A stretch of 64,000 nt of DNA from Pseudoalteromonas carrageenovora IAM 12662 (GTDB lineage Bacteria > Pseudomonadota > Gammaproteobacteria > Enterobacterales > Alteromonadaceae). The stretch lies in assembly GCF_900239935.1 (NCBI RefSeq), contig NZ_LT965929.1:158501-222500 (forward strand). The letters are read 5' to 3'. Position numbers and translations under genes: made by a program. The notes below the pieces were generated by a model. The model was not told the DNA's origin. It searched no databases and saw only the letters and a program-made list of their open reading frames with translations. This document shows, piece after piece, positions 1 to 64,000 of this stretch (position 1 is the stretch's first letter; each line of letters starts with the position of its first letter).

Positions 1-118
1 ATGAGAACTTTAGAGTTTTACTCTACAGCACAATGATCCAGATAAATTATTTTTAATTGAATTTTAATACGCTTGAGCAAATTAGTGTAAATAAAACAGA
101 GCAGCAAAAATGTTTGCT

Positions 119-140
119 ATGACTGTGTTTCCACAGTCAT
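119..140 (-). terminator. possible terminator hairpin of the gst gene
   Basis: A 9-bp perfect stem (119-127 with 132-140) with a 4-nt loop lies 12 bases past the stop of the minus-strand GST gene. Only a weak T-rich stretch follows on the minus strand, so this is a tentative intrinsic terminator. Confidence 0.4.
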
Positions 141-152
141 AGGCGTATAAAA

Positions 153-770
153 TTAGTCGTATTTAGCTTCTAGCTCATTAGCCGTATGAAACTTCTCGTG
201 GCTTTGTAATTGCTCATCGTACTTTACAAGGTGTTTAAAGTGCGCAAGTTGGCCTGAGTTTTTAACTATTTCTACAATAAACGACATCATAATGTCGGCA
301 CCAGTAAGGGTGTCGCCTACTAAATAGCGCTTACCTTGTAGTCGGTCATTAAAATAGCTAATTACTTTAACGGTTTCTGCGTCGGCATAATTTTCTAAAA
401 ACTCTGTTTTAGCGCCATCTTTTAAAACAAACATTTTAAGTAATAGTGGTAAAATAGCTGAGCTTTCAGCAAAGTGTAGCCATTGTTGATATTCAACATA
501 TTCAGCGGTGCCTGCTTTTGGCGCAAATTTTCCGTTACCGTATTTAGTAATTAGGTAGTCGGTAATAGCGCCAGATTCGGTAACAATTAAGCCATCGTCT
601 TCAATCACTGGTGACTTACCTAATTGGTGTACTTTTTTAAGTTCGTCAGGCGCTAAAAAAGTTTCTGTATTGCGTTGGTAGGCAACAATTTCGTAATCAA
701 CATCTAGCTCTTCTAAAAGCCAAAGAATACGTTTTGAGCGCGATTTATTTAAATGGTGTAGTTTAATCAT
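153..770 (-). CDS. glutathione S-transferase family protein
   Basis: A 205-aa cytosolic GST. The thioredoxin-fold N-terminal domain (about residues 1-80) carries the conserved cis-proline region GKSPVI and the glutathione gamma-Glu-binding ES pair in VTESGAI. An all-helical C-terminal domain follows (about 90-200), with the usual N-capping type motif TGADIMMSF. The family conjugates glutathione to electrophiles or reduces peroxides; the substrate cannot be told. The start ATG has an AAGGA ribosome site 5-6 bases upstream. It lies 49 bases downstream of the CurA-like reductase on the same strand, so the two may form a small detoxification operon. Confidence 0.9.
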   Translation of the reverse strand: MIKLHHLNKSRSKRILWLLEELDVDYEIVAYQRNTETFLAPDELKKVHQLGKSPVIEDDGLIVTESGAITDYLITKYGNGKFAPKAGTAEYVEYQQWLHFAESSAILPLLLKMFVLKDGAKTEFLENYADAETVKVISYFNDRLQGKRYLVGDTLTGADIMMSFIVEIVKNSGQLAHFKHLVKYDEQLQSHEKFHTANELEAKYD

Positions 771-819
771 GTCAGTCCTTGTTGGCGTTACAGCATAGGC
801 TGTAACGCCTTAATATTTA

Positions 820-1848
820 TTAAAGTGGTTCGTTAATTTTAACCACTGTTTTACCAAAGTTTTTGCCGCAAATCATATCGTTAAATGCGCTTACAGTGTT
901 TTCAATACCTTCAACCATGTGCTCGCGGTATTGAACTTTGCCTTCTTTAAGCCATTTTTGCATGTCTTGTGCAAATTCGTCGTAGCGGTGGCCGTAGTCG
1001 TCAAAAATTATAAAGCCTTGCATTTTAATACGTTTAGTAAGCAACTGCCCCATTAGCATACCCATACGATCAGGGCCTTCAGGTAAGCTTGTAGAATTGT
1101 ATTGCGATACTAAACCACACAGTGGCACACGGGCAGCGGTATTAAGTAGAGGCAATACGGCATCAAACACTTTACCGCCCACATTTTCGTAATAAACATC
1201 TATGCCGTTATCACAGGCTTTTTCTAGCTGCTCTGCAAAGTCATCGGCTTTGTGATCAATACAGGCATCAAAGCCCAGCTTTTCAACAGCATGTGTACAT
1301 TTTTCGCTGCCACCAGCAACCCCCACTACTTTACAGCCTTTGAGTTTAGCTATTTGGCCAACGGTTGCGCCAACCGGCCCTGTTGCTGCAGCTACTACAA
1401 CGGTTTCGCCTTCTTTAGGTGCGCCAATATCTAGTAAGCCCATGTAGGCTGTAAAGCCAGGCATACCTAAAATACCCAGTGCGTACGATGGGTTTTCTGG
1501 CTCTTTACCTAATTGCATTAAGCCTTCGCCATTACTAATGGCGTAACTTTGCCAACCGGTGTAGGCAAGTACCCATTCGCCTTCGCTGAATTTATCGTTT
1601 TTAGACTCTTCTACTTGGCATACGGTAGCGCCTACCATTACATCGCCCACATTAACCGGATCGGCGTACGACTTTGCATCGCTCATGCGGCCACGCATGT
1701 ATGGGTCAAGTGATAGGTATATGGTGCGCAGCAGCACCTCGCCATCTTTAAGCGCTGGTAAATCTACTGTTTTAAGGTCAAAGTTTTCATCGGTAGGGGC
1801 TCCGTGCGGGCGTGATGCTAAAGTAAGTTGACGACTAGTTGCAGACAT
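820..1848 (-). CDS. curA: NADPH-dependent medium-chain reductase, CurA/YncB family
   Basis: A 342-aa zinc-independent medium-chain dehydrogenase/reductase. The N-terminal GroES-like domain contains LSLDPYMRGRM, typical of the CurA/leukotriene B4 12-hydroxydehydrogenase group. The Rossmann dinucleotide-binding loop is near residues 155-180 (AAATGPVGATVGQIAKLKG), and YYENVGG near 220 is also characteristic. Family members reduce the C=C bond of alpha,beta-unsaturated ketones, for example curcumin, with NADPH. A strong GAGGAG site precedes the ATG. It sits upstream of the GST gene in the same direction. The exact substrate is unknown. Confidence 0.88.
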   Translation of the reverse strand: MSATSRQLTLASRPHGAPTDENFDLKTVDLPALKDGEVLLRTIYLSLDPYMRGRMSDAKSYADPVNVGDVMVGATVCQVEESKNDKFSEGEWVLAYTGWQSYAISNGEGLMQLGKEPENPSYALGILGMPGFTAYMGLLDIGAPKEGETVVVAAATGPVGATVGQIAKLKGCKVVGVAGGSEKCTHAVEKLGFDACIDHKADDFAEQLEKACDNGIDVYYENVGGKVFDAVLPLLNTAARVPLCGLVSQYNSTSLPEGPDRMGMLMGQLLTKRIKMQGFIIFDDYGHRYDEFAQDMQKWLKEGKVQYREHMVEGIENTVSAFNDMICGKNFGKTVVKINEPL

Positions 1849-2023
1849 AAAAATCTCCTCTTAAGAGTGAATTTACTTAGCGAATGTTTACGCGTTTAAA
1901 ACCAGGTTGAGCCTAAACAATAATGCGCGCTAAGTAGTGTGAATATATATTTGTACCTTAATACACGAGCTTTGGGCGCGAGGCTGGTAATTCAAGCTTT
2001 GCAAAGTATTTATTCTAAACGGT

Positions 2024-2512
2024 TTATTTTAGCTTGCTAAAAATATGGCTATCGTAAAACACACCATTTTTATAAATGGCCTGTTTGAGAACGGCTTCAG
2101 CTTTAAAGCCGCATTTAGTGAGTGCCTTTATAGAGCCAGTATTACCAGCAAATACAGCGCCAAAAATACGGTTTAGGTTTGAGCTTTTAAATGCGTCATC
2201 GCAAATTTTTGTAATAGCGTGTGTCATTATACCTTGCCCCCAAAAGTGGCTATTAAGCCAATAGCCTATTTCGCCACTGCGGCTATATTCAAATTCTCCG
2301 GGCGTTATACCTATACACCCTGCAAATTGCTCATTTACAATAATTGCTTTAATAATCCCACTTTTAGAGCCTTGGTTTATCCACCAGTCGGCGTCGGCTT
2401 GAGTATACGGAAATGGAATTTTAGACGATAAAAAGCGCGTAACCTGTTCATCGTTTAAGGTATTAATAATGTGTGGCGCGTCTGTTGGTTTAAAGTCTCT
2501 TAGGGTGATCAT
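2024..2512 (-). CDS. GNAT family N-acetyltransferase (RimJ/RimL-like)
   Basis: A 162-aa single-domain acetyltransferase. It starts MITLRDFKPTDA and has the GEIGYWLNSHFWGQGIMTHAI segment with the acetyl-CoA pyrophosphate-binding motif A. NTGSIKALTKCGFKAEAVL near the C-terminus is the typical RimJ/L motif. It transfers acetyl from acetyl-CoA to an amine, either a protein N-terminus or a small molecule; the target is unknown. It is divergent from anmK with about 150 bases between them. The ribosome site is weak. Confidence 0.85.
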   Translation of the reverse strand: MITLRDFKPTDAPHIINTLNDEQVTRFLSSKIPFPYTQADADWWINQGSKSGIIKAIIVNEQFAGCIGITPGEFEYSRSGEIGYWLNSHFWGQGIMTHAITKICDDAFKSSNLNRIFGAVFAGNTGSIKALTKCGFKAEAVLKQAIYKNGVFYDSHIFSKLK

Positions 2513-2659
2513 TGTTTTAATTAAGTGTCTGTTGCATACGGGTCAACTTAGCAAGCAATTATAGATTGCACAATCACAAAGATTAACCGCTTACGCCTAT
2601 AACTTTGTTTTAAAGTACTCTAATATAAGCAAAATATGATACCTGTTTAAGATACCTTT

Positions 2660-3865
2660 ATGCACCCACACATAGCCGCCCTTTATAATAGTGCCCAAAA
2701 ACCAAGCCGTTTAATTATAGGTTTAATGAGTGGTACCTCGTTAGATGGGCTCGATGTAGCACTGTGTAAGGTAACGGGCGCAGGTATAAATACGCAAATT
2801 GAAGTGCTGAACTTTACCACCGTTGACTATAACAACGAGTATAAAAGTAAAATAAAGCAGGTATTTGCCAAACGAGAGTGTGATTTAGAACTTATTACCT
2901 TACTGCATCCATGGGTGGGTAAACTCCATGGCGATATGGTTAATCAGTGCTTACATACTTGGCAGGTGAATCCAGCAAGTATTGATGTAATAGCCAGTCA
3001 CGGGCAAACAATTTACCACTGCCCACAGTCGCAGCATAATCATAAAAGCTTTACTAATGGCACATTACAAATTGGCGACAGCGACCAAATAGCCGTTACT
3101 ACCGGCATTACAACGATTGGTGACTTTAGGCAAAAACACATAGCCGCAGGAGGGGAAGGTGCACCGCTTGCGGTATATGGCGATTACTTATTTTTTGCAA
3201 ACCACAATGAGAACCGCATTTTATTAAACATGGGTGGTATTGCTAATTTAACGTTTTTACCTAAAAGCGGTGATGCAAATAGCGTATTTAGTAGCGACAT
3301 AGGCCCAGGTAACACCATTATGGATGCGTACATACAGCAGCATTTTGAAGGCATGCACTTTGATGATGGCGCTAAAATAGCAAAAGCGGGCAAGGTAAAT
3401 ACAGCCTTATTAAATGCAATGTGTAGCAACACTTTTTTTGAGCTTGCGCTGCCTAAAACAACGGGGCCTGAAGTATTTAATTTAGCGTATTTGCATGCTG
3501 CTCAGCTGCAAACAAATACACAGCACTTAAGCCATGAAGATGTAATGGCAACTTTAAATATGTTTAGCGCAAGGGTAATTGCAAATGCGTTAAACGAATG
3601 CGCGCAAAGTGCTAAAGAGTGTGTGGTGTACGCAAGTGGTGGCGGTATTCATAACCCATTATTAATGGCGCACCTTAATGCGCTGTGCCCGACAATTAAA
3701 GCGTTTGAAAATACTGATGATTTAGGCATAAACCCCGATGCCAAAGAAGCCGTACTATTTGCCATTTTAGCCAACGAATGCCTAGCAGGTGAGCAGCAGC
3801 ACCTAAATAATACTGCGCAGGGTATTGCTGGGGTCACTATGGGTAAAGTGAGCTTTGCTGATTAA
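2660..3865 (+). CDS. anmK: anhydro-N-acetylmuramic acid kinase
   Basis: A 401-aa AnmK. It phosphorylates and opens 1,6-anhydro-MurNAc recovered from cell-wall turnover, giving MurNAc-6-phosphate for recycling in the cytoplasm. The family signature GLMSGTSLDGLDVALC is at residues 21-36, followed by IASHGQTIYH, DFRQKHIAAGGEGAPLA and NMGGIANLT. The protein is about 30 residues longer than usual, mostly an N-terminal extension before the ATP-binding motif, so a later start is possible. It is convergent with the next gene and divergent from the GNAT gene. Confidence 0.95.
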   Translation: MHPHIAALYNSAQKPSRLIIGLMSGTSLDGLDVALCKVTGAGINTQIEVLNFTTVDYNNEYKSKIKQVFAKRECDLELITLLHPWVGKLHGDMVNQCLHTWQVNPASIDVIASHGQTIYHCPQSQHNHKSFTNGTLQIGDSDQIAVTTGITTIGDFRQKHIAAGGEGAPLAVYGDYLFFANHNENRILLNMGGIANLTFLPKSGDANSVFSSDIGPGNTIMDAYIQQHFEGMHFDDGAKIAKAGKVNTALLNAMCSNTFFELALPKTTGPEVFNLAYLHAAQLQTNTQHLSHEDVMATLNMFSARVIANALNECAQSAKECVVYASGGGIHNPLLMAHLNALCPTIKAFENTDDLGINPDAKEAVLFAILANECLAGEQQHLNNTAQGIAGVTMGKVSFAD

Positions 3866-3892
3866 GGTTTTATGAGTTTGTATACCAACACA

Positions 3893-4378
3893 TTAAAAAA
3901 ACGAAAATAAACTTGAGCTCATATTACGAAAGTATTTTTTAACGCCATGGGGCTTAGCTTGGCTTTTAAGGGCTTGCTGATTTTTATAACCAGCCTCAAA
4001 CGCATTTACTTGCATATCAAACTGTAAACTATTTTTTAAAGTGGCATTTAAGCCATGCAGCATCAATTGCATTACTAAGCAGTGGCTTTGGGTAATTTTA
4101 CTTAATGTTAAATACACATAACCACGCTCTAAATCGGCGTTAGTGAGTGTTTTTTCACTAAAGTATTGCGCATCACGCGCATTGGGATACGTTGCGCTCA
4201 GCGAAATAATATCGTTTTCGTGGGCGTCGTCGGGCAATACGCATTGCAGCGTAATTTCATGCATAGCACTGGCTTGCAAGGTTAATTGCTCGTATTCCAT
4301 TGTATGACCCATCGCCGCAGAGAGAGGATCTTCAAAAGACTGTAACGCAAATGTGAGTTGCGTCATTGGTGTGCTCAT
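3893..4378 (-). CDS. hypothetical protein, 161 aa
   Basis: I do not recognise this protein. It has no signal peptide or membrane segment and starts MSTPMTQLTFALQSFEDP. The middle is mixed alpha/beta, and the C-terminus is basic then aromatic (KYFRNMSSSLFSFF). It is convergent with anmK, with a 27-base gap. It marks the left edge of the cassette array: the first repeat begins about 150 bases upstream of its start. A 63-aa ORF overlapping its start in another frame was not accepted. Confidence 0.6.
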   Translation of the reverse strand: MSTPMTQLTFALQSFEDPLSAAMGHTMEYEQLTLQASAMHEITLQCVLPDDAHENDIISLSATYPNARDAQYFSEKTLTNADLERGYVYLTLSKITQSHCLVMQLMLHGLNATLKNSLQFDMQVNAFEAGYKNQQALKSQAKPHGVKKYFRNMSSSLFSFF

Positions 4379-4523
4379 TTACTTCAACTTCTAGATTATA
4401 AAAAATACAGTTCGAGTTTAAATTATCACCTATTTTGATTGCAGTTTTATGACAAATTGCACTTAATCGGATAATCGCTGTATTTTGATCAAAAAAGATC
4501 GCTATATGTTCTTTCTCATTCAA

Positions 4524-5053
4524 CTTTGGAATAGTTTGTCACACATCTGGAATAAAGAGCCATATGTGGCAAGGCTTGTAGCGATGGTATTGCTGTTCCT
4601 TATTTGGGTTTTCTCATAGGGTTTTCTTCATAGGGAATAGAATTTGGTTTTTGGCTTAAACTAATCAAAGCATTAAATAAAGATCCTAAATTAATATTCC
4701 ATACTTTATTTTTTTTGATTTAATACGGTATGCATTGCGGTTGAATGTTGTAGCACATATTAAAAGAGTTCCCCACAAGCTAAGCTATCTTAGGTTAAAA
4801 ATGTAGTAAGGCGTTTATGAGCAATAACAGGTCATTGATATTGGCTAAATATGATTAGTTAAACTGCTCTTTGCGCATATATTCATGAAAATAAGCGCTA
4901 CGCGCAAATTGGATTATTTAACTCTACCTAAAAACTTTAGAAAACTTAGTGTTAGTAATACCTTAGGTAATTTGTTAAAACTATATAAAGTAGATAAATG
5001 AGCGCTAAGTCGCTAGAAATATGCGCGACGAGCGTACTATTAAATTGTTAGGT
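4524..5053 (+). repeat. long diverged direct repeat, copy A, ending at an attC-type core
   Basis: About 520 bases that recur in the same orientation at 9106-9626, identical at most positions by eye with scattered substitutions and small indels. Neither copy has a plausible ORF. Both end in AAATTGTTAGGT, so the last seven bases (GTTAGGT, 5047-5053) look like an integron recombination core, and a cassette ORF follows at once. The last ~95 bases can be folded roughly like an attC: ACCTTAGGTAATTT at 4960-4973 faces AAATTGTTAGGT. It may be an ORF-less cassette or a leader/attI-like platform. The left edge is approximate. Confidence 0.75.
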
Positions 5054-5058
5054 TGCAA

Positions 5059-5412
5059 ATGAAATATATCGTCTTCTTGTTAATTTTATGGGCGGGATTA
5101 GTAGAGTCAAAAACTATAATAACTCCTCCCCCAGATGGCTTGACTCATTTTGGATTATTTGATGCCAATGCTGAATTTGAAAAAAAGGCATTTGATGCGG
5201 CTAAGGAATACCTTAAAAGCAAAAACGAGGATTTGAATAATTACTATCTAGCTGAGAATAAATTGGATATAAAAACCGGATTGTATCGTTTTCATATCAA
5301 ACACATTTCAACATATCGAAGAAGCAAAGCAGTGTTTGATGAATCGTATAAAAATGGGGTTATGTACTATGATGGCAAAAGAGATGAAATTGTTAAATTT
5401 CACCGTAAATAG
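5059..5412 (+). CDS. cassette-borne small secreted protein, unknown function
   Basis: 117 aa from ATG 5059; an in-frame TTG two codons earlier lies inside the recombination core and is less likely. The first ~20 residues (MKYIVFLLILWAGLVESK) form a typical Sec signal peptide. The mature part is about 98 residues, rich in Lys, Asp and Tyr, with no recognised domain. Position decides its nature: it begins 6 bases after a GTTAGGT core and ends 3 bases before the next attC, as a mobile gene cassette should. Confidence 0.65.
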   Translation: MKYIVFLLILWAGLVESKTIITPPPDGLTHFGLFDANAEFEKKAFDAAKEYLKSKNEDLNNYYLAENKLDIKTGLYRFHIKHISTYRRSKAVFDESYKNGVMYYDGKRDEIVKFHRK

Positions 5413-5414
5413 CA

Positions 5415-5489
5415 ACCTAACAAGCCAAGTCAGCGGGAATTTTACTCGCTGCACAACGCTCATAAAATCCCCTGCTTGGGGCGTTAGGC
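5415..5489 (+). other. attC recombination site 1
   Basis: A 75-bp imperfect palindrome. ACCTAAC (5415-5421) faces GTTAGGC (5483-5489), and the inner arm CCAAG-CAG-GGG-ATTTTA pairs with TAAAAT-CCC-CTG-CTTGG. This is the classical integron attC layout: conserved outer cores, bulged arms and a short variable loop. Confidence 0.85.
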
Positions 5490-5493
5490 ACTT

Positions 5494-5859
5494 ATGAGAC
5501 ATCCCGCTAGAGAAGCCATTAATAAATTCAATAAGCTTTTGAATCTACATGAAGATCCGCTCATGCAGGATTGGGAAGTTGAATGTGCGGATGCCTTGCG
5601 TATTGAAGAGTTTATAAATTGTTATAGAACTTCTGCTAGCACGGATGATGAACGCTTCACATTGATGGCTCTAATTTTGGGTAGCTTTGAAGAGTATCAT
5701 GGGCTGGAGACTCCAAAACCAGAGGTGTGGGAAAAGATTAGATATATACTTTCGACAGAGTCAAAATTGCACGAGGATCATATAGAATACTATAGCTGTT
5801 TAGAAACTGAAGTTCCGGAAGAGTGGTTTCCAATAACACCGTTTATTCGAGCGGTATAG
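5494..5859 (+). CDS. cassette-borne protein, unknown function
   Basis: A 121-aa soluble acidic protein starting MRHPAREAINKFNKLLNL, predicted mostly helical, with a Trp/Glu-rich C-terminal half. I recognise no family. The ATG comes 4 bases after the preceding attC core (GTTAGGC) and the stop is 17 bases before the next attC, so the gene is a single-ORF integron cassette. There is no room for a promoter of its own. Confidence 0.7.
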   Translation: MRHPAREAINKFNKLLNLHEDPLMQDWEVECADALRIEEFINCYRTSASTDDERFTLMALILGSFEEYHGLETPKPEVWEKIRYILSTESKLHEDHIEYYSCLETEVPEEWFPITPFIRAV

Positions 5860-5875
5860 TACGTGCGCAATAATT

Positions 5876-5981
5876 GCCTAACAAACACAGTCAGTGCGAC
5901 ATTTATTCCGGCGCTTTTTTTATGCCGGCCGCTACGCTGGCATAAAAAAACACCTACATAAATGCGCCTGCTGTGGGCGTT
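5876..5981 (+). other. attC site 2, interrupted in its 3' core by an IS
   Basis: GCCTAAC (5876-5882) opens the site. Arms CACAG-CAG-GCG-ATTTA and TAAAT-GCGC-CTG-CTGTG pair, and a second hairpin forms the terminal loop (TTTTTTTATGCCGG with CTGGCATAAAAAAA). The site reads into GGGCGTT (5975-5981), where the insertion sequence begins. The rest of the core should be just after position 7548. Confidence 0.8.
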
Positions 5982-5995
5982 GGTATGACTCCCAC

Positions 5996-6291
5996 TGTCA
6001 AGTTAAACGCACTGATCCCTGCCTAACTTTTTTAAGTCATAATTACTTTAGCTCGAATTAGAGCGAGTTAATACATAAGATGAAGCAAGTAATTTCGTCG
6101 GTTATCTTGCTGATATTCGTTGGTTATTACTATTTCTAGCAACAGAGCAGACCTTACTTATTCCGTCGTGGCACCTGTCTTCAGTCTATGTTCGTGGTTC
6201 AATGCAGCGTTAGCTGCATTGCCATCCTAACGCCGTCGGTGGTTGTGCCACACCCGATGCTTGATCCCATGCATTAACTCTAATTCGTTTA
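5996..6291 (-). ncRNA. candidate bridge RNA region of the IS element
   Basis: Nearly 300 non-coding bases lie between the transposase stop and the element end, where IS1111-type elements are reported to encode their bridge RNA. The stretch holds a perfect 9-bp hairpin (6200-6208 with 6213-6221) whose closing pair and loop read GCGTTA on the plus strand, and TAACGCC at 6228-6234. Both match the attC core GGCGTTA in which the element sits, in opposite orientations. That is what target-guide segments might look like. Presence of an RNA is inference. Confidence 0.45.
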
Positions 6292-7446
6292 TCATGCGGG
6301 TACTCTTGCCAATCTAAGTTTTGCGTTCACTGGCGTAAGTACCACTTCTTTTGCAATGGCCCATATGTACGCAATCATTTCTCGGGCAATTGCGGTGACA
6401 ACAAGGTTGTAGTGTTTCCCTTTGGCTATCATTTTTTTATAGCGCTTGCAGAGCCTAAGTTGTGCTTTCCACGCAATATCAATAATGTCCTTTGGTAAAC
6501 CTTCTTGTCGTTTTTGCATATCTGTCGATATATTTGCCGCATACCGATAAGTGTGTGCACCTTCAACGAGAAGGCGTCTTGCTCGGCCGTTTCCGCATTT
6601 TGTGATAGCGCCAATATGGCGTTTGCCACCACTCGAGTGTTCACTGGGTACAAGACCGAGATAACTCATTAATTTACGGGGATGGTCGAAGCGCGATAAA
6701 TCACCAAGCTCAGCTACAACGCCGGTGGCGACCAACAAGCGAACACCTCGCATTGCTTGTATTGCTTTAACAACGGGATAATAACGCCATTGATGGACGT
6801 GATGTGTTAGTTCATTGTCTAGTCTTTCAAGTCGGCTTATTCGCTCGGTAATTGTTTGTAAAAACTCCTGTAAGACAATGTGCTGCGCGGGATGTGGCAG
6901 CACAAGCTCAGTGAGCCAACGTAAATGTTTTTGTGACCAATTTGCGGTGCCTTTGTAATTAATATTATTGCGAAGCATCAACGCTTTTAATTGATATTTA
7001 GCATCTTTTAAATCTTCCATGGCTATTTCGCGTGCGCGAGATAAATCGCGTACGGCTTCATCTTCAGGCTCGGGAACATAGATAGGTGTTAAATCTTCAG
7101 ATTTAAGTAATTTAGCGAGCTTAAGGGCATCACGTTTATCGGTTTTAATCTTCTCGCCTGGTTTTTTAGGAATAAGAGACGGGGCAACCACATAACAGCA
7201 ATGGCCAAGGCTTGTGATTAATCTGTAAATCCAATAACCACAAGGGCCTGCTTCATAAACAAAGTGTAGCGTTGCGCCAGGGTATTTAGATTCAAACTGA
7301 CGAACAAGCTTTTGAACGGCCACTTTGGAAGAAGAAAATCGACCAAGGTGAACAGGTTGAGAGCCTCTATGTTCTTCAATATAGGCGACTTCATTGAATT
7401 CTTTATGTGTATCAAGTCCGATAAAAAGTATGCTATGTTTGTTCAT
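6292..7446 (-). CDS. IS110 family transposase
   Basis: An intact 384-aa transposase. The N-terminal RuvC-like DEDD domain shows GLDTHK (near residue 11), VYEAG (63) and KTDKRDALKLA (about 103-113). A central coiled region follows. The C-terminal Transposase_20 domain has MRGVRLLVATGVVAEL, then SYLGLVPSEHSSGGKR with the presumed nucleophilic serine near 270. It cuts and rejoins DNA to excise the element as a circle and insert it, in known relatives guided by the bridge RNA. The ATG follows a GAGG site that can be buried in a 13-bp hairpin. A 74-aa ORF in another frame is a shadow. Confidence 0.95.
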   Translation of the reverse strand: MNKHSILFIGLDTHKEFNEVAYIEEHRGSQPVHLGRFSSSKVAVQKLVRQFESKYPGATLHFVYEAGPCGYWIYRLITSLGHCCYVVAPSLIPKKPGEKIKTDKRDALKLAKLLKSEDLTPIYVPEPEDEAVRDLSRAREIAMEDLKDAKYQLKALMLRNNINYKGTANWSQKHLRWLTELVLPHPAQHIVLQEFLQTITERISRLERLDNELTHHVHQWRYYPVVKAIQAMRGVRLLVATGVVAELGDLSRFDHPRKLMSYLGLVPSEHSSGGKRHIGAITKCGNGRARRLLVEGAHTYRYAANISTDMQKRQEGLPKDIIDIAWKAQLRLCKRYKKMIAKGKHYNLVVTAIAREMIAYIWAIAKEVVLTPVNAKLRLARVPA

Positions 7447-7531
7447 GTTAGCCTCTGCTGTTTAGTTAATTGACAAACTAATTATGGCTCTGGCTTTGAA
7501 TTAAGCTAACCCACGAAAAGCGGAGGCTAAC
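7447..7531 (-). promoter_or_regulatory. 5' leader hairpin able to hide the transposase ribosome site
   Basis: On the minus strand GTTAGCCTCCGCT (7531-7519) can pair with AGCAGAGGCTAAC (7459-7447), 12 of 13 positions, and the second arm directly abuts the transposase ATG and contains its GAGG. Long read-through transcripts would fold this way. A transcript starting inside the element, between the arms, would lack the first arm and leave the site free. Confidence 0.5.
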
Positions 7532-7590
7532 ACCGTGTGGGAGTCATTATGTCTATGTATCTGTTGTTTCTAAGTAGAAAGGTTTAACTA

Positions 7591-7866
7591 ATGATTTATA
7601 TTGATGGTGGGAGTCTTTGGAGTTTGTGTAAAAACGATAGTGATTATTTTATACAACAATTGAGTGGAAGTATGCATTCTGAAACGACTGCTACTTATAA
7701 GTTAACGAAGCAAGAAGTAAATGATTATCTATCTCAAGGAGCTGAGTCTTTATCAGAAACGATAAATTTCTTCCGGAATGTTGGCAATTATTCAGCTCGT
7801 TCAAACGAAAGGTATACTCATAAAGAGGCTTCTACCGAGATATGGGAAAGTATTAAAAATCGATAA
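7591..7866 (+). CDS. cassette-borne protein, unknown function
   Basis: 91 aa, starting MIYIDGGSLWSLCKND and ending IWESIKNR; soluble, no signal peptide, no recognised domain. It follows the right end of the IS by about 40 bases, so the cassette's own left junction was separated from its neighbour by the insertion. An attC starts at its stop codon. AGAAAGG about 8 bases before ATG is a fair ribosome site. The IS now separates it from any upstream cassette promoter. Confidence 0.65.
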   Translation: MIYIDGGSLWSLCKNDSDYFIQQLSGSMHSETTATYKLTKQEVNDYLSQGAESLSETINFFRNVGNYSARSNERYTHKEASTEIWESIKNR

Positions 7867-7986
7867 CTATATTTTGCCCAGGAAATACATAAAAAGGCAT
7901 TTAAACGAAACTAAAACAGTGGGTTACGTTTCACTTCGCTACACATTCTAACCCACTATTTTAGTCCGTTTAATGCGGCGTTAGGT
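7862..7986 (+). other. attC site 3
   Basis: A large site of about 125 bp. The arm AAACGAAACTAAAACAGTGGGTTA pattern (about 7903-7926) pairs with TAACCCACTATTTTAGTCCGTTT (about 7949-7971), closed by a 22-nt loop, and the site ends in GCGTTAGGT (core GTTAGGT 7980-7986). The left outer core is poor (GATAAC near the stop codon of the ORF). Confidence 0.75.
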
Positions 7987-8008
7987 AACAAATCAGGTGT
8001 ATAGACTC

Positions 8009-8386
8009 ATGGATAGAGTAGTAATTTTCGTTTTGTGTTTCAGCCTATTTATAGGTGGTGCAACTCACATATTTGATAATTTATATTATGGATTCTTGCC
8101 TTATAAATTTGCTCCTGAATGGGTTAATATTTATTGGACAGCGTTGGCTGTTATAGATATTGTGGCTGTTTACTTGTTAGTTAAATGGCGTAACGCTGGT
8201 TTGGTGTTAACACTGGTTATAATGCTTAGCGACGTAGCAATTAATTCTGTTGCTTTTTATTCATTAAACGTTCTTTCGGATAGTTCTGCTTTACAACTTC
8301 AAACATTGTTTCTAGGTTTCTGTATTGGTTCTTCTATTTGGTTATGGCAGTCAAAAAGTAAGGCTAACGTGGTAAATGTTACCTAA
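8009..8386 (+). CDS. cassette-borne membrane protein, four predicted TM helices
   Basis: 125 aa from ATG 8009; a GTG at 7997 is possible but weaker. Four hydrophobic segments lie at about residues 3-20, 39-60, 65-88 and 98-115, with a basic C-terminus. It resembles small four-helix inner-membrane proteins common in cassette arrays; no function can be named. It begins about 20 bases after attC site 3, and its stop overlaps the first core of attC site 4. Confidence 0.65.
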   Translation: MDRVVIFVLCFSLFIGGATHIFDNLYYGFLPYKFAPEWVNIYWTALAVIDIVAVYLLVKWRNAGLVLTLVIMLSDVAINSVAFYSLNVLSDSSALQLQTLFLGFCIGSSIWLWQSKSKANVVNVT

Positions 8387-8478
8387 CAAACAATTAAACA
8401 AGGACAAAAATAGTTGGTTTTGCTCCCTCGTCGCTTATTTTAACCAACCATTTTTTGCCTGTTAACAGGGTGTTGTAT
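8381..8478 (+). other. attC site 4
   Basis: ACCTAAC (8381-8387) opens it. AAC-AGGAC-AAAAA-TAGTTGGTT pairs with AACCAACCA-TTTTTT-GCCTGTT, separated by a ~20-nt loop. The 3' core is degenerate, GTTGTAT (8472-8478), so recombination here may be weak. Confidence 0.75.
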
Positions 8479-8493
8479 TCAAGGAGGTTTCAG

Positions 8494-8784
8494 CTGAGAG
8501 TCAAGGCTAGCAAAAAGTTAAAAGCTGAAATGTTCAAAAGAGTTTTGATCGCTTTAGTACTTTTTGTAATCGGAGTTTATATTCTAGGTTCACCTGATGG
8601 AGTTTGCTTTGAGATATTATCTCGCGATCTCTGTAATTCCGAAGAGAAGGCTGTAGTTTTTCATTGGATACTGTTTTTTGATTCTCTTTTGCTCGCATAT
8701 GTTATGTTCCCCTTTTTTCATTTAGGCGCTATGAAATTCATTATTAAAGCAAAGAATACTAACAAGAAAATCAACAAGGACTAA
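8494..8784 (+). CDS. cassette-borne two-TM membrane protein, possible CTG start
   Basis: The open frame has no ATG until 8530. A near-perfect ribosome site AAGGAGG (8481-8487), just after the attC core, sits 6 bases before an in-frame CTG at 8494, which would give 96 aa. From ATG 8530 the product is 84 aa with no evident ribosome site. Both forms contain hydrophobic segments (MFKRVLIALVLFVIGVYIL and ILFFDSLLLAYVMFPFF) joined by a loop with two Cys, and a Lys-rich tail. Function unknown. The last codons lie inside the next, truncated attC. Confidence 0.55.
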   Translation: MRVKASKKLKAEMFKRVLIALVLFVIGVYILGSPDGVCFEILSRDLCNSEEKAVVFHWILFFDSLLLAYVMFPFFHLGAMKFIIKAKNTNKKINKD

Positions 8785-8842
8785 AAACAGTGGGCTTTTG
8801 CTCCTACGTCGCCTATTTTAGCCAACAATTTTTGGGTCAAAG
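8757..8842 (+). other. truncated attC site 5
   Basis: TACTAAC (8757-8763) and the left arm AACAAGGACTAAAAACAGTGGGC resemble site 4. The right side (about 8810-8842, GCCTATTTTAGCCAACAATTTTTGGG) stops without the GTT core. A deletion or insertion removed the end of this site, breaking the array here. Confidence 0.6.
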
Positions 8843-9105
8843 GAGTCAAATTTTGACTTTATACTTAGAGGTTTACCAGTGCCTGCTGATGTCGCACTAG
8901 CGAAGTTTGCCAGAGTACGCCTATCAAGTTAACTATATCCTTAAACCTTTACTGTACTTGAGTGGCTAGCAACGTACGGGTGATCCCTTCCAACGTTAAT
9001 TGAGAAATAAGCTTAATTCCAGCATTGAATGGGAAATAATTCCAAATTCCTATTGGAAATTTACTTATCAAAGCCTCGCCTTATATAAAGCCTTGTTCCA
9101 AGCTT
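8843..9105. other. non-coding gap between truncated attC and repeat copy B
   Basis: About 260 bases with no credible gene. A 26-codon open stretch at 8850-8930 ending in TAA could be the tail of a lost ORF, but I cannot assign it. Otherwise this is A+T-rich sequence without clear hairpins. Confidence 0.4.
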
Positions 9106-9626
9106 GAATGGTTTGTCACACGTCTGGAATAAAGAGCCCTATGTGGCAAAGCTTGTAGTAATGGTATTGCTGTTCCTTATTTGGGTTTTTCTCATAAGGT
9201 TTGGAATTTAGTTTTAGGCTTAAACTGATTAAAACACCAAATAAAGATCCTAAATTAATATTCCATACTGTATTTTTCTTGATTTAATACGGTATGGATA
9301 GCGTTTATTGTTTAAACTCGTATTAAAAGAATGTTCTGAAAGCTAAGCTATCTGATGTTAAAAATGTAGTAAGGCGTTTATCAGTGATAACCGCTCATTG
9401 AGATTGGCTAAATATCGTCGTTAATTGATTGGTTAAATGCGCTTTGTGCATATATTCATGAAAATGAGCGCTGCGCGCAAATTGGATTATTTAACTTTAC
9501 CTAAAAACTTTAGAAAACTTAGTGATAGTAATACCTTAGGTAATTTGTTAAAACTATATAAAGTAGATAAGTGAGCGTTAAGTCGGCAGAAATATGCGCG
9601 ATGAGCGCACTATTAAATTGTTAGGT
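9106..9626 (+). repeat. long diverged direct repeat, copy B, ending at an attC-type core
   Basis: Second copy of the sequence at 4524-5053. The longest identical stretches by eye are around GATCCTAAATTAATATTCCATACT, the run from CATATATTCATGAAAAT to GCGCAAATTGGATTATTTAACT, and the last ~120 bases. It ends in GTTAGGT (9620-9626), 8 bases before the next cassette ORF. The divergence means an old duplication or two independent captures rather than an assembly artefact. Confidence 0.75.
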
Positions 9627-9634
9627 AACTAGAG

Positions 9635-9931
9635 ATGGGCACAGAAATTTTCGTTTTATCATACTTGGTTACATCGCTGATATTTCTGGTATCAATAGGT
9701 CTACTGTTTAAAACGAAATTTCCAAATGCAAAAGCAATAATAGTCTTAATCGTAAATTCACTTTTTCTGGGTTACTTTTTAGTAAGTGGTGCTTTGGATG
9801 GATACTTATTACAAGCTTTCTTAGTAGGTGGATTTTTACTAATTCCCTTCCAAATAGTTAGCTTGTCATTAGCTTATATATTTGGCGCAAAATTAAAGAG
9901 TTACATTGGATGTCATGACAGCGTTACCTAA
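9635..9931 (+). CDS. cassette-borne membrane protein, three predicted TM helices
   Basis: 98 aa starting MGTEIFVLSYLVTSLIFLV. Hydrophobic segments lie at about residues 5-25, 32-53 and 60-85, with a short polar C-terminus. I recognise no family. It is the first ORF after repeat copy B, just as the secreted protein gene is the first after copy A; the two proteins are unrelated. Its last codons overlap the start of attC site 6. Confidence 0.65.
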   Translation: MGTEIFVLSYLVTSLIFLVSIGLLFKTKFPNAKAIIVLIVNSLFLGYFLVSGALDGYLLQAFLVGGFLLIPFQIVSLSLAYIFGAKLKSYIGCHDSVT

Positions 9932-9994
9932 CAAAACAATCAAGACGGATTTGCCGGAAAAGCGCCGTCAAACCGCTTATTGTAAGCGTTATAT
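9926..9994 (+). other. attC site 6
   Basis: A compact 69-bp site. ACCTAAC (9926-9932) faces GCGTTATAT (core GTTATAT 9988-9994), and CAAT-AAG-CGG-TTTG pairs with CAAA-CCG-CTT-ATTG. It is shorter than the other sites in this array. Confidence 0.75.
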
Positions 9995-10008
9995 ACCTAG
10001 GAGCATCA

Positions 10009-10326
10009 ATGTCAGTTATCGCTAATACACCGAAACCTCCATATTTTGCTGTTATTTTCACTTCCATACGAACAGAAGGTGATAATGGTTATGGTGAAAT
10101 GGCAAATAGGATGATTGAGCTTGCAGAGCAGCAGTCTGGATTCTTGGGCATGGAATCAGCAAGAGAAGATGTAGGTATAACGGTTTCTTATTGGGCAGAC
10201 TTAGATTCAATTAAAAATTGGAAAGATAACTCTGAGCACTTGGAAGCCCAAAAAATTGGTCGTAAGTCTTGGTACGATACATTTAAGGTTCGTATATCTA
10301 AAGTGGAACGTGATTACGGTATATAA
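10009..10326 (+). CDS. antibiotic biosynthesis monooxygenase (ABM) domain protein
   Basis: A 105-aa ferredoxin-like-fold protein. The pattern FAVIFTSIRTEGDNGYGEMANRM, QQSGFLGMESAREDVGITVSYW and a WKDNSEHLEAQ helix fits the ABM/quinol monooxygenase-like family. Members act as dimers in cofactor-free oxygenation or in haem/quinone chemistry; the substrate is unknown. AGGAG is 7 bases before the ATG. It is a cassette gene between attC sites 6 and 7; ABM-domain genes are common cassette cargo. Confidence 0.85.
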   Translation: MSVIANTPKPPYFAVIFTSIRTEGDNGYGEMANRMIELAEQQSGFLGMESAREDVGITVSYWADLDSIKNWKDNSEHLEAQKIGRKSWYDTFKVRISKVERDYGI

Positions 10327-10420
10327 CAAGCCGTTTAAGATGGAAAATTTACAGTCGGCTATTTTCACTCCGTTCAATATTTTAGCCAACAATAAATTTC
10401 CCCTTAATAGGGCGTTAGCT
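10321..10420 (+). other. attC site 7
   Basis: ATATAAC (10321-10327) and GCGTTAGCT (core 10414-10420) bound the site. TAAG-ATGG-AAATTTA...CGGCT pairs with AGCC...TAAATTT-CC-CTTA. The outer core is degenerate and overlaps the ABM stop codon. Confidence 0.7.
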
Positions 10421-10452
10421 GCTTTGAGGTCAATCATTAGTAAGGTGTCATA

Positions 10453-11334
10453 GTGAGAATTTTAGTAACAGGCTCTGCCGGTAGAGTCGGGCGTGCAATC
10501 TATATTAAATTAATGCGCACCCATGACGTGGTCGGCATTGATAAAACGCCTTGCTCAACAGCCGATTACATTGGTGATATTCTTGATAGTGATCTGATTG
10601 ATCGGGCTCTTAAAAATGTTGATGTCATCATTCATACAGCGGCTCTTCACGCTCCACATGTTGGTTTAGTACCTGATTCAGAGTTTCAGTCTATCAACGT
10701 AGACGCGACCGAGAAACTCGCTCTGGCTGGATTAAAAGCAGGTATTAAGCACTTTATTTTTACCAGCACTACTGCATTGTACGGCTATGCTTCAACACCT
10801 AAAGGTATTGCAGGTTGGATAAATGAAGACGTCACACCTCAACCCAAGTCGATTTATCATAAAAGTAAAATTGCGGCTGAAGCTAAGCTAGAAGAAATTT
10901 CAAAGTTGTTTCAGCTTCCAGTTACTGTGCTGCAAATGTCGAGATGTTTTCCTGAACCTGCGGATTTAATGGCAGTATTTCGCCTTACTCGTGGCATAGA
11001 TGCTCGTGATGTAGCAAACGCTCATTTATGTTCTGTGGAAAAACGCTTAAGTGGTTTTAATCGTTTTATAATCTCAGGCGCTACACCTTTTCAACTTTCT
11101 GATTGTGAAGCTCTATATACTGATGCTGCATCTGTCATCGAGCGTCAATGTCCTGACATCGCGCTAGCATTTAAACAAAGAGATTGGCAACTACCTCAAA
11201 GCTTAGATCGCGTATATGATTCATCATCTGCATGTGACAAATTAGGGTGGTTACCTATACATGGTTTTAAAAGCGTTTTGAAAATGCTAGATACTGAAAT
11301 ACCTGAAGTATTGCCAATTTTGAAACGCAGCTAA
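10453..11334 (+). CDS. NAD-dependent epimerase/dehydratase family protein (extended SDR)
   Basis: 293 aa from GTG 10453, preceded by AAGG. The nucleotide-binding motif GSAGRVGRAIY is at residues 7-17. VDVIIHTAALHAPHVG, FTSTTALYG and YHKSKIAAE (catalytic YxxxK near residues 136-140) are classical extended-SDR motifs. Reactions of the family include sugar-nucleotide epimerisation or dehydration and keto reduction; the substrate is unknown. It is the last cassette of the array and much larger than the others. The following site looks degenerate. Confidence 0.85.
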   Translation: MRILVTGSAGRVGRAIYIKLMRTHDVVGIDKTPCSTADYIGDILDSDLIDRALKNVDVIIHTAALHAPHVGLVPDSEFQSINVDATEKLALAGLKAGIKHFIFTSTTALYGYASTPKGIAGWINEDVTPQPKSIYHKSKIAAEAKLEEISKLFQLPVTVLQMSRCFPEPADLMAVFRLTRGIDARDVANAHLCSVEKRLSGFNRFIISGATPFQLSDCEALYTDAASVIERQCPDIALAFKQRDWQLPQSLDRVYDSSSACDKLGWLPIHGFKSVLKMLDTEIPEVLPILKRS

Positions 11335-11430
11335 CAAAGCAATTAAGAGTGATTCGGCATGGGCAGCGTTTTTACTATGCATTGCTTTTAACATCAGGCA
11401 AAGCGAGTTCGCCCTCAGTACACTCTTTTT
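11329..11430 (+). other. degenerate attC-like site 8, right end of the array
   Basis: CAGCTAACAAAGCAATTAAGAGTG starts like an attC, and CACTCTTTTTT at about 11420-11430 can pair with the AAGAGTG arm. No GTTRRRY core follows. This probably marks the worn right boundary of the cassette array. Confidence 0.5.
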
Positions 11431-11658
11431 TAAAAGTTTCATACTTTGTGCCTAAACTCGTTTGCAAGTTTAGTTTTTCGATAGCTGCCTGTATTAGCCC
11501 TTGTCCATCTTTTGTTCACTAAATGCTGGTGTTCATTTTTATTGAACGATATTAATTAGTGAACAGGTAAACTTAAATCCCTCACTGTAATTAGTGGAAT
11601 AAGTACAAGCCTGATAAGTAACCTTTAGAGAGTTTATAACAGCTCTATTAAAATAAGC
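11431..11658. other. gap without gene
   Basis: No credible ORF or RNA. TGTTCACT at 11513 and AGTGAACA at 11557 form a widely spaced 8-bp inverted repeat of unknown meaning. Confidence 0.35.
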
Positions 11659-11687
11659 CCTGTGTTAAACGTTACGTTTAACACAGG
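11659..11687 (-). terminator. terminator of the CotH-VTC-DUF4956-porin operon
   Basis: A perfect 13-bp stem (11659-11671 with 11675-11687) with a TTA loop, 30 bases past the porin stop. On the minus strand a moderately T-rich stretch follows. Confidence 0.7.
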
Positions 11688-11717
11688 TTTAGGCTAACCT
11701 ACGAAACACCAAACGTA

Positions 11718-12809
11718 TTAAAACGAATACTGCAGCCTTAATGAGATTGCATTGCCCGATGTGATAGTACCGCCTGCCTCGTAGTAATCGGCTTTAATGT
11801 AGTCGGCCATAAACTTTATATTCTTGTTTACGGTGTAGTTAACGCCGAGGGCGTAGGTTTTTGCGTCTTGGTTTTCTTGCTTGAGCTTAAGTAGGCTGTA
11901 GCGGCCTGTAATTTCCCAGCCTGGCTCTGAGCTTGCGCCTAGTTTTGCGTTTTTATACTTACGGTATCCGCCCGATAGCTGATAACCAAATTGCAAATAG
12001 CCGCCTTCGTAATCATTGGTTGTATTTTCAATACTGGTTACTTGTGCTTGTTGCCACTCGGCCATCATGGTAAATCTATCTTTAAGCCATAGTAGCTCTA
12101 CGCCTTGTTGCGAGAGGCTATCGGCATTAATTTTATCGCCTTCTATTAATGAGTCGGCGGTATAAACTTCAAGAGGTTCATTCACTCTAAATTCGTTACC
12201 GTCGTACTGCCTCTCACTAAATGCGACGCCTAGGTGTAAAAGGTTGGTGTTTTGCTGCCATGGCACCCAAGCTACGCGCCCTGTAATAGCAGACGTTGCT
12301 TCGTCTTCATCGGGCTCGTAATAACCTAGTTGCCAATTTACTGAGGCTATGTCTCCCGATAGGCTAATACCTAAGCTACGGCCTGGCGAAAACGCTTCGC
12401 TTATCATGCTTCGTTCGAGCATTAATAAATTACGAGAGCTGGTTAGTTTTTCTAGGCCAAAGCCTTCTTTTTGTTGGCCTATGGTTAAATCGGCATATTT
12501 CCAGCCAGAGTATTCTAAGTAGGCGTCTTTTATTTCGGTTTCGCCATCGGCAAAGCCAAGTTGAAATTTACTTTTCCAGTCTTTGCTGATGTCTGATTTA
12601 AAACTTAGGCGTGCGCGGCGTATTTCAGAGGTACTTTCTGAGTCGTTGCTTTCGTATTGCCCCTCTAATAATGAGGTATCAAACTTGTTGTAGTCGAGCA
12701 TGATATAGCCGCTTAGGTCTATATCGTCGTTAATTTTGGCAAAGCTTGCGTTACTTACAAAGCAAAGTGCTGAAAGTGCCGCATAAGTAATCGTTTGTTT
12801 AGAGGTCAT
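11718..12809 (-). CDS. OprO/OprP-type outer-membrane porin
   Basis: 363 aa with a signal peptide (cleavage near SNASFA-KI, residue 24). The mature part is beta-rich and ends in the outer-membrane sorting signal LRLQYSF. Segments such as IRRARLSFKSDISKDWKSKFQLGFADG, IKDAYLEYSGWKYADLTIGQQKEGFGLEKLTSSRNLLMLERS are typical of the phosphate-selective porin O/P family, which forms trimeric anion channels. It is the last gene of a four-gene minus-strand operon, 1 base after the DUF4956 gene, and is followed by a strong hairpin. Anion preference is family knowledge, not seen here. Confidence 0.88.
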   Translation of the reverse strand: MTSKQTITYAALSALCFVSNASFAKINDDIDLSGYIMLDYNKFDTSLLEGQYESNDSESTSEIRRARLSFKSDISKDWKSKFQLGFADGETEIKDAYLEYSGWKYADLTIGQQKEGFGLEKLTSSRNLLMLERSMISEAFSPGRSLGISLSGDIASVNWQLGYYEPDEDEATSAITGRVAWVPWQQNTNLLHLGVAFSERQYDGNEFRVNEPLEVYTADSLIEGDKINADSLSQQGVELLWLKDRFTMMAEWQQAQVTSIENTTNDYEGGYLQFGYQLSGGYRKYKNAKLGASSEPGWEITGRYSLLKLKQENQDAKTYALGVNYTVNKNIKFMADYIKADYYEAGGTITSGNAISLRLQYSF

Positions 12810-12810
12810 G

Positions 12811-13398
12811 TTAGGCTGCCTTTGTTTGTTTTTCGGCTAAGTAACTTACTTTTAGTTGCGCTACGTCTCTTAAAAAGTCGATGTGTTCTATATCTACAGC
12901 AACTACGTTTAGCCCTGTGCGCTGTTTTAAATCATGGATGAGTGTGGCTTGGTTTTGCGGGGTTATGTTTTCTATGCGCTCGTAGCAAACGCTTTGTACT
13001 TCGTAGCGTTTTACAAATACGCTAGAGTCAATCAAAAAGGCAATTAAGCAAATTATGCCGTTAAGAATGCTTAGCTCAATTAAGCTCATTTGCCCTACAG
13101 AGGTCAGTAAAGCAATGGCAGTAACGAGAAATAAGTAAGTCATTTCTTTAATCGAAATAGACTCAGTGCGGTACCTTAGCATGGTAAATACGGCAAATAG
13201 GCCAAATGCAAATTCCATCGACATATCAACGCCGTGCAGCAAAAAGGTAATAATAAAAACGCCTACGCCAAATAAAATAAACGAGCCTGCCACCACTGCA
13301 TTTTTACTTATGCGAAAGTAACAGCCATAGCAAAGTACAGCCAGCGATAGGATGTTAACTAAAAAGCGGGAAAGAAAAATAAGATCTAATTTGGTCAT
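12811..13398 (-). CDS. DUF4956 membrane protein
   Basis: 195 aa. Four or five hydrophobic helices fill residues 5-130 (for example FLVNILSLAVLCYGCYF, VVAGSFILFGVGVFIITFLL, YLFLVTAIALLTSVG), then a soluble domain of ~65 residues. The FGLFAVFTMLRYRTESISIKEMTYLF stretch is the hallmark of DUF4956. Function is unknown, but the gene is repeatedly found beside VTC-domain and CotH-kinase genes. Here it starts 1 base after the VTC gene and ends 1 base before the porin gene, so it is translationally linked to both. Confidence 0.88.
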   Translation of the reverse strand: MTKLDLIFLSRFLVNILSLAVLCYGCYFRISKNAVVAGSFILFGVGVFIITFLLHGVDMSMEFAFGLFAVFTMLRYRTESISIKEMTYLFLVTAIALLTSVGQMSLIELSILNGIICLIAFLIDSSVFVKRYEVQSVCYERIENITPQNQATLIHDLKQRTGLNVVAVDIEHIDFLRDVAQLKVSYLAEKQTKAA

Positions 13399-13399
13399 T

Positions 13400-14314
13400 T
13401 TAATTATTCTCTAAAGGTAATAGTGGGTTAGTGCGGTTAAGGTGTTTTAAGCGGGCTAAAACAGGTTTAAAGCGGTTTACTTTTAAGCGCTCGGGGTAAA
13501 GCAAAGCACAGCCAATGCAGTATTTACTAAACGAGGCAGGGAATATGTGGTGTTTGCTCATAAGCTTATAAAATGGCGAGTGTTTTGTTTTTTTACGTTG
13601 CTTAAGTTCGGCAATAAAAAAGCCCGGTAGTGTTATTTTGTTATCGCCTTTTGGGGTGTTGTACCACAGGTTAAAATCAAGCGTTAAGCGCTCGGCTTTT
13701 TCTTCGTTGGCTAGTGCTATGCGGTTATAGCCGCTTTGCTGGGTTACGTTTAGATGTGCAAAGCTGTTTTTCATTTGCTCTTTCATAAACGCAGTACAAT
13801 GGGCTTGCTCGTTGTTTTTTTCGAGCTTGATGCGTGTTTTAACCGTACGGCTTTGGTTGTTTTTTAGTTTTACTTCTAGGTATTCGGTGGCTGTATCTAC
13901 GTAGCGCCTTTGGCGCACTTTGTAGCGATTAAGCTTACCGTTATGGTGGGCTTTATATAAATCAAGTTCGGGCGTATCAAAGTACTGATTATAGTAAGAA
14001 AATAAACGCTTACCTTGTATATCAAGTACACGGTACTGGCCTTGTATATGAGTAAGTAGCTCAGGTAAAAACGACAGTGGTAGCATAAACTTACTGTCTA
14101 CACGGTTCATTAAATTAGCGTTATTAAGATCGTTTAACCCGTAGCCTTCAAATGGGGTGAGTAACTCGTTAATTAATGTTGATAATGAGCCATCAGCATT
14201 TGGCTTTTCAGGTTGAGCCTGCTTATTTTTAGAGTTTATTGCAGTAATTGCTACTGGTGAGATTGAAGTATCCTTTTCAAAAAGTTCATCCTTAAAACGT
14301 GCTTGAATTGTCAT
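13400..14314 (-). CDS. VTC-domain (polyphosphate polymerase-like) protein
   Basis: 304 aa. After a ~55-residue N-terminal tail comes a VTC/triphosphate-tunnel fold: NRVDSKFMLPLSFLPELL (about 69-86), SYYNQYFDTPELDLYKAHHNGKLNRYKVRQRRYVD, YLEVKLKNNQ (ExK motif) and RIALANEEKAERLTLDFNL. In yeast VTC4 this fold makes polyphosphate from ATP; bacterial versions are less understood. It is followed immediately by DUF4956 and preceded by the CotH-kinase gene, with a GC-rich hairpin in the 77-base gap. Confidence 0.85.
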   Translation of the reverse strand: MTIQARFKDELFEKDTSISPVAITAINSKNKQAQPEKPNADGSLSTLINELLTPFEGYGLNDLNNANLMNRVDSKFMLPLSFLPELLTHIQGQYRVLDIQGKRLFSYYNQYFDTPELDLYKAHHNGKLNRYKVRQRRYVDTATEYLEVKLKNNQSRTVKTRIKLEKNNEQAHCTAFMKEQMKNSFAHLNVTQQSGYNRIALANEEKAERLTLDFNLWYNTPKGDNKITLPGFFIAELKQRKKTKHSPFYKLMSKHHIFPASFSKYCIGCALLYPERLKVNRFKPVLARLKHLNRTNPLLPLENN

Positions 14315-14351
14315 AATTTTCTCAGATTATTAAATTGCAAAGTTACAGAGT

Positions 14352-14375
14352 GCAGTGCCAGCGTGCTGGCACTGC
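14352..14375 (-). other. intra-operon GC-rich hairpin
   Basis: A perfect 11-bp inverted repeat, GCAGTGCCAGC (14352-14362) with GCTGGCACTGC (14365-14375), in the gap between the CotH and VTC genes. No T-run follows on the minus strand, so it is more likely an mRNA stability or processing element than a full terminator. Confidence 0.5.
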
Positions 14376-14391
14376 GCAAAGGATGGGCTGT

Positions 14392-16950
14392 TTATCTAGC
14401 GCAAAATCCGCTGCCATCACCCGCTGAGGGCAATGTGCCATCAATCTGCGCGACCATATTTGCTACGCGGTACTGCATAAAAGACGTTAAGCCGTAAAAC
14501 TGCCCCGTTGTAGAGGTAAGGTTTTGCTCAAAGTAGGTTGAGCCATAAAAGCTAGTTGGGTCGTTTTGTACGTGCTCACGAATTAAATCGGCTATTTCAT
14601 TTACGCGTGCGTTAAATGTGTCACTTGAAAGTGAGCCATTAATAAGCTGTGTTAAGTAACTGTGGTACGTGTCTAGGTTGCTTTGCTCGGCAAAGACATT
14701 AGCAATTAACGGGCGCTCGCTTAATGCGCCGCTTACTGGCTCATCAATGTAGAGCTCTCTTACATCTACGTTATTACAATCCATGTTAAATGTGCCGAAT
14801 GACTCGTTAAAATCCCACGGCAAAATGCTAAATACGCCATCGTCATCGTAAATATAATAGTTATGTGCAAGCGGGCCGTGGTAGCTATCTAAATTGGACA
14901 GTGAAGTACTAACCGACATATAACGTAAAAGTGTGTCTACTTCTATGGCGCTGGTTTCGCCTTTATCGAGCGATTCTACAAAGTTAATAAAGGCGCCGTT
15001 ATCTGTGGTGTCTTCGTTGGTTTGCAGGTTTATATCGGTGTAGCTTTGTATGTCGTCACCTAGCCATAATAAATCGCTGCCTGTGCCATCTGGCTTGTAT
15101 AAATCGCCATTACTGTTGGTAAAGTGTTTTTCAACAAATTCGCCATCTACGGCTTCTACCATTAAATACAAACCAAATAGTTCGCCGTTTACATAAAAGT
15201 TAACGTAAGCATGCTCAGGCGTTGGTACGCCCATTTCATCCATTAGCTCGTAGGCGATTACTTCACGCATGTACGACGGGTCGTTAAACGAGTTTTGTAG
15301 TGTGAATTTTTTTAGTCCAAAAAACTTTTGCCCCGACACATATTCGTTAATATCAACCTTAAAGCTGTAACGGTCGCTGCTAGAGTTGGCAACACTGCTT
15401 AAGCTTGAGCCGCCTTTAGTGCGAATAGCAACGCTATCAAGTGTTACACCATTAAAGGTAATAGCGGTTTCGTGATATTCCTCATCAAGTGGGTTATCTA
15501 GAATGTCTTGCCAGTTTTCGTCAGTAATTGTAATAGAAAGCGTATTAACCGCTGTGGGTGTAAAGGCGGTTGCAACTGTATTTTCACTACTTGGGGTAGG
15601 TGTTAAAAACGCATGAGTAAAGCCTGTATTGCTACTTAGGCCGTAACTAAAGCCTGTGGCTACATCACTTTCATCCCAGTCAATGTAGTCAATTACTTCA
15701 TCGTTGAGTATTAAGCTTAGCTCGTCTTCTTTGCCTAGTTTAAACGGGACGTAGTAAGTGCCTGGGTCTTCGTCGGTGGCATAAATAGTTATGTATTCAC
15801 CCGCGTATAAATCTATGTCGGGCAGGGTAACGGGGTCTATGTCGTCGCTTTCATCAATAACTTGGTAGTTGGCTAAGTTAATTGTATTTGCGCTGTTGTT
15901 GTATAGCTCAAACCAGTCGTTGCCATCGTCTGCGGCGCTTGCCACTATTTCGTTAATAACGAGTGGCCCGTGGGTTGCTTGGCTGTTTGAGCTAAGCTCT
16001 GTTGGAGTGAGTACCGCAGTTGCATCGCTGCCATCAGGGTAGCGACCATAGCTGTAACCACTCAGCGCTTGGCCTTTATTCCACGATAACTGCTCTATAA
16101 TTACATTGTTACTGTAAAGGCTTACGGTATCGCTTGAGCCTAATTTAAACGCAACGCTTGGCAGATCGCCTAAATCATCGGTGCTTGCGTAAATACGGTA
16201 AAACTCACCCGGCGATAACGTAATATCGGGTAGAGCAAACTGTTCGTTATTGTCATCACTTAGGGTGTAGTCTGCTAAATAAACATCGCTACTGCTTGTT
16301 ACATAAAGCTCTATCCAGTCCTCGCCGCCACTACTATCTTTTGCTAATACTTCGTTTATACGCAGTGGGGCATCTTCAGCAATTAGCGTTGTAACAAGTG
16401 TTGAGGTATCTGCTGTTTGGTTAGCTGCGCCCTCTGTGGGCGTTAGTGTTTGCGCGGTGCCGGTGCCATCGGTGTATAAGCCGTAACTAAAGCCTTCAGC
16501 GGCTTCGCCTTCTTCCCAATCAAGTACAGAGATAGCAGTGCCGTCCTCGTATAACGTAACCGCATCGTCGCTACCTAGTTTAAAGGTGACGTAATAACCG
16601 TTATCGGGCGGTGTATCGGTTTCATCAATGGCTTGAATAACAATAAACTCACCTTGGGAAAGCGATACTGCGGGCAGAGCTTGAGGCTCTCTGTCGGCGT
16701 TATCATCAACAAGTGAAAATACCGATAAGTCGGCTATATCTTCAGTGGCGTATAGCTCAATCCAATCGTAGGTGGTATCGCTTGGGCTTGCGACAATTTC
16801 GTTAATAACTAAACCAGTTGACGTGATTGTTGATGATGAGTCAGTACTTTGCTCTGTGCTGCTATCGGTTGTTTGCTCAGTACCGCCACAGCCATACAAT
16901 AATGTAGTAGAGGCAATAACTGAATAAAATATAAAAGGTTTTATATTCAT
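14392..16950 (-). CDS. CotH kinase family lipoprotein with three lamin-tail domains
   Basis: 852 aa. A lipobox (LLYGC, Cys 21) predicts a lipoprotein, followed by a Ser/Thr-rich linker. Three lamin-tail repeats follow, each starting LVINEIVAS or LRINEVLAK, with WIELYA/WFELYN and ending FSYGLY or YSYGRY, at about residues 45-175, 190-320 and 330-455. The CotH kinase domain (about 470-830) has TKGGSS, FGLYLMVEAVDGEFVEKHF and ILPWDFNESFG, which carries the metal-binding Asp. CotH kinases phosphorylate secreted proteins in spores and some bacteria. First gene of the four-gene operon. Confidence 0.9.
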   Translation of the reverse strand: MNIKPFIFYSVIASTTLLYGCGGTEQTTDSSTEQSTDSSSTITSTGLVINEIVASPSDTTYDWIELYATEDIADLSVFSLVDDNADREPQALPAVSLSQGEFIVIQAIDETDTPPDNGYYVTFKLGSDDAVTLYEDGTAISVLDWEEGEAAEGFSYGLYTDGTGTAQTLTPTEGAANQTADTSTLVTTLIAEDAPLRINEVLAKDSSGGEDWIELYVTSSSDVYLADYTLSDDNNEQFALPDITLSPGEFYRIYASTDDLGDLPSVAFKLGSSDTVSLYSNNVIIEQLSWNKGQALSGYSYGRYPDGSDATAVLTPTELSSNSQATHGPLVINEIVASAADDGNDWFELYNNSANTINLANYQVIDESDDIDPVTLPDIDLYAGEYITIYATDEDPGTYYVPFKLGKEDELSLILNDEVIDYIDWDESDVATGFSYGLSSNTGFTHAFLTPTPSSENTVATAFTPTAVNTLSITITDENWQDILDNPLDEEYHETAITFNGVTLDSVAIRTKGGSSLSSVANSSSDRYSFKVDINEYVSGQKFFGLKKFTLQNSFNDPSYMREVIAYELMDEMGVPTPEHAYVNFYVNGELFGLYLMVEAVDGEFVEKHFTNSNGDLYKPDGTGSDLLWLGDDIQSYTDINLQTNEDTTDNGAFINFVESLDKGETSAIEVDTLLRYMSVSTSLSNLDSYHGPLAHNYYIYDDDGVFSILPWDFNESFGTFNMDCNNVDVRELYIDEPVSGALSERPLIANVFAEQSNLDTYHSYLTQLINGSLSSDTFNARVNEIADLIREHVQNDPTSFYGSTYFEQNLTSTTGQFYGLTSFMQYRVANMVAQIDGTLPSAGDGSGFCAR

Positions 16951-17117
16951 GTATGCACGCTTATTATTTTATTAAAGTGGATAAACTATAAGAATAAAAG
17001 GTGCAAACAATGTGTAAAAATTCAGTAAATTACATTTTTATGATGGTTTTGTGACGAGCTTTAAGGACGCGTTAACTGCAAGGCTCACAATAATAGGGGG
17101 CGTGTATTTAAACGTAA

Positions 17118-17150
17118 AAAAAGCAGATACTTAATTAGCATCTGCTTTTT
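17118..17150 (-). terminator. terminator of the Zn-dehydrogenase/GST operon
   Basis: AAAAAGCAGAT (17118-17128) pairs with ATCTGCTTTTT (17140-17150) across an 11-nt loop, and a T-run follows on the minus strand. It lies 22 bases past the dehydrogenase stop. The hairpin would also work in the plus direction. Confidence 0.75.
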
Positions 17151-17172
17151 AATTTTAACGAAGAATATTTAA

Positions 17173-18300
17173 TTAAGCTTGAGGTTTAATTAAGTACTTC
17201 TCGCCGGTAGCTTGTTTAGAGTAAGCCGCGATTGATTGTAAATGTAATACCTCAGCTAATGACACTTCGTGCGTGTAGTTGCTCGCAAATGTAGTGGTGA
17301 TTTCATTAGCAACGCGTTTGCGCATTTTCATTACTGTATCTGTGCCTAATTTACCTAAAGCATTAAATAACAAGAACCCGTTTACAGCCCAAGCAAAGCC
17401 AAAGTTACGATTAAGTGTAATAGGCCCGCGATCTAACGCACCATAAATATATGCTTGTTTAAACGTGTCTGAGCCATATAGGCTGTGCTCTTTCATATCG
17501 CGCGCAGCTGCCGCTTCCATACAGTTCAGTATGTCACTTGTTAGTTGGCCGCCACCAATAGGGTCAAATGCGATAGTTGCACCGGTTTCAATTATTGCAG
17601 CTGTTAGGTCAGCAAGAAAAGTGTCGCTGCTTGAGTTTACAACGTATTTAGCACCCATATCGCGCAGTAACTTTTCTTGTTGTGGTTTGCGTACAATGTT
17701 AATTAAATCAACGCCATCGGCAATACAAATACGGTTTAGCATTTGGCCAAGGTTAGAAGCCGCTGCGGCGTGAATAATGGCTTTATGGCCTTCAGCGCGC
17801 ATGGTTTCTACCATGGCGAGTGCGGTAAGTGGGTTAACAAAAGATGATGCACCTTCTTTAGCGGTAGTCCCTTCTTTTAACTCTAGGCAACTTTGTACAT
17901 TGGCACATATAAATTGACGGTACGTACCGCCACCAATAACAGCCACTGTTTTGCCCATTAATGCTTGTGCGGCTGGCGATGAGCCTGCAGCCACTACGGT
18001 GCCTGCACCTTCATTACCTACTTGTGTTGCTTTACCAACACGTGTTTTAAGTGATGGCATAAATTGAGCTGGAACATCAGCAGTAATTACGGGGTTTTCA
18101 TCAGTACCCGATTGTTTTGCAGTAGACAAATCAGCTGCGCTGAATAAAACGCCTAAGTCTGATGGATTTAATGGTGCAGCTTCAATACGAATAACTACTT
18201 CATCGGCATTTGGCTTTGGCATCTCGATGTTTTTTAAGGCAAGTGTAAGTTTATTGTCTTCGCTGATAGTTGAAGTTAGTTGGATATTTTTATCTGTCAT
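17173..18300 (-). CDS. zinc-binding alcohol dehydrogenase family protein (MDR)
   Basis: A 375-aa medium-chain dehydrogenase/reductase. The GroES-like domain (VVIRIEAAPLNPSDLGVLF, GNEGAGTVVAAGSSP) is followed by a Rossmann domain with IIHAAAASNLGQML near residue 175, in place of the usual GxGxxG, and TIAFDPIGGG near 240. The classical catalytic-zinc Cys/His ligands are not evident, so it is probably a quinone- or enoyl-reductase-like member. It lies 43 bases downstream of the GST gene on the same strand, and the pair is divergent from a LysR regulator. Confidence 0.8.
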   Translation of the reverse strand: MTDKNIQLTSTISEDNKLTLALKNIEMPKPNADEVVIRIEAAPLNPSDLGVLFSAADLSTAKQSGTDENPVITADVPAQFMPSLKTRVGKATQVGNEGAGTVVAAGSSPAAQALMGKTVAVIGGGTYRQFICANVQSCLELKEGTTAKEGASSFVNPLTALAMVETMRAEGHKAIIHAAAASNLGQMLNRICIADGVDLINIVRKPQQEKLLRDMGAKYVVNSSSDTFLADLTAAIIETGATIAFDPIGGGQLTSDILNCMEAAAARDMKEHSLYGSDTFKQAYIYGALDRGPITLNRNFGFAWAVNGFLLFNALGKLGTDTVMKMRKRVANEITTTFASNYTHEVSLAEVLHLQSIAAYSKQATGEKYLIKPQA

Positions 18301-18343
18301 AAGAGTGTTCCTATAAATTGAGAATGGGTAGCGTATAGCTTAA

Positions 18344-19021
18344 TTACTTGCTTTGAGCTGCCAGTATTTGTGCTGTTACCTTTTGCATAAACTCAGGCAT
18401 ATTTGCTTGGCGATCTGCCTCTATTTGCTGAGCAATAGTCGATTGACTCATCTTTGCTTGCCACTCTTTCAAACCTGGGATTTCGGCCAGTACATCCCAA
18501 TTAAGCTCTTTTGGCGTGAATGCGTTAACCACTGTATTTACGTAGTAAACGTAAATATCTGCCATGCTAAATTGTTCGCCAGCTATCCACGGCGAAAAAT
18601 GCGTTAATTCACAAAGAGCGTTTACACCGCGCGTTAATAGCTTGCGAATGTCGTCTTTTACGTGTTCAGGTGCAGGGGAGCCTGTAAATACATACGGGAT
18701 TAAGCGTCTGCTTGGCAATTCAAAGTAAAGCTCACTTATTTTCATAATTTGGCGAACAAAAGCACGCTCGGCTGAATCTTCAGGGTATAGCGTGTTGCTT
18801 GGGTAGGTTTCTTCAAGGTAGTCGCAAATAACGCTCGACTCTGCAATATTTAGCCTATCAGCGGTGGTTATAGCCGGTACTTTTCCCATAGGGTTTATAG
18901 CTAAAAACTGCTCGTCGTTGTTGTATATAAGGTGCTCATTAAATGGCAGCTCTTTGTGTAAAAGTACATGCTTAACCAAGTTGTAATAGTTACTAGCTGC
19001 GAAGCCGTGCAAAGTAATCAT
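18344..19021 (-). CDS. glutathione S-transferase family protein
   Basis: 225 aa. The thioredoxin-like domain (residues 1-78) has FAASNYYNLVKHVLLHK, NPMGKVPAI with the cis-Pro and IAESSVICDYLE with the gamma-Glu-binding ES. The helical domain contains FSMADIYVYYV. It probably conjugates glutathione to electrophiles in the cytoplasm. It is the first gene of the pair with the MDR dehydrogenase, and is transcribed away from a LysR-type regulator 166 bases upstream that probably controls it. It is not closely related to the GST at 153-770. Confidence 0.88.
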   Translation of the reverse strand: MITLHGFAASNYYNLVKHVLLHKELPFNEHLIYNNDEQFLAINPMGKVPAITTADRLNIAESSVICDYLEETYPSNTLYPEDSAERAFVRQIMKISELYFELPSRRLIPYVFTGSPAPEHVKDDIRKLLTRGVNALCELTHFSPWIAGEQFSMADIYVYYVNTVVNAFTPKELNWDVLAEIPGLKEWQAKMSQSTIAQQIEADRQANMPEFMQKVTAQILAAQSK

Positions 19022-19143
19022 AATGTAGCCTTTGGTTTTAAGCTTTAACTATTGGCGTTAAATAAATTAAAGCGTGTAGATAAGTTAAGGTTATTATTAC
19101 TTGTTTTAATTTGCTTATATATAAGGGAAAATGCGAATCACTT

Positions 19144-19158
19144 TTGTCTTTAAGACAA
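19144..19158. promoter_or_regulatory. candidate LysR operator, TTGTCTT-T-AAGACAA
   Basis: A perfect 7-bp inverted repeat around one base, containing the T-N11-A pattern of LysR-family sites. It lies 30 bases before the LysR start and in the divergent region shared with the GST/dehydrogenase operon. Confidence 0.5.
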
Positions 19159-19187
19159 TAAAGCATTTTATTTAATGGAGAGGCAAC

Positions 19188-20087
19188 TTGGATCAACTAA
19201 AAGCAATACGGTATTTTATTAAGGTGGTTGAAACAGGCAGTTTTACCAAAGCCGCAAAAGCATTTGATGTGCCGCCCTCGTCGTTGTCACGGCGGGTTGC
19301 TGATTTAGAAAAAAGCCTAGGGGCGACGCTTTTAAAGCGTTCGACCCGTATAGTTAAATTGACCGAAGTTGGGCAAATTTACTATAACGATGTTCAGCAA
19401 ATAATAAATCAGCTAGAGCAAAGCCACGAAACAGTGCGCAGTTATCAAACAACACCAATGGGGCGATTATGTATAAGCTCAATGGTGAGTTTTGGTGATA
19501 AAATATTACTGCCTCTGCTTGATGAATTTAGCGCGCTATACCCCGAAATTATATTAGATGTTAGCTTAAGTGATGAGCTGTCTACACTTGGGCGTGACGA
19601 CGTTGATATAGCCATTCGTGGTGGTTATGCGCCAAATGAACGCGTGCTAGCAATAAAACTAATGGATAATGGCTTTATTCCTGTCGCGTCACCCTGCTAT
19701 TTACAAAAATACGGCGTGCCTAATAATGTTATGGAATTAAAGGATCACAGTGGCCTTTATTTTAAAACGCCAGCGGGGCCAACGCCTTGGTTATGTAAAG
19801 TGGATGATCAATGGCACGACGTTTCTGGGCCTGCGGTCGCTATTTCAAATAACGGATCGTGGCTGGCTAAAAAAGCATGTAATGGTGAGGGTATTTTAAT
19901 GTCTACTCGGTGGGCGCTCGACTCATACCTTGAGTCTGGCCAGTTGCAAGAGCTTAAGTTTGAGCATGAATTAGCGATAAGCCAAAATGCGACTATGGCG
20001 GTTTATTTGTTATATCAAAAACAGCGCTATTTAGTACCAAAGGTGAAAGCGGCGGTCGACTTTTTAGTACAAAGAATAAAAAGCTAG
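19188..20087 (+). CDS. LysR family transcriptional regulator
   Basis: 299 aa from TTG 19188, supported by GGAGAGG 5-11 bases upstream and by the typical start MDQLKAIRYFIKVVETGSFTKAAKAF. The N-terminal winged helix-turn-helix covers residues 1-60 (PPSSLSRRVADLEKSLGATLLKR). The effector domain begins near 90 (GRLCISSMVSFGDKILLPLL). It belongs to the large group resembling AaeR/DsdC-like single-effector regulators; the ligand is unknown. Its divergent neighbours suggest it senses an electrophile or quinone handled by the GST and the dehydrogenase. Confidence 0.92.
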   Translation: MDQLKAIRYFIKVVETGSFTKAAKAFDVPPSSLSRRVADLEKSLGATLLKRSTRIVKLTEVGQIYYNDVQQIINQLEQSHETVRSYQTTPMGRLCISSMVSFGDKILLPLLDEFSALYPEIILDVSLSDELSTLGRDDVDIAIRGGYAPNERVLAIKLMDNGFIPVASPCYLQKYGVPNNVMELKDHSGLYFKTPAGPTPWLCKVDDQWHDVSGPAVAISNNGSWLAKKACNGEGILMSTRWALDSYLESGQLQELKFEHELAISQNATMAVYLLYQKQRYLVPKVKAAVDFLVQRIKS

Positions 20088-20190
20088 ATAAATTTTGTAT
20101 TTTTTGTTCTCCAGTAATTGCTTTTAATATCATAGAAGTGGAGTTAAAAATTCCTAAATAGTTTAATTTCAAATGTATTTAGGGTGGGCT

Positions 20191-20577
20191 ATGAAAATAA
20201 ATTTTTCTTGGCGAATTCAGTTTGGTCGCATTGTACCAATATGCTCTTGTGAAAATGTAAACAGTAATGGTAAGAGTGTATTGTTAAGTCTTTTATTAGA
20301 TGATGGTGGGTTACGTTACAGTGAAACTATTTTTTGGATTGATGAAGGAATAAAGAGAATAAACTCTGTTTTAGCAAGTGAATGTAGCTTTCTTGACTGG
20401 AACCGCGAAAGATGGGGAACTGAATTCACGCTACACAATGCACGAGTATATTCTTTACTAGACGATAGCTATTTTCAAAATATACCTACGCAGCAGCTTA
20501 AAGAAGCTCTTGGCGCGTGGAAGTTATTCTTAGAGTCAACCCCTGATCTACAAAAAAACATTGAAATAAAATTATAA
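20191..20577 (+). CDS. hypothetical protein
   Basis: 128 aa from ATG 20191, chosen because AGGGTGGG precedes it; an ATG six codons earlier at 20173 has no good ribosome site. It is soluble and Trp-rich, with KINFSWRIQFGRIVPIC at the start and a helical C-terminus (LKEALGAWKLFLESTPDLQKN). No family recognised. It heads a run of three unrecognised plus-strand genes with lower G+C than their neighbours; small acidic proteins like this can be immunity proteins, but no toxin is visible nearby. Confidence 0.65.
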   Translation: MKINFSWRIQFGRIVPICSCENVNSNGKSVLLSLLLDDGGLRYSETIFWIDEGIKRINSVLASECSFLDWNRERWGTEFTLHNARVYSLLDDSYFQNIPTQQLKEALGAWKLFLESTPDLQKNIEIKL

Positions 20578-20646
20578 AAGACAAGTTTAATCAGTATGTT
20601 AAGCGGTATCAGCTGGCTTAATGTTTAGTTATTGGGAGAAGTACGT

Positions 20647-21120
20647 ATGGTGCCATTTGGTTTAAGTTCAGAGCAGTTTAAAGCTAAATTTTTAGTTTCA
20701 TTAGAAAAAATATCACCTTGTTTTATTCGCGAGCTCAAGAATTTGTTTACAGTTTCAATTCCCGAATCTGTTTTAGGTGCTGAGATTCAAATATTTCTAG
20801 GTGATGATTGTATGGAGACTCCTTCAGCTTGGATATATTACGAAGGAAAACAAAAAAAGATAAATAGCACTGATGCTTCAATATTTTCTGGTAAATCAGT
20901 GGAGTTACTTTCGGGTGATTATGCTATACCTCATTTTGATGAGAAATATTATATCAATGAAGAGTTCAACGCGGGTTACTTAATTGCTAATCTAACAAAA
21001 CAATGGCTGGCTGAGAGCTGGTGGAAGGCTGGAGGCTGGGATTATCCTATTCCAGTATTAGTTATGGTTCATGATGATTATGGTGATGGTTCGTCGATTA
21101 AGTTGTCTGCAGTTTGCTAA
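20647..21120 (+). CDS. hypothetical protein
   Basis: 157 aa from ATG 20647 (TTG 20632 is an alternative; GGGAGAAG precedes the ATG). It is soluble and acidic, with two beta-rich halves, FIRELKNLFTVSIPESVLG and WLAESWWKAGGWDYPIPVLVMVHDDYGDG being the most distinctive stretches. I cannot name a family. It sits between two other unrecognised genes in the same direction. Confidence 0.65.
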   Translation: MVPFGLSSEQFKAKFLVSLEKISPCFIRELKNLFTVSIPESVLGAEIQIFLGDDCMETPSAWIYYEGKQKKINSTDASIFSGKSVELLSGDYAIPHFDEKYYINEEFNAGYLIANLTKQWLAESWWKAGGWDYPIPVLVMVHDDYGDGSSIKLSAVC

Positions 21121-21184
21121 TAAATAAAAAGAATACCTTATAACCCCACAAAAATATCTTTCGAGTAAGGACTACCGAGTAAAT

Positions 21185-22819
21185 ATGTTGACTATACATT
21201 CTCAGATACAAAAAAATATAGATTTAATTCGTGACCCTAATTTTGGTGTTGTTCAAAAAGGTGTACCTAATAAAAAAAATAAAGCAACAGTAAGAAACAT
21301 TCATGCGCAATGGAAAAAATTAATAGAAGAACAGCAAGCAACCATTAAAAGGCAATATGATCGAGGGCTCATTGATTGGCCAGAATGTCGTAGTTTAATG
21401 AGGGCTGATTTTAGCATTGAAGATGAAATATACAGCGCAATGATGAATTGGCTTTCAACCATAGATTTATCTGACACACTTGAGGTTGAGTACCTTGCTA
21501 CGTTTATTGAGACTGTAAGTAGCTCAGATTATTCGCCAAATGCTTTGGTGTTATTAAAATATCACCAAACTATACTAACTAAAATAAAAGAACTTATTGA
21601 ACACCAACGGGTACATCAGCAAAATACAAAAATTAACTTAGTTGTTTCAGGTTTAATAGAGCTATATTTTTATCTTTCAGTAGGCAGTTACACTCCAGAT
21701 TTTATCAAGCGGTATGAACTCAATAAAGTTGATATAGCGCTATTGCTTCCTTCTTTTTATCGAGCATTTTCAGATGAAGATAGTAATTTGATAATGGGTA
21801 TTTTTGAAGAGTTTCACCCAGATGTTATAAACGAGTTTACTCAGCTATTACATTCGAGCATTGTTAGGCATGCTAGAAATAGCAGTTACGGCTGGATGCA
21901 TTCAGAACTACTAAGTATGCTTGCAAAGCCTGCAGATGTGTTTTATAAAAACGCACCTCTGATTTTTAAAAGCCTGATTAATGACTTTGATTTTTCTGAT
22001 ATTGAGATGGATTATTTAATTGAAAATTTAATACTATGCCCGCTTGGGATTGAAGGTAAAAAAACACAACAAGCACATATTCATGAACACCTAAATCACA
22101 TTAAAGCAAAGGGCGCAAAACAAAGTATAATTAACGATTATCAACAAAAATTAGATAATATAGATTCAGTTAGCCAAGAAAAATACAACAAAAATATTAA
22201 AACGGCTCTGCGTAGAATTACCGTTTCAGCCCCTACTCGAAAAAGCTTAGACATATTACTTAAAGCCACTACCGATAAAGCTAAAGTGACACACTTAAAA
22301 TCGTTACTTTTAGAAGCTGATGCTTTAAAAAACACACCTAAATTGTTTAATATTAATAATAAACCCACCGTTTTATTTCGTGATTTTAATTTTAAGTTAC
22401 TCGTTATTGAAGAGCTGATGTATCGACAAGAGATCCTCTTACCAAAGTTTGATTTAGATTTATTTGCCAAAGAGTATATAAAACGCGAAATTGATCGAGA
22501 AGAAGATGGATATGAGTGCATTGCTGAAGTTAAAAAGTACTTTAAAAACGTAGAAATACCGATGACTTTACTCGAAAAAGTAACGCAGCTTTATCAAGAC
22601 AGTGGTTTAAATGGTGGAGCTGTATTTTTAGAGCACATGCATCCATTTTGGGATCCCGGTATGGGAGATGAAGTACCCAAAGTAACAAATAAGGCAATTG
22701 ATGATTTAGCTCTATTACCTAATCTTACTGAAATAATTGGTTTAGAAAATAGCGAGCCGAGTAAAAAATTATTAAATGCCTTAGCTGAGCGAAATATTGA
22801 GTTGGAAGAGGAGGAGTAA
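21185..22819 (+). CDS. hypothetical protein, 544 aa
   Basis: A large soluble protein, largely helical, with charged coiled segments around residues 30-60 and 300-330 and a very acidic tail (ELEEEE). The C-terminal part (about 395-540) contains RDFNFKLLVIEELMYRQEILLPKFDL and LALLPNLTEIIGLEN, which loosely recall a DUF6892-type domain from memory; I would not rely on this. No signal peptide. It is third in the run of unrecognised genes, with a GGAC-containing weak ribosome site. Confidence 0.7.
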   Translation: MLTIHSQIQKNIDLIRDPNFGVVQKGVPNKKNKATVRNIHAQWKKLIEEQQATIKRQYDRGLIDWPECRSLMRADFSIEDEIYSAMMNWLSTIDLSDTLEVEYLATFIETVSSSDYSPNALVLLKYHQTILTKIKELIEHQRVHQQNTKINLVVSGLIELYFYLSVGSYTPDFIKRYELNKVDIALLLPSFYRAFSDEDSNLIMGIFEEFHPDVINEFTQLLHSSIVRHARNSSYGWMHSELLSMLAKPADVFYKNAPLIFKSLINDFDFSDIEMDYLIENLILCPLGIEGKKTQQAHIHEHLNHIKAKGAKQSIINDYQQKLDNIDSVSQEKYNKNIKTALRRITVSAPTRKSLDILLKATTDKAKVTHLKSLLLEADALKNTPKLFNINNKPTVLFRDFNFKLLVIEELMYRQEILLPKFDLDLFAKEYIKREIDREEDGYECIAEVKKYFKNVEIPMTLLEKVTQLYQDSGLNGGAVFLEHMHPFWDPGMGDEVPKVTNKAIDDLALLPNLTEIIGLENSEPSKKLLNALAERNIELEEEE

Positions 22820-22975
22820 TTTAGATTACGCCTTCAAAATTTTAGATTAAAAGCAGATGATTATATCTAAATTCAAGTATTAATTTTTTCTGCTTTTAAT
22901 TTTATTACTGTAGCTAAAGCTTTTAGCTAAATGACCGATAAAATACTTAATAGAGTTTAGCGATTAAGGATAATC

Positions 22976-24940
22976 ATGGTCAACAGCACTCTTGGCAACC
23001 ACGCCAATTTAAGCGCTTTACTTGGTCAATCAGTTAATAATACGAGTCAAACCTCTTTGGCGGCGCCAAAAAGTAACGGTGACCTTCAAGCTATTAATGC
23101 TTTACACACTAACGTGCCTAAAATAACCGACGAGCTGCTTAGCCAGTTAAATAACGAAACTACTGACGAAGCCCTAGCCAGTAATCAAAAAGTTGAGGAT
23201 GTTTTACAGCAGCAATTAACCTCACTATTTACAATATCGAGTACACCAAGCCTTAATAACTATAAACCCTCCAATGAAGAACTCGCCCTGCGCACCGTAA
23301 TAAGCTCTCAGCATGAGGGGTTATTAAAAAACGAAAACAGTACCCAATTAATTGAGCGATTAAATACGTCGGTTAAGAATATTCAGGGTGCTTATGCTAA
23401 TACCAGCGATATTTTATCGAGTTTAGGGCAACTTGGGCATGAGCAAAAAACCTTTTTAGCCTCAAGTCAGCAACGTGTTGAGCGCACGCTTAATCCGTAC
23501 ATGGAAAGCCTTAATCGCGCAAAATACGAGGATGGCGATCACAACCTGTTTGAGCTCTCGGTAAAAACTAAAGAAGGTGATGTTATAAACATTACCTTTA
23601 ACTCATCGCAAGGTTATGACGAAGAAACAGGCGAAGCCGTTGATGGCTTTAGCTTAAGTTACGAAGTAAATGGCGATTTATCTGAGGCTGAGCATAAAGC
23701 ACTTACGCAGGTGCTCAGTGGTGTTGGCGAAATGGCCGATGAATTTTTTAAAGTGAGTGAAAACTCATTTAATTCTCTTATAGTGCCAAACCAAACAGAC
23801 ATGAGTTTAGATTTTTTAGCTGGGTTTAATAGTGAGCAGCTAACAGGCTTTGATGTGTCGTTTTCAACAACGCAAAATAAAGATCCTGATTCGAAAGAGA
23901 ACACGCTTGATTTAAGTTACTCCATTGATGAAGCATCAAACCAGCAAGCACTTGTGTTTAAAGCCGCAGGTGGGCAAAACGACATTGATTTTACACTCGA
24001 TATGTCAACCATTGGCGCTAAAGACACGCAGCAAATGCAGCAGTATTTAGCGTCGCTCGATCAAAGCTTAGAAGATAGCCGAGTAAACAGTACCAAAGAC
24101 AATAAAGAGTCGGCATTTGGGCGAAAAGGTGACGAAGCAATGCTGCAGGGCTTTGCATTATTTAAAGGCGCTTTTGCAAGTATGTCGTCGGCGGCTGAGC
24201 GTTATAGCAATTTGGAGTCGCTTGCAGATCTGCACTTTAATGACGGGCGCGCTATGGTAGCCGATTTAGTTGATAACATGGTCGCAAACGATAGCCGTTA
24301 CCAAAGGCTAGGTAATAAAGCGCCGAATACATTAGGATCGGGGATTTCTAAGCTCGCTGATTTTGATGCCACTTTTTCATATGCGCTGGATAACGGCGAC
24401 TATCAACCAAAAAGCAGCATTGAATTAAGCCAAGCAACTGAGCAAAGCCAGTTAGGGGATCTTAGCGGTGTAACGCAGAGTAAAAATGTAAGTAGCCATT
24501 TTGATTATCAATACAGTCGCCCTGATTACTACAACAAAGAAGAGAGTTATAACGTAGGGACTGCGGTTAAAAATAAAGAGCTAGTGGGGCTTGATCAGTC
24601 TCACGAAGTGGATGTTGATACAAAAATGTATGCGTTTAACCCGCAAACTAACCAATATGAACTGCAAATGGCGATGCAAGAGCAAACAGTTAGTAAAAGC
24701 GACATTCGCTTAATTGACGATATTTGGCTCGAAGAAAACGAAAACAGCTACTCAATGCATAAAAAAGAGCGCGATGAGAGTGATGACAAGCAAGATGATT
24801 TTATAGAAACAAACCGTCACTCACACACCAAGCTTGTTACCTTAATTGGTGACTTAGATAAGTTAGCCGAGAATAAAGCAGTAAGGCGAGAATATTTAAC
24901 TAACTTATCGCAAGTTAATTTTTTTATGGATAAAAAGTAA
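22976..24940 (+). CDS. hypothetical protein, 654 aa, low-complexity and Ser/Asn/Asp-rich
   Basis: It has no signal peptide, membrane segment or recognised catalytic motif. The N-terminus is rich in Asn, Ser, Leu and Gln (about residues 1-110). The middle (150-400) is beta-prone and acidic, with repeated LSYEVNGD / LSYSIDEA / FDVSFSTTQNK phrases that could be related strands. The C-terminal part is helical and charged (IWLEENENSYSMHKKERDES). GGATAATC precedes the ATG. It may be a secreted or structural protein exported without a cleavable signal, but this is a guess. Confidence 0.7.
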   Translation: MVNSTLGNHANLSALLGQSVNNTSQTSLAAPKSNGDLQAINALHTNVPKITDELLSQLNNETTDEALASNQKVEDVLQQQLTSLFTISSTPSLNNYKPSNEELALRTVISSQHEGLLKNENSTQLIERLNTSVKNIQGAYANTSDILSSLGQLGHEQKTFLASSQQRVERTLNPYMESLNRAKYEDGDHNLFELSVKTKEGDVINITFNSSQGYDEETGEAVDGFSLSYEVNGDLSEAEHKALTQVLSGVGEMADEFFKVSENSFNSLIVPNQTDMSLDFLAGFNSEQLTGFDVSFSTTQNKDPDSKENTLDLSYSIDEASNQQALVFKAAGGQNDIDFTLDMSTIGAKDTQQMQQYLASLDQSLEDSRVNSTKDNKESAFGRKGDEAMLQGFALFKGAFASMSSAAERYSNLESLADLHFNDGRAMVADLVDNMVANDSRYQRLGNKAPNTLGSGISKLADFDATFSYALDNGDYQPKSSIELSQATEQSQLGDLSGVTQSKNVSSHFDYQYSRPDYYNKEESYNVGTAVKNKELVGLDQSHEVDVDTKMYAFNPQTNQYELQMAMQEQTVSKSDIRLIDDIWLEENENSYSMHKKERDESDDKQDDFIETNRHSHTKLVTLIGDLDKLAENKAVRREYLTNLSQVNFFMDKK

Positions 24941-25034
24941 CGCTTTAGAGCTGTTCACTCCTCACTCAATATTGGGTATAGTCGTTAAATGCTTTATTTA
25001 ATACCTAATTTAATATCTAATTAAGAGCAACCTT

Positions 25035-25493
25035 ATGTTTAAACAATTAATTTTATTGTGTGCTTTAAGCATGCCGTTATTAAGCTGTGCTGCTGACGCA
25101 CCATTTTCGGGGGGTATTACAACTGATGTACTGCTAAGCGACTACGACAAGTTTAACGAGCAATACAAAGCATTCACGCCAACAGCACAAGACATTGCGT
25201 TAATGCAAAAGCTAGAAGGTAAAGAGCTAATTGTATTATTTGGCACATGGTGCCACGACAGTGAGCGCGAAGTGCCGCGTTTAATTAAGTTACTAGATGA
25301 ATCAAAAGTACAACTTGCAAGCATTGAATATGTGGCCGTGGGTTACAACAAGCAAGACGATGCAGGCATTGCAAAGGCTCACGACTTGCAATACACCCCA
25401 ACGTTTATTGTTAAGCAAAATGGTAAAGAGTTAGTACGCGTAATTGAAAAGCCAACGGGGTCATTGGCACAAGATTTAACTAAGGGCTTATGA
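25035..25493 (+). CDS. thioredoxin-fold protein with a single active-site Cys, exported
   Basis: 152 aa. The N-terminus MFKQLILLCALSMPLLSC is a signal sequence with a possible lipobox (LLSC, Cys 18). The thioredoxin fold covers about 60-150: ELIVLFGTWCHDSEREVPRLIKLL has a CxxS-type centre (Cys, His, Asp, Ser) rather than CxxC, and TPTFIVKQNGKE carries the cis-Pro. Without the second Cys it cannot do standard disulfide exchange; a monothiol isomerase or binding role is possible. Stand-alone gene. Confidence 0.8.
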   Translation: MFKQLILLCALSMPLLSCAADAPFSGGITTDVLLSDYDKFNEQYKAFTPTAQDIALMQKLEGKELIVLFGTWCHDSEREVPRLIKLLDESKVQLASIEYVAVGYNKQDDAGIAKAHDLQYTPTFIVKQNGKELVRVIEKPTGSLAQDLTKGL

Positions 25494-25706
25494 GTTTAGC
25501 TTGATCATATTTGGGCTTACTGATTTAGCTAATAGATTTATGGGTAGCTGGTGAACTGCTATGAGTGTTCTCTTAAAATTACAGTGCGTGAAGACGGGTT
25601 TGATCCATTTGGCTGAGCAGAAATAGGAATTCAGCTATGGTTTGCATATCAATTAAAACAAATAAAAAACTAATTAATCTACAAGCTCGTTGTGGTATTT
25701 CTTAAT

Positions 25707-26093
25707 ATGTCTAAAGATCTACGTAAAAATTTGATTGCTGCGATTCTTAGTCCATTAATTGCATTACCAGTCCTTGGTTTTTGTTATTTTTATGCGGGTA
25801 TCGAAAACTATACTTCTGTTAGTTCATTAATTTCAGGTGTTGGTTTTGGTGTATCAATAGGGGTGGGAAGTTTATTTTATTTTTATCCTTTGATGCTCAT
25901 TTACGGATTACCTATTAGCTTATTACTCCAAAAGTTAAATTTATTTAAATTACCGGTAGTTTTAATCTTAAGCATACTTCCTGTTTTTTTACTTAGTCTT
26001 TTTAGTGAATTTAATCGTGAAACATTGGTTCTTCATTTATTGGTACTTTCAATGGGTTTAACTAGTTGGCTTATATATAATAAATTAAGGTAA
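25707..26093 (+). CDS. hypothetical membrane protein
   Basis: 128 aa from ATG 25707 (GTG 25692 is an alternative). Four predicted membrane helices: ILSPLIALPVLGFCYFYAG, VGFGVSIGVGSLFYFYPLMLIYGLPI, LPVVLILSILPVFLLSLF and LVLHLLVLSMGLTSWLIY. No family recognised. It stands alone, with 200 bases of featureless sequence upstream, and is convergent with the yeiE-like gene. Confidence 0.6.
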   Translation: MSKDLRKNLIAAILSPLIALPVLGFCYFYAGIENYTSVSSLISGVGFGVSIGVGSLFYFYPLMLIYGLPISLLLQKLNLFKLPVVLILSILPVFLLSLFSEFNRETLVLHLLVLSMGLTSWLIYNKLR

Positions 26094-26157
26094 CACCGCA
26101 ACAAGCCATTCATGTCACACAACCTTTCCCTTACGTGACTTACAGCTCACATAATCA

Positions 26158-27036
26158 CTATATACTAAACAGGCTTTTTTCGAATGCTTGCGCAGCATGC
26201 GAAGACGGTCTGTCTTTATAATGTAGTTGATACAGTGGCCTAGAGAGTTGCTCGTTATTTTTTTGGCTCAGGCGTGTTAATTTGCCTAGCTGCACTAAAT
26301 CCTCAGTAACTACATTTGGCAATAAAGCGACCCCCATACCTTGAGCAACGGCCCTAGCTATGGCTTCGTTGCTGCCTAATTGCATACTTTGCTCAGCTTG
26401 TACGCCATGTTGTGCTAATAACTTAACCGACATTTCTAAAGTGCCAGAGCCTGGCTCGCGCAGTAGCCAAAACTGCTTGTTTAACCATGCTTTTAAGTCT
26501 TTAGTGGGCTCACTGTTGCTGGGTATAACGACACTCATTAAATCGTTTTGCCAGTGCTTACTAATAATGTGCGGCTCGGTGGGTGTGCCTTCAACCAGTG
26601 CTAAATCGATAGTGCACTCTAGCAATGCGTGCTCAATTTGCGCGGTATTAGCCACTTGTACTTCTACTTTTATATGTGGGTATTGGGCGCAAAATTTGGC
26701 TAAATAAGGCGGTAGCCAATAACTGGCAATGGTGGTGCTGGTGCCTATAACTAATGTACCGCGCTTAAGCCCTGTGCGCGATTTTATATCGTCAATGGCG
26801 GCTTTTTCAATGGCAAAAATACTACGTGCGTGATCATATAGGGCTTGGCCGCCTTCGCTTAAGGTGAGCTTTTTACCTTTAGATGCACGTTCAATAAGTT
26901 GTATGTTTAGTTGATACTCAAGCTCTTTTAAAGCCTTTGATACCGCAGGCTGGCTTATAAAAAGCGCTTCGGCTGCGCCTGAAAAGCTACCGAGCTTAGC
27001 CACCGTATAAAACACCCTAAGTGCATGTAAGTTCAT
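26158..27036 (-). CDS. yeiE: LysR family regulator, YeiE-like
   Basis: 292 aa. The winged helix-turn-helix is at residues 1-60 (LHALRVFYTVAKLGSFSGAAEALFISQPAVSKALKELE), and the effector domain begins near 92 (GTLVIGTSTTIASYWLPPYLAKF). It is divergent from the yeiH gene with 137 bases between them, the same arrangement as yeiE-yeiH in enterics, where YeiE responds to sulfite. A 15-base palindrome in the gap is a plausible binding site. The symbol rests on context plus family resemblance. Confidence 0.85.
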   Translation of the reverse strand: MNLHALRVFYTVAKLGSFSGAAEALFISQPAVSKALKELEYQLNIQLIERASKGKKLTLSEGGQALYDHARSIFAIEKAAIDDIKSRTGLKRGTLVIGTSTTIASYWLPPYLAKFCAQYPHIKVEVQVANTAQIEHALLECTIDLALVEGTPTEPHIISKHWQNDLMSVVIPSNSEPTKDLKAWLNKQFWLLREPGSGTLEMSVKLLAQHGVQAEQSMQLGSNEAIARAVAQGMGVALLPNVVTEDLVQLGKLTRLSQKNNEQLSRPLYQLHYKDRPSSHAAQAFEKSLFSI

Positions 27037-27069
27037 TGTATAACCTTAAATTGCATAACTCTATACTGC

Positions 27070-27084
27070 ATAACTTTAAGTTAT
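27070..27084. promoter_or_regulatory. candidate YeiE operator, ATAACTT-T-AAGTTAT
   Basis: A perfect 7-bp inverted repeat around one base with the T-N11-A layout, in the gap between the divergent yeiE-like and yeiH genes, 34 bases from the regulator start. GCATAACTCTATACTGCATAACT just upstream contains a partial repeat. Confidence 0.5.
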
Positions 27085-27173
27085 CAAATCATGATTTTAA
27101 TATATTGGAGTTATATTTTGAACTTTCTTACAATTAAGTCAACACATCAATATGGTTTAAGTGAGGGAATATT

Positions 27174-28250
27174 ATGCTTAGCGCTATTAAAAATAGTTTT
27201 CAGCCTTTGGCTATTAATACTAAGCAATACGGCGATACGCGCTGGTGGTTAGGTATGCTGCTGGTGGTTATTTTAGCGGGGGCATCTGTTGGATTAAGTA
27301 AATTACCTATAATGCAAAGTGCGCAATTTAGCTCCTTAACAATTGGTATTGTGCTTGGCATTATTGTGGGTAACAGCGTGTTTGCGCACATTGCTACGCG
27401 TACAGATGTAGGCGTTGATTACGCTAAAAGTATATTACTCAAAGCGGGCGTTATTTTATTTGGGTTTAGAATTACTTTTGCGCAAGTAGCGGGTGTAGGC
27501 TGGCATGGCCTATTAACCGATGTGGTAATGCTGCTTGGTACGTTTATATTAGCAGTACAGCTAGGTAAGCGCGTTTTTAAGCTTGATGAACAAACAACCA
27601 TACTAATAGGTGCGGGTAGCTCTATTTGTGGCGCTGCAGCGGTAATGGCAACCGAGCCAGTTATAAAAGCTCAGGCACATAAAGTATCGGTAGCGGTGGC
27701 AACGGTTGTGGTGTTTGGCACGTTCAGTATGTTTGCATACCCAATTATGTTTGAATATATGGGTGTGAGTGAGCATGCGTACGGTATTTTTGTTGGTTCA
27801 ACCATTCATGAAGTTGCGCAAGTGGTCGCAGCAGGTACTGCGGTAAGTACCAATGCAGCCGACACCGCCGTGATTGAAAAAATGTTACGCGTGATGATGC
27901 TTGCGCCATTTTTAGTGGGCTTGTCGTTTTGGCAAAGTAAAAAGCATGCAAACATAAACGCACATGGCGGCGAGCAAAAAGCGGGTATTACAATCCCTTG
28001 GTTTGCGGTGTTATTTATAGTGGCAAGTGGCGTGCATTCGTTATCGGTTATTCCGCAAGGTGCTACAAACGCCATTGTATGGTTTGATAATATATTGCTC
28101 ACCATTGCCATGGTCGCACTTGGGCTGCGTACACATGTTGGCGCTATTCGCCAAGCGGGTATAAAGCCACTGTTATTAGCAGGTTGTTTATTTTTGTTTT
28201 TAACCTTAGGTGGCTTTGCCATTAATATAGGCATTGCTCAGCTGTTTTAA
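27174..28250 (+). CDS. yeiH: YeiH family putative sulfate/sulfite exporter (UPF0324)
   Basis: A 358-aa integral membrane protein with about ten hydrophobic helices. Family signatures include LSKLPIMQ, GIVLGIIVGNS, KAGVILFGFRITFAQV, IGAGSSICGAAAVMATEPVIKA and FVGSTIHEVAQVVAAG. YeiH proteins are proposed to export sulfite or related anions; the transport substrate is not proven. It is divergent from a YeiE-like regulator. GGGAATATT precedes the ATG. Confidence 0.92.
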   Translation: MLSAIKNSFQPLAINTKQYGDTRWWLGMLLVVILAGASVGLSKLPIMQSAQFSSLTIGIVLGIIVGNSVFAHIATRTDVGVDYAKSILLKAGVILFGFRITFAQVAGVGWHGLLTDVVMLLGTFILAVQLGKRVFKLDEQTTILIGAGSSICGAAAVMATEPVIKAQAHKVSVAVATVVVFGTFSMFAYPIMFEYMGVSEHAYGIFVGSTIHEVAQVVAAGTAVSTNAADTAVIEKMLRVMMLAPFLVGLSFWQSKKHANINAHGGEQKAGITIPWFAVLFIVASGVHSLSVIPQGATNAIVWFDNILLTIAMVALGLRTHVGAIRQAGIKPLLLAGCLFLFLTLGGFAINIGIAQLF

Positions 28251-28276
28251 ATATAACCTAAACGAGGTAGATTGGC

Positions 28277-29584
28277 TTAAATAGGCCAGTCTACTTCGTT
28301 TAAGTGATCGAGCTGCTGTGTTTTATTACTGTGCCCGTGCCATTTATTGGTATAAATACCATTTGGGTCAAACTGCTGTGTTTGCTTTTCAATATTGAAG
28401 TGCCGCCCGCCACGAGGGTCAACGCCCACACCAGCTATGTATTGCCAGTTGCCCCAGTTTGCTGCTACATCGTAATCAATTAGTTGTTGCTCAAAATAGG
28501 CTGCGCCGTACCGCCAATCAAGGCCTAACTCGTTTACTAAACAGCTTGCTGCAATTTGCCTTGCACGGTTTGAAATGTAACCCGTAGTGTTTAGTTCTTC
28601 CATAATGGCATTTACAAGCGGGTAAGGGGTTGTGCCATTACACCATGCTGCAAAACGTGTAGGTGAAAAAGTAGTGAGCGGTTTAGTTTGTTTTTGCCCT
28701 TTAAAGCTAAACAGGCTGTTGCCCGCTTTAAGTGCGTGCCATTTAAAATACTCTCGCCATAGCAATTCAAATTTAATCCAGTAAGTAGACTCGTTTGCCG
28801 TGTTGCTTTGTTCGTAATCTTCTACGGCTTTATATACTTGTTTTGCACTTAAACAACCAAAGGCAAGCCAAGTACTAAATTTGGTGGTGTTGTTAAAGCC
28901 ATCAAGTTCGTTGCGAGTCGTTTTATAAGTACTTGGCATAGCGCCTGCAAAATACTGTTTTAAATGAGCTTGCGCGTTGTTAAGCCCGCCATGCATTACG
29001 CCTTTATTTGTTATACGTTCTATAGGTTTTTTTGCGCATAAAGTTATTGGCTTAGGCAGCAAGCCGTTTGGCAAAGTTGTTGGTGTAATAGGGCTATTAG
29101 CGGCCTCTACCTTTTTACGAAAAGGGGTAAAGTGTTTGGGTAATTCGCTTAAATCAAAGGGGAGGTCACTTTGCTTAAAGAGCGTGTCTTGCTGCGACCC
29201 TGTAAATTGTGTATTGGGGCAATGTGCTTTGAGTAAGTTTATTTGGCGTTGTTCGTACAGGCCAAATTGCTCACTGTATACCACTTCATCAATATTTTGC
29301 TCATTTATACGCGCTTTTAAAAGCGATACGGGTTCGCCTTCAAGCACATGTAGGGTTTGCCCACGCTCAATAAGTGCTTGTTGTAGCTCGTACAAGCTTT
29401 GCATTAAAAACTGCTGCTTATGTTTACCGTAGGGTTTTTGTTGGTAGTTACTATTTTTAAACCAGTGCGGATTAATAACAAATACAATATCAAGCGCACA
29501 TTGCTGCAACGCAAGGTCACTAAAAATTGGGTTGTCGGATAGGCGTAAATCGTTTTGTAGCCAATATAAAATGCGTTTGCTCAT
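28277..29584 (-). CDS. DASH-type cryptochrome
   Basis: 435 aa from ATG 29584, where the family start MSKRILYWLQNDLRLSDNP begins; the frame extends 22 codons further to a GTG at 29650, which adds nothing family-like. The N-terminal photolyase alpha/beta domain (1-130) is followed by the FAD-binding helical domain with TYWIKFELLWREYFKWHA, TGYISNRARQIAASCLVNELGLDWRYGAAYFE and NWGNWQYIAGVG. DASH cryptochromes bind FAD and MTHF, repair pyrimidine dimers in single-stranded DNA and may be blue-light sensors. Convergent with yeiH. Confidence 0.93.
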   Translation of the reverse strand: MSKRILYWLQNDLRLSDNPIFSDLALQQCALDIVFVINPHWFKNSNYQQKPYGKHKQQFLMQSLYELQQALIERGQTLHVLEGEPVSLLKARINEQNIDEVVYSEQFGLYEQRQINLLKAHCPNTQFTGSQQDTLFKQSDLPFDLSELPKHFTPFRKKVEAANSPITPTTLPNGLLPKPITLCAKKPIERITNKGVMHGGLNNAQAHLKQYFAGAMPSTYKTTRNELDGFNNTTKFSTWLAFGCLSAKQVYKAVEDYEQSNTANESTYWIKFELLWREYFKWHALKAGNSLFSFKGQKQTKPLTTFSPTRFAAWCNGTTPYPLVNAIMEELNTTGYISNRARQIAASCLVNELGLDWRYGAAYFEQQLIDYDVAANWGNWQYIAGVGVDPRGGRHFNIEKQTQQFDPNGIYTNKWHGHSNKTQQLDHLNEVDWPI

Positions 29585-29699
29585 ACTTATGCTCTGGTCT
29601 TTGTAATCATTAAGTTTACGAAGCAAAAGCGGGTAGGGATTGATTTTCACTTGTATTTAATTAAGAAAGGATGAGCAAGTGTGACTTGCTCATCTAGGT

Positions 29700-30038
29700 T
29701 TACTTAAGAGATTGAGTGGCTTGGCGTATATTTTCAGATATATAGGCAATTAAATAAACAAAAACAGTGAGTGGTAAACCAAATATAAATAAGGCAATTT
29801 TGTACTTATTAGCAACAGTTGATTTAGGTAATGTAATTGCAAAGCAAACGCTCATGGCTAACCAAAATAAAGCTAAAAGTGGTGATATGTTTGATTGAGG
29901 GTTAGATAAATCACAAGTGCCAAATGAAATACTGGCAATAGATGCGTTACCTATTTCTATACACTCGTTGCTGTTAATAAGGCTTAATGTAATTACTGTT
30001 ATGATTAATACTAGTAATAGAGGTAATAAGTGTTTCAT
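29700..30038 (-). CDS. small membrane protein, paralogue of the sensor part of the next gene
   Basis: 112 aa. A signal-like first helix MKHLLPLLLVLIITVITLSLI is followed by a periplasmic loop with two Cys (NECIEIG, FGTCDLSN), then two more helices (SPLLALFWLAMSVCFAI, KIALFIFGLPLTVFVYLIAYI). The layout and many positions match residues 1-100 of the winged-helix protein encoded just upstream, so the two arose by duplication. This copy lacks the DNA-binding domain and may be a partner or modulator. It is 155 bases downstream of its paralogue. Confidence 0.7.
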   Translation of the reverse strand: MKHLLPLLLVLIITVITLSLINSNECIEIGNASIASISFGTCDLSNPQSNISPLLALFWLAMSVCFAITLPKSTVANKYKIALFIFGLPLTVFVYLIAYISENIRQATQSLK

Positions 30039-30193
30039 ATTTTTTTCCTTAATTATTTAATTTTATGGGTCGCTCTATAGCGCCTAAACAAATTAAAACG
30101 ATTGGCAAAAAATAACGATAACAAAGCCATTAACTAGTTATTATAAAGTTATAACCATGGTATTACCTTGGTTATAACTTTTATAAGTCATTA

Positions 30194-30904
30194 CTATACA
30201 ATAGGTTGTGTTTTTACTTCAGCTATAAGCTGATAACCTCGTTTCATTACAGATTTTATATATGTGGGGTTTTTTGTGTCGTTATCGTTAAGGGTCACAC
30301 GTAGTTTGCTAATAACTCGCCTAACTGCGGTGTCGGTTACAATTTGATTCTCCCATACATTATTATGTAACTCTTCAAGGCTAACTATTCTTGGTTGTTG
30401 TTCTATTAAATAGCTAAGTACCTGCATGCATTTGGGCTCTAATGTGTAGAGGTTATCTTCTTTAATTAAAGACTGCTGCATGCTGTCAAAAGTGTACTCA
30501 CCAATTATTAGCTGATTAATACTCGGTTTTTCAATAACAGCTTTTGAGTCATCAGGGTTAGGCTGAGCTGTTTTGGCTGAAGAAGTAGTTGCAGATTTTT
30601 GATAAACCCGAAATACCACCATCCCAGTTAAATTCATTAATAGTACTAACGGGCTCAGTGGGAACGCACATAGGAAAAGTAAATATTTAAACCCCACGTG
30701 TATATTTGGCTTATTAAGCATTTGCCCAAATAACACATTTAAAAGCATCCATATAATAAAATAAGGCGTAAGGGAAATTGAATCAGTTTGCTCCCCACAA
30801 ACGCCATATTTTACTCCCTCTATGTAGTTTGATGCGTCTAAACAAAACGCAGTAGCTTGGCTGCTAAATAAAATGAGTGATATAAAAATAAGTAGGTGTT
30901 TCAT
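30194..30904 (-). CDS. membrane-anchored winged-helix regulator with C-terminal DNA-binding domain
   Basis: 236 aa. Residues 1-20 are signal-like, a loop with two Cys follows (FCLDASNY, YGVCGEQ), then two hydrophobic helices (about 48-62 and 72-98). After a linker, residues 135-230 form an OmpR/CadC-type winged helix: YTLEPKCMQVLSYLIEQQPRIVSLEELHNNVWENQIVTDTAVRRVISKLR and YIKSVMKRGYQLIAEV. In CadC/ToxR the DNA-binding domain is N-terminal; here the order is reversed. It probably senses an envelope signal, perhaps through the Cys pair. Confidence 0.85.
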   Translation of the reverse strand: MKHLLIFISLILFSSQATAFCLDASNYIEGVKYGVCGEQTDSISLTPYFIIWMLLNVLFGQMLNKPNIHVGFKYLLFLCAFPLSPLVLLMNLTGMVVFRVYQKSATTSSAKTAQPNPDDSKAVIEKPSINQLIIGEYTFDSMQQSLIKEDNLYTLEPKCMQVLSYLIEQQPRIVSLEELHNNVWENQIVTDTAVRRVISKLRVTLNDNDTKNPTYIKSVMKRGYQLIAEVKTQPIV

Positions 30905-30954
30905 TAAAAAGTCCGTTTAGAAAGAGGCGGAAAATAATACCGCCTTCATTAATG

Positions 30955-32688
30955 TTAAATAGCCGATTTTTGTTTTTCTATCCAATCGTTTATAACGTCT
31001 TCAAGCACTGCCATAGGCAATGAGCCTTGGCCAATAACGGTGTCGTGAAAGCTGCGTATGTCAAATTGTGGGCCGAGTTCTTTTTCGGCTTTTGCACGCA
31101 GTTCGCGTATTTTTAGCTCGCCCATTTTGTACGAAAGCGCTTGGCCTGGCCATGAAATATAACGATCTATCTGATCTTCCACTGCGCTTTGTGGTAAGGC
31201 AGTGTGACTGGCTAGGTAATCAATTGCTTTTTGGCGGCTCCAGCCAAATGCATGAATACCGGTATCAACCACTAAGCGTACTGCACGCCACATTTCGTAA
31301 CCTAAACGGCCAAAATCACTGTACGGGCTTTGATAAAAACCAGCTTCTTTGCCTAAGCGTTCTGTGTATAGTGCCCAACCTTCGCCAAATACAGAGTGGC
31401 TAAGTGTGCGTCTAAATTCGGGTACATCTAACTCCATAGCAATGGCGTTTTGTAAGTGATGCCCAGGGATTGCTTCATGCAAGCTAAGTGCTTCTAAATT
31501 ATATAAAGGCTGCAGTTTAGGTGTTGAGGCTAAAAAGTAAGTACCAGGGGAACGGTTATCGGCCGGTGGCATATAAAATGCGCCGCGACTCGCTGAGCCT
31601 TTTATAGTAAAGGTATTACGCGGTAAATGGCCAAAGTAGGTTGGTAACTTGCCATACATTTTTTGCGTAATAAAGGCTGTTTTTTCAAGCAGGTCTTGCG
31701 CGTCTTTTGCGTAAAATTGCTCATCGGTTGCTAAAAATTCTAGAAACTCACTATAGGTGCCATCAAATTCTACTTCATCAATAATGCTTTGCATTTGCGC
31801 TTTAATACGCGCGACTTCTTTAAGGCCTAGTTCGTGAATTTTTTTAGGTGTGGCGTTTGTTGTGGTGTAGTAATTAACCGTATACTTGTAGTAATCAAGC
31901 CCGCCTTTAACGCTTGCAATACCCGGCTGCGCTCTACAGTGTGGCATATAGTCATTTTTAAAAAAGTCGTAAAAATGCTGATAGGCAGGAATTACTTTTT
32001 TTTCAATTACGGCTTTTGCTTTTTGTTTTAAGTTTGCTTTTTGCGATGCACTAAAGGTATTAGGTATACGTGTAAAGGGTTCGTAAAGGGCGCTATTTTC
32101 GGGGTTGTTAACTATGTGCGCGCTAATGCTTTGGCTGTAATTTTCAAAGGTTTTACAATAATGAGTAAAGCCTGTTTTTATACCTTCTTTCATTAAATCA
32201 ATATTTTGCTGATTAAAGTGCGGGTAGTCGGCAAGGCTGATTAAAAATGCGTTGTAATCATCAACTGTTAAAAAAGCCATGTTAGCCGGCGCTTCGGCAA
32301 AGTAAGTATGCCAGCCACTTAAAAAATTTACCGGAAAATACTTATCTTGATAAAGATAGCTTTGCTGCTCGGTTTCTCGCTCATATTTAAATAAGCGGTA
32401 GTTCATTAGCTGCTCGTTGTTGAGCGTTTTTGGGTCAATATTGGCTAAGCTTTTTAGTACGCTGTTGTTATAAGCTTGGCGCTTAGCAATGGCTTGCTCG
32501 CTCCAATTTGGTAATGTGCCGTTTGGTTTCCAACCGTCTGGATCGGTACGAAAAAATATTTTTTCAGCTTTGGCGTTTTGCCAGTGGTTATCAATAATTG
32601 TTTTTAAATCGCTGTTGCTGTCGGCAAGGCATGATAGCGAGGTGGCTGCTAAGCAAATAGCTAAAATACGTTTTTTAAACATAGTCAT
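30955..32688 (-). CDS. DUF885 family protein, predicted secreted metallopeptidase-like
   Basis: 577 aa with a signal peptide (cleavage near SLSCLA-DS). The DUF885 domain fills the rest. LEALSLHEAIPGHHLQ (about 400) carries an HExxPGHH motif like a zinc peptidase (gluzincin-type HExxH variant), and FGEGWALYTERLGKEAG follows with the downstream Glu. Family members are thought to be carboxypeptidases or dipeptidases of the periplasm. The start could be the third codon (MFKKRIL). 51 bases separate it from the winged-helix gene on the same strand. Confidence 0.85.
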   Translation of the reverse strand: MTMFKKRILAICLAATSLSCLADSNSDLKTIIDNHWQNAKAEKIFFRTDPDGWKPNGTLPNWSEQAIAKRQAYNNSVLKSLANIDPKTLNNEQLMNYRLFKYERETEQQSYLYQDKYFPVNFLSGWHTYFAEAPANMAFLTVDDYNAFLISLADYPHFNQQNIDLMKEGIKTGFTHYCKTFENYSQSISAHIVNNPENSALYEPFTRIPNTFSASQKANLKQKAKAVIEKKVIPAYQHFYDFFKNDYMPHCRAQPGIASVKGGLDYYKYTVNYYTTTNATPKKIHELGLKEVARIKAQMQSIIDEVEFDGTYSEFLEFLATDEQFYAKDAQDLLEKTAFITQKMYGKLPTYFGHLPRNTFTIKGSASRGAFYMPPADNRSPGTYFLASTPKLQPLYNLEALSLHEAIPGHHLQNAIAMELDVPEFRRTLSHSVFGEGWALYTERLGKEAGFYQSPYSDFGRLGYEMWRAVRLVVDTGIHAFGWSRQKAIDYLASHTALPQSAVEDQIDRYISWPGQALSYKMGELKIRELRAKAEKELGPQFDIRSFHDTVIGQGSLPMAVLEDVINDWIEKQKSAI

Positions 32689-32890
32689 CCATTATTGGCG
32701 AGTTAGTCGCGCTTTTTTATTTTAATTTGTGCTCAATATAGTACCAAGTTAACTTTATTAATGCGCTTAATTTTATAACCTGTATTAATTGGCTTTACTT
32801 TTTGATTGAACAAATTTCACCGCTGAAGTGAGTGGGGCACTAGTTTATTGTTTTACCAGCGTTTAGAATGATTAAAACTAATTACAATAA

Positions 32891-33487
32891 ATGACCGTCA
32901 TGTTTAATAAAGTAATAACGCTGATTGATGAAGCTAATAACCAAGACCCGAATACTGAGCAGCACAATGGAGAAAGTTTTCCAAAAGAGTATTTATACTC
33001 ACAGCGTATGAGCGAAATGCTAACTCGCTTTAAGCCTGATGCCGATGAACTCATGCAAATTGCAGTGCGTGCGCAACATATTCAGCGTTGGAAGTCGCCA
33101 CGTAGCGACTTTGAAATGAACAAACAGGGCTATCATCAGTGGCGCAGTGCTCTTTATATATTTCATGCAAGTAGTGTTGTAGCGCTTATGCAGCAAGCAG
33201 GGTACAGCGAGGCTGAGCAAAACAGAGTGTACGATGCAGTCGCTAAAAAAAATATTAAACGTAACCCAGATAGCCAATTAGTAGAAGATGTAGCAAGCCT
33301 AGTATTTATTGAGCATTACATGCTTGGGTTTGCTAATGCAAAACCAGATTATAATGAAGAGAAATGGATAGGGATTATTCGCCGTACATGGCAAAAAATG
33401 TCAGATGACGCGCATGAGTTTGTACTTGCAGGTAATATTACATTGCCAGCGCCGCTTGTTGGGCTTATTCATAAAGCGCTTGAGTAA
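32891..33487 (+). CDS. DUF4202 family protein
   Basis: 198 aa, soluble and helical. MFNKVITLIDEANNQDPNTEQ, EYLYSQRMSEMLTRF, RAQHIQRWKSPRSDFEMNKQGYHQWR and FIEHYMLGF are typical of DUF4202, an HD-like all-alpha family of unknown function (the RAQHIQRW and DVASLVFIEHYM His/Asp residues could bind metal). An ATG three codons later (32900) is an alternative start. It lies 27 bases before the zinc-ribbon gene on the same strand, so the two are probably co-transcribed. Confidence 0.85.
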   Translation: MTVMFNKVITLIDEANNQDPNTEQHNGESFPKEYLYSQRMSEMLTRFKPDADELMQIAVRAQHIQRWKSPRSDFEMNKQGYHQWRSALYIFHASSVVALMQQAGYSEAEQNRVYDAVAKKNIKRNPDSQLVEDVASLVFIEHYMLGFANAKPDYNEEKWIGIIRRTWQKMSDDAHEFVLAGNITLPAPLVGLIHKALE

Positions 33488-33514
33488 AAGAACATAAATA
33501 AAAAGGAATTTTAA

Positions 33515-34018
33515 ATGTATTGTCCTCGTAGTAATACGCCACTTGAACCTTTACTTGTTGGCGGCATTACTGTTTTTACGTCAGCGCAAGGCGGCGTATT
33601 TTTTGATAACAGCCAAATTTTTAAGTTTAGCTCGCCAGAGTTAAAGCATGGTCAGGTATTACTTAAGTATTTGAGTAATTACATTGAAGGTGAGGGCGAT
33701 GTATCATCGCGAGTAAATTGCCCAAAGTGCGCAAGCATAGTGATGATGCGCCGGTATTTTTCACCGCTCAAAGTAGTTGAGATAGACGAGTGCCCGGGTT
33801 GTGCAGGAATATGGCTTGATAGTGGTGAGCTGGCAAAAATACACGAAAACCATTTAACACCCAAAGAGAGAAAGTTGTTAGCCCATGAAATGGCCACCAA
33901 CCATTGGTTTGTATCTATTAAGCCACCAAAATCAAAGTATTATTCTAAAGCGCCTACAAATGTTCAAGGCACCACAGTTGAACGGCTGGTGCAATTGGCA
34001 TTACTTAATTTTGAGTAA
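33515..34018 (+). CDS. TFIIB-type zinc-ribbon protein
   Basis: 167 aa. A four-Cys zinc ribbon lies at about residues 68-100 (NCPKCASIVMMRRYF ... IDECPGCAGIWLDSGEL), the standard zf-TFIIB arrangement with the WLDSGEL signature. The N-terminus MYCPRSNTPLEPLLVGGI resembles a worn copy of the same ribbon with one Cys left. It may act in nucleic-acid or protein binding; function unknown. AAGGAAT precedes the ATG. A strong bidirectional terminator follows. Confidence 0.85.
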   Translation: MYCPRSNTPLEPLLVGGITVFTSAQGGVFFDNSQIFKFSSPELKHGQVLLKYLSNYIEGEGDVSSRVNCPKCASIVMMRRYFSPLKVVEIDECPGCAGIWLDSGELAKIHENHLTPKERKLLAHEMATNHWFVSIKPPKSKYYSKAPTNVQGTTVERLVQLALLNFE

Positions 34019-34020
34019 TA

Positions 34021-34052
34021 AAAAACGGCGTACTAATAAGTACGCCGTTTTT
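34021..34052 (+). terminator. bidirectional terminator between zinc-ribbon gene and der
   Basis: A 14-bp stem (34021-34034 with 34039-34052) with loop AATA, ending in a T-run on both strands. It serves the plus-strand zinc-ribbon gene and, 27 bases past its stop, the minus-strand der gene. Confidence 0.9.
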
Positions 34053-34078
34053 TTGTAATAAATTAACGCTTATGCGGT

Positions 34079-35545
34079 TTATTTATTACGATTTTCTTTT
34101 GCAAAGGCACGTATTTTACGTTTTTGCGAAAGCGTTACTTTATTAGTACGCCCTGCAAATGGGTTATCACCTTCTCTAAATTCAATTTTGATTGGGGTGC
34201 CCATAATTTTAAGTGCTTTACGGTAGTAGTTCATAAGGTAGCGTTTGTAGCTATCTGGTAAATCGTGAACTTGGTTACCATGAATTACAATACGTGGCGG
34301 GTTATAACCACCGGCATGCGCGTATTTAAGCTTAACACGACGACCACGAACAAGTGGCGGCTGGTGATCGGCCTGTGCCATGTCCATAATACGGCGAAGC
34401 ATTGCGGTGCTAATACGCTTAGTTGCTGACTCGTACGCTTCATCAACCGACTCAAATAAGTGGCCAACACCTGTACCATGAAGTGCAGATATAAAGTGCA
34501 AGCGTGCAAAGTCTATAAAACCTAAACGGCGATCGAGTTCTGTTTTAATACGGTCTTTAACGTAATCATCAAGCCCATCCCATTTGTTCACGGCAATAAC
34601 CAATGAACGACCTGAGTTAAGCGCAAAACCTAATAAACTTAAATCTTGATCAGAAATACCATCGCGAGCATCAACAACAAGTAGTACAACGTTTGCGTCT
34701 TCAATCGCTTGAAGTGTTTTAATTACTGAAAACTTTTCAACTACGTCGCTTACTTTTTTACGCTTACGAACACCTGCGGTATCTATTAAAATATATTCTT
34801 TGTCGTTACGAGTCATCGGAATATAAATAGAGTCGCGGGTTGTGCCTGGCATATCGTATACAATTACACGTTCTTCACCGAGTATACGGTTTGTAAGTGT
34901 TGACTTACCTACGTTAGGGCGGCCGATAATAGCCAGTTTTACAGGTTTATCTGCAAATGCTTGATGGTCTGTATCGTCGCCTTCACCTTCTTGATAAAGG
35001 TCAATTAGGCTTTCGTCATCGTCTGTTACATCTTCGTCTTGTGCAGCTAGTTCAGCAATTACTGGCTGAAGAGTTTGCTCAAGTAGTAATGTAATACCAC
35101 GGCCATGTGCAGCAGCAATATGGTGTATTTCACCTAATGATAACTGGTAAAACTCAGCACAGTTTGAGTCTGCATCAATACCATCGGTTTTGTTAGCAAC
35201 AACAAAGCTCTTTTTCTCTTGCTTGCGCAAGTGATTAGCAATGGCTTGGTCAGCTACGGTCATGCCCACGCGGGCATCAACCAAAAACAACACTATATCG
35301 GCTTCTTCAATGGCGAGTAATGACTGATCAGCCATTTCTGTTTCAATGCCTTCCTCAGAGCCATCAATACCACCCGTGTCTACCACGATAAATTCAAAGC
35401 CATCGTAATTAGCTTGGCCATATTTTCTATCTCGTGTTAAACCTGGAAAATCGGCTACGAGCGCATCACGAGTACGTGTTAAACGGTTAAATAATGTGGA
35501 TTTGCCCACATTGGGTCGCCCAACTAGAGCGATCACGGGAAGCAT
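34079..35545 (-). CDS. der: ribosome-associated GTPase Der (EngA)
   Basis: 488 aa with two tandem GTPase domains and a C-terminal KH-like domain. G1 motifs are GRPNVGKS at residues 8-15 and again near 211. DTGG and DTAG are the G3 motifs, and NKTD and NKWD the G4 motifs. The acidic linker between the G domains ([11 protein letters not shown]...) is typical. Der is needed for 50S subunit assembly. It is the last gene of the hisS-yfgM-bamB-der block; a hairpin in the gap after bamB may lower its expression. Confidence 0.97.
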
Positions 35546-35570
35546 AAACTACCTCTTTAAAAAACAACAA

Positions 35571-35593
35571 AAGGCTTCGCAGTGCGAAGCCTT
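35571..35593 (-). terminator. hairpin between bamB and der, terminator or attenuator
   Basis: A perfect 10-bp stem, AAGGCTTCGC (35571-35580) with GCGAAGCCTT (35584-35593), loop AGT. On the minus strand it is followed by TTTTGTTGTTTTTT. It lies just before der, so it may partly terminate bamB transcripts. Confidence 0.75.
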
Positions 35594-35619
35594 ACAAAAA
35601 ACCTTTAAGTGTTAGCTAG

Positions 35620-36798
35620 TTAGTTAGGTATGTTTACCACACTAACTTCACCATCACGGGTGTATAAAATTAGCTTGTCGTCGGCAACAACTGGCTCAAC
35701 AAAAAAGCCTGAGCTGTCAAAGTCTTCGCGAGATACTAACTCGCCAGTTTCTTTGTTAAGCCAATGTAGGTTACCTTCTTGGTCACCTAAAGCTAAGTGG
35801 TTACCTGCAACTGCAGGACCTGTTAGGTACCAACCACGTAGAGCGGGTTGGCTCCAACGTTCAATACCTGAATTTTTATCTAATGCGTAAATTACACCAT
35901 CGCTATCGACTAAATAGATAGTTTGTGAATCCATCGCAATTTCGCGGTAGCTGCTGTATTCACGTTTCCATACAACATTACCAGAGCGAATATCAACTGC
36001 AGCTAGGTTACCGTTGTAGGCAATTGCGTAGGCGTATGGGCCGCTAATAAGTGGCTGAGTATCTACGTCAACAAGGCGTTCAAATTCTGATGCACCTTTA
36101 GCAACCGCAATTTCTGCGCTCCATGCTGAGTAACCACTGTCTGAAATTAATACGCTTAGCTTGCCTGTTTCAAGGCCTACTAATACACCACCGTTTGCAA
36201 CAGTTGGTGAGCTTTGGCCGCGTAAAGTAAGTGGTGGAACTTCTTGTTCAAAGCTCCAACGCTCTTCGCCAGTATCTGGGTGAAGGGCTAACAATTTACC
36301 AGAGCCTAAATTTACAAAAATTAGGCCATCACCTGCTGTTGGTTTAGACAGGGATTCGCCTGGTACTTGTTTACGCCAAACTTCTTTACCGGTTTCGCGG
36401 TCAAGGGCAATAATAAAGCCATGTTCAGAACCTATGTATATTTTACCATAGGCTTGCAAAATACCACCTGATAATTTTGCAGTTCCGTTGTCGCTCCAAG
36501 GCCAGATAGATAAATCTTGGCGTACATCGGTTTCCCATTTAACATCGCCATTAGCTAGTGATAACGCTTCTACTTGGCCTTCGCGGCTGGCAACAAAAAT
36601 AGTATCTTTATATACCGCTGGCGATAAACGAGAGAAATAATGCTCAACGCCATCACCCACTGATTCTTGCCAAACTACGTCTGTTTCAAATTGATTTACA
36701 ATTTCAGGTAGTACTAGTTCGTCTTCATCATCGCTTGATGAGCAACCCATTAATGTTGCCATACATAAGGCAAGCGTTGCTGTAGTTATTTTTCTCAT
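35620..36798 (-). CDS. bamB: outer-membrane assembly lipoprotein BamB
   Basis: 392 aa. A lipobox (LMGC, Cys 19) is followed by an acidic stretch (SSSDDEDE). The rest is an eight-bladed PQQ-type beta-propeller with repeats such as VEALSLANGDVKWE, IIALDRETGKEVWR, LLALHPDTGEERWS, LAAVDIRSGNVVWK and IYALDKNSGIERWS. BamB is a periplasmic-face lipoprotein of the BAM complex that folds outer-membrane proteins. It is downstream of yfgM by 10 bases, the conserved order. Confidence 0.96.
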   Translation of the reverse strand: MRKITTATLALCMATLMGCSSSDDEDELVLPEIVNQFETDVVWQESVGDGVEHYFSRLSPAVYKDTIFVASREGQVEALSLANGDVKWETDVRQDLSIWPWSDNGTAKLSGGILQAYGKIYIGSEHGFIIALDRETGKEVWRKQVPGESLSKPTAGDGLIFVNLGSGKLLALHPDTGEERWSFEQEVPPLTLRGQSSPTVANGGVLVGLETGKLSVLISDSGYSAWSAEIAVAKGASEFERLVDVDTQPLISGPYAYAIAYNGNLAAVDIRSGNVVWKREYSSYREIAMDSQTIYLVDSDGVIYALDKNSGIERWSQPALRGWYLTGPAVAGNHLALGDQEGNLHWLNKETGELVSREDFDSSGFFVEPVVADDKLILYTRDGEVSVVNIPN

Positions 36799-36808
36799 AC
36801 CTAAAACC

Positions 36809-37429
36809 TTATGCCGCTGGGCTAGTTACTGCTAGGTCATCTAACTTAATTTGTAAAAGTGGGTTACCTGTTAATCCACCTGCATCTACTGCAGCTTGAT
36901 ACGCAGTACGAGCTTGTTCTTCATTACCTTGCTCTGTGTAAATATCGCCTTTAAGCTCGGCAACGTTTGCATCAAATGCTTCGGGTAATGGTGCATTTAG
37001 TGTAGATAATGCATCGTCATATTTAGTTTGAGCAATTTGAATACGCGCTAAACGAGTAATAGCAATTGCTTTTAACTCTGTGTTTTCAACGTTTGATACT
37101 ATCCAGCTTAATTTTTCGCTAGCAACATCTAACTTTTGCGCTTCTACAGCATCTTTAGCTGCTACAAATGCAGCTAAAGTTGCGTAGTTTGTATCTTTGT
37201 TTTCGCTAATAAATGTATCTGCAGATGATAAAACATCATCACTTTCAACAAGCTTAGTGTATGAATCAGACGCTTGCTCAGCGGTAGTAATTTGGTTTTG
37301 GTTATATGCTTTCCAGCCATATAAACCGCCTAAACCAACAATTACACCTAGCGCAAGTGAAAGGCCGTTTTCACGGAAAAAGCGCTTAATGGCTTCTGCT
37401 TGTTGTTCTTCTGTTGAATAAATATCCAT
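36809..37429 (-). CDS. yfgM: YfgM family membrane-anchored TPR protein
   Basis: 206 aa. A short cytoplasmic start MDIYSTEEQQAEAIKRFFREN is followed by one membrane helix (LSLALGVIVGLGGLYGWKAY, about 22-41) and periplasmic TPR-like helices (IAQTKYDDALSTLNAPLP, GDIYTEQGNEEQARTAYQAA). In E. coli YfgM is an ancillary SecYEG subunit that works with PpiD in chaperoning exported proteins. It lies between hisS (19-base gap) and bamB (10-base gap), the conserved order. Confidence 0.93.
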   Translation of the reverse strand: MDIYSTEEQQAEAIKRFFRENGLSLALGVIVGLGGLYGWKAYNQNQITTAEQASDSYTKLVESDDVLSSADTFISENKDTNYATLAAFVAAKDAVEAQKLDVASEKLSWIVSNVENTELKAIAITRLARIQIAQTKYDDALSTLNAPLPEAFDANVAELKGDIYTEQGNEEQARTAYQAAVDAGGLTGNPLLQIKLDDLAVTSPAA

Positions 37430-37448
37430 TCTTACCTCTAATGTTCGC

Positions 37449-38729
37449 TTAGCCGTTTATAAGCTCAGCTAGTAGCGCTTTAGCTTGTTCTAATTCTAAT
37501 GTGACTTGTTCTTTACGCTCGCGTAAATATTTTATGGTCACAACGCCTTTTTCTAATTCATCTTCACCAATAATCACTGCAACAAGTGCATCGCTTTTAT
37601 CAGCACGTTTTAATTGTTTTTTAAAGTTGCCGCCGCCAGCATGAACCATAACGCGTAAACCTGGTACGTCGCTACGCAGTTGCGCTGCTATAGCAGGTGC
37701 TTGAATGCTGGCTTTGTCGCCCATTGCAGCTAAATATACATCAGCATTACGACGAATGTCACCTACGCACTCAAGTGCTTGTAGTAACAATACTAAGCGC
37801 TCTAGACCCATAGCAAAACCAACTGCGGGCGTTGCTTTACCGCCAAGTTGCTCAACTAAGCCATCGTAGCGTCCGCCAGCACACACTGTACCTTGTGCAC
37901 CTAGGCTATCTGTCACCCATTCAAAAACTGTACGGTTGTAGTAGTCTAAACCACGTACTAACTTTTCATTAACCGTGTATATGACGCCAGCTGCGTCTAA
38001 ACGTTCACATAAATTTTCAAAATGTTCTTTTGATTCAGCATCTAAATGCTCAGACAATTTAGGCGCATCAACTAAGATTGCTTGAACGTCTGGGTTTTTG
38101 CTATCAAGTACACGTAACGGGTTTGAATACATACGGCGTTTTGAATCTTCATCAAGCACGTCAGTATGTTGTTCAAGGTAGGCCACTAATGCATCGCGGT
38201 AATCGGCGCGCGCTTCGTTAGAACCTAAAGAGTTAAGTTCTAAACGAACGTGTTCACTAATACCAAACGCTTTCCATAATTGCGCCGTTAATAAAATAAC
38301 TTCTGCATCTATGTCGGCTGTGGAAATACCAAATGTTTCTAAACCAAATTGGTGAAACTGGCGGTAACGACCTTTTTGCGGGCGTTCATGACGAAACATT
38401 GGACCCATGTACCATAGGCGCTGCTCTTGGTTGTACAGTAAGCCATTTTGGTTACCTGCACGTACACACACTGCAGTGCCTTCTGGGCGAAGTGTTAGCA
38501 AATCGCCATTGCGATCGGCAAAGGTGTACATTTCTTTTTCTACTATATCGGTAACTTCACCAATAGAGCGTTTAAATAGATCGGTTGATTCTACAATAGG
38601 AAAACGAATTTCTTGATAACCGAACGAAGCTACTGTCTCGCGTAAAATGTTTTCTACTTTCTGCCAAACTTGCGTGTCGCCCGGCAGACAATCGTTCATA
38701 CCGCGAACTGCCTGAATTTGTTTTGCCAC
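37449..38729 (-). CDS. hisS: histidyl-tRNA synthetase
   Basis: 426 aa, a class II aminoacyl-tRNA synthetase. [16 protein letters not shown] opens the protein. Motif 2 is in [21 protein letters not shown], the HisA histidine-binding motif is [15 protein letters not shown], and motif 3 is in [16 protein letters not shown]. The C-terminal anticodon-binding domain begins near 330 ([13 protein letters not shown]). It charges tRNA-His. It has its own promoter in the gap after ispG and starts the hisS-yfgM-bamB(-der) unit. Confidence 0.97.
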
Positions 38730-38803
38730 TGATAAATCCTAATTACTGTTTATGTGTAATAAAAAAATGCTTACACAACAAGAATGCTAAAAATTGACCC
38801 GCT

Positions 38804-38831
38804 ATTATAGCGTTCTGGCTATAAAGGTAAA
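38804..38831 (-). promoter_or_regulatory. predicted sigma70 promoter of hisS
   Basis: On the minus strand TTTACC (38831-38826) and TATAAT (38809-38804) are 16 bases apart, about 75 bases upstream of the hisS start and just after the hairpin that follows ispG. Confidence 0.6.
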
Positions 38832-38853
38832 CGCCAAACACCGCTGTTTGGCG
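38832..38853 (-). terminator. hairpin after ispG, weak terminator
   Basis: CGCCAAACA (38832-38840) pairs with TGTTTGGCG (38845-38853) with a CCGC loop, 14 bases past the ispG stop. The following minus-strand sequence is only moderately T-rich and already contains the hisS -35 box. Confidence 0.6.
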
Positions 38854-38866
38854 CTTTATGCGGTAT

Positions 38867-39985
38867 TTATTCGACGATTTTAACGTCGATAGGTGTTTGC
38901 TGCTCTTTTTGAGCAATAAAGTCGCGCACGTAGCCTTCAAGTTGGTCAACAATGTTATTGTTATCTATACGTGCTTTTTGGCGTTCGCCATTAATGTATA
39001 AACCTGAGCGACGGTTTGCACCTGCAAGGCCAATATCACTAACAAGGGCTTCGCCTGGGCCGTTTACAACACAGCCAATTACCGAAACCGATACCGGTTC
39101 AATAATATCCTCTAGGCGTTCTTCAAGTTGGTTCATGGTGCTTACTACATCAAATTCTTGGCGTGAGCAGCTAGGGCAAGCAATAAAGTTAATACCGCGT
39201 GAGCGTATACGCAGCGATTTTAAAATATCAAAACCTACTTTTATTTCTTGCACTGGGTCGGCAGCAAGAGATACACGTAGCGTATCGCCAATGCCTTCAG
39301 CAAGTAGCATACCCAAGCCAACAGCTGATTTAACCGAACCTGAGCGCATGCCGCCAGCTTCAGTGATCCCTAAGTGCAGTGGCTGATCTATTTCTTTAGC
39401 CAGTAAACGATACGCGCCTACCGCTAAAAATACGTCTGACGCTTTTACCGATATTTTAAACTGATCAAAATCAAGGCGGCGTAATATATCTACATGGCGC
39501 ATTGCTGATTCGAGTAATGCCTCGGGTGTTGGCTCGCCGTATTTTTCTTGTAAGTCGCGCTCAAGTGAGCCACCGTTTACGCCAATACGAATAGGAATGT
39601 TATGTTCGCGTGCTGAGTCAACTACGGCTCTAATACGCTCTTCGCTACCTATATTACCTGGGTTTATACGCAAGCAATCTACGCCATATTTTGCCACTTT
39701 TAAGGCTATGCGATAATCAAAGTGAATATCGGCAACAAGCGGAATACTTACTTGCTCTTTTATACTTTTGAACGCTTCAGCTGCATCCATAGTTGGCACT
39801 GATACTCGAACTATGTCGGCACCGGCATCTTGTATAGCTTGAATTTGTGCAACGGTTGCATCAACGTCCATGGTGTCGGTGTTGGTCATCGATTGCACTG
39901 CAATAGGGGCACCATCACCAATAGGTACGTTGCCTACATTAATGCGGGTTGATTTTCTGCGTTTAATTGGAGATTCTGAAAACAT
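38867..39985 (-). CDS. ispG: 4-hydroxy-3-methylbut-2-enyl diphosphate synthase (flavodoxin)
   Basis: 372 aa. [30 protein letters not shown] opens the TIM-barrel domain. The C-terminal [4Fe-4S] domain has [12 protein letters not shown] and [12 protein letters not shown], giving the three cluster Cys. It converts methylerythritol cyclodiphosphate to HMBPP in the non-mevalonate isoprenoid pathway. It starts 5 bases after rodZ, part of the pilW-rodZ-ispG unit. Confidence 0.97.
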
Positions 39986-39990
39986 AGCGA

Positions 39991-40860
39991 CTACTCTGCT
40001 AATGGTAATTTAAATTTAGCTAAACGATTTTTAGGGAACGCTGAAATATCAATAGGTTCGCCGTTTAGGGTAATGCTTACAACGTCATGCTTACCAAGCA
40101 CAACAGAAAAAGGAGGGGTGCCGCTTACAGTCATTTTGTAGCCTGCTTTTTTAACACCAAATGCTACTTTTTCACCTTCGCCATCGTAAATTTCAACCCA
40201 ACTTTCATCGTTAAAGTTCATTACAATTGTACTTAGGTTACCTGTACTTTGTTCTTGCTGTGCAGCTGGTGCTGCTTCAACAGGCGTTTGTGGCGTGAGT
40301 GTTTCGCTAGTTGCAAGTGTGCTTTGCGGCGTTAATAACGATTCGTCATCTATTTGGGCTTGCTGCTCTTGTTGTAAAACTGTGGGCTGCGCAGCTTGGC
40401 GTTCACTCATTTTTGAGTTCTCGACATTTATATTGCTGGTTTGCTCTTCTATTGGGGTCGCGTTTTGCCAAAACCATAAAGCAGATGAGCCAATAACAAT
40501 CGCCAAAATTAAGTAACTAAATAACATTAAGCGGCTATCGTTTGCTTCTTTTTCTGTGCGACGCGAAAAACTTTGCATGTTAGCTGGCTTTGTAGGCTCA
40601 GGCGGCGCAGGCATCATCGCTATTATTGGTGTGCTATCAACTTTTAATTCGCGGCAATAGTTTTTTATATACCCTTTTACAAACGTAATAGGGCCTAGTA
40701 ATGCAAATTCGTCGTTTTCAAGGCGCTGTACTTGTAATTCAGACAGCTTTAAAGGGGCCGCGATAGTTTCTATGCTAACGTTTGCTTGCTCACGGTGTTT
40801 TTTTAGTATTTGGCCTACCGTAGGCTGTTCGCTTTGAGTTTGCGTATTTTCTTCATTCAT
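39991..40860 (-). CDS. rodZ: cytoskeletal protein RodZ
   Basis: 289 aa. An N-terminal cytoplasmic helix-turn-helix (residues 14-90: [38 protein letters not shown]) is followed by a single membrane helix ([21 protein letters not shown], about 112-132), a Gln/Thr-rich linker and a periplasmic DUF4115 beta-domain from 205 ([21 protein letters not shown]). RodZ links MreB to the membrane and sets rod shape. Its ATG overlaps the pilW stop by 4 bases, so translation is coupled. Confidence 0.95.
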
Positions 40861-42737
40861 AATTTGTATGAGTCTGGATCCACTAGTAAAAGTCTATGCC
40901 CTGGTGTTAATGCTATGTCAGGACTTAATTTATTCCATCGCATTAATTCATCAATTAATACATGCCGCTGGGTAGCAATATCGTAAAGGGAATCGCCAGC
41001 TTTAATTTCGTAATAAATATTAGGATCGTTTAGGTAAATTTTACTTCCGTTCATCACCCGATCCGACTCTTTTAAACCATTCCATTGCAGGAGCTTTTGT
41101 AGTTTAACATTGTATCGCACCGAAATGCTAAATAGGTTTTCGCCAGCAGCAATTACATGAAACGGTACTCGCAAAGCGGGTACTTTAGGGTTGAGCATTG
41201 GCGGCTCTGTTTTTTTCACTGCATCGTACGGTTTAAACTCAATATCTGAGCTACTTTGATAATCGCCATTATCAAATACGCCAGCATCTTTAGTGGTCTC
41301 GTAAAATACCACGTCAGCGCCTTCCTCTTTTACAGACCTTACAGGTGCAGTTGTTGCGTTACTCGTTGTTTGCGGTGAGTTAAAGTTGGCTGCTTTAGGC
41401 GCACCAAATGAAATTATTTTAACCTCATCATCTGTGGTCGCAGGAGCTTGCATAGGGTTAGCAGTCGTTGTCGAAGAAACATTCGGTTTAGGTGTGCTTT
41501 TTTGTTTGCTTTCTGGCTGAGGAACAATGTTATCTGCCGATTCATGCTCAGTAGTAAGTGCTAGCATAACTGCTGATGTATCGGTTGGTGCACTTGGTGT
41601 TAATACTTTTTCACTTGTTGCCGGCTTTGCAGCGGGTGCCATGCTTGTAACTGTAGGCGCTGCATTTGCTAGTTGTTTTGTGCTTTTATCGGCTTGGTTA
41701 GTTATTGCAGCTTGAGCTGGCTGCGTTTGCACTGTTCGGGCAATAACAGGGTTTGCGTCTTCTGCAGGGGCTACTATCGGTAGTGTTGCCGTTGGCTGAT
41801 TGTTTTTTGTAACTAAACTGGTTGAGCCATCTGGCGATGCGCTTTTTTTTCTGACAATTTTTATTTTTGGTTTAGCACCCACTAGAACGCCATTGTCGTC
41901 TTCTTTTAACTCATTTAATTTAGCTTTGCGGTATTTTTCGCGTAGCATTTCAAACTCGTTAAAGTGTGTGCGCTTTTCTCTTATTGCGTAAGCTTCGTTA
42001 CTGCTTGGGTAAGTTTGTAAAATAGTGGCGGCTATTTTTTCCGACTCTTCTATTCTGCCCATTTTATTTTTAACTAAGTAGCTAAGCATTAGGGCTCGAG
42101 AAGATACACGTCCTGTATCATCGTATCGCTTTACAAGTTCGCCGGCTTTATGTAAATCGCTTTTAGCGTAATACAGTGCCGCTAAACTGATTAAAGTAGA
42201 TGTACGTTGCGAGCTATGATTGAGCGCTTGCTTAAAGTAGCTTTCGGCATTTTCAAAGTCGTCAAACTCAATGGCACATAAGGCTAAGTTTTCGTAGCTT
42301 TCGGCAACTCGAATATAGCTAGGTACGTCAATGGCTTTTAAAAATTGGTCTGTTGCGCGGTCGTACTCGTCAATACCACACAAAAATACGCCGTAGTTAT
42401 TTAACGTATTAGGATCGTCTGGTTTTATATCAAGTGCTTTTTGGTAGGCTTTATCTGCACGAGCATTTTCGCCAACTTGTTGGTAATAATAAGCAAGAGA
42501 GTAGTGAACTTCAGGTAAATTAGGGGCAAATTCAGATGCGCGTTCTAAATTATATTTTGCTTGCGAGTTGTTACCCGCTTTTAAGTACTGGAGGGCTAAA
42601 GCTATACGTGTGCGTGCTGCGCCAGCATTATTAATTTTATTTTTGACGACGGGTTTGTTACTTCCGTTATAACTACTTTCACTAACACAGCCACTTAGGG
42701 CAAGTGCTGATAGTGTTAAAGCAAGTATAGATCGCAT
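40857..42737 (-). CDS. pilW: PilW-type TPR lipoprotein fused to two LysM domains
   Basis: 626 aa; normal PilW (PilF) is about 250. A lipobox (LALSGC, Cys 16) is followed by a TPR domain (about 45-250: ALQYLKAGNNSQAKYNLERA, YYQQVGENARADKAYQKALDIKPDDPNTLNNYGVFLCG), then a 270-residue Ser/Thr/Ala/Pro-rich linker. Two LysM domains close the protein (about 530-570, FHVIAAGENLFSISVRYNV; 577-620, YYEIKAGDSLYDIATQRHV). PilW is the pilotin needed for PilQ secretin assembly in type IV pili; LysM would add peptidoglycan binding. The position before rodZ-ispG is conserved. Confidence 0.88.
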   Translation of the reverse strand: MRSILALTLSALALSGCVSESSYNGSNKPVVKNKINNAGAARTRIALALQYLKAGNNSQAKYNLERASEFAPNLPEVHYSLAYYYQQVGENARADKAYQKALDIKPDDPNTLNNYGVFLCGIDEYDRATDQFLKAIDVPSYIRVAESYENLALCAIEFDDFENAESYFKQALNHSSQRTSTLISLAALYYAKSDLHKAGELVKRYDDTGRVSSRALMLSYLVKNKMGRIEESEKIAATILQTYPSSNEAYAIREKRTHFNEFEMLREKYRKAKLNELKEDDNGVLVGAKPKIKIVRKKSASPDGSTSLVTKNNQPTATLPIVAPAEDANPVIARTVQTQPAQAAITNQADKSTKQLANAAPTVTSMAPAAKPATSEKVLTPSAPTDTSAVMLALTTEHESADNIVPQPESKQKSTPKPNVSSTTTANPMQAPATTDDEVKIISFGAPKAANFNSPQTTSNATTAPVRSVKEEGADVVFYETTKDAGVFDNGDYQSSSDIEFKPYDAVKKTEPPMLNPKVPALRVPFHVIAAGENLFSISVRYNVKLQKLLQWNGLKESDRVMNGSKIYLNDPNIYYEIKAGDSLYDIATQRHVLIDELMRWNKLSPDIALTPGHRLLLVDPDSYKL

Positions 42738-42822
42738 TACCTTGTCTCTTTATTTTTGTCCATAGCGCCTATCTTACCTAAAACCTTTCGTGTTGCATCA
42801 TTTATTTAAAAATAAACAACTT

Positions 42823-42876
42823 AACCACCCTGCACAGCTAATATACGCAGGGTGGTTATAGGCAGGGTGGTTATAG
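42823..42876 (-). terminator. terminator of rlmN with a duplicated arm
   Basis: AACCACCCTGC (42823-42833) can pair with GCAGGGTGGTT at 42847-42857 or with the identical copy starting at 42862. The unit GCAGGGTGGTTATAG occurs twice in tandem (42847-42861, 42862-42876), directly after the rlmN stop. On the minus strand a T-rich stretch follows. Confidence 0.75.
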
Positions 42877-42878
42877 GC

Positions 42879-44009
42879 TTATGCTTGCTGAATATTAACG
42901 CTAATAGCGTTATCATCACGCATTTTCTTTTTCGCCATACGTTTAGTACGGTCAACTACATCACCTGCTAATTGCCCACACGCTGCGTCAATATCATCGC
43001 CTCGAGTACGGCGCACAATACAGGTAATACCAGCAGCCTGTAAAACCTTAGAAAAACGGTCAATTCGGCTATTGCTAGAGCGCGTGTATTCGTTACCAGG
43101 GAACGGGTTAAATGGAATAAGGTTTACTTTACAAGGCGTACCTTTTAACGTTTTAACTAATTCGTGAGCTTGATCAGTGCTGTCGTTAACGCCGTTAAGC
43201 ATTACGTATTCAATTGTTACGTCTTTATTTGCTTTAGAGCCATCAATGTAACGACGACATGCTGCTAAAAACTCTTCAATAGGGTACTTTTTATTAATAG
43301 GCACTAAAATATCACGCAGTGCGTTATCTGGTGCGTGAAGTGAAATAGCAAGCGCTACGTCAATCTTCTCTTTTAATAAATCAAGTGCAGGTACTGCACC
43401 CGACGTACTTAATGTTACGCGGCGCTTAGATAAGCCAAAGCCCCAATCGTCCATCATTAATTCCATTGCTGGTACTACGTTTTTAACATTAAGTAATGGC
43501 TCGCCCATACCCATCATTACTACGTTAGTAACAGGGCGTTTTTCGCTGTTACCATCAAGGCCAATATCTTTAGCTACGCGCCATACTTGGCCAATTATTT
43601 CTGATACTTTTAAGTTGCGGTTAAAGCCTTGTTGCGCGGTAGAACAAAACGTACACTCTAAAGCACAGCCAACTTGTGAAGATACACATAACGTTGCACG
43701 TTCTTTTTCTGGTATCCACACAGCTTCTACTTCTTGGCCGCCTTCAAGTACTAATGCGTATTTGATTGTGCCGTCGCTCGCTTGTTGGCGTACAGATATT
43801 TCTGGTGCAACAATTTCGCATTCGTTTTTAAGCTTTTCTTTAAGCTTTTTATTTACGTTGCTCATTTCGTCGAAGTTATCTACGCCAAAATGATAAATCC
43901 ATTTCATCACCTGGTCGCCACGAAATGGCTTTTCACCGAACGATACAAATAGCTCGCGCATTGCATCTCGGTTTAAATCTAATAAGTTAATCTTTTTTTG
44001 CTCGGTCAT
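42879..44009 (-). CDS. rlmN: dual-specificity rRNA/tRNA m2A methyltransferase RlmN
   Basis: 376 aa radical SAM enzyme. [18 protein letters not shown] (about 116-133) holds the CxxxCxxC cluster motif. [26 protein letters not shown] and LAISLHAP are family signatures, and [13 protein letters not shown] near 350 contains the methyl-carrying Cys. It methylates A2503 of 23S rRNA and A37 of some tRNAs. It lies between ndk and pilW on the same strand, as in many gammaproteobacteria. Confidence 0.97.
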
Positions 44010-44135
44010 GAAACAACCTCAATCGGTGACGGTGGAGATAAAAATTTACAAGGACGAATTGTACACAATTCACTCAGTTTAATCATTAAGTAAAATATCA
44101 AAAATGTACTTATGAATACTTTACGTAATGACTAA

Positions 44136-44157
44136 AAAAGGGCCCGAAAGCCCTTTT
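44136..44157 (-). terminator. terminator of ndk
   Basis: AAAAGGGC (44136-44143) pairs with GCCCTTTT (44150-44157), loop CCGAAA, followed on the minus strand by a short T-run. It is 22 bases past the ndk stop. Confidence 0.85.
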
Positions 44158-44178
44158 CATTTTGTTAACGAGTTCGAA

Positions 44179-44610
44179 TTAACGAGTACGTGAACAAAGC
44201 TCTTCGTCAGAGAAGAAGTACGCGATTTCGCGAGCAGCAGATTCAACAGCGTCAGAACCGTGAACAGCGTTTTCGTCGATGCTATCAGCGTAGTCTGCAC
44301 GTAAAGTACCAGCTAGTGCTTCAGCAGGGTTAGTAGCACCCATGATTTCACGGTTTTTAAGAACAGCGTTTTCGCCTTCAAGAACTGTAACCATTACTGG
44401 GCCAGATGTCATGAAAGATACTAAAGCGCCAAAGAAAGGACGCTCGCTGTGCTCTGCGTAGAAACCTTCAGCTTTCTCTTGTGAAAGGTGAACCATTTTA
44501 GCTGCAACGATTTTAAGGCCAGCAGTTTCGAAACGGTTGTAGATAGCGCCAATGTGGTTTTTAGCTACTGCGTCTGGTTTTACGATTGAGAAAGTACGCT
44601 CTAAAGCCAT
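44179..44610 (-). CDS. ndk: nucleoside diphosphate kinase
   Basis: 143 aa. [21 protein letters not shown] opens the protein, and [20 protein letters not shown] near residue 115-134 carries the phosphohistidine. It exchanges phosphate between NTPs and NDPs as a small soluble oligomer. It has its own terminator and a perfect TATAAT -10 on the minus strand about 55 bases upstream. It is divergent from trhP/yegQ. Confidence 0.97.
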
Positions 44611-44661
44611 CTTTATGCTCCAATAATTTATAAGTAAAAGTGTGAATATTAACGGGCGCGA

Positions 44662-44667
44662 ATTATA
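44662..44667 (-). promoter_or_regulatory. predicted -10 box of the ndk promoter
   Basis: TATAAT on the minus strand, followed by a GC-rich discriminator (TCGCGCCCG) like those of growth-rate-controlled promoters. No good -35 box is visible at the right spacing. Confidence 0.5.
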
Positions 44668-44722
44668 CGCGCTTTAGCTGAAAAATCCTAATTTTATTAA
44701 AAACCAGTTTGATTGCAGTTTT

Positions 44723-44763
44723 GTGATCTTGATCAAAAGCACAATGCTTGTCGGATTTATAAT
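44723..44763 (+). promoter_or_regulatory. FNR/CRP-type box and -10 of the trhP promoter
   Basis: GTGAT-CTTG-ATCAA (44723-44736) matches the FNR consensus TTGAT-N4-ATCAA except for the first base; with the preceding T the left half also equals the CRP half-site TGTGA. A perfect TATAAT lies at 44758-44763. The box centre is 28.5 bases before the -10 box, as expected for a class II (-41.5) activator promoter. The same spacing is seen before yfhL. Confidence 0.6.
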
Positions 44764-44827
44764 GCCGCGCTTGTAAATTAATTAATCATGCAACCGACTT
44801 ATACTCGGTTCGATGTATGGAGCGCAC

Positions 44828-46213
44828 ATGCCAACTGTTTCTTCTTTAACTTCTTTTGTACCTGAACTGTTATGCCCTGCAGGGAGCTTAAAAAATATGC
44901 GCTATGCGTTTGCTTATGGCGCAGATGCCGTGTATGCAGGTCAGCCCCGTTACAGTTTGCGTGTACGAAATAATGAGTTTGACCTAGACACCTTACAAAT
45001 AGGCATTAATGAAGCACATGCACTAAATAAAAAGTTTTATGTGGTATCAAATATTGCCCCGCATAACGCTAAGGTTAAATCGTATTTACGTGATATTGAG
45101 CCGGTAATAGCAATGGGACCTGATGCGCTAATTATGTCAGACCCTGGGCTTATTATGCTTGTTCGTGAAAAATGGCCTGCCATGCCGGTTCACTTATCGG
45201 TACAAGCAAATGCGGTAAATTACGCGAGTGTACAATTTTGGGCAAAGCAGGGAGTTGAGCGTGTTATTTTATCAAGGGAGCTATCACTTGAAGAAATAAC
45301 CGAAATACGCACACTCTGCCCTGACACCGAACTTGAAGTATTTGTGCATGGCGCGCTGTGTATGGCGTATTCGGGGCGCTGTTTATTATCGGGTTATATA
45401 AATAAGCGCGACCCAAACCAAGGTACATGTACAAATGCATGTCGTTGGGATTACGATGTAAAACCAGGCGTTGAAAACGAAACCGGTGAAATGGTGCATA
45501 AAATTGATCCGAAACAGGTTATTCCTACCCTTGGTGAAGGTGCGCCAAGTAGCGAAGTATTTATGTTAGAGGAACAAGGTCGCCCTGGTGAGTATATGCC
45601 TGCATTCGAGGATGAACATGGTACGTATATTATGAATTCCAAAGATTTACGCGCCGTACAATACGTAGAGCAGTTAACAAAAATGGGTGTACATAGTTTA
45701 AAAATAGAAGGGCGTACTAAATCATTTTATTATGTAGCGCGCACCGCGCAAGTGTATCGACAAGCAATAGACGATGCGGCTTCGGGTAAACCATTTGATA
45801 CTAACTTATTTAAAACACTCGAAAACTTAGCACATCGTGGTTATACCGAAGGCTTTTTAAAGCGCCATGCCCACCAAGATTATCAAAACTACGAATACGG
45901 TCACTCGGTATCTACTAAGCAGCAATTTGTAGGTGAAGTGCTAGGGCGCTGCGAAAATGGATTAGTAAACATAGACGTAAAAAATAAATTTTGCACAGGC
46001 CATTCACTTGAACTGATGACACCACAAGGGAACATTATTTTTGAACTTGAATACATGCAAAACAAAAAGGGCGAAAGTATTACCGATGCCAAAGGCTCTG
46101 GGCATATTGTAAAAATTCCGCTAAATGAGAGCGTTAACTTAGATCACGCTATTTTAATGCGTAATCTAGATGCACACCAAGATACCCGAAATCCATTCAA
46201 GGAGGTCAGTTAG
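44828..46213 (+). CDS. trhP: tRNA 5-hydroxyuridine synthesis protein TrhP (YegQ), peptidase U32 family
   Basis: 461 aa from ATG 44828, preceded by GGAG; an ATG five codons upstream (44813) has no ribosome site. PELLCPAGSLKNMRYAFAYGADAVYAG is the U32 start. EVFVHGALCMAYSGRCLLSGY and QGTCTNACRW give the conserved Cys set, and NSKDLRAVQYVEQL and LKIEGRTKS follow. TrhP uses prephenate and needs iron-sulfur function to make ho5U34 in tRNA wobble positions. It probably answers to an FNR/CRP-type regulator (box at 44723-44736). Confidence 0.92.
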   Translation: MPTVSSLTSFVPELLCPAGSLKNMRYAFAYGADAVYAGQPRYSLRVRNNEFDLDTLQIGINEAHALNKKFYVVSNIAPHNAKVKSYLRDIEPVIAMGPDALIMSDPGLIMLVREKWPAMPVHLSVQANAVNYASVQFWAKQGVERVILSRELSLEEITEIRTLCPDTELEVFVHGALCMAYSGRCLLSGYINKRDPNQGTCTNACRWDYDVKPGVENETGEMVHKIDPKQVIPTLGEGAPSSEVFMLEEQGRPGEYMPAFEDEHGTYIMNSKDLRAVQYVEQLTKMGVHSLKIEGRTKSFYYVARTAQVYRQAIDDAASGKPFDTNLFKTLENLAHRGYTEGFLKRHAHQDYQNYEYGHSVSTKQQFVGEVLGRCENGLVNIDVKNKFCTGHSLELMTPQGNIIFELEYMQNKKGESITDAKGSGHIVKIPLNESVNLDHAILMRNLDAHQDTRNPFKEVS

Positions 46214-46448
46214 AGTCCACTTTAATAACTGCTCAAAGCTATTTTATTATTAAATATGATACATAGAGTGACGCTGAGCAGTTATATCTTCACCTGCTAT
46301 TTTTAAATACCATTTATGGAATTTACCTTATCATTAATGCTTATTTATAAAATTTTAAAAGCGAATATAATGGATATTCGTACTTAATACGTGTTGTTAA
46401 ATCGCTCCTCACTGTTACCCCATTATTTTTTAAAGGAATCATTTTTGT

Positions 46449-47320
46449 ATGTGGATAATTTTTGCATTACTCGCGACCGTTTTTTTGGTGCTCGAGGAGT
46501 ATTGTATCAATGGACGTCGCAGAAAAAGATTAACCGTAACTTATTATTATTCGGTGTATTTTTTGTAGGGTTTATTATTAGTGCGCTAGGTACTGTGGTG
46601 TTTGAGCACACGTGGTATGGCTGGGCAGACATTACGGTTGGGCTGGCTTTAGGGTTTGGCTCTTTTGCTGCTAATGGTTTGTTGCATAAAGGGTTTTCGG
46701 TTGGTAAAGCGTCTTTAATTAGTATTTTATCTGGATTAACACCTCTGTTTGTCCTTTTATTTGCTTTTTTATTGTGGCAGGAGACCTTAACAACAATTCA
46801 ATTAATTGGTTTTTTCATTATTTTTGGTGGCCTTTATATCATTCGCTACTCAAGCGATATTTCGTTGAATAATCTACAAGGTGCGCAATGGGGATTACTC
46901 GCTGCACTTGCCTTCGCATTTAATGATTTAATGGGTAAGCAATCAACACTTCTCGAGGCAGATACGTTTGCAACTTTAACGTCTATGTTTGGGTTTGGGA
47001 GTTTTCTTTTTGCTGTCAGTTGGTTAGTAAAACGTAAAAATGCACTTGCAGCGCAAGACCGATCTCATACGTATTGGTCTGCGAGTAAAACATTTTCGTG
47101 CGGGTTACTTATAGGGCTAACAAACGTGGCGGGTATGGTGGCAATAATATCGGCGTTTTCGCTTGGTAATACAGGACTTGTTTCAGCTATTTCCGGAATG
47201 AACATTTTAATTATTTTGCTCTATTCACGCATCGTTTTAAAAGAGTCGTTTACCCGCCAAGAAGTGATAGGATTAGCAACAGCATTTTTAGGTGTCATTG
47301 TACTTAGGCTCAGTTTTTAA
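46449..47320 (+). pseudogene. EamA/DMT family transporter with a one-base frameshift in a T-run
   Basis: From ATG 46449 the first frame reads MWIIFALLATVF, a proper first membrane helix, then runs into a 7-T tract (46480-46486). The rest of the transporter (GARGVLYQWTSQKKINRNLLLFG... to the stop at 47320, ten-helix EamA repeats) is in the frame reached by adding one T. The alternative frame upstream (from 46391 or TTG 46445) gives polar, non-family residues. So the gene lacks one base relative to its ancestor, or depends on slippage. EamA proteins export metabolites across the inner membrane. AAAGGAAT lies 11 bases before the ATG. Confidence 0.7.
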
Positions 47321-47362
47321 ACGTTTAAAGCTTTAATACTTTCTTTTTAAAAGCATACATTG

Positions 47363-48256
47363 CTAACTTTCGTTAAAGTGTTGCAATGTATGCTCTATTA
47401 ACAGTCGCACTCGATAAGGGATTTGTTTTCTGTCGCGATAAAGTATAGAAAATGGCTGCCCGTTACTTTTCCAGTCAGGAAGAATACGTTTAAGCTTTGC
47501 GGCTTCTATAAGAGGCAATGCTATATAATCAGGAATGTAGCTAATGCCTGCACCAGACTCAACGGCTTGTTTCATCATTTGAATTTCATCAACCTCTAAC
47601 CGGACATGCGTGTTTGGATTAAAACTGTATTCTTCACGCGTTTGCTGGTTTTTTAACTGCCACGGAACTAGCCCAACACACGTAATTTTTGGGTGCTGCT
47701 CTAATTGTTTTGGATGGGTAATAGATTGGGAACTATGGTTTGGGTGAGCACAAAGCACATTATGAGTAAGTTTAAGCTCTCTAATAACCCAATTATCAAT
47801 GGCAGGGTTTCTTACTCTAAACGCTATATCAATCCCTTCTTTTTCAATATCAATAAGGTTATTTGAAAAGCGTAAATCTAGTTGAATATTGGGATACTGC
47901 AGTAAAAAATCACAAAAAATGGCACTTAAAAAGTGTTTACCCATGTAAATGGGGGCAGAGATCCTGATTTTCCCTTTAGGTTGGTCTTTCTCATCACAAA
48001 GTGCTTGCTCTATACACTCCACCTCGTCAAATAACTTACGATAGCGATCGTAATATAACTCGCCAGTATGCGTTAGCGTTACTCGATGAGCATCTCGATT
48101 GAGTAGCGTTAATTGAAGAGCTTGCTCTAATAGACGTATTCTACGGCTTAAGGTTGATAGTGACATATCAAGATTTGCTGATGCTTTTTTAAAGCTACCC
48201 AGTTTTACTATGGTGCAAAAGTAACGTAAATCATCGAGAGAATAACTAGCTGCCAT
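47363..48256 (-). CDS. LysR family transcriptional regulator
   Basis: 297 aa. The winged helix-turn-helix is at residues 5-65 (DDLRYFCTIVKLGSFKKASANLDMSLSTLSRRIRLLEQAL). The effector-binding domain begins near 93 (GKIRISAPIYMGKHFLSAIFC). It is convergent with the frameshifted transporter (42-base gap), so it does not share a promoter region with it; the target is unknown. AGGAGG precedes the start. Confidence 0.92.
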   Translation of the reverse strand: MAASYSLDDLRYFCTIVKLGSFKKASANLDMSLSTLSRRIRLLEQALQLTLLNRDAHRVTLTHTGELYYDRYRKLFDEVECIEQALCDEKDQPKGKIRISAPIYMGKHFLSAIFCDFLLQYPNIQLDLRFSNNLIDIEKEGIDIAFRVRNPAIDNWVIRELKLTHNVLCAHPNHSSQSITHPKQLEQHPKITCVGLVPWQLKNQQTREEYSFNPNTHVRLEVDEIQMMKQAVESGAGISYIPDYIALPLIEAAKLKRILPDWKSNGQPFSILYRDRKQIPYRVRLLIEHTLQHFNES

Positions 48257-48591
48257 CAGAACTACTTTAATATTTAGGAGGTAGGCAATAGTAACAGCGG
48301 CACTTTAAAATTTCATTAGAGATTAAGGGGGGAAAGAACTGAAGTTAGGCAATAAAATTTTATATAACTTTGATTCCATAACCTTTAAATAAAAGCACTG
48401 GTAAATAACGTAACTTAATCTGTTCAGCAAATTAATTAAAAGTAGTGTTAAGTCATATTTGTTAAAGCCATTGAAAATATATTTACATTGAGTGCTTTAT
48501 TTAATTAAGTGAATTTATAAGTCGTCTTTTTAGGTGAATACCTAAAGAATAATTCGAGGCTCTACACAAAATAGAGCCTCATTTTTATAAT
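48257..48591. other. gap with hairpin after the TonB receptor
   Basis: No gene seen. GAGGCTCT (48556-48563) pairs with AGAGCCTC (48573-48580) across 9 bases, just past the receptor stop. A T-run follows on the plus strand (ATTTTTATAA) and a weaker one on the minus strand, so it can end minus-strand receptor transcripts. Confidence 0.55.
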
Positions 48592-50838
48592 TTAGAAACG
48601 ATAACTTGCGCCTAAATAAACAGTACGGCCATTAACCGTTGTGTTGTATAAACGATTATTAGAGTCTGAATATTGCTCTTCTCGTTCATTAGTTAAGTTA
48701 CTGGCTTCTATAGTGAGTTTTAGCTTTTCATTTACCTGATAAAAAGCAGATGCATCTATGTATGTGCTGGCATGAAAACCGTTTTCGTCTTCATCGCCGT
48801 TACCCGCTTGTACCGCTGCAATATAGTCACTTCTATAAGCGGCTGCAACGCGAGCGCCCCATGAGTCAGAATCGTAATATACTGTAAAGTTACCAGAGTG
48901 TTCTGAAAGCCCTGGGAACGATTTATATTGATCAACACCTGAGTTACCCACATTACGGTACAGCGCTTCACCATCAGCAAATGTATAATTCGCAATAACA
49001 CCTAAGTTATTAAAAGGAGCAGGTAAAAAGTCGAGATCTCGTTGAAAAGCCAGTTCCCAGCCACTAATATCACTTTCATCTAAGTTTTGTGGCTGAATAA
49101 CGGTAAAAACAGTACTTGCAGTTTGCGGGTTGCCGTTTTCGTCTACGTCGCCTAATAAACTAACAGGGTAGCCAGTCTGGCTGTATGGAATGTCATATGT
49201 TTCGGTGATAATGAAATTATCAATAGATTTATGGAAGTAACTTACGGCTGCATACCCTATATTTTCAAAGTAATATTCAACTGAAAAGTCGAAATTAACT
49301 GATTCATAAGGTTTAAGGTTTGGGTTTCCTGAACTGATACTTAGGCCATTGGTTGATGTGGCATCATTTTGTACCACACCTGTTGGCACTAATGCAGCGA
49401 GTGAAGGGCGGGTGAGATTTTCGCCATAACTTGCACGTAGCACTAAACTGTTATTACTATCCCACACTAAATTTATAGCGGGTAGTAACCCTGAATAGGT
49501 ATTTTCAACGTCAACTACTTCTCCATTTATTAACCCTATAGCATTGGTAGTTGTATCGTAATGGCGTACGCCCGCATTACCCATTAAGTAACCTGAGCCT
49601 AGCTCCCATTCAGCTTCGTACTGCAAATAAGCGCCAAAGGTTTTTTCTTGTACGTTATCGGTAAAATCAGGGTTATCTAAATTAGGATCGATATTCATAC
49701 TCGCTAGAGTGCCTAGTACATCAACACTTACCCATTGTTGCTTATTGTGTGCGGTATTGGTAAATGTAAGGCTTGAATCTACCGTGTCATCCAGTACACC
49801 ATCTTCCCAGTCACTACGGTTAATATTATTAGATTTACTTTCACCGTTTTCACTTTCAAACTTTTTATTAGATACACCAAACTTTATATTTGAAGCATTG
49901 TTTAGTGTGTAATTAAAATCTAATTTTACAGAGTCGAATGTATTAGTTATTTCTTCTTCAGATATATCAATTTCGTGATAACGAAATAAACTACTGTCTG
50001 TAGGCTCAAACCCGTATGTGTTTTCACCATAATAAGCATCTTGGCGGTAATCAATTGTTTCATCGCCAAATGTTTCTAGATAAACTTTAACACTCCCGGT
50101 ATTAAATTTAGTTTCTGAGCGCCCCACGAGAGCGGTCATATTTAAATCTTCTGTAATTTGCCAGTCACTTTTTAATACAAATTGGCTTATTTTAGTGTCT
50201 GCATATTGGCTGCGGCTTTCTGAGTGTATTGCGGCATCTTCGTATACTGAGTAGATAGCGTCGTTATTTTCATTTATTTCAAGTGTGGTGAGCTTTGAGC
50301 ATACCTGCTCGTTGTTATAAGCAGGGCCTGTACAGCCAAGAGCTGTTGAGCTTGAGCCTCGGTTTTGTAAGTGGAATTCACTGCGATCATTATTCAGTTC
50401 ACCATATAAAGCATCAAAGCTAAATTCAAGGTTATTATTTGGGCGATATTGCAGAGCAAGGGTCGTCCCTAAACGTTCCTGTTCGTTTTCAAATAATGAA
50501 TAGCGGCTACCACGTGAAAAGCTCACTTCTTCGTTGTTAATTTTATCTTGTAATTCATCTGATAGTTCAGATATATCTGAGCCTGATGCATTTTTTTTGC
50601 GCCAGCGATAAGTATTGTAACCTTGCTCATTTACATCACGTTTGCTGTATGCAATTGAAAATAATGCACCAAATTTATCATCCCATGTATTTGAGATAAG
50701 CGCTGCAACTCGTGGGCTAACATCATCGGTTTGTGAGTTGTCGCCAAGTTGACCTGATAGAGCAGTATTAAAACCATCAAAGTCAAATGGTTTAGCTGTA
50801 TGAAGCCCAACAGTGCCGCCTATGCCGCCTTCATCCAT
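48592..50838 (-). pseudogene. TonB-dependent receptor, C-terminal fragment after a frameshift
   Basis: An open frame of 748 codons from an internal ATG. It begins MDEGGIGGTVGLHTAKPFDF, the end of the plug domain, and contains the whole 22-strand barrel, ending in YLGASYRF with the terminal aromatic. It lacks a signal peptide. The plug start and signal are in the frame at 50820-51314, and one extra A in the A6 tract (plus-strand T-run 50854-50859) would join the two into one receptor of about 905 aa. It lies downstream of PI-PLC in the ECF-controlled operon. The substrate may be an inositol-phosphate-containing compound. Confidence 0.75.
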
Positions 50839-51314
50839 TTCGGCAGAAAATGATTTTTTACATCAACGCGTTGAAATAACTCAGACGCAAATATATTAAA
50901 ATCAAAAGCGCGAGAGCGACTTACTGAACCTCGGCTATCCATTGCTGAAGACGATGTACCTAAAGCTTCCATACCGTTGAGTTGTACTTGTGTAAAGTTT
51001 GGACCCAAGCCTCGTAACGAAATTTGTCGGCCTTCGCCGCCTTCTCGAGTTATGGCAATGCCAGGTACACGTTGTAGTGAGTCTGCTAGATTTAGATCGG
51101 GAAAATCTGCAATATCTTCAGCCACAATAGAATCTTGTGCGCCCACAGCATTTCGTTTTAAATCTTTTGCTTTTAACAAACTGTTGCGATAACCCTGTAC
51201 AACAATTTCTTCCACTTCTGTTTGCGCAGATTGTTCTGCATACACATAATTAGACACGCCTAATGAGCTCATTATAGCCGTTGCTAAGAGCGTACGAGAT
51301 GGTTTGTTCAACAT
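50820..51314 (-). pseudogene. TonB-dependent receptor, N-terminal fragment (signal peptide and plug)
   Basis: 164 codons. MLNKPSRTLLATAIMSSLGVSNYVYA is a signal peptide. EEIVVQGYRNSLLKAKDLKRNA and IADFPDLNLADSLQRVPGIAITREGGEGRQISLRG form the plug. After FQRVDVK the frame drifts and stops at TAG 50820. The sequence at the break, A AAA AAT in the reading frame, is formally a -1 slippery heptamer and a -1 shift would restore the receptor frame exactly, but a simple base deletion or sequencing error in the homopolymer explains it equally well. It starts 21 bases after PI-PLC, with GGAAGC before the ATG. Confidence 0.75.
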
Positions 51315-51335
51315 AATGCTTCCTTGGTTTTTAAT

Positions 51336-52409
51336 TTAAAGTTGATTATTAATAAAAGGGTTTGTGCGCACTAAATGACCTTCGTCAAATTGCACCACAT
51401 AGTTAAAGCGCGCCTGCTGTGGCGAGCCGGGTATAAAGTCGGTTGAAATTACTTGTGCGCCGCTATTCTTTGCAGCATTAAACTGCATTGTTCGTTGTGA
51501 ATTAGTGGCACTTAAATTTGCATCTGCGCGGGTACGTACCATGTAGCCTTTTAATACAAGTTGCTGAATTTTATAAAAGTCGCGTATAGGGTTGTTCACA
51601 ATCATAAAAGCAGCTTCGGGCTGGTTTTCATCATAATGAGCAAACATGCTAGCCCCCTTTAACGAAGGCCTATTTTGTTTATAAAGTGCGGATTGTTGTG
51701 TATTGCCATCAAATAAGAATATGAACTTACCTGCTAAAGCACATGTACTTGGCCACCCAAACTTAACGACGGTTTGGTTTAAAGATAATGGCGTTTTGCG
51801 TAAATCATCTGGCGTGAATAATAAGTTAGGTAACGATTTTTGAATTACTTCATCGAGTAAATAATAATCTTTCGGTGTAAATTTAAGTGGCTGGGTTCCT
51901 AAAATTAAATTAGATCGTGTTTCTTTTACATTAAGCATTACAACAATTGGAAAGTGCTGCGGATTTGCCTCAGACCATGCTTTGAGTGTATTTAAACAGC
52001 CACTAAACAACAGACAATGGCTTTGCACATCAATATCGGGAATGTGCATTACTTTAAATCCAGGAGTAGCTAATTGCTTTTTTTCTAACTCATTAAACAA
52101 AGGCGTTGTTGCAAAAGTATTAGCCCAAGGTTTTATGTATAAATCACCATTAGGGTCTTTTAAAACGTCAATTTCTAAATGGCGAACACCGCTATTTAAC
52201 TGTTTAATAATAGATGAATGACCGTAATCAATACGGGCCATTAGCTTGGGGCTTAAATCATTTAATTTATGTTTAACGCCTACGTTTAATGTTTTTTTAT
52301 AGCTGTTATGTGAGCCAATCATTTGCAGGGTATTTAATGGCATAGCGTTAATGCTAGTTACATAACCTGCAAAAATAATAAAAATAAAAAATGGCATAGC
52401 ACGTCTCAA
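51336..52409 (-). CDS. Ca2+-dependent-type phosphoinositide phospholipase C, secreted
   Basis: 357 aa. A signal peptide covers MRRAMPFFIFIIFAGYVTSINA. The PI-PLC TIM-barrel follows: MIGSHNSYKK (first catalytic His, near residue 34), GVRHLEIDVLKDPNGDLY (Glu/Asp metal ligands), KVMHIPDIDVQSHC (second His) and PIVVMLNVKE. Such enzymes cleave phosphatidylinositol or GPI-like lipids into diacylglycerol and an inositol phosphate. It is the first gene of a two-gene unit with a TonB receptor and has the shared ECF motif 20 bases upstream. Confidence 0.88.
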   Translation of the reverse strand: MRRAMPFFIFIIFAGYVTSINAMPLNTLQMIGSHNSYKKTLNVGVKHKLNDLSPKLMARIDYGHSSIIKQLNSGVRHLEIDVLKDPNGDLYIKPWANTFATTPLFNELEKKQLATPGFKVMHIPDIDVQSHCLLFSGCLNTLKAWSEANPQHFPIVVMLNVKETRSNLILGTQPLKFTPKDYYLLDEVIQKSLPNLLFTPDDLRKTPLSLNQTVVKFGWPSTCALAGKFIFLFDGNTQQSALYKQNRPSLKGASMFAHYDENQPEAAFMIVNNPIRDFYKIQQLVLKGYMVRTRADANLSATNSQRTMQFNAAKNSGAQVISTDFIPGSPQQARFNYVVQFDEGHLVRTNPFINNQL

Positions 52410-52428
52410 TTGTTGAGTTTGCTATCTA

Positions 52429-52456
52429 AGAGCGAGCGTTTATAAATTAGGGGACA
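52429..52456 (-). promoter_or_regulatory. ECF-type promoter 1, for the PI-PLC and TonB receptor genes
   Basis: On the minus strand TGTCCCC (52456-52450) is followed after exactly 15 bases by CGCTCT (52434-52429). The inferred transcription start is about 10-15 bases before the PI-PLC start codon at 52409. The identical heptamer, spacing and hexamer recur at two other promoters of the locus. Confidence 0.75.
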
Positions 52457-52513
52457 CAAAAATATGCATTTAATAAAAGTTTCATAATAGAAAAGCATGT
52501 TTATAAAATTTTA

Positions 52514-52541
52514 TGTCCCCTTTTATCCATTACCGCGCTCT
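52514..52541 (+). promoter_or_regulatory. ECF-type promoter 2, for the metallophosphoesterase gene
   Basis: TGTCCCC (52514-52520), 15 bases, CGCTCT (52536-52541), 36 bases before the ATG at 52578. It is divergent from promoter 1, with 57 A+T-rich bases between the two -35 elements. Confidence 0.75.
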
Positions 52542-52577
52542 AAATAATAAGTGAAATAAAAACGGGATAAAGCCATC

Positions 52578-54365
52578 ATGATTAGAGTCAAAGTACTATG
52601 GTTAGCACTATGGATTGGGTTATGTATTACATGCAAAGTAAGTGCTATTGAGTACTTTGAGGTTAAAAGTGCGCCGCAGATGGAGACGGTTAAAGTGGCC
52701 TTTTTAGCCGATATTCATCTACATGATATTTTTGCTAATTTACATGACGTAGATAATATAGAACTCCCAAAGGACGTTACCTCAAAGCAACCATTACTAA
52801 TGCGTAGTATGCTTGCCCAGCTCCATTCAACACGTCTTTTTAATGAAAATTATTTTGTTTTTTTACATGTATTAGATGAACTAGCCGAAAAAAAAATAAA
52901 ACTAGTCGCCTTACCTGGCGATTTTACTGATGATGGCCAACCTATTAATGTGCGGGCACTGGCGCGTATTTTAGGTCATTATGAAAAGAAATATGGAATG
53001 CGTTTTTTTGCCATACCGGGTAATCACGATCCCGTAAAACCATATACAACACCGGCAGGTAAAGCGGACTTTTTAATGGCGCAAGGTAAAGAGTTTGGTG
53101 TTTATAGTTATCAACATGAAAAATGTATGGCTAAGCTGGCAGTATGTGATGATGGTTTAAAAAACTGGGGATACGCTGAAATACTAAGCACACTCAATGA
53201 CTTTGGGTTTAGTAAACATAAAGGTGATGTGCTATATGAAACGCCTTATAAAAACCGAGAGTTTATATGGTGTAACCCCAATAACAAAAAACACTGTATC
53301 ACCATGCCCGATGCGAGCTATTTAGTTGAGCCTATAAAAGGGGTTTGGTTAATGGCCATTGATGCCAATGTGTATGCACCGCAATGGCAAAACTCACCGC
53401 TCACTTTTAAAGGGTCGTCTGGTGCCGGCTATAATGCTTTAATTGATGCAAAGCCTCTATTGTTAAAGTGGATAAAAACGGTTGTAAAAAGAGCCAAAAC
53501 TCAAAATAAAACACTGGTTGCATTTAGTCACTTTCCAATGGGGGAGTTTTACGACAATGCAAATGACGAATTACATAAAGTGTTTAGCCGTGGTCATTTT
53601 TCTCTACCAAGAGTGCCAACACCACGTACAGCAAAAATACTGGCAGATACAGGGTTAACGCTCCATTTTGCAGGGCATATGCATTTAAATGATACGGCGC
53701 TGATAACCAGTAATCAGCACTCCCAGTTAGTTAATGTGCAAGTGCCAAGTTTAGCGGCTTACAAAGCGGCCTATAAAGTTGTAGAGCTAAATTTAGCTAA
53801 GCAAACCGCGCTTATTAGTACCCATACATTAGACGATGTGCCGGGTTTTAATAACTTATTTAGTTTATATGAAAAGGAATGGCAGTATCGTAACTTGCAT
53901 AATCTTAGTAATTTTGACCGCACTATTTTGAACTCAAAGAGTTATGGTGATTTTACCAAGCAACATTTATTTGGGCTGATTAAACAGCGTTTTATAAAAC
54001 GCGATTGGCCTAAAAATTTAGTGGCATGGTTAAATGACAATCATCATTTAGCCGATTGGTTTTTAAATATGCAATGTTTAAATGAAGCACCGCCTAATTT
54101 GCTCTCTCAGCTTGAAGCTGTATCGACAAAAGAATGGCTTCAAGATTTTTATTTATTACGAAATGGTGATGTAACAGCAGATATAACAGCTAAAAAGCGT
54201 ATTACTTATCAACAACTAAATACTTTTTTAGCACAATCGACATGTAAAACAGATACGCAAATACAGCAATACTTAGCCCTGTTAATAAAAGTAATGGCAA
54301 AATTTAGTCAACATACCCAGGGGGAGAATTTCCGCGTTGATTTAAAAACAGGAAAAATCATTTAA
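52578..54365 (+). CDS. secreted calcineurin-type metallophosphoesterase
   Basis: 595 aa with a signal peptide (MIRVKVLWLALWIGLCITCKVSA). The metallophosphoesterase domain covers about 35-390: FLADIHLHD (DxH), LPGDFTDDGQP (GDxxDDG), IPGNHDP (GNHD), AFSHFPMGEF and HFAGHMHLND (GHxH), a full dimetal set. The C-terminal ~200 residues are helical and unrecognised. It probably removes phosphate from a released product such as an inositol phosphate, which is inference from the neighbours. It ends with a 4-base overlap with the convergent receptor gene. Confidence 0.9.
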   Translation: MIRVKVLWLALWIGLCITCKVSAIEYFEVKSAPQMETVKVAFLADIHLHDIFANLHDVDNIELPKDVTSKQPLLMRSMLAQLHSTRLFNENYFVFLHVLDELAEKKIKLVALPGDFTDDGQPINVRALARILGHYEKKYGMRFFAIPGNHDPVKPYTTPAGKADFLMAQGKEFGVYSYQHEKCMAKLAVCDDGLKNWGYAEILSTLNDFGFSKHKGDVLYETPYKNREFIWCNPNNKKHCITMPDASYLVEPIKGVWLMAIDANVYAPQWQNSPLTFKGSSGAGYNALIDAKPLLLKWIKTVVKRAKTQNKTLVAFSHFPMGEFYDNANDELHKVFSRGHFSLPRVPTPRTAKILADTGLTLHFAGHMHLNDTALITSNQHSQLVNVQVPSLAAYKAAYKVVELNLAKQTALISTHTLDDVPGFNNLFSLYEKEWQYRNLHNLSNFDRTILNSKSYGDFTKQHLFGLIKQRFIKRDWPKNLVAWLNDNHHLADWFLNMQCLNEAPPNLLSQLEAVSTKEWLQDFYLLRNGDVTADITAKKRITYQQLNTFLAQSTCKTDTQIQQYLALLIKVMAKFSQHTQGENFRVDLKTGKII

Positions 54366-57217
54366 TACTGATAACTCAACCCTAAGTAAAAGGTACGTCC
54401 ACTTGTGGTTGAGTTGTAAGCTCTGAGGGTTGAATTACTGTATTGTCGCTCTTGTTCATTACTGAGATTAAATGCGCTAAATTTAAGTTTCCAATAATTA
54501 GAAAAATAATAATTTACACTTGCATCCCAATAGGTGGTCGGCATAAATCCGGTTTCGTTTTCATCGAGTAAAAGGCTGCCAGCACGCACTAAATATTTAT
54601 CTCTAAAAATAGCGCCGAGTTTAAAATTGAATTTGGGGTGGTCGTAAAAAATCATACTTGATGCGGTAATTTTAGATAAAAAAGGCAGGTTTTTTTTAAA
54701 TAAAGCAGTGCCATTATTTGAGTCGTAATAGGTGACTTTACCTTTATTATAAGCAGCTTGTATATTAATGCCCCAATCAGAATTATGTATTAAGTAGTTT
54801 AAACTTACCTCGGCTCCCCACTGATAGGCCGTTTCTGCATTACTTAGCCAAAGTAATTGACTATCGGAGGTTGTAGGCGGCGAACCTTCAAATAAAGGCG
54901 CTTGTGTTGTGACTATGTAATCCTCTAAATCTTTATAAAAAAGTGATATGTTAAACGAACTGTGACTACTAAAATCAGCCTCTAAGGAAATATCGCTATT
55001 ATAAGATAAGTAAGGTTTTAGATTTGAGTTAAATATGTATTTTGTACTACTGGGGGTATCGTTTGAGCCATCAAAATTGAGTGAATTTAGTAATGGTTTT
55101 GAATAGTTTTTGGAAAGTCCTGCACGAAATCGCCAATTATCGTTAATAAAATATGACCCATTAAAAGTTGGAAGCCATAGACTATACAAAATCGGAGAGT
55201 AAGGCGCTTGAGTGTAAGATGTTATAGATTCTGATTGGTAACGTACACCTATATGAGCCTCCCATTTTTCTTGCTCTGTACTCAATAGAGTATAAGCACC
55301 TCTGCTATATTCCTTTATATGTTCAGCTTTAGTCGTGATTAAAAAATTATTGGCTTGTACATTAAATGGGTCAATGCCATAAAGCTTGAGTGCCTCATTC
55401 GTGTTTATTTTTAACCACTGCTGTTTTTTATGTGCATTTTGCGATGAAACATACGATGCAGGAAGGTCAATTAATTGTTGTGGTGTATCGGGTATTTCAT
55501 TAAAAAAAATATCGTTTTGCTGTGCGTTATTCATTTTATTTTCAAACAGAGTCCAGTCAGCCCCAAATTGAAGAGTTATTAAACTATTAACGTCATATTG
55601 AAAATCTAATTTTGCGAAGGTGTACTCACTATTTGAATTGTATTGCTCTACATCACCATGATGCATTTGCCACATCGTCGGATTTTTCAAGTTTTCGCTG
55701 TACTTAATATCTGCATAAAATGGCGTTTTACGATAATCAATTGTAACGTCACTTACACCTTGGGTATAAATCTTATTGCTGAAAGGAATGTCATACTTTG
55801 AGCGCTCGTTTCCTAATATGGCGTTTATTTTCCAATTTTGATCTACTTGTTGTGTAAGCGAGAGCACGCCTTGCTGATATGCCGTTTTTATTTTTTGGGC
55901 TCTACTTTCAGTAGCGACTCTTGCATTTTCATAACGTGCATACACAAGCTCATTATTTTTATTAGCTTGAATGTCTTTAATTGTTGTTAGCCCTATAATT
56001 ATAGGCGTTGACTGATCCCCCCTTGGGTATAAATGATATTCATGCCTATCACCTTTTAAAAAACCTGAGAGCATATCAAAATCAACATGGGTGGTTTCAT
56101 TTTTGTACTCTACAGATAGGTTTGCCCCAAAGCGCTGCTGGGTTGCTTGCCATACCGAGTAGCGATTACCGCGAGGGATTATATAATCGCCTTGAGTTAA
56201 ATGCTGAGCTTGTGATTGAGTTAACGCCGAGAGATCAGCGCCTTCTATGGCAATATTTCGCCAGCGAAATGTATTAGCGCCTTGCTCTAACGATTCTCTG
56301 TTTGTGTACGCAACGCTTGCAAGTACCCCCCAATTATTCCAGGTGTTAGAAATTAAGCTTGAATAACGCGTTGCGCCAGTACCTGTATAGTCGTTGTAGC
56401 CAAGCTCAGGGGTAATAACAAATTTAAACCCCTCATTATCTAAGGGGTTTATAGTTTTCAGTGCCATAGTACCAGATATTCCACCTGCTATTTTGTCGGC
56501 AGAATAGGCTTTAATTACATGAATTTGTTTAAATAGTTCGGCAGGTAATATATTAAAATCGAAAGAACGATCGCGCTGTTTTTGCACTCGGCTATCCATC
56601 GGTGAATCGTTATTTGCTAAGACAGGCATGCCGTTAAGTGTGACCAAACTAAAATCAGGATAACTGCCACGTATTGATACTTGGCGTCCTTCGCCAGCTT
56701 CGCGAGTAATGGCTACACCCGGAATATACTGTAAGGCTTCAGCCAAGTTAGTATTTGGTATATCGGTAATATCTTGTGCTGAAATTGCTTCGCTAATCGT
56801 TTTATTATTGTGTTTTAAGTTTCGTGAGCGAGCCAACGAATAGCGGATACCCTTTACTGTTATTTCTTCAAGTGTTTCGTTATCGTTTACTACTTTTTTT
56901 GGAAAAATAACAAAACCATCGTTTTGAATTTTATATGTTAATTCACTGTCTTCTAACAAATAATCCAATGCTTGAGCAAGTGTATGATCGCCAATTAAGG
57001 TGGATGTAGTTTTGTCGTCGATAAGTGAAGGGTTACTACTAAAAGAGACTGCATACGCATTTGCTACTTCTCTTAAGCTGTCACTGAGAGAACCGGCAGG
57101 TATATAAACAAACGTATGTATGTTTTTTGCGGCACTTGGCATTGCTGTTAAGCAACTAACAGCAATAAAAAAGTACACTAAAATACGTTTATTTAATGTA
57201 CACACATGTTTTAGCAT
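54362..57217 (-). CDS. FecA-like TonB-dependent receptor with STN signalling domain
   Basis: 951 aa. After a signal peptide (VYFFIAVSCLTAMPSAAK) an STN domain lies at about residues 40-108 (SLSDSLREVANAYAVSFSSNPSLID, LAQALDYLLEDSELTYKI). The plug (EEITVKGIRYSLARSRN, IPNTNLAEALQYIPGVAITREAGEGRQVSIRG) and a long beta-barrel ending FYLGLSYQY follow. STN receptors touch FecR when ligand binds and so activate the ECF sigma. It is third in the sigma-FecR-receptor order, 24 bases after fecR. The ligand is unknown. It resembles the frameshifted receptor at 48592-51314 in plug and barrel ends. Confidence 0.93.
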   Translation of the reverse strand: MLKHVCTLNKRILVYFFIAVSCLTAMPSAAKNIHTFVYIPAGSLSDSLREVANAYAVSFSSNPSLIDDKTTSTLIGDHTLAQALDYLLEDSELTYKIQNDGFVIFPKKVVNDNETLEEITVKGIRYSLARSRNLKHNNKTISEAISAQDITDIPNTNLAEALQYIPGVAITREAGEGRQVSIRGSYPDFSLVTLNGMPVLANNDSPMDSRVQKQRDRSFDFNILPAELFKQIHVIKAYSADKIAGGISGTMALKTINPLDNEGFKFVITPELGYNDYTGTGATRYSSLISNTWNNWGVLASVAYTNRESLEQGANTFRWRNIAIEGADLSALTQSQAQHLTQGDYIIPRGNRYSVWQATQQRFGANLSVEYKNETTHVDFDMLSGFLKGDRHEYHLYPRGDQSTPIIIGLTTIKDIQANKNNELVYARYENARVATESRAQKIKTAYQQGVLSLTQQVDQNWKINAILGNERSKYDIPFSNKIYTQGVSDVTIDYRKTPFYADIKYSENLKNPTMWQMHHGDVEQYNSNSEYTFAKLDFQYDVNSLITLQFGADWTLFENKMNNAQQNDIFFNEIPDTPQQLIDLPASYVSSQNAHKKQQWLKINTNEALKLYGIDPFNVQANNFLITTKAEHIKEYSRGAYTLLSTEQEKWEAHIGVRYQSESITSYTQAPYSPILYSLWLPTFNGSYFINDNWRFRAGLSKNYSKPLLNSLNFDGSNDTPSSTKYIFNSNLKPYLSYNSDISLEADFSSHSSFNISLFYKDLEDYIVTTQAPLFEGSPPTTSDSQLLWLSNAETAYQWGAEVSLNYLIHNSDWGINIQAAYNKGKVTYYDSNNGTALFKKNLPFLSKITASSMIFYDHPKFNFKLGAIFRDKYLVRAGSLLLDENETGFMPTTYWDASVNYYFSNYWKLKFSAFNLSNEQERQYSNSTLRAYNSTTSGRTFYLGLSYQY

Positions 57218-57241
57218 AAGAGTTTAATCAACATACTTCAT

Positions 57242-58219
57242 TTAAGGTCGCGTTAAATGAAGTTCGTTGCTCTTTTTTTCTACATTCCAGTTGTAAGTAG
57301 ATGCTATTAGCATAAGGCTTTGTTGCGGCGTTTCGAGATTAAATCGTCCGCTAATTAAAGTATTATTGAGTGCGTTATCTACTTTAATTACCATAGGGCT
57401 ATAACGCTGCAATTGTTTGATAACAGTGGTTAGAGGTTCTTTTTTTGCATCAATCCAACCCATTCGCCAAGCAGGGAGTTGTGCCAACTGCTGGCTATAA
57501 TCTACAGCTATATGTCCATTTTTTATAACAGCTTGTTGAGAGGGAGTTAATATCACTTTATCTAAGGCCGAGACTTCTACCCTGCCTTCGTACACTGTTA
57601 CCACTACTTCATCCTTATTGCGCTCTACATCAAAAGAAGTACCTAGTACTTTAATGCTTGCTTGTCCGGAATTTATTATAAATGGCCGTGTTTTATCTTT
57701 GGCTACATCAAAAAAAACCTGTCCTTTTTTTAATTCGATTTGCCTAGAGTGTGGTAGTAAGTGTGCAGTCAACTCACTATCTGCATTTAAGTGTAAATAT
57801 GAACCGTCATCTAATAACTTAGATACACGTTTGCCTAAACGTGCTTCTAAAAGCTGAGGTAGGTTAGTTTCAACTGCTGTTTTTGCAATAGGTGTTGGTG
57901 TAAACGCTTGTCCAGGTATAGCAAGCCAGTACACTGCAAAGGCAATAGCGCTAAAGCTTGCCGCTAACGCGAGCACAGGGAAATTTCTAGAGCGTTTAGT
58001 GTTAGGCGCAATTTCTGGAGTCGCTAAATTATTTTGTTTAGTGTAAATGTATAGAGCTTGTTTAACAGCAGGATCGCCAAATACATTGGCTATTTTTTCA
58101 AATGCATTCTTATTTTCTGCGCATTTTAACCAAAGCGATAGTTCTTCACGGTCATGATCATTTAAATCATTAATCCGGTCTAGCCAATCTGCTGCCTGTT
58201 CTAAGCGTTGTTCGTTCAT
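57242..58219 (-). CDS. FecR family anti-sigma/sigma-regulator protein
   Basis: 325 aa. The N-terminal DUF4880 cytoplasmic anchor to sigma (LEQAADWLDRINDLNDHDREELSLWLKCAENKNAFEKI) is followed by a membrane helix (about 79-100, FPVLALAASFSAIAFAVYWLAI), then the periplasmic FecR domain (LLDDGSYLHLNADSELTAHLLPHSRQIELKKGQVFFDVAKD) and a C-terminal STN-like DUF4974 part. It relays the receptor signal to the ECF sigma. The start is 63 bases after the sigma stop, and the ECF motif lies in that gap. Confidence 0.93.
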   Translation of the reverse strand: MNEQRLEQAADWLDRINDLNDHDREELSLWLKCAENKNAFEKIANVFGDPAVKQALYIYTKQNNLATPEIAPNTKRSRNFPVLALAASFSAIAFAVYWLAIPGQAFTPTPIAKTAVETNLPQLLEARLGKRVSKLLDDGSYLHLNADSELTAHLLPHSRQIELKKGQVFFDVAKDKTRPFIINSGQASIKVLGTSFDVERNKDEVVVTVYEGRVEVSALDKVILTPSQQAVIKNGHIAVDYSQQLAQLPAWRMGWIDAKKEPLTTVIKQLQRYSPMVIKVDNALNNTLISGRFNLETPQQSLMLIASTYNWNVEKKSNELHLTRP

Positions 58220-58251
58220 TAAAAAACCTAATCTGCGTTGATTAAATATAA

Positions 58252-58279
58252 AGAGCGTAAAAATTTAAAAAAGGGGACA
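58252..58279 (-). promoter_or_regulatory. ECF-type promoter 3, for the fecR-like and STN-receptor genes
   Basis: On the minus strand TGTCCCC (58279-58273), 15 bases, CGCTCT (58257-58252), ending 33 bases before the FecR start. It lies inside the sigma-fecR gap, so fecR and the receptor can be raised without raising the sigma gene. Confidence 0.75.
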
Positions 58280-58282
58280 TTG

Positions 58283-58810
58283 TTATTGATTTTTTTCTAT
58301 GTGAAGCGTTATTTGTATCATTGCACGCGTAATATGTTTTTTTACAGATTCTTGGCTCATATTTAACTGCTTAGCAATTTCTTCGCGACTTAATCCATCA
58401 ATACGACGAAGCTTAAATACATTTCGCCTAAGTGGTGGTAACTCTTGAAGTGCATTTTTAACAAGATCGAGCTTTTGCTCTGTAATAGACTGCGCCTCAG
58501 GATCGCTATTCTCATCTGTAAACAGCTCAATATCGTCAGTATTATTTTGTTGGCTTTTGTTTTTTTGCCAATCGCTATACATAACAGACTTTGCTACCTG
58601 ATTTATATATGCCTGAAGGTTTTCTATCTCCGATGTATTATTTCTATTTAATGTTCTTAATAGAGCCTCTTGTACTAAGTCGTCTATGTCATCTGCATTG
58701 CTAGTTCGGCGACTAATGAACTTACGAATATGGCTAATAATATTTTTTACATCGGTCTGTTCAGAAGAAGCATTTAAATTCGATGGCAGGGGGCTTTTAA
58801 AAGTCTTCAT
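58283..58810 (-). CDS. FecI-like ECF RNA polymerase sigma factor
   Basis: 175 aa. Region 2 (about residues 25-95) has SNADDIDDLVQEALLRTLNR, and region 4 (about 118-170) has LQELPPLRRNVFKLRRIDGLSREEIAKQLNMSQESVKKHITRAMIQI. Together with the FecR-like and STN-receptor genes downstream it forms a classical cell-surface-signalling set. I propose it reads the TGTCCCC-N15-CGCTCT motif found three times in this locus. No copy is seen before its own gene. Confidence 0.93.
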   Translation of the reverse strand: MKTFKSPLPSNLNASSEQTDVKNIISHIRKFISRRTSNADDIDDLVQEALLRTLNRNNTSEIENLQAYINQVAKSVMYSDWQKNKSQQNNTDDIELFTDENSDPEAQSITEQKLDLVKNALQELPPLRRNVFKLRRIDGLSREEIAKQLNMSQESVKKHITRAMIQITLHIEKNQ

Positions 58811-58904
58811 TACTCGCTCTAGAATTTTATTTTAAATAAATAATAAGCGAATAATATGACCAGCTTATTACAAGCAAGTTGGTGCGTAAATTTAAAGAAA
58901 GTAA

Positions 58905-58945
58905 TTGATTAAGATCAATTGTTCTATATTGATAAAGTGCATAAT
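58905..58945 (+). promoter_or_regulatory. FNR-type box and -10 of the yfhL promoter
   Basis: TTGAT-TAAG-ATCAA (58905-58918) is a perfect FNR consensus, extended to a 7-bp inverted repeat (AATTGAT/ATCAATT). CATAAT (58940-58945) is a good -10. The box centre lies 28.5 bases before the -10 box, the class II position, and about 73 bases before the GTG start of yfhL. Confidence 0.75.
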
Positions 58946-58984
58946 TTTGGGATAAAATAAATTATTAACTAGCGAGACTAAAAA

Positions 58985-59236
58985 GTGGCTCTACTTATAA
59001 ATAACAAGTGCATTAACTGCGATATTTGTGTTGCCGAGTGCCCGAATACGGCCATTTATATGGGGTCAAAAACTTATCAAATAGATCCAGCAAAATGCAC
59101 AGAATGTGTTGGGCATTATGATAACCCTACGTGCGTTATTGTATGTCCAATTAATTGTATAAAACCCGATCCTAATAATCGTGAAAACCTCGATGAATTA
59201 GCTCAAAAGTATGTCAGGTTAACTAGTTCGCATTAA
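58985..59236 (+). CDS. yfhL: YfhL family 2[4Fe-4S] ferredoxin
   Basis: 83 aa from GTG 58985. The first cluster motif is CINCDICVAECP (residues 9-20); the second is CTECVGHYDNPTCVIVCP (about 38-55) with the family's extended CxxC spacing. It is a small cytoplasmic electron carrier. From memory, YfhL has been linked to RNA hydroxylation by U32-family enzymes in E. coli, which fits its sharing a promoter design with trhP here. It is divergent from the ECF sigma gene. Confidence 0.93.
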   Translation: MALLINNKCINCDICVAECPNTAIYMGSKTYQIDPAKCTECVGHYDNPTCVIVCPINCIKPDPNNRENLDELAQKYVRLTSSH

Positions 59237-59439
59237 TAAACCTTTTTAGTGCTCACAATACGGTACAAATCCCACATCCTTTAAGGTTGCTTAAGGGGGA
59301 TTATAATTTGAACATACTTCAATCCCGAGAGGCCAATATTACTTTGGCTTCATTAAATGTTAATTATAGTGTGTTACTTTAGTACTTTATAAACTCAATG
59401 TTTAATCTAGAAATAGGGTTAGATTTATAGGAGTCTATT

Positions 59440-60144
59440 TTGAAAATAGGTACTAACGCTATCCAAAGTGCACCTTCTAAATGCGTAATATCGCTTGATA
59501 ATGATTGTCGAGTATTTGTTATTGGCGATCTTGATGGTGACTTACCCGCCTTAAAGCATGAACTTAACAAGGTAAATTTTGACCCACAGAAAGATTTTTT
59601 ATTTTGCTTAGGCGATTTTGTTGATCGAGGTGAGCAAACCCCTGATTTATTCACTTACCTACAGGCCATTAATGCATTTATGGTTTTAGGTAATCATGAG
59701 CATTTAATGCTTGAGTCATTATTGAGTAACGACAAAGCTGCATATAAATTATGGACAGAAAATGGTGGTAATTGGCACAAGTCAATTTCAAGTGAAAAGC
59801 TTAAAGTTATGTGTAAAGCGCTTTTAAGTAAGCCGCTTTCTATAGTACTTGAATATCGTGGTTACAAAATTGGTTTATCTCACACATTTCCTCAAATGTG
59901 GAATTGGAATAATTACCCCAATGATAAGTCAACGGTTGTAGAGTCGTTACTGTGGGATCGTGATGTAGTTAAGCACGATAAAATAATAAGCAGTAATGGC
60001 GTTGATTTTTCTATTCATGGGCATAATTCAACAAAGACGCCTTTTTGGGTTGGCAATAGTTATCATATTGATACAAATTATTATGGAGGGAAACCAACCC
60101 TTTTAGAGCTTGGTGAAGTTATTAAAAGTATATCTTTAAAATAA
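59440..60144 (+). CDS. PrpA/PrpB-like metallophosphoesterase (Ser/Thr phosphatase family)
   Basis: 234 aa from TTG 59440, preceded by AGGAG 7 bases upstream. The phosphatase motifs are FVIGDLDGDLPALKHEL (where the family has GDxHG), CLGDFVDRGEQTPDL, VLGNHEHLML and IHGHNSTKTPF. The first motif has Asp in place of the metal-binding His, so the metal site differs from usual. Related proteins dephosphorylate phosphoproteins or diadenosine polyphosphates. Single gene, no obvious operon. Confidence 0.85.
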   Translation: MKIGTNAIQSAPSKCVISLDNDCRVFVIGDLDGDLPALKHELNKVNFDPQKDFLFCLGDFVDRGEQTPDLFTYLQAINAFMVLGNHEHLMLESLLSNDKAAYKLWTENGGNWHKSISSEKLKVMCKALLSKPLSIVLEYRGYKIGLSHTFPQMWNWNNYPNDKSTVVESLLWDRDVVKHDKIISSNGVDFSIHGHNSTKTPFWVGNSYHIDTNYYGGKPTLLELGEVIKSISLK

Positions 60145-60233
60145 TTAACAGTAATGGCTGTTTAATAATCTATTTTTTATTTGCGTTAACAAACGATTAA
60201 GTTTGGCTATGTAAAATTAGCGCAAATTTGCCA

Positions 60234-60254
60234 TTACGTAACATAATTACGTAA
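60234..60254. promoter_or_regulatory. tandem TTACGTAA palindromes before the TonB receptor
   Basis: TTACGTAA occurs at 60234-60241 and 60247-60254, 13 bases apart, about 60-80 bases before the receptor start. Tandem palindromes with near-helical spacing are typical operators; the regulator is unknown. Confidence 0.4.
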
Positions 60255-60313
60255 AAGGATTAACTATTTGCTTTAGCTTGTGTAAAGCAAGTTTAAATGG
60301 AACAGCCTCGCTC

Positions 60314-63241
60314 ATGTTATCAACACGCCATTTTTCTCTCCCTTTTTCAAAACTTTGTAAATCATCACTTTATTTATCTGTACTTTCAGCGCTTGGTTCA
60401 GGTTACGCCTATGCAGAGCAGGAAGCTTTAAATGCAATAAATAAAAAAGACATGGAAGTAATAGAAGTACGCGGAATACGTTCCAGCATGGCCGAAAATT
60501 TAGATGTTAAGCGTATGTCGGGATCAGTGGTAGACGCAATTACTGCTGAGGATATTGGTAAGTTCCCTGATAAAAATGTGGCTGACTCATTGCAACGTGT
60601 TCCAGGTGTAGTTATTGAACGCGATGGTGGCGAAGGTGCGTCTGTGAGTATTCGTGGTTTATCGTCTGAGCTTACGTTTACTCAGCTCAATGGTAATTTT
60701 ATTGCGTCTTCGCCGGGCGAGCCTTCACGTTCTTTTGATTACACATTATTACCCTCTTCCATGATTGAAAGTGTAGAAGTATTTAAATCGCCAGAAGCGC
60801 GTTTAGATGAAGGTGGTGTTGGTGGTACTGTATTAATGCATAGCCGAAAGCCATTAAGTATGGAGGCGAACTCAGGTGTATTTAATGTAGAAAGCACTTA
60901 CGCCGATGTTACCAAAGAGTATGAACCTCAATTTACTGGGTTGTATTCGTGGAAAAACGATGATGAAAATTTTGGCATTTTAGTGGGTTATACCTATCAA
61001 GAGCGAACAAATAGAACGATCTCAGGTGGAACCGATGCAAATGTTTGGCGCTACACTGGTGGCGGCCAGCCTACAGATGTTACTGGCAACTCAGTTGATA
61101 ACAATAATGGCTGGGATACGATAAATGATTCAAACGGTAATAGTTACGATGGGGTGTGGTTTCCGCAAGTAGTGCGTGGCTCAGTACTGAACGAAAAACG
61201 TGAGCGCGAAGGTATTCAATTTAGTACGCAATGGCGACCAACAAATCGTTTAGAGCTTGGTTTTAATTACTTCGGTTTTACACTTGGACAAGACCGAACT
61301 GAGTCTGTAATTGATATACCTGAATGGTCACTCAATCCAGACTTTTTAACGGCGGTTAAACTCGACGAAACAGGCACTATTGCAACAGGTATGCAGTACG
61401 ATGCTATGGCAAGCGGCGTCGAAAATGATATGCAATTTCCGTGGATGCGCGGAAGCTATGTGCGAGAAGAGTCAACTTCAGACACGTTTGATTTTAACTT
61501 AACTTACGAGGGTGATAACTTCAAAGCACGCTTTGTAATTGGTAATACACAATCAGAGGGTGGCCCAGAGGAAAGCTGGGAAGCGGCCTATAAAAGTTCT
61601 AACGCGGGAGAAAACGCAGCCACTATTCAAAATGCGGCTCAAACGGCAGGCTGGTCACTAGAGCAAGATAACGTATCACTTAATATTGACCCTAATACAT
61701 TAGTTAATTTACAAAATGGAATTGGAGGCGGTCGTGATGCGGGCTCTTCAAATTCAAGCTTTGTACGCAGCGAGCTTGAAGAAGACTACTATCAAGCAGA
61801 TGTCGATTTTTATGTTGACTGGGGCTTTTTAAAAACCATTAGAACAGGCGCTAAATATCGCCATGCGACACTTCATCGAGAAACAGGTAATACGTTTTTT
61901 TTAGATCCCAATTTTGATATTGCTGCAGGTGAGGCGAGTGAGCAAGGAATAACGCAGTTCGATAGTTATCAATGGAATGGTGGGATGCCGCTGGCACAAG
62001 ATGTATTCACCAATCAAACAAATATAATAGGTGGGTTTAGCATAAACCAAATGCCAAGTGTTGATTGGGATAAATATCGTGATTTAGTGACAGCTAGCTA
62101 CAACCCATATACGCGAATTGAAGATAACTTTGTTTACGATATAGAAGAAAAAATATCGGCTTTTTATATTCAAGGCGATTTTGAATTTAGCGTAGTAAGA
62201 GGTAATTTGGGCGTACGTGTAGTACAAACTAAAACATTTACTTCATCAACCGACCTATATACTTACCAATTAGATCATACAAATAACGAAACAGGAGAGC
62301 CAGTAACAGGTGACGCTCGCTTTGTAGAAGACTATCAATTAGTCACTCAGCAAAATAAAGACACTCAAATTTTGCCAAGCTTTAATATTGCGTGGGATGC
62401 TACCGATGATTTGGTTGTTCGTGGAGCAATTGCTAAAGTAATGTCTCGTCCTGATTACAGCGATTTAGGTGCGCAGCAGCGTATTACATTTGTATCGGAT
62501 GAATGGGCAGATGATAGAGCTGCATTTAACGAGCTTCCTGGTTTTAGTGGCAGCGGTGGTAATAAAAACTTAAAACCGTTTGAGTCAGTACAGAGCGATT
62601 TATCTATTGAGTATTATTACAGCGAAGGCTCAGCAGCAGGTTTGGCACTATTTTACAAAAAGGTCGATAACTTTGTCGTACCGCTTGTAATAGATGCACA
62701 GCAAAGCTTTGCAGGAAAAACCAACATAGTAGATAGTGGTACTATTACTATTGCACCCTATAGCACTGTAGGTAATGGCACCGATGCAGTATCTAAAGGC
62801 GCGGAAGTATTTATTCAGCATGCATTTGATAATGGCTTCGGGTTTTACGCAAACTATACTTACAACAAAACTAATAAAGCAGACGTTACTATAAATGGCG
62901 AAGCGTTCGGTCAATCGCCATTAATTGGCAGCGCCAAATATCAGTACAATACTTCTTTTTATTACGAAGCTGATTATTTTAATGTACGTGCTTCTTATAA
63001 TAAGCGAGGCGAAACAGTACTCGGTTTAAATAGCGGGTTAAATGTATACCAAGATCCTTACGAACAGCTCGATGTAAATGCATCCGTAAATTTATACGAT
63101 GGGCTTAGCCTTACCGCAGCGGTTATTAATTTAACTAAATCTGAATCAGTAACGCGTTTAGGAAATGACACCGATGCACGATTACTCAATACGAGCTACT
63201 CAGGTCGTCGTTATTACGCTGGTTTTAACTATAGCTTTTAG
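60314..63241 (+). CDS. TonB-dependent receptor
   Basis: 975 aa from ATG 60314 (an upstream TTG at 60278 would add 12 residues; neither has a strong ribosome site). The signal peptide ends near GSGYAYA-EQ. MEVIEVRGIRSSMAENLDVKR, then IGKFPDKNVADSLQRVPGVVIERDGGEGASVSIRGL form the plug start, and the barrel ends RRYYAGFNYSF. It belongs to the large TonB receptor group of Alteromonadales, often importing oligosaccharides or other scarce nutrients. No STN domain, no neighbouring sigma/anti-sigma pair of its own and no enzyme next to it; ligand unknown. The last protein gene before the rrn operon. Confidence 0.92.
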   Translation: MLSTRHFSLPFSKLCKSSLYLSVLSALGSGYAYAEQEALNAINKKDMEVIEVRGIRSSMAENLDVKRMSGSVVDAITAEDIGKFPDKNVADSLQRVPGVVIERDGGEGASVSIRGLSSELTFTQLNGNFIASSPGEPSRSFDYTLLPSSMIESVEVFKSPEARLDEGGVGGTVLMHSRKPLSMEANSGVFNVESTYADVTKEYEPQFTGLYSWKNDDENFGILVGYTYQERTNRTISGGTDANVWRYTGGGQPTDVTGNSVDNNNGWDTINDSNGNSYDGVWFPQVVRGSVLNEKREREGIQFSTQWRPTNRLELGFNYFGFTLGQDRTESVIDIPEWSLNPDFLTAVKLDETGTIATGMQYDAMASGVENDMQFPWMRGSYVREESTSDTFDFNLTYEGDNFKARFVIGNTQSEGGPEESWEAAYKSSNAGENAATIQNAAQTAGWSLEQDNVSLNIDPNTLVNLQNGIGGGRDAGSSNSSFVRSELEEDYYQADVDFYVDWGFLKTIRTGAKYRHATLHRETGNTFFLDPNFDIAAGEASEQGITQFDSYQWNGGMPLAQDVFTNQTNIIGGFSINQMPSVDWDKYRDLVTASYNPYTRIEDNFVYDIEEKISAFYIQGDFEFSVVRGNLGVRVVQTKTFTSSTDLYTYQLDHTNNETGEPVTGDARFVEDYQLVTQQNKDTQILPSFNIAWDATDDLVVRGAIAKVMSRPDYSDLGAQQRITFVSDEWADDRAAFNELPGFSGSGGNKNLKPFESVQSDLSIEYYYSEGSAAGLALFYKKVDNFVVPLVIDAQQSFAGKTNIVDSGTITIAPYSTVGNGTDAVSKGAEVFIQHAFDNGFGFYANYTYNKTNKADVTINGEAFGQSPLIGSAKYQYNTSFYYEADYFNVRASYNKRGETVLGLNSGLNVYQDPYEQLDVNASVNLYDGLSLTAAVINLTKSESVTRLGNDTDARLLNTSYSGRRYYAGFNYSF

Positions 63242-63415
63242 ATATATGGCTTAATAGCAGATCAATAGACATTATTATTTGATAGCGCAAGCTATAACAA
63301 ACACTTTTAAAAGGCACTTTATGTTAATAAAGTGCTAGTTATGTTGTTTTTTTAATGTGTTTAGCTCAAATACTCAACGAACAGTGTTTTATTTAAAGTT
63401 TTATCAATAAAACGC

Positions 63416-63443
63416 TTGCGTAAAAATCTGTTCTCCCTATAAT
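63416..63443 (+). promoter_or_regulatory. rrn promoter P1
   Basis: TTGCGT (63416-63421), 16 bases, TATAAT (63438-63443), followed by a GC-rich discriminator (GCGACCCCAC). An A+T-rich stretch at 63385-63412 looks like an UP element. Confidence 0.75.
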
Positions 63444-63550
63444 GCGACCCCACTGAGACGGCAGACAGCAACGCTTAGCGAGGCAAGAGTCAATCAGTGA
63501 GTTGAGTAAAACTTAGTGTTGAAAACTTTCAAGTTTAACAAAATTAAGTG

Positions 63551-63578
63551 TTGACAAAAAAATAGGAAAGCGTAATAT
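63551..63578 (+). promoter_or_regulatory. rrn promoter P2
   Basis: TTGACA (63551-63556), 16 bases, TAATAT (63573-63578), again with a GC-rich start region (GCGCAGCCC). Tandem P1/P2 promoters are usual for gammaproteobacterial rrn operons. Confidence 0.75.
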
Positions 63579-63881
63579 GCGCAGCCCTAGCGAGGTAAAG
63601 TTTAACACTTAAATCGCAACGTTCTTTAACAATATAAAGCAATCATCTGTGTGGGCACTCGTACAGATTGAGTTCTAACAGCCAACCTACTTCGGTAGTG
63701 AGGCAAACAAATTAGAGTCTCAATTGAAACTGAGTGACCATATGTTATTAAAAGATTCAGCCTTGAGCTGTTTTGATTTCACTTTTTTAAAAGTGAAAAT
63801 AATAACGCACAGTCAATTCGTTTTTGGCAACAAAAACAAAATTCAGAATTCATTGAGCTGTCGAAAGGCATAAAACTTTTT
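63579..63881 (+). other. rrn leader with boxA
   Basis: Transcribed leader before 16S. GTTCTTTAACA (63621-63631) matches the boxA antitermination signal. The rest has no ORF and presumably carries the 5' half of the RNase III processing stem, whose other half is beyond the window. Confidence 0.7.
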
Positions 63882-64000
63882 AATTGAAGAGTTTGATCAT
63901 GGCTCAGATTGAACGCTGGCGGCAGGCCTAACACATGCAAGTCGAGCGGTAACAGAAAGTAGCTTGCTACTTTGCTGACGAGCGGCGGACGGGTGAGTAA
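63882..64000 (+). rRNA. rrs: 16S ribosomal RNA, 5' end (partial)
   Basis: The standard 16S start (TTGAAGAGTTTGATCATGG) continues with the universal 27F region and the variable region V1 (AGAAAGTAGCTTGCTACTTT), which reads as Pseudoalteromonas from memory. The gene runs off the window after about 119 bases. Confidence 0.97.

Follow-up and report, generated by a model that had tools for sequence, protein, structure and literature searches.

Background

In the HasI/HasS/HasR system of Serratia marcescens, a FecI-type sigma factor is described as transcribing the anti-sigma gene and not itself; the system imports haem, and the target sequence of HasI/HasS is given as TTTACGGGTTT (PMC9249621). For FecI/FecR/FecA of Escherichia coli, the same source describes fecIR as a single Fur-controlled unit that is not autoregulated, with FecI reading the fecA promoter. 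PMC8103513 describes ECF promoters whose -35 contains AAC and whose -10 contains CGT. It also states that target promoters are hard to predict for sigma factors not reading their own gene, because predictions draw on autoregulated sigmas and established sigma-promoter pairs.

Among open-licence PMC papers, judged by titles and the first lines of abstracts, none was found that gives TGTCCCC as the promoter of such a sigma factor. No open-licence PMC paper was found that combines PI-PLC, a TonB-dependent receptor, Alteromonas and inositol, and none for surface signalling with carbohydrate, or for NPP1 with the genera concerned, and for GIPC with Bacteroides none was on the subject by its title.

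Here we describe a locus in a stretch of 64,000 nucleotides of Pseudoalteromonas carrageenovora IAM 12662 (NZ_LT965929.1, positions 158,501 to 222,500), referred to as the window.

Results

Genes of the locus

Table 1. Genes, predicted promoter sites and upstream block, in window positions. TBDR2, second TonB-dependent receptor.
Feature	Position	Strand	Remarks
FecI-like ECF sigma factor, 175 aa	58283..58810	-	Sigma70_r4_2 1.7e-16, Sigma70_r2 3.6e-7
FecR-like sigma regulator / anti-sigma, 325 aa	57242..58219	-	PF04773 2.1e-22
TonB-dependent receptor with N-terminal STN domain, 951 aa	54362..57217	-	STN 2.4e-8, Plug 2.9e-16, barrel 7.9e-25
Metallophosphoesterase, 595 aa	52578..54365	+	N-terminal signal peptide judged by eye
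Phosphoinositide phospholipase C (PI-PLC), Ca2+-dependent-type	51336..52409	-	PF16670 2.5e-99; likely start ATG 52397
TBDR2	48592..51314	-	Co-oriented with PI-PLC; two ORFs in this genome
LysR-type gene	47363-48256		Beside TBDR2; retained next to the locus in L035 and L036
Promoter site 1 (predicted)	52456-52429	-	-35 TGTCCCC 52456-52450, -10 CGCTCT 52434-52429; upstream of PI-PLC/TBDR2
Promoter site 2 (predicted)	52514-52541	+	Exact TGTCCCC-N15-CGCTCT; upstream of metallophosphoesterase, divergent from site 1
Promoter site 3 (predicted)	58279-58252	-	Exact TGTCCCC-N15-CGCTCT; in the gap from sigma stop codon to fecR start
Conserved block just upstream of sigma	58811..58863	-	Without TGTCCCC; four same-genus upstream regions aligned

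The sigma factor is a small ECF protein with regions 2 and 4, adjoined by a FecR-domain regulator and accompanied by a receptor whose STN domain (PF07660) exceeds the gathering score, as in FecI/FecR/FecA-type signalling. Against NCBIfam it scored above the cut-off of the sigma70-ECF model and below those of the FecI models. The STN receptor gene is co-oriented with fecR and has no motif site of its own. The PI-PLC covers the PI-PLC-C1 profile at full length (positions 2-329 of 329), which places it in that family, and gave partial sequence matches to the solved structures 5fyo and 3h4w. TBDR2 is a single ORF of 907 aa in the same-genus loci L035, L036 and L037, and no STN domain was found in it by profile search.

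The three predicted promoter sites

The initial annotation had placed TGTCCCC-N15-CGCTCT at three positions and strands and reported no further copy in the window. All three were recovered with 0 mismatches, each aimed at a gene, and the remaining seven matches in the window carry 2-3 mismatches. Allowing up to 3 mismatches, the window holds 10 matches against 5.28 expected (sd 2.72), a number that 5 of 100 shuffles also get to. The exact motif occurs in 3 copies in the 4.58 Mb genome, every one in this locus, where a rough expectation (13 fixed bases, two strands, 4.58 Mb) is 0.14 copies; the motif read backward, used as a control, has 0 exact copies in the whole genome. With up to 2 mismatches, the genome gave 18 matches against 26 for the backward control, and near-matches elsewhere were therefore rejected as chance. 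The motif thus passed the check, proposed in the same annotation, that it should not be common genome-wide.

From the end of CGCTCT there are 36 bases to the metallophosphoesterase ATG (52578) and 32 to the fecR ATG (58219). For PI-PLC the distance is 19 bases if counted to the TTG (52409); counted to the in-frame ATG (52397), which is kept in three same-genus homologues, it is 31. Leave-one-out profile scores of the three sites ranged from 24.9 to 29.8.

Same-genus distribution

A sigma factor of at least 74% identity was found in 4 of 108 same-genus genomes, and these hold 10 of the 12 exact motif copies, a co-occurrence that is partly linkage since sigma and sites share one locus. The other two copies fall within ORFs, by coordinates. 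Gene order is conserved in L035, L036 and L037, and so is an exact site 1 upstream of PI-PLC. Site 2 is exact in L035 and has CTCTCT as its -10 in L036 and GGCTCT in L037. The position equivalent to site 3 is occupied in L035-L037 and, with a varied -10, in other family loci. No TGTC(C/A)CC was found upstream of the genes of L038 (sigma 45% and receptor 51% identical), or of the same-genus loci L039 and L040 (sigma 39%).

These data bear on the idea that a DNA-binding regulator, such as the LysR-type protein encoded beside TBDR2, uses the repeats as its operator, and that they are not a sigma promoter. The LysR gene does remain adjacent in L035 and L036, but no LysR homologue was found in the 16.5 kb of L037, which retains all three sites, one with an altered -10. 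Moreover, each site has two blocks, always equally far apart, and a TC core, and the sites precede the same genes in relatives; we regard an operator as very improbable.

The wider family and the -10 core

Placement was counted across the wider family, in 30 loci. TGTCCCC lies upstream of 16 of 21 PI-PLC genes, 17 of 19 metallophosphoesterase genes and 14 of 27 fecR genes, the last count rising to 19 of 27 once the variants TGTCACC and AGTCCCC are added; the 8 fecR genes without a site in any of these forms belong to L038, L068, L070, L072, L074, L096, L097 and L101. Within 150 bases past the sigma stop, TGTC(C/A)CC is present in 18 of 33 sigma loci (19 counting AGTCCCC), and 14 have none of the listed forms. 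None of 26 STN receptor homologues, the window's included, is preceded by TGTCCCC. Other ORFs have the word upstream in 7 of 225 cases, all seven being NPP1 or metallophosphoesterase genes. Conservation before orthologous genes, a further check set by the initial annotation, was borne out in L035-L037 and, by these counts, in the wider family.

More distantly, TGTCCCC precedes PI-PLC in 0 of 57 loci (L110-L166), which are mostly from Bacteroidota and form a weak control. Among 30 NPP1 loci the word is upstream in 2 (L186 and L193), both within sigma loci, those of G254 and G122; it was not found upstream of NPP1 in L187 (G182, sigma elsewhere) or L176, which adjoins a 33%-identical sigma match. 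Unlinked NPP1 genes were consequently rejected as regulon members.

For the -10 analysis, 49 sites were picked by TGTCCCC alone and the -10 was left free. A (C/G)TC(T/A) core appeared at a single fixed distance, with TC in 41 of the 49 sites, in 29 of 37 after leaving out the four same-genus loci, and in 25 of 29 when near-copies were also removed; CTC is present in 23 of the 49 sites and GTC in 13. The spacing is kept outside the genus, though selection used the -35 word only. Because of this fixed-distance core, CGCTCT is read as the local version of a predicted family-wide ECF promoter, its first bases being local.

Three sites in a single locus could derive from each other, or from chance. 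Their spacers differ, however, and both blocks, but not the spacer, are retained at a sigma identity of only about 40%. Placement is also non-random (Fisher p ~1e-30, a value inflated by related loci). Duplication of one short sequence, or chance, is therefore given almost no weight. The sites are best explained as copies of one ECF promoter, with a putative -35 of TGTCCCC(T/G)TTT, a -10 of (C/G)TC(T/A), and 18 bases separating TC from the final C of the -35 word.

Probable reader of the sites and proposed regulatory wiring

We consider it very probable that the adjacent FecI-like sigma factor reads the three sites. Another ECF sigma of the genome is an improbable reader: a first look with the sigma as query gave 25 candidate stretches, so that further sigma-like genes may exist, and L099, L100, L102 and L106 have TGTCCCC before PI-PLC next to a sigma only 29-32% identical, but the exact copies of the window's genome all surround the adjacent sigma, and within the genus its presence goes along with that of the sites.

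Upstream of the window's sigma gene no motif was found, the best leave-one-out profile score being -3.4. The conserved block there is possibly a separate, different promoter for the sigma gene. A TTGAT-N4-ATCAA palindrome noticed by eye before sigma was discarded, as it is not kept in aligned relatives. The earlier statement that the sigma gene is not simply autoregulated agrees with the upstream sequences of 25 of the 27 sigma genes, including that of the window; the other 2, in L068 and L070, have TGTCCCC before them. In L075, L084 and L093, TGTCACC precedes sigma with no -10 match. In L072, L096 and L097 a site precedes an NPP1-like gene located upstream of sigma, so that counting these as sigma-autoregulated was judged unsure. 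In L072, a terminator-like stem was seen by eye between the site with its NPP1-like gene and sigma.

The outer-membrane STN receptor would detect a ligand and signal via FecR, which would free or activate sigma. The targets would be fecR with the STN receptor, the metallophosphoesterase, and PI-PLC with TBDR2. It is probable that sigma thus drives its regulator and receptor and two scavenging units, and not itself; as its own upstream region has no motif, the feedback loop would run via regulator and receptor. Promoter, adjacent reader and wiring, taken together, are held with good confidence.

Discussion

Domain names and neighbouring genes lead us to favour, by a small margin, a system that scavenges head groups of inositol-phospholipids or phosphosphingolipids. 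PI-PLC would cleave inositol-phospholipid-type substrates outside the cell or at its surface. Processing of the phosphorylated head group would fall to the phosphoesterase, and import of the resulting product to TBDR2. Such substrates are suggested because Bacteroidota pair PI-PLC and phosphoesterase with GH115/GH92. Loci of relatives additionally hold NLP-type genes.

A role in general phosphate or iron acquisition is rather unlikely. PMC9249621 reviews FecI-type systems that serve iron and haem, and a metallophosphoesterase could release phosphate; against this, both receptors score below the cut-offs of the iron-receptor models (FecA, CirA and others), the general TIGR01782 alone being above, and PI-PLC is often present, with phosphoesterase and GH115 in 17 of the 57 more distant loci.

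As a tentative extension of inositol-lipid scavenging, the candidate FecI-type regulon marked by TGTCCCC-N18-TC(T/A), which ranges over one Alteromonas-containing family and a Cellvibrionaceae genome, might sense and dismantle algal or plant inositol-phospho(sphingo)lipids of the GIPC kind. In it, NLP-type proteins might bind lipids for nutrient scavenging, alongside PI-PLC, phosphoesterase and a dedicated TonB receptor.

The predicted -35/-10 code is complete, was derived from sequence only and is transferable across many genomes, so regulon members may be called directly. It would tie inositol-lipid enzymes, and NLP-type proteins in relatives, to a surface-signalling system, and indicates a testable substrate class, algal or plant lipid head groups. 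Most loci examined have the motif upstream of fecR, and L068 and L070 have it upstream of sigma, so that feedback designs can be compared naturally.

Comparison with known systems

Utilisation-type loci of Bacteroidota, of which L114 was viewed in detail, share PI-PLC-C1 and a homologous metallophosphoesterase with this locus. They differ in their glycosidases, in having no TGTC(C/A)CC upstream of PI-PLC and, in L114, in encoding a SusD protein together with a hybrid regulator of two-component type. The AAC/CGT promoters described in PMC8103513 likewise have two short blocks, and the (C/G)TC core of our -10 may resemble theirs; the -35 here is TGTCCCC and contains no AAC. With Fec of E. coli, as described in PMC9249621, the locus shares an ECF sigma, FecR and a TonB receptor with signalling domain; in contrast, fecR here lies behind a sigma-type site, and the extra predicted targets are lipid and phosphoester enzymes.

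By analogy, HasI/HasS as described in PMC9249621 appears to be the nearest published wiring, with a sigma-type promoter between the sigma and anti-sigma genes, a place taken here, by sequence, by site 3. The target of HasI/HasS is a different sequence from TGTCCCC-N15-CGCTCT, the one common to our sites, and here one site heads fecR together with the STN receptor while two more units bear the site.

Motif copies in the window genome

The initial annotation had placed one ECF promoter motif, TGTCCCC-N15-CGCTCT (-35 word TGTCCCC, -10 CGCTCT), before three units of the locus. Three copies with zero mismatches were found in the window at the claimed places and strands. These are the only exact copies in the whole genome (4,584,980 bases, 3 contigs), so the motif is not common genome-wide; read backwards it gave no copy in the same sequence. 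The motif finding is real. With up to 2 mismatches, 18 genome matches were obtained versus 26 for the backward control, and such looser copies therefore carry no signal. A looser form, TGTCCCC followed after 17-19 bases by TCW, gave 9 genome matches versus 14 for the control; the 6 outside the locus were inspected for ORF layout only.

Features of the locus, in window coordinates (descending positions, minus strand)
Feature	Position	Assigned by
ECF sigma factor	58810-58283	Pfam, NCBIfam
Exact site before fecR	58279-58252	
FecR	58219-57242	Pfam, NCBIfam
TonB receptor with STN domain	57217-54362	Pfam, NCBIfam
Metallophosphoesterase (MPE)	52578-54365	Pfam, NCBIfam
Exact site before MPE	52514-52541	
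Exact site before PI-PLC	52456-52429	
Phosphoinositide phospholipase C (PI-PLC), Ca2+-dependent type	52409-51336	Pfam, NCBIfam
Second TonB receptor (TBDR2), frameshift-split	51314-48592	Pfam, NCBIfam
TBDR2 frameshift	50820-50838 (-)	
Small ferredoxin-like gene, divergent from sigma	58988-59233 (+)	

The sites aim at fecR, MPE and PI-PLC and end 32, 36 and 31 bases before the start codon, respectively (19 for PI-PLC if TTG 52409 is the start). Gene direction and spacing suggest three units, each preceded by one site: fecR with the STN receptor, MPE alone, and PI-PLC with TBDR2. The sigma gene has its own upstream block, kept in four same-genus genomes and devoid of TGTCCCC. A palindrome, TTGAT-N4-ATCAA (58905-58918), between the ferredoxin-like gene and sigma was rejected, as relatives do not keep it. 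TBDR2 forms two overlapping ORFs in the window and a single ORF of 907 aa in three same-genus relatives; the split may be a real loss or a sequencing error, the two being indistinguishable here.

Distribution within the genus

Sigma matches at E 1e-20 or better occurred in 7 of 108 same-genus genomes, and identity of at least 74% in four (the window genome and relatives G014, G089 and G090); the locus is therefore rare in the genus. The exact motif is present in 6 of the 108: these four carry 3, 3, 2 and 2 copies, while G030 and G052 hold one stray copy each, both within ORFs by coordinates. Gene order around sigma is identical in G014, G090 and G089 (loci L035, L036 and L037). The MPE sites of G090 and G089, missed by the exact pattern, have an intact -35 and a -10 altered in its first bases. 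TGTC(C/A)CC was absent upstream of the genes of L038 (sigma 45%, receptor 51% identical) and likewise of those of two further same-genus loci with sigma at 39%, L039 and L040. In alignment A2, L038 alone has tyrosine where the other rows have arginine (R142 of the window sigma, region 4), a single case.

Placement in the wider family

The sigma factor was matched in 28 of 395 genomes sampled within the family. Genus and family searches together gave 37 distinct sigma matches, 33 of them with a locus, inspected downstream of sigma. TGTCCCC or TGTCACC lies within 150 bases past the sigma stop in 18 of these 33 (19 including AGTCCCC in L041); 14 have none of these words there. Of 26 family-level loci 18 were expanded, word-less ones included; they were picked after the downstream words had been seen, so the choice was not blind. 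Left unexpanded were two loci with the word, L053 and L055, and six lacking it, L060-L063, L065 and L066 (sigma 32-40% identical).

Placement was counted in 30 loci, namely these 18, five same-genus loci (the window, L035-L038) and 7 of 80 further loci, with L039 and L040 outside the count. TGTCCCC was scored between 200 bases before and 60 bases after the ORF start, and ORFs with fewer than 200 bases upstream were skipped. The loci include near-copies (L035/L036, L095/L101, L096/L097), and L068 and L091 are apparently one contig. L094 was left out because it overlaps L080, which holds the L094 PI-PLC only in part (skipped there); in L094 the PI-PLC lacks the word and the MPE has it.

The motif is conserved before orthologous genes: TGTCCCC precedes PI-PLC in 16/21, MPE in 17/19 and fecR in 14/27 cases. 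It precedes sigma in 2/27, TBDR2 in 2/26 (L074, L079), the STN receptor in 0/26 and other ORFs in 7/225, the last being four NPP1 genes (L069, L074 twice, L093) and three metallophosphoesterase genes (L075, L077, L084). PI-PLC lacks TGTCCCC in L070, L071, L079, L088 and L091, with CGTCCCC in L070 and GGTCCCC in L071. The word is absent before MPE in L067 and L083; in L083, CGTCCCC precedes a TonB-receptor ORF upstream of MPE.

Among gammaproteobacterial loci in which the sigma has only 29-32% identity or no sigma was found, a site precedes PI-PLC in L099, L100, L102 and L106, and no exact-form site does in L103, L104, L105, L107, L108 and L109. TGTC(C/A)CC precedes PI-PLC in 0/57 cases in L110-L166, mostly Bacteroidota with at least five Pseudomonadota, an absence for which distance alone could account.

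NPP1 (NLP-family) genes share loci with genes for PI-PLC or sigma/FecR. A TGTCCCC site accompanies those of L069 (2924-3709), L074 (6954-8658) and L093 (13936-14829), and weaker forms of it accompany those of L099 (7728-8516), L106 (8239-9027) and L108 (8377-9219). L107, from a Spongiibacteraceae MAG, combines PI-PLC, metallophosphoesterase, TBDR2, glucuronate isomerase, a GH115 BLAST match and a weak NPP1-like protein, and is possibly a glucuronate-inositol-lipid locus. L073, L075, L077 and L084 have TGTCACC before fecR and a metallophosphoesterase of 970-984 aa preceded by TGTCCCC or TGTCACC; neither PI-PLC nor an enzyme of the 595-aa type was called in their examined stretches.

Geometry of the sites

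We compared 49 different sites before named genes, picked by the -35 word alone. TC stands 18 bases past the last C of this word in 41/49 (29/37 without the four same-genus loci, 25/29 also without near-copies), and at other tested offsets in at most 7, mean 2.1. The originally described spacing is therefore a wider constraint. The base preceding TC is G or C in 43/49 sites; CGCTCT proper occurs in 13, and 3 of these lie beyond the four same-genus loci. The predicted promoter code is TGTCCCC(T/G)TTT-N13-(C/G)TC(T/A), of which TGTCCCC-N15-CGCTCT would be the local form. On sequence evidence the initial interpretation, a promoter motif read by the adjacent sigma factor, stands with two changes: (C/G)TC(T/A) describes the -10 core better than CGCTCT does, and the motif becomes one local version of the wider code.

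Closure of the proposed feedback loop

A site in one of three forms precedes fecR in 19/27 loci. L068 and L070 have it before sigma and not before fecR, and in L072, L096 and L097 a related site is followed by an NPP1-like gene that itself lies upstream of sigma. In a tree of 32 sigmas, with several long branches and unsure in its deeper part, these five cluster together (99/99), nested among fecR-site loci. Given this nesting, the promoter may have been relocated a single time, from downstream of sigma to its upstream side, if L072, L096 and L097 are operons, itself an unsure reading.

Comparison with known systems

No paper on this promoter was found in the open-licence PMC literature; ECF classification group logos, outside that search, could already contain it. 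The parts of the locus are those of FecI/FecR/FecA signalling. For S. meliloti FecI, mapped starts before fecR are reported, with no motif found (PMC6180224). E. coli fecIR is not autoregulated, and in Serratia the sigma factor HasI transcribes the anti-sigma gene hasS and not its own gene (PMC9249621). The HasI target sequence differs from the window motif; HasI/hasS is the nearest published wiring found.
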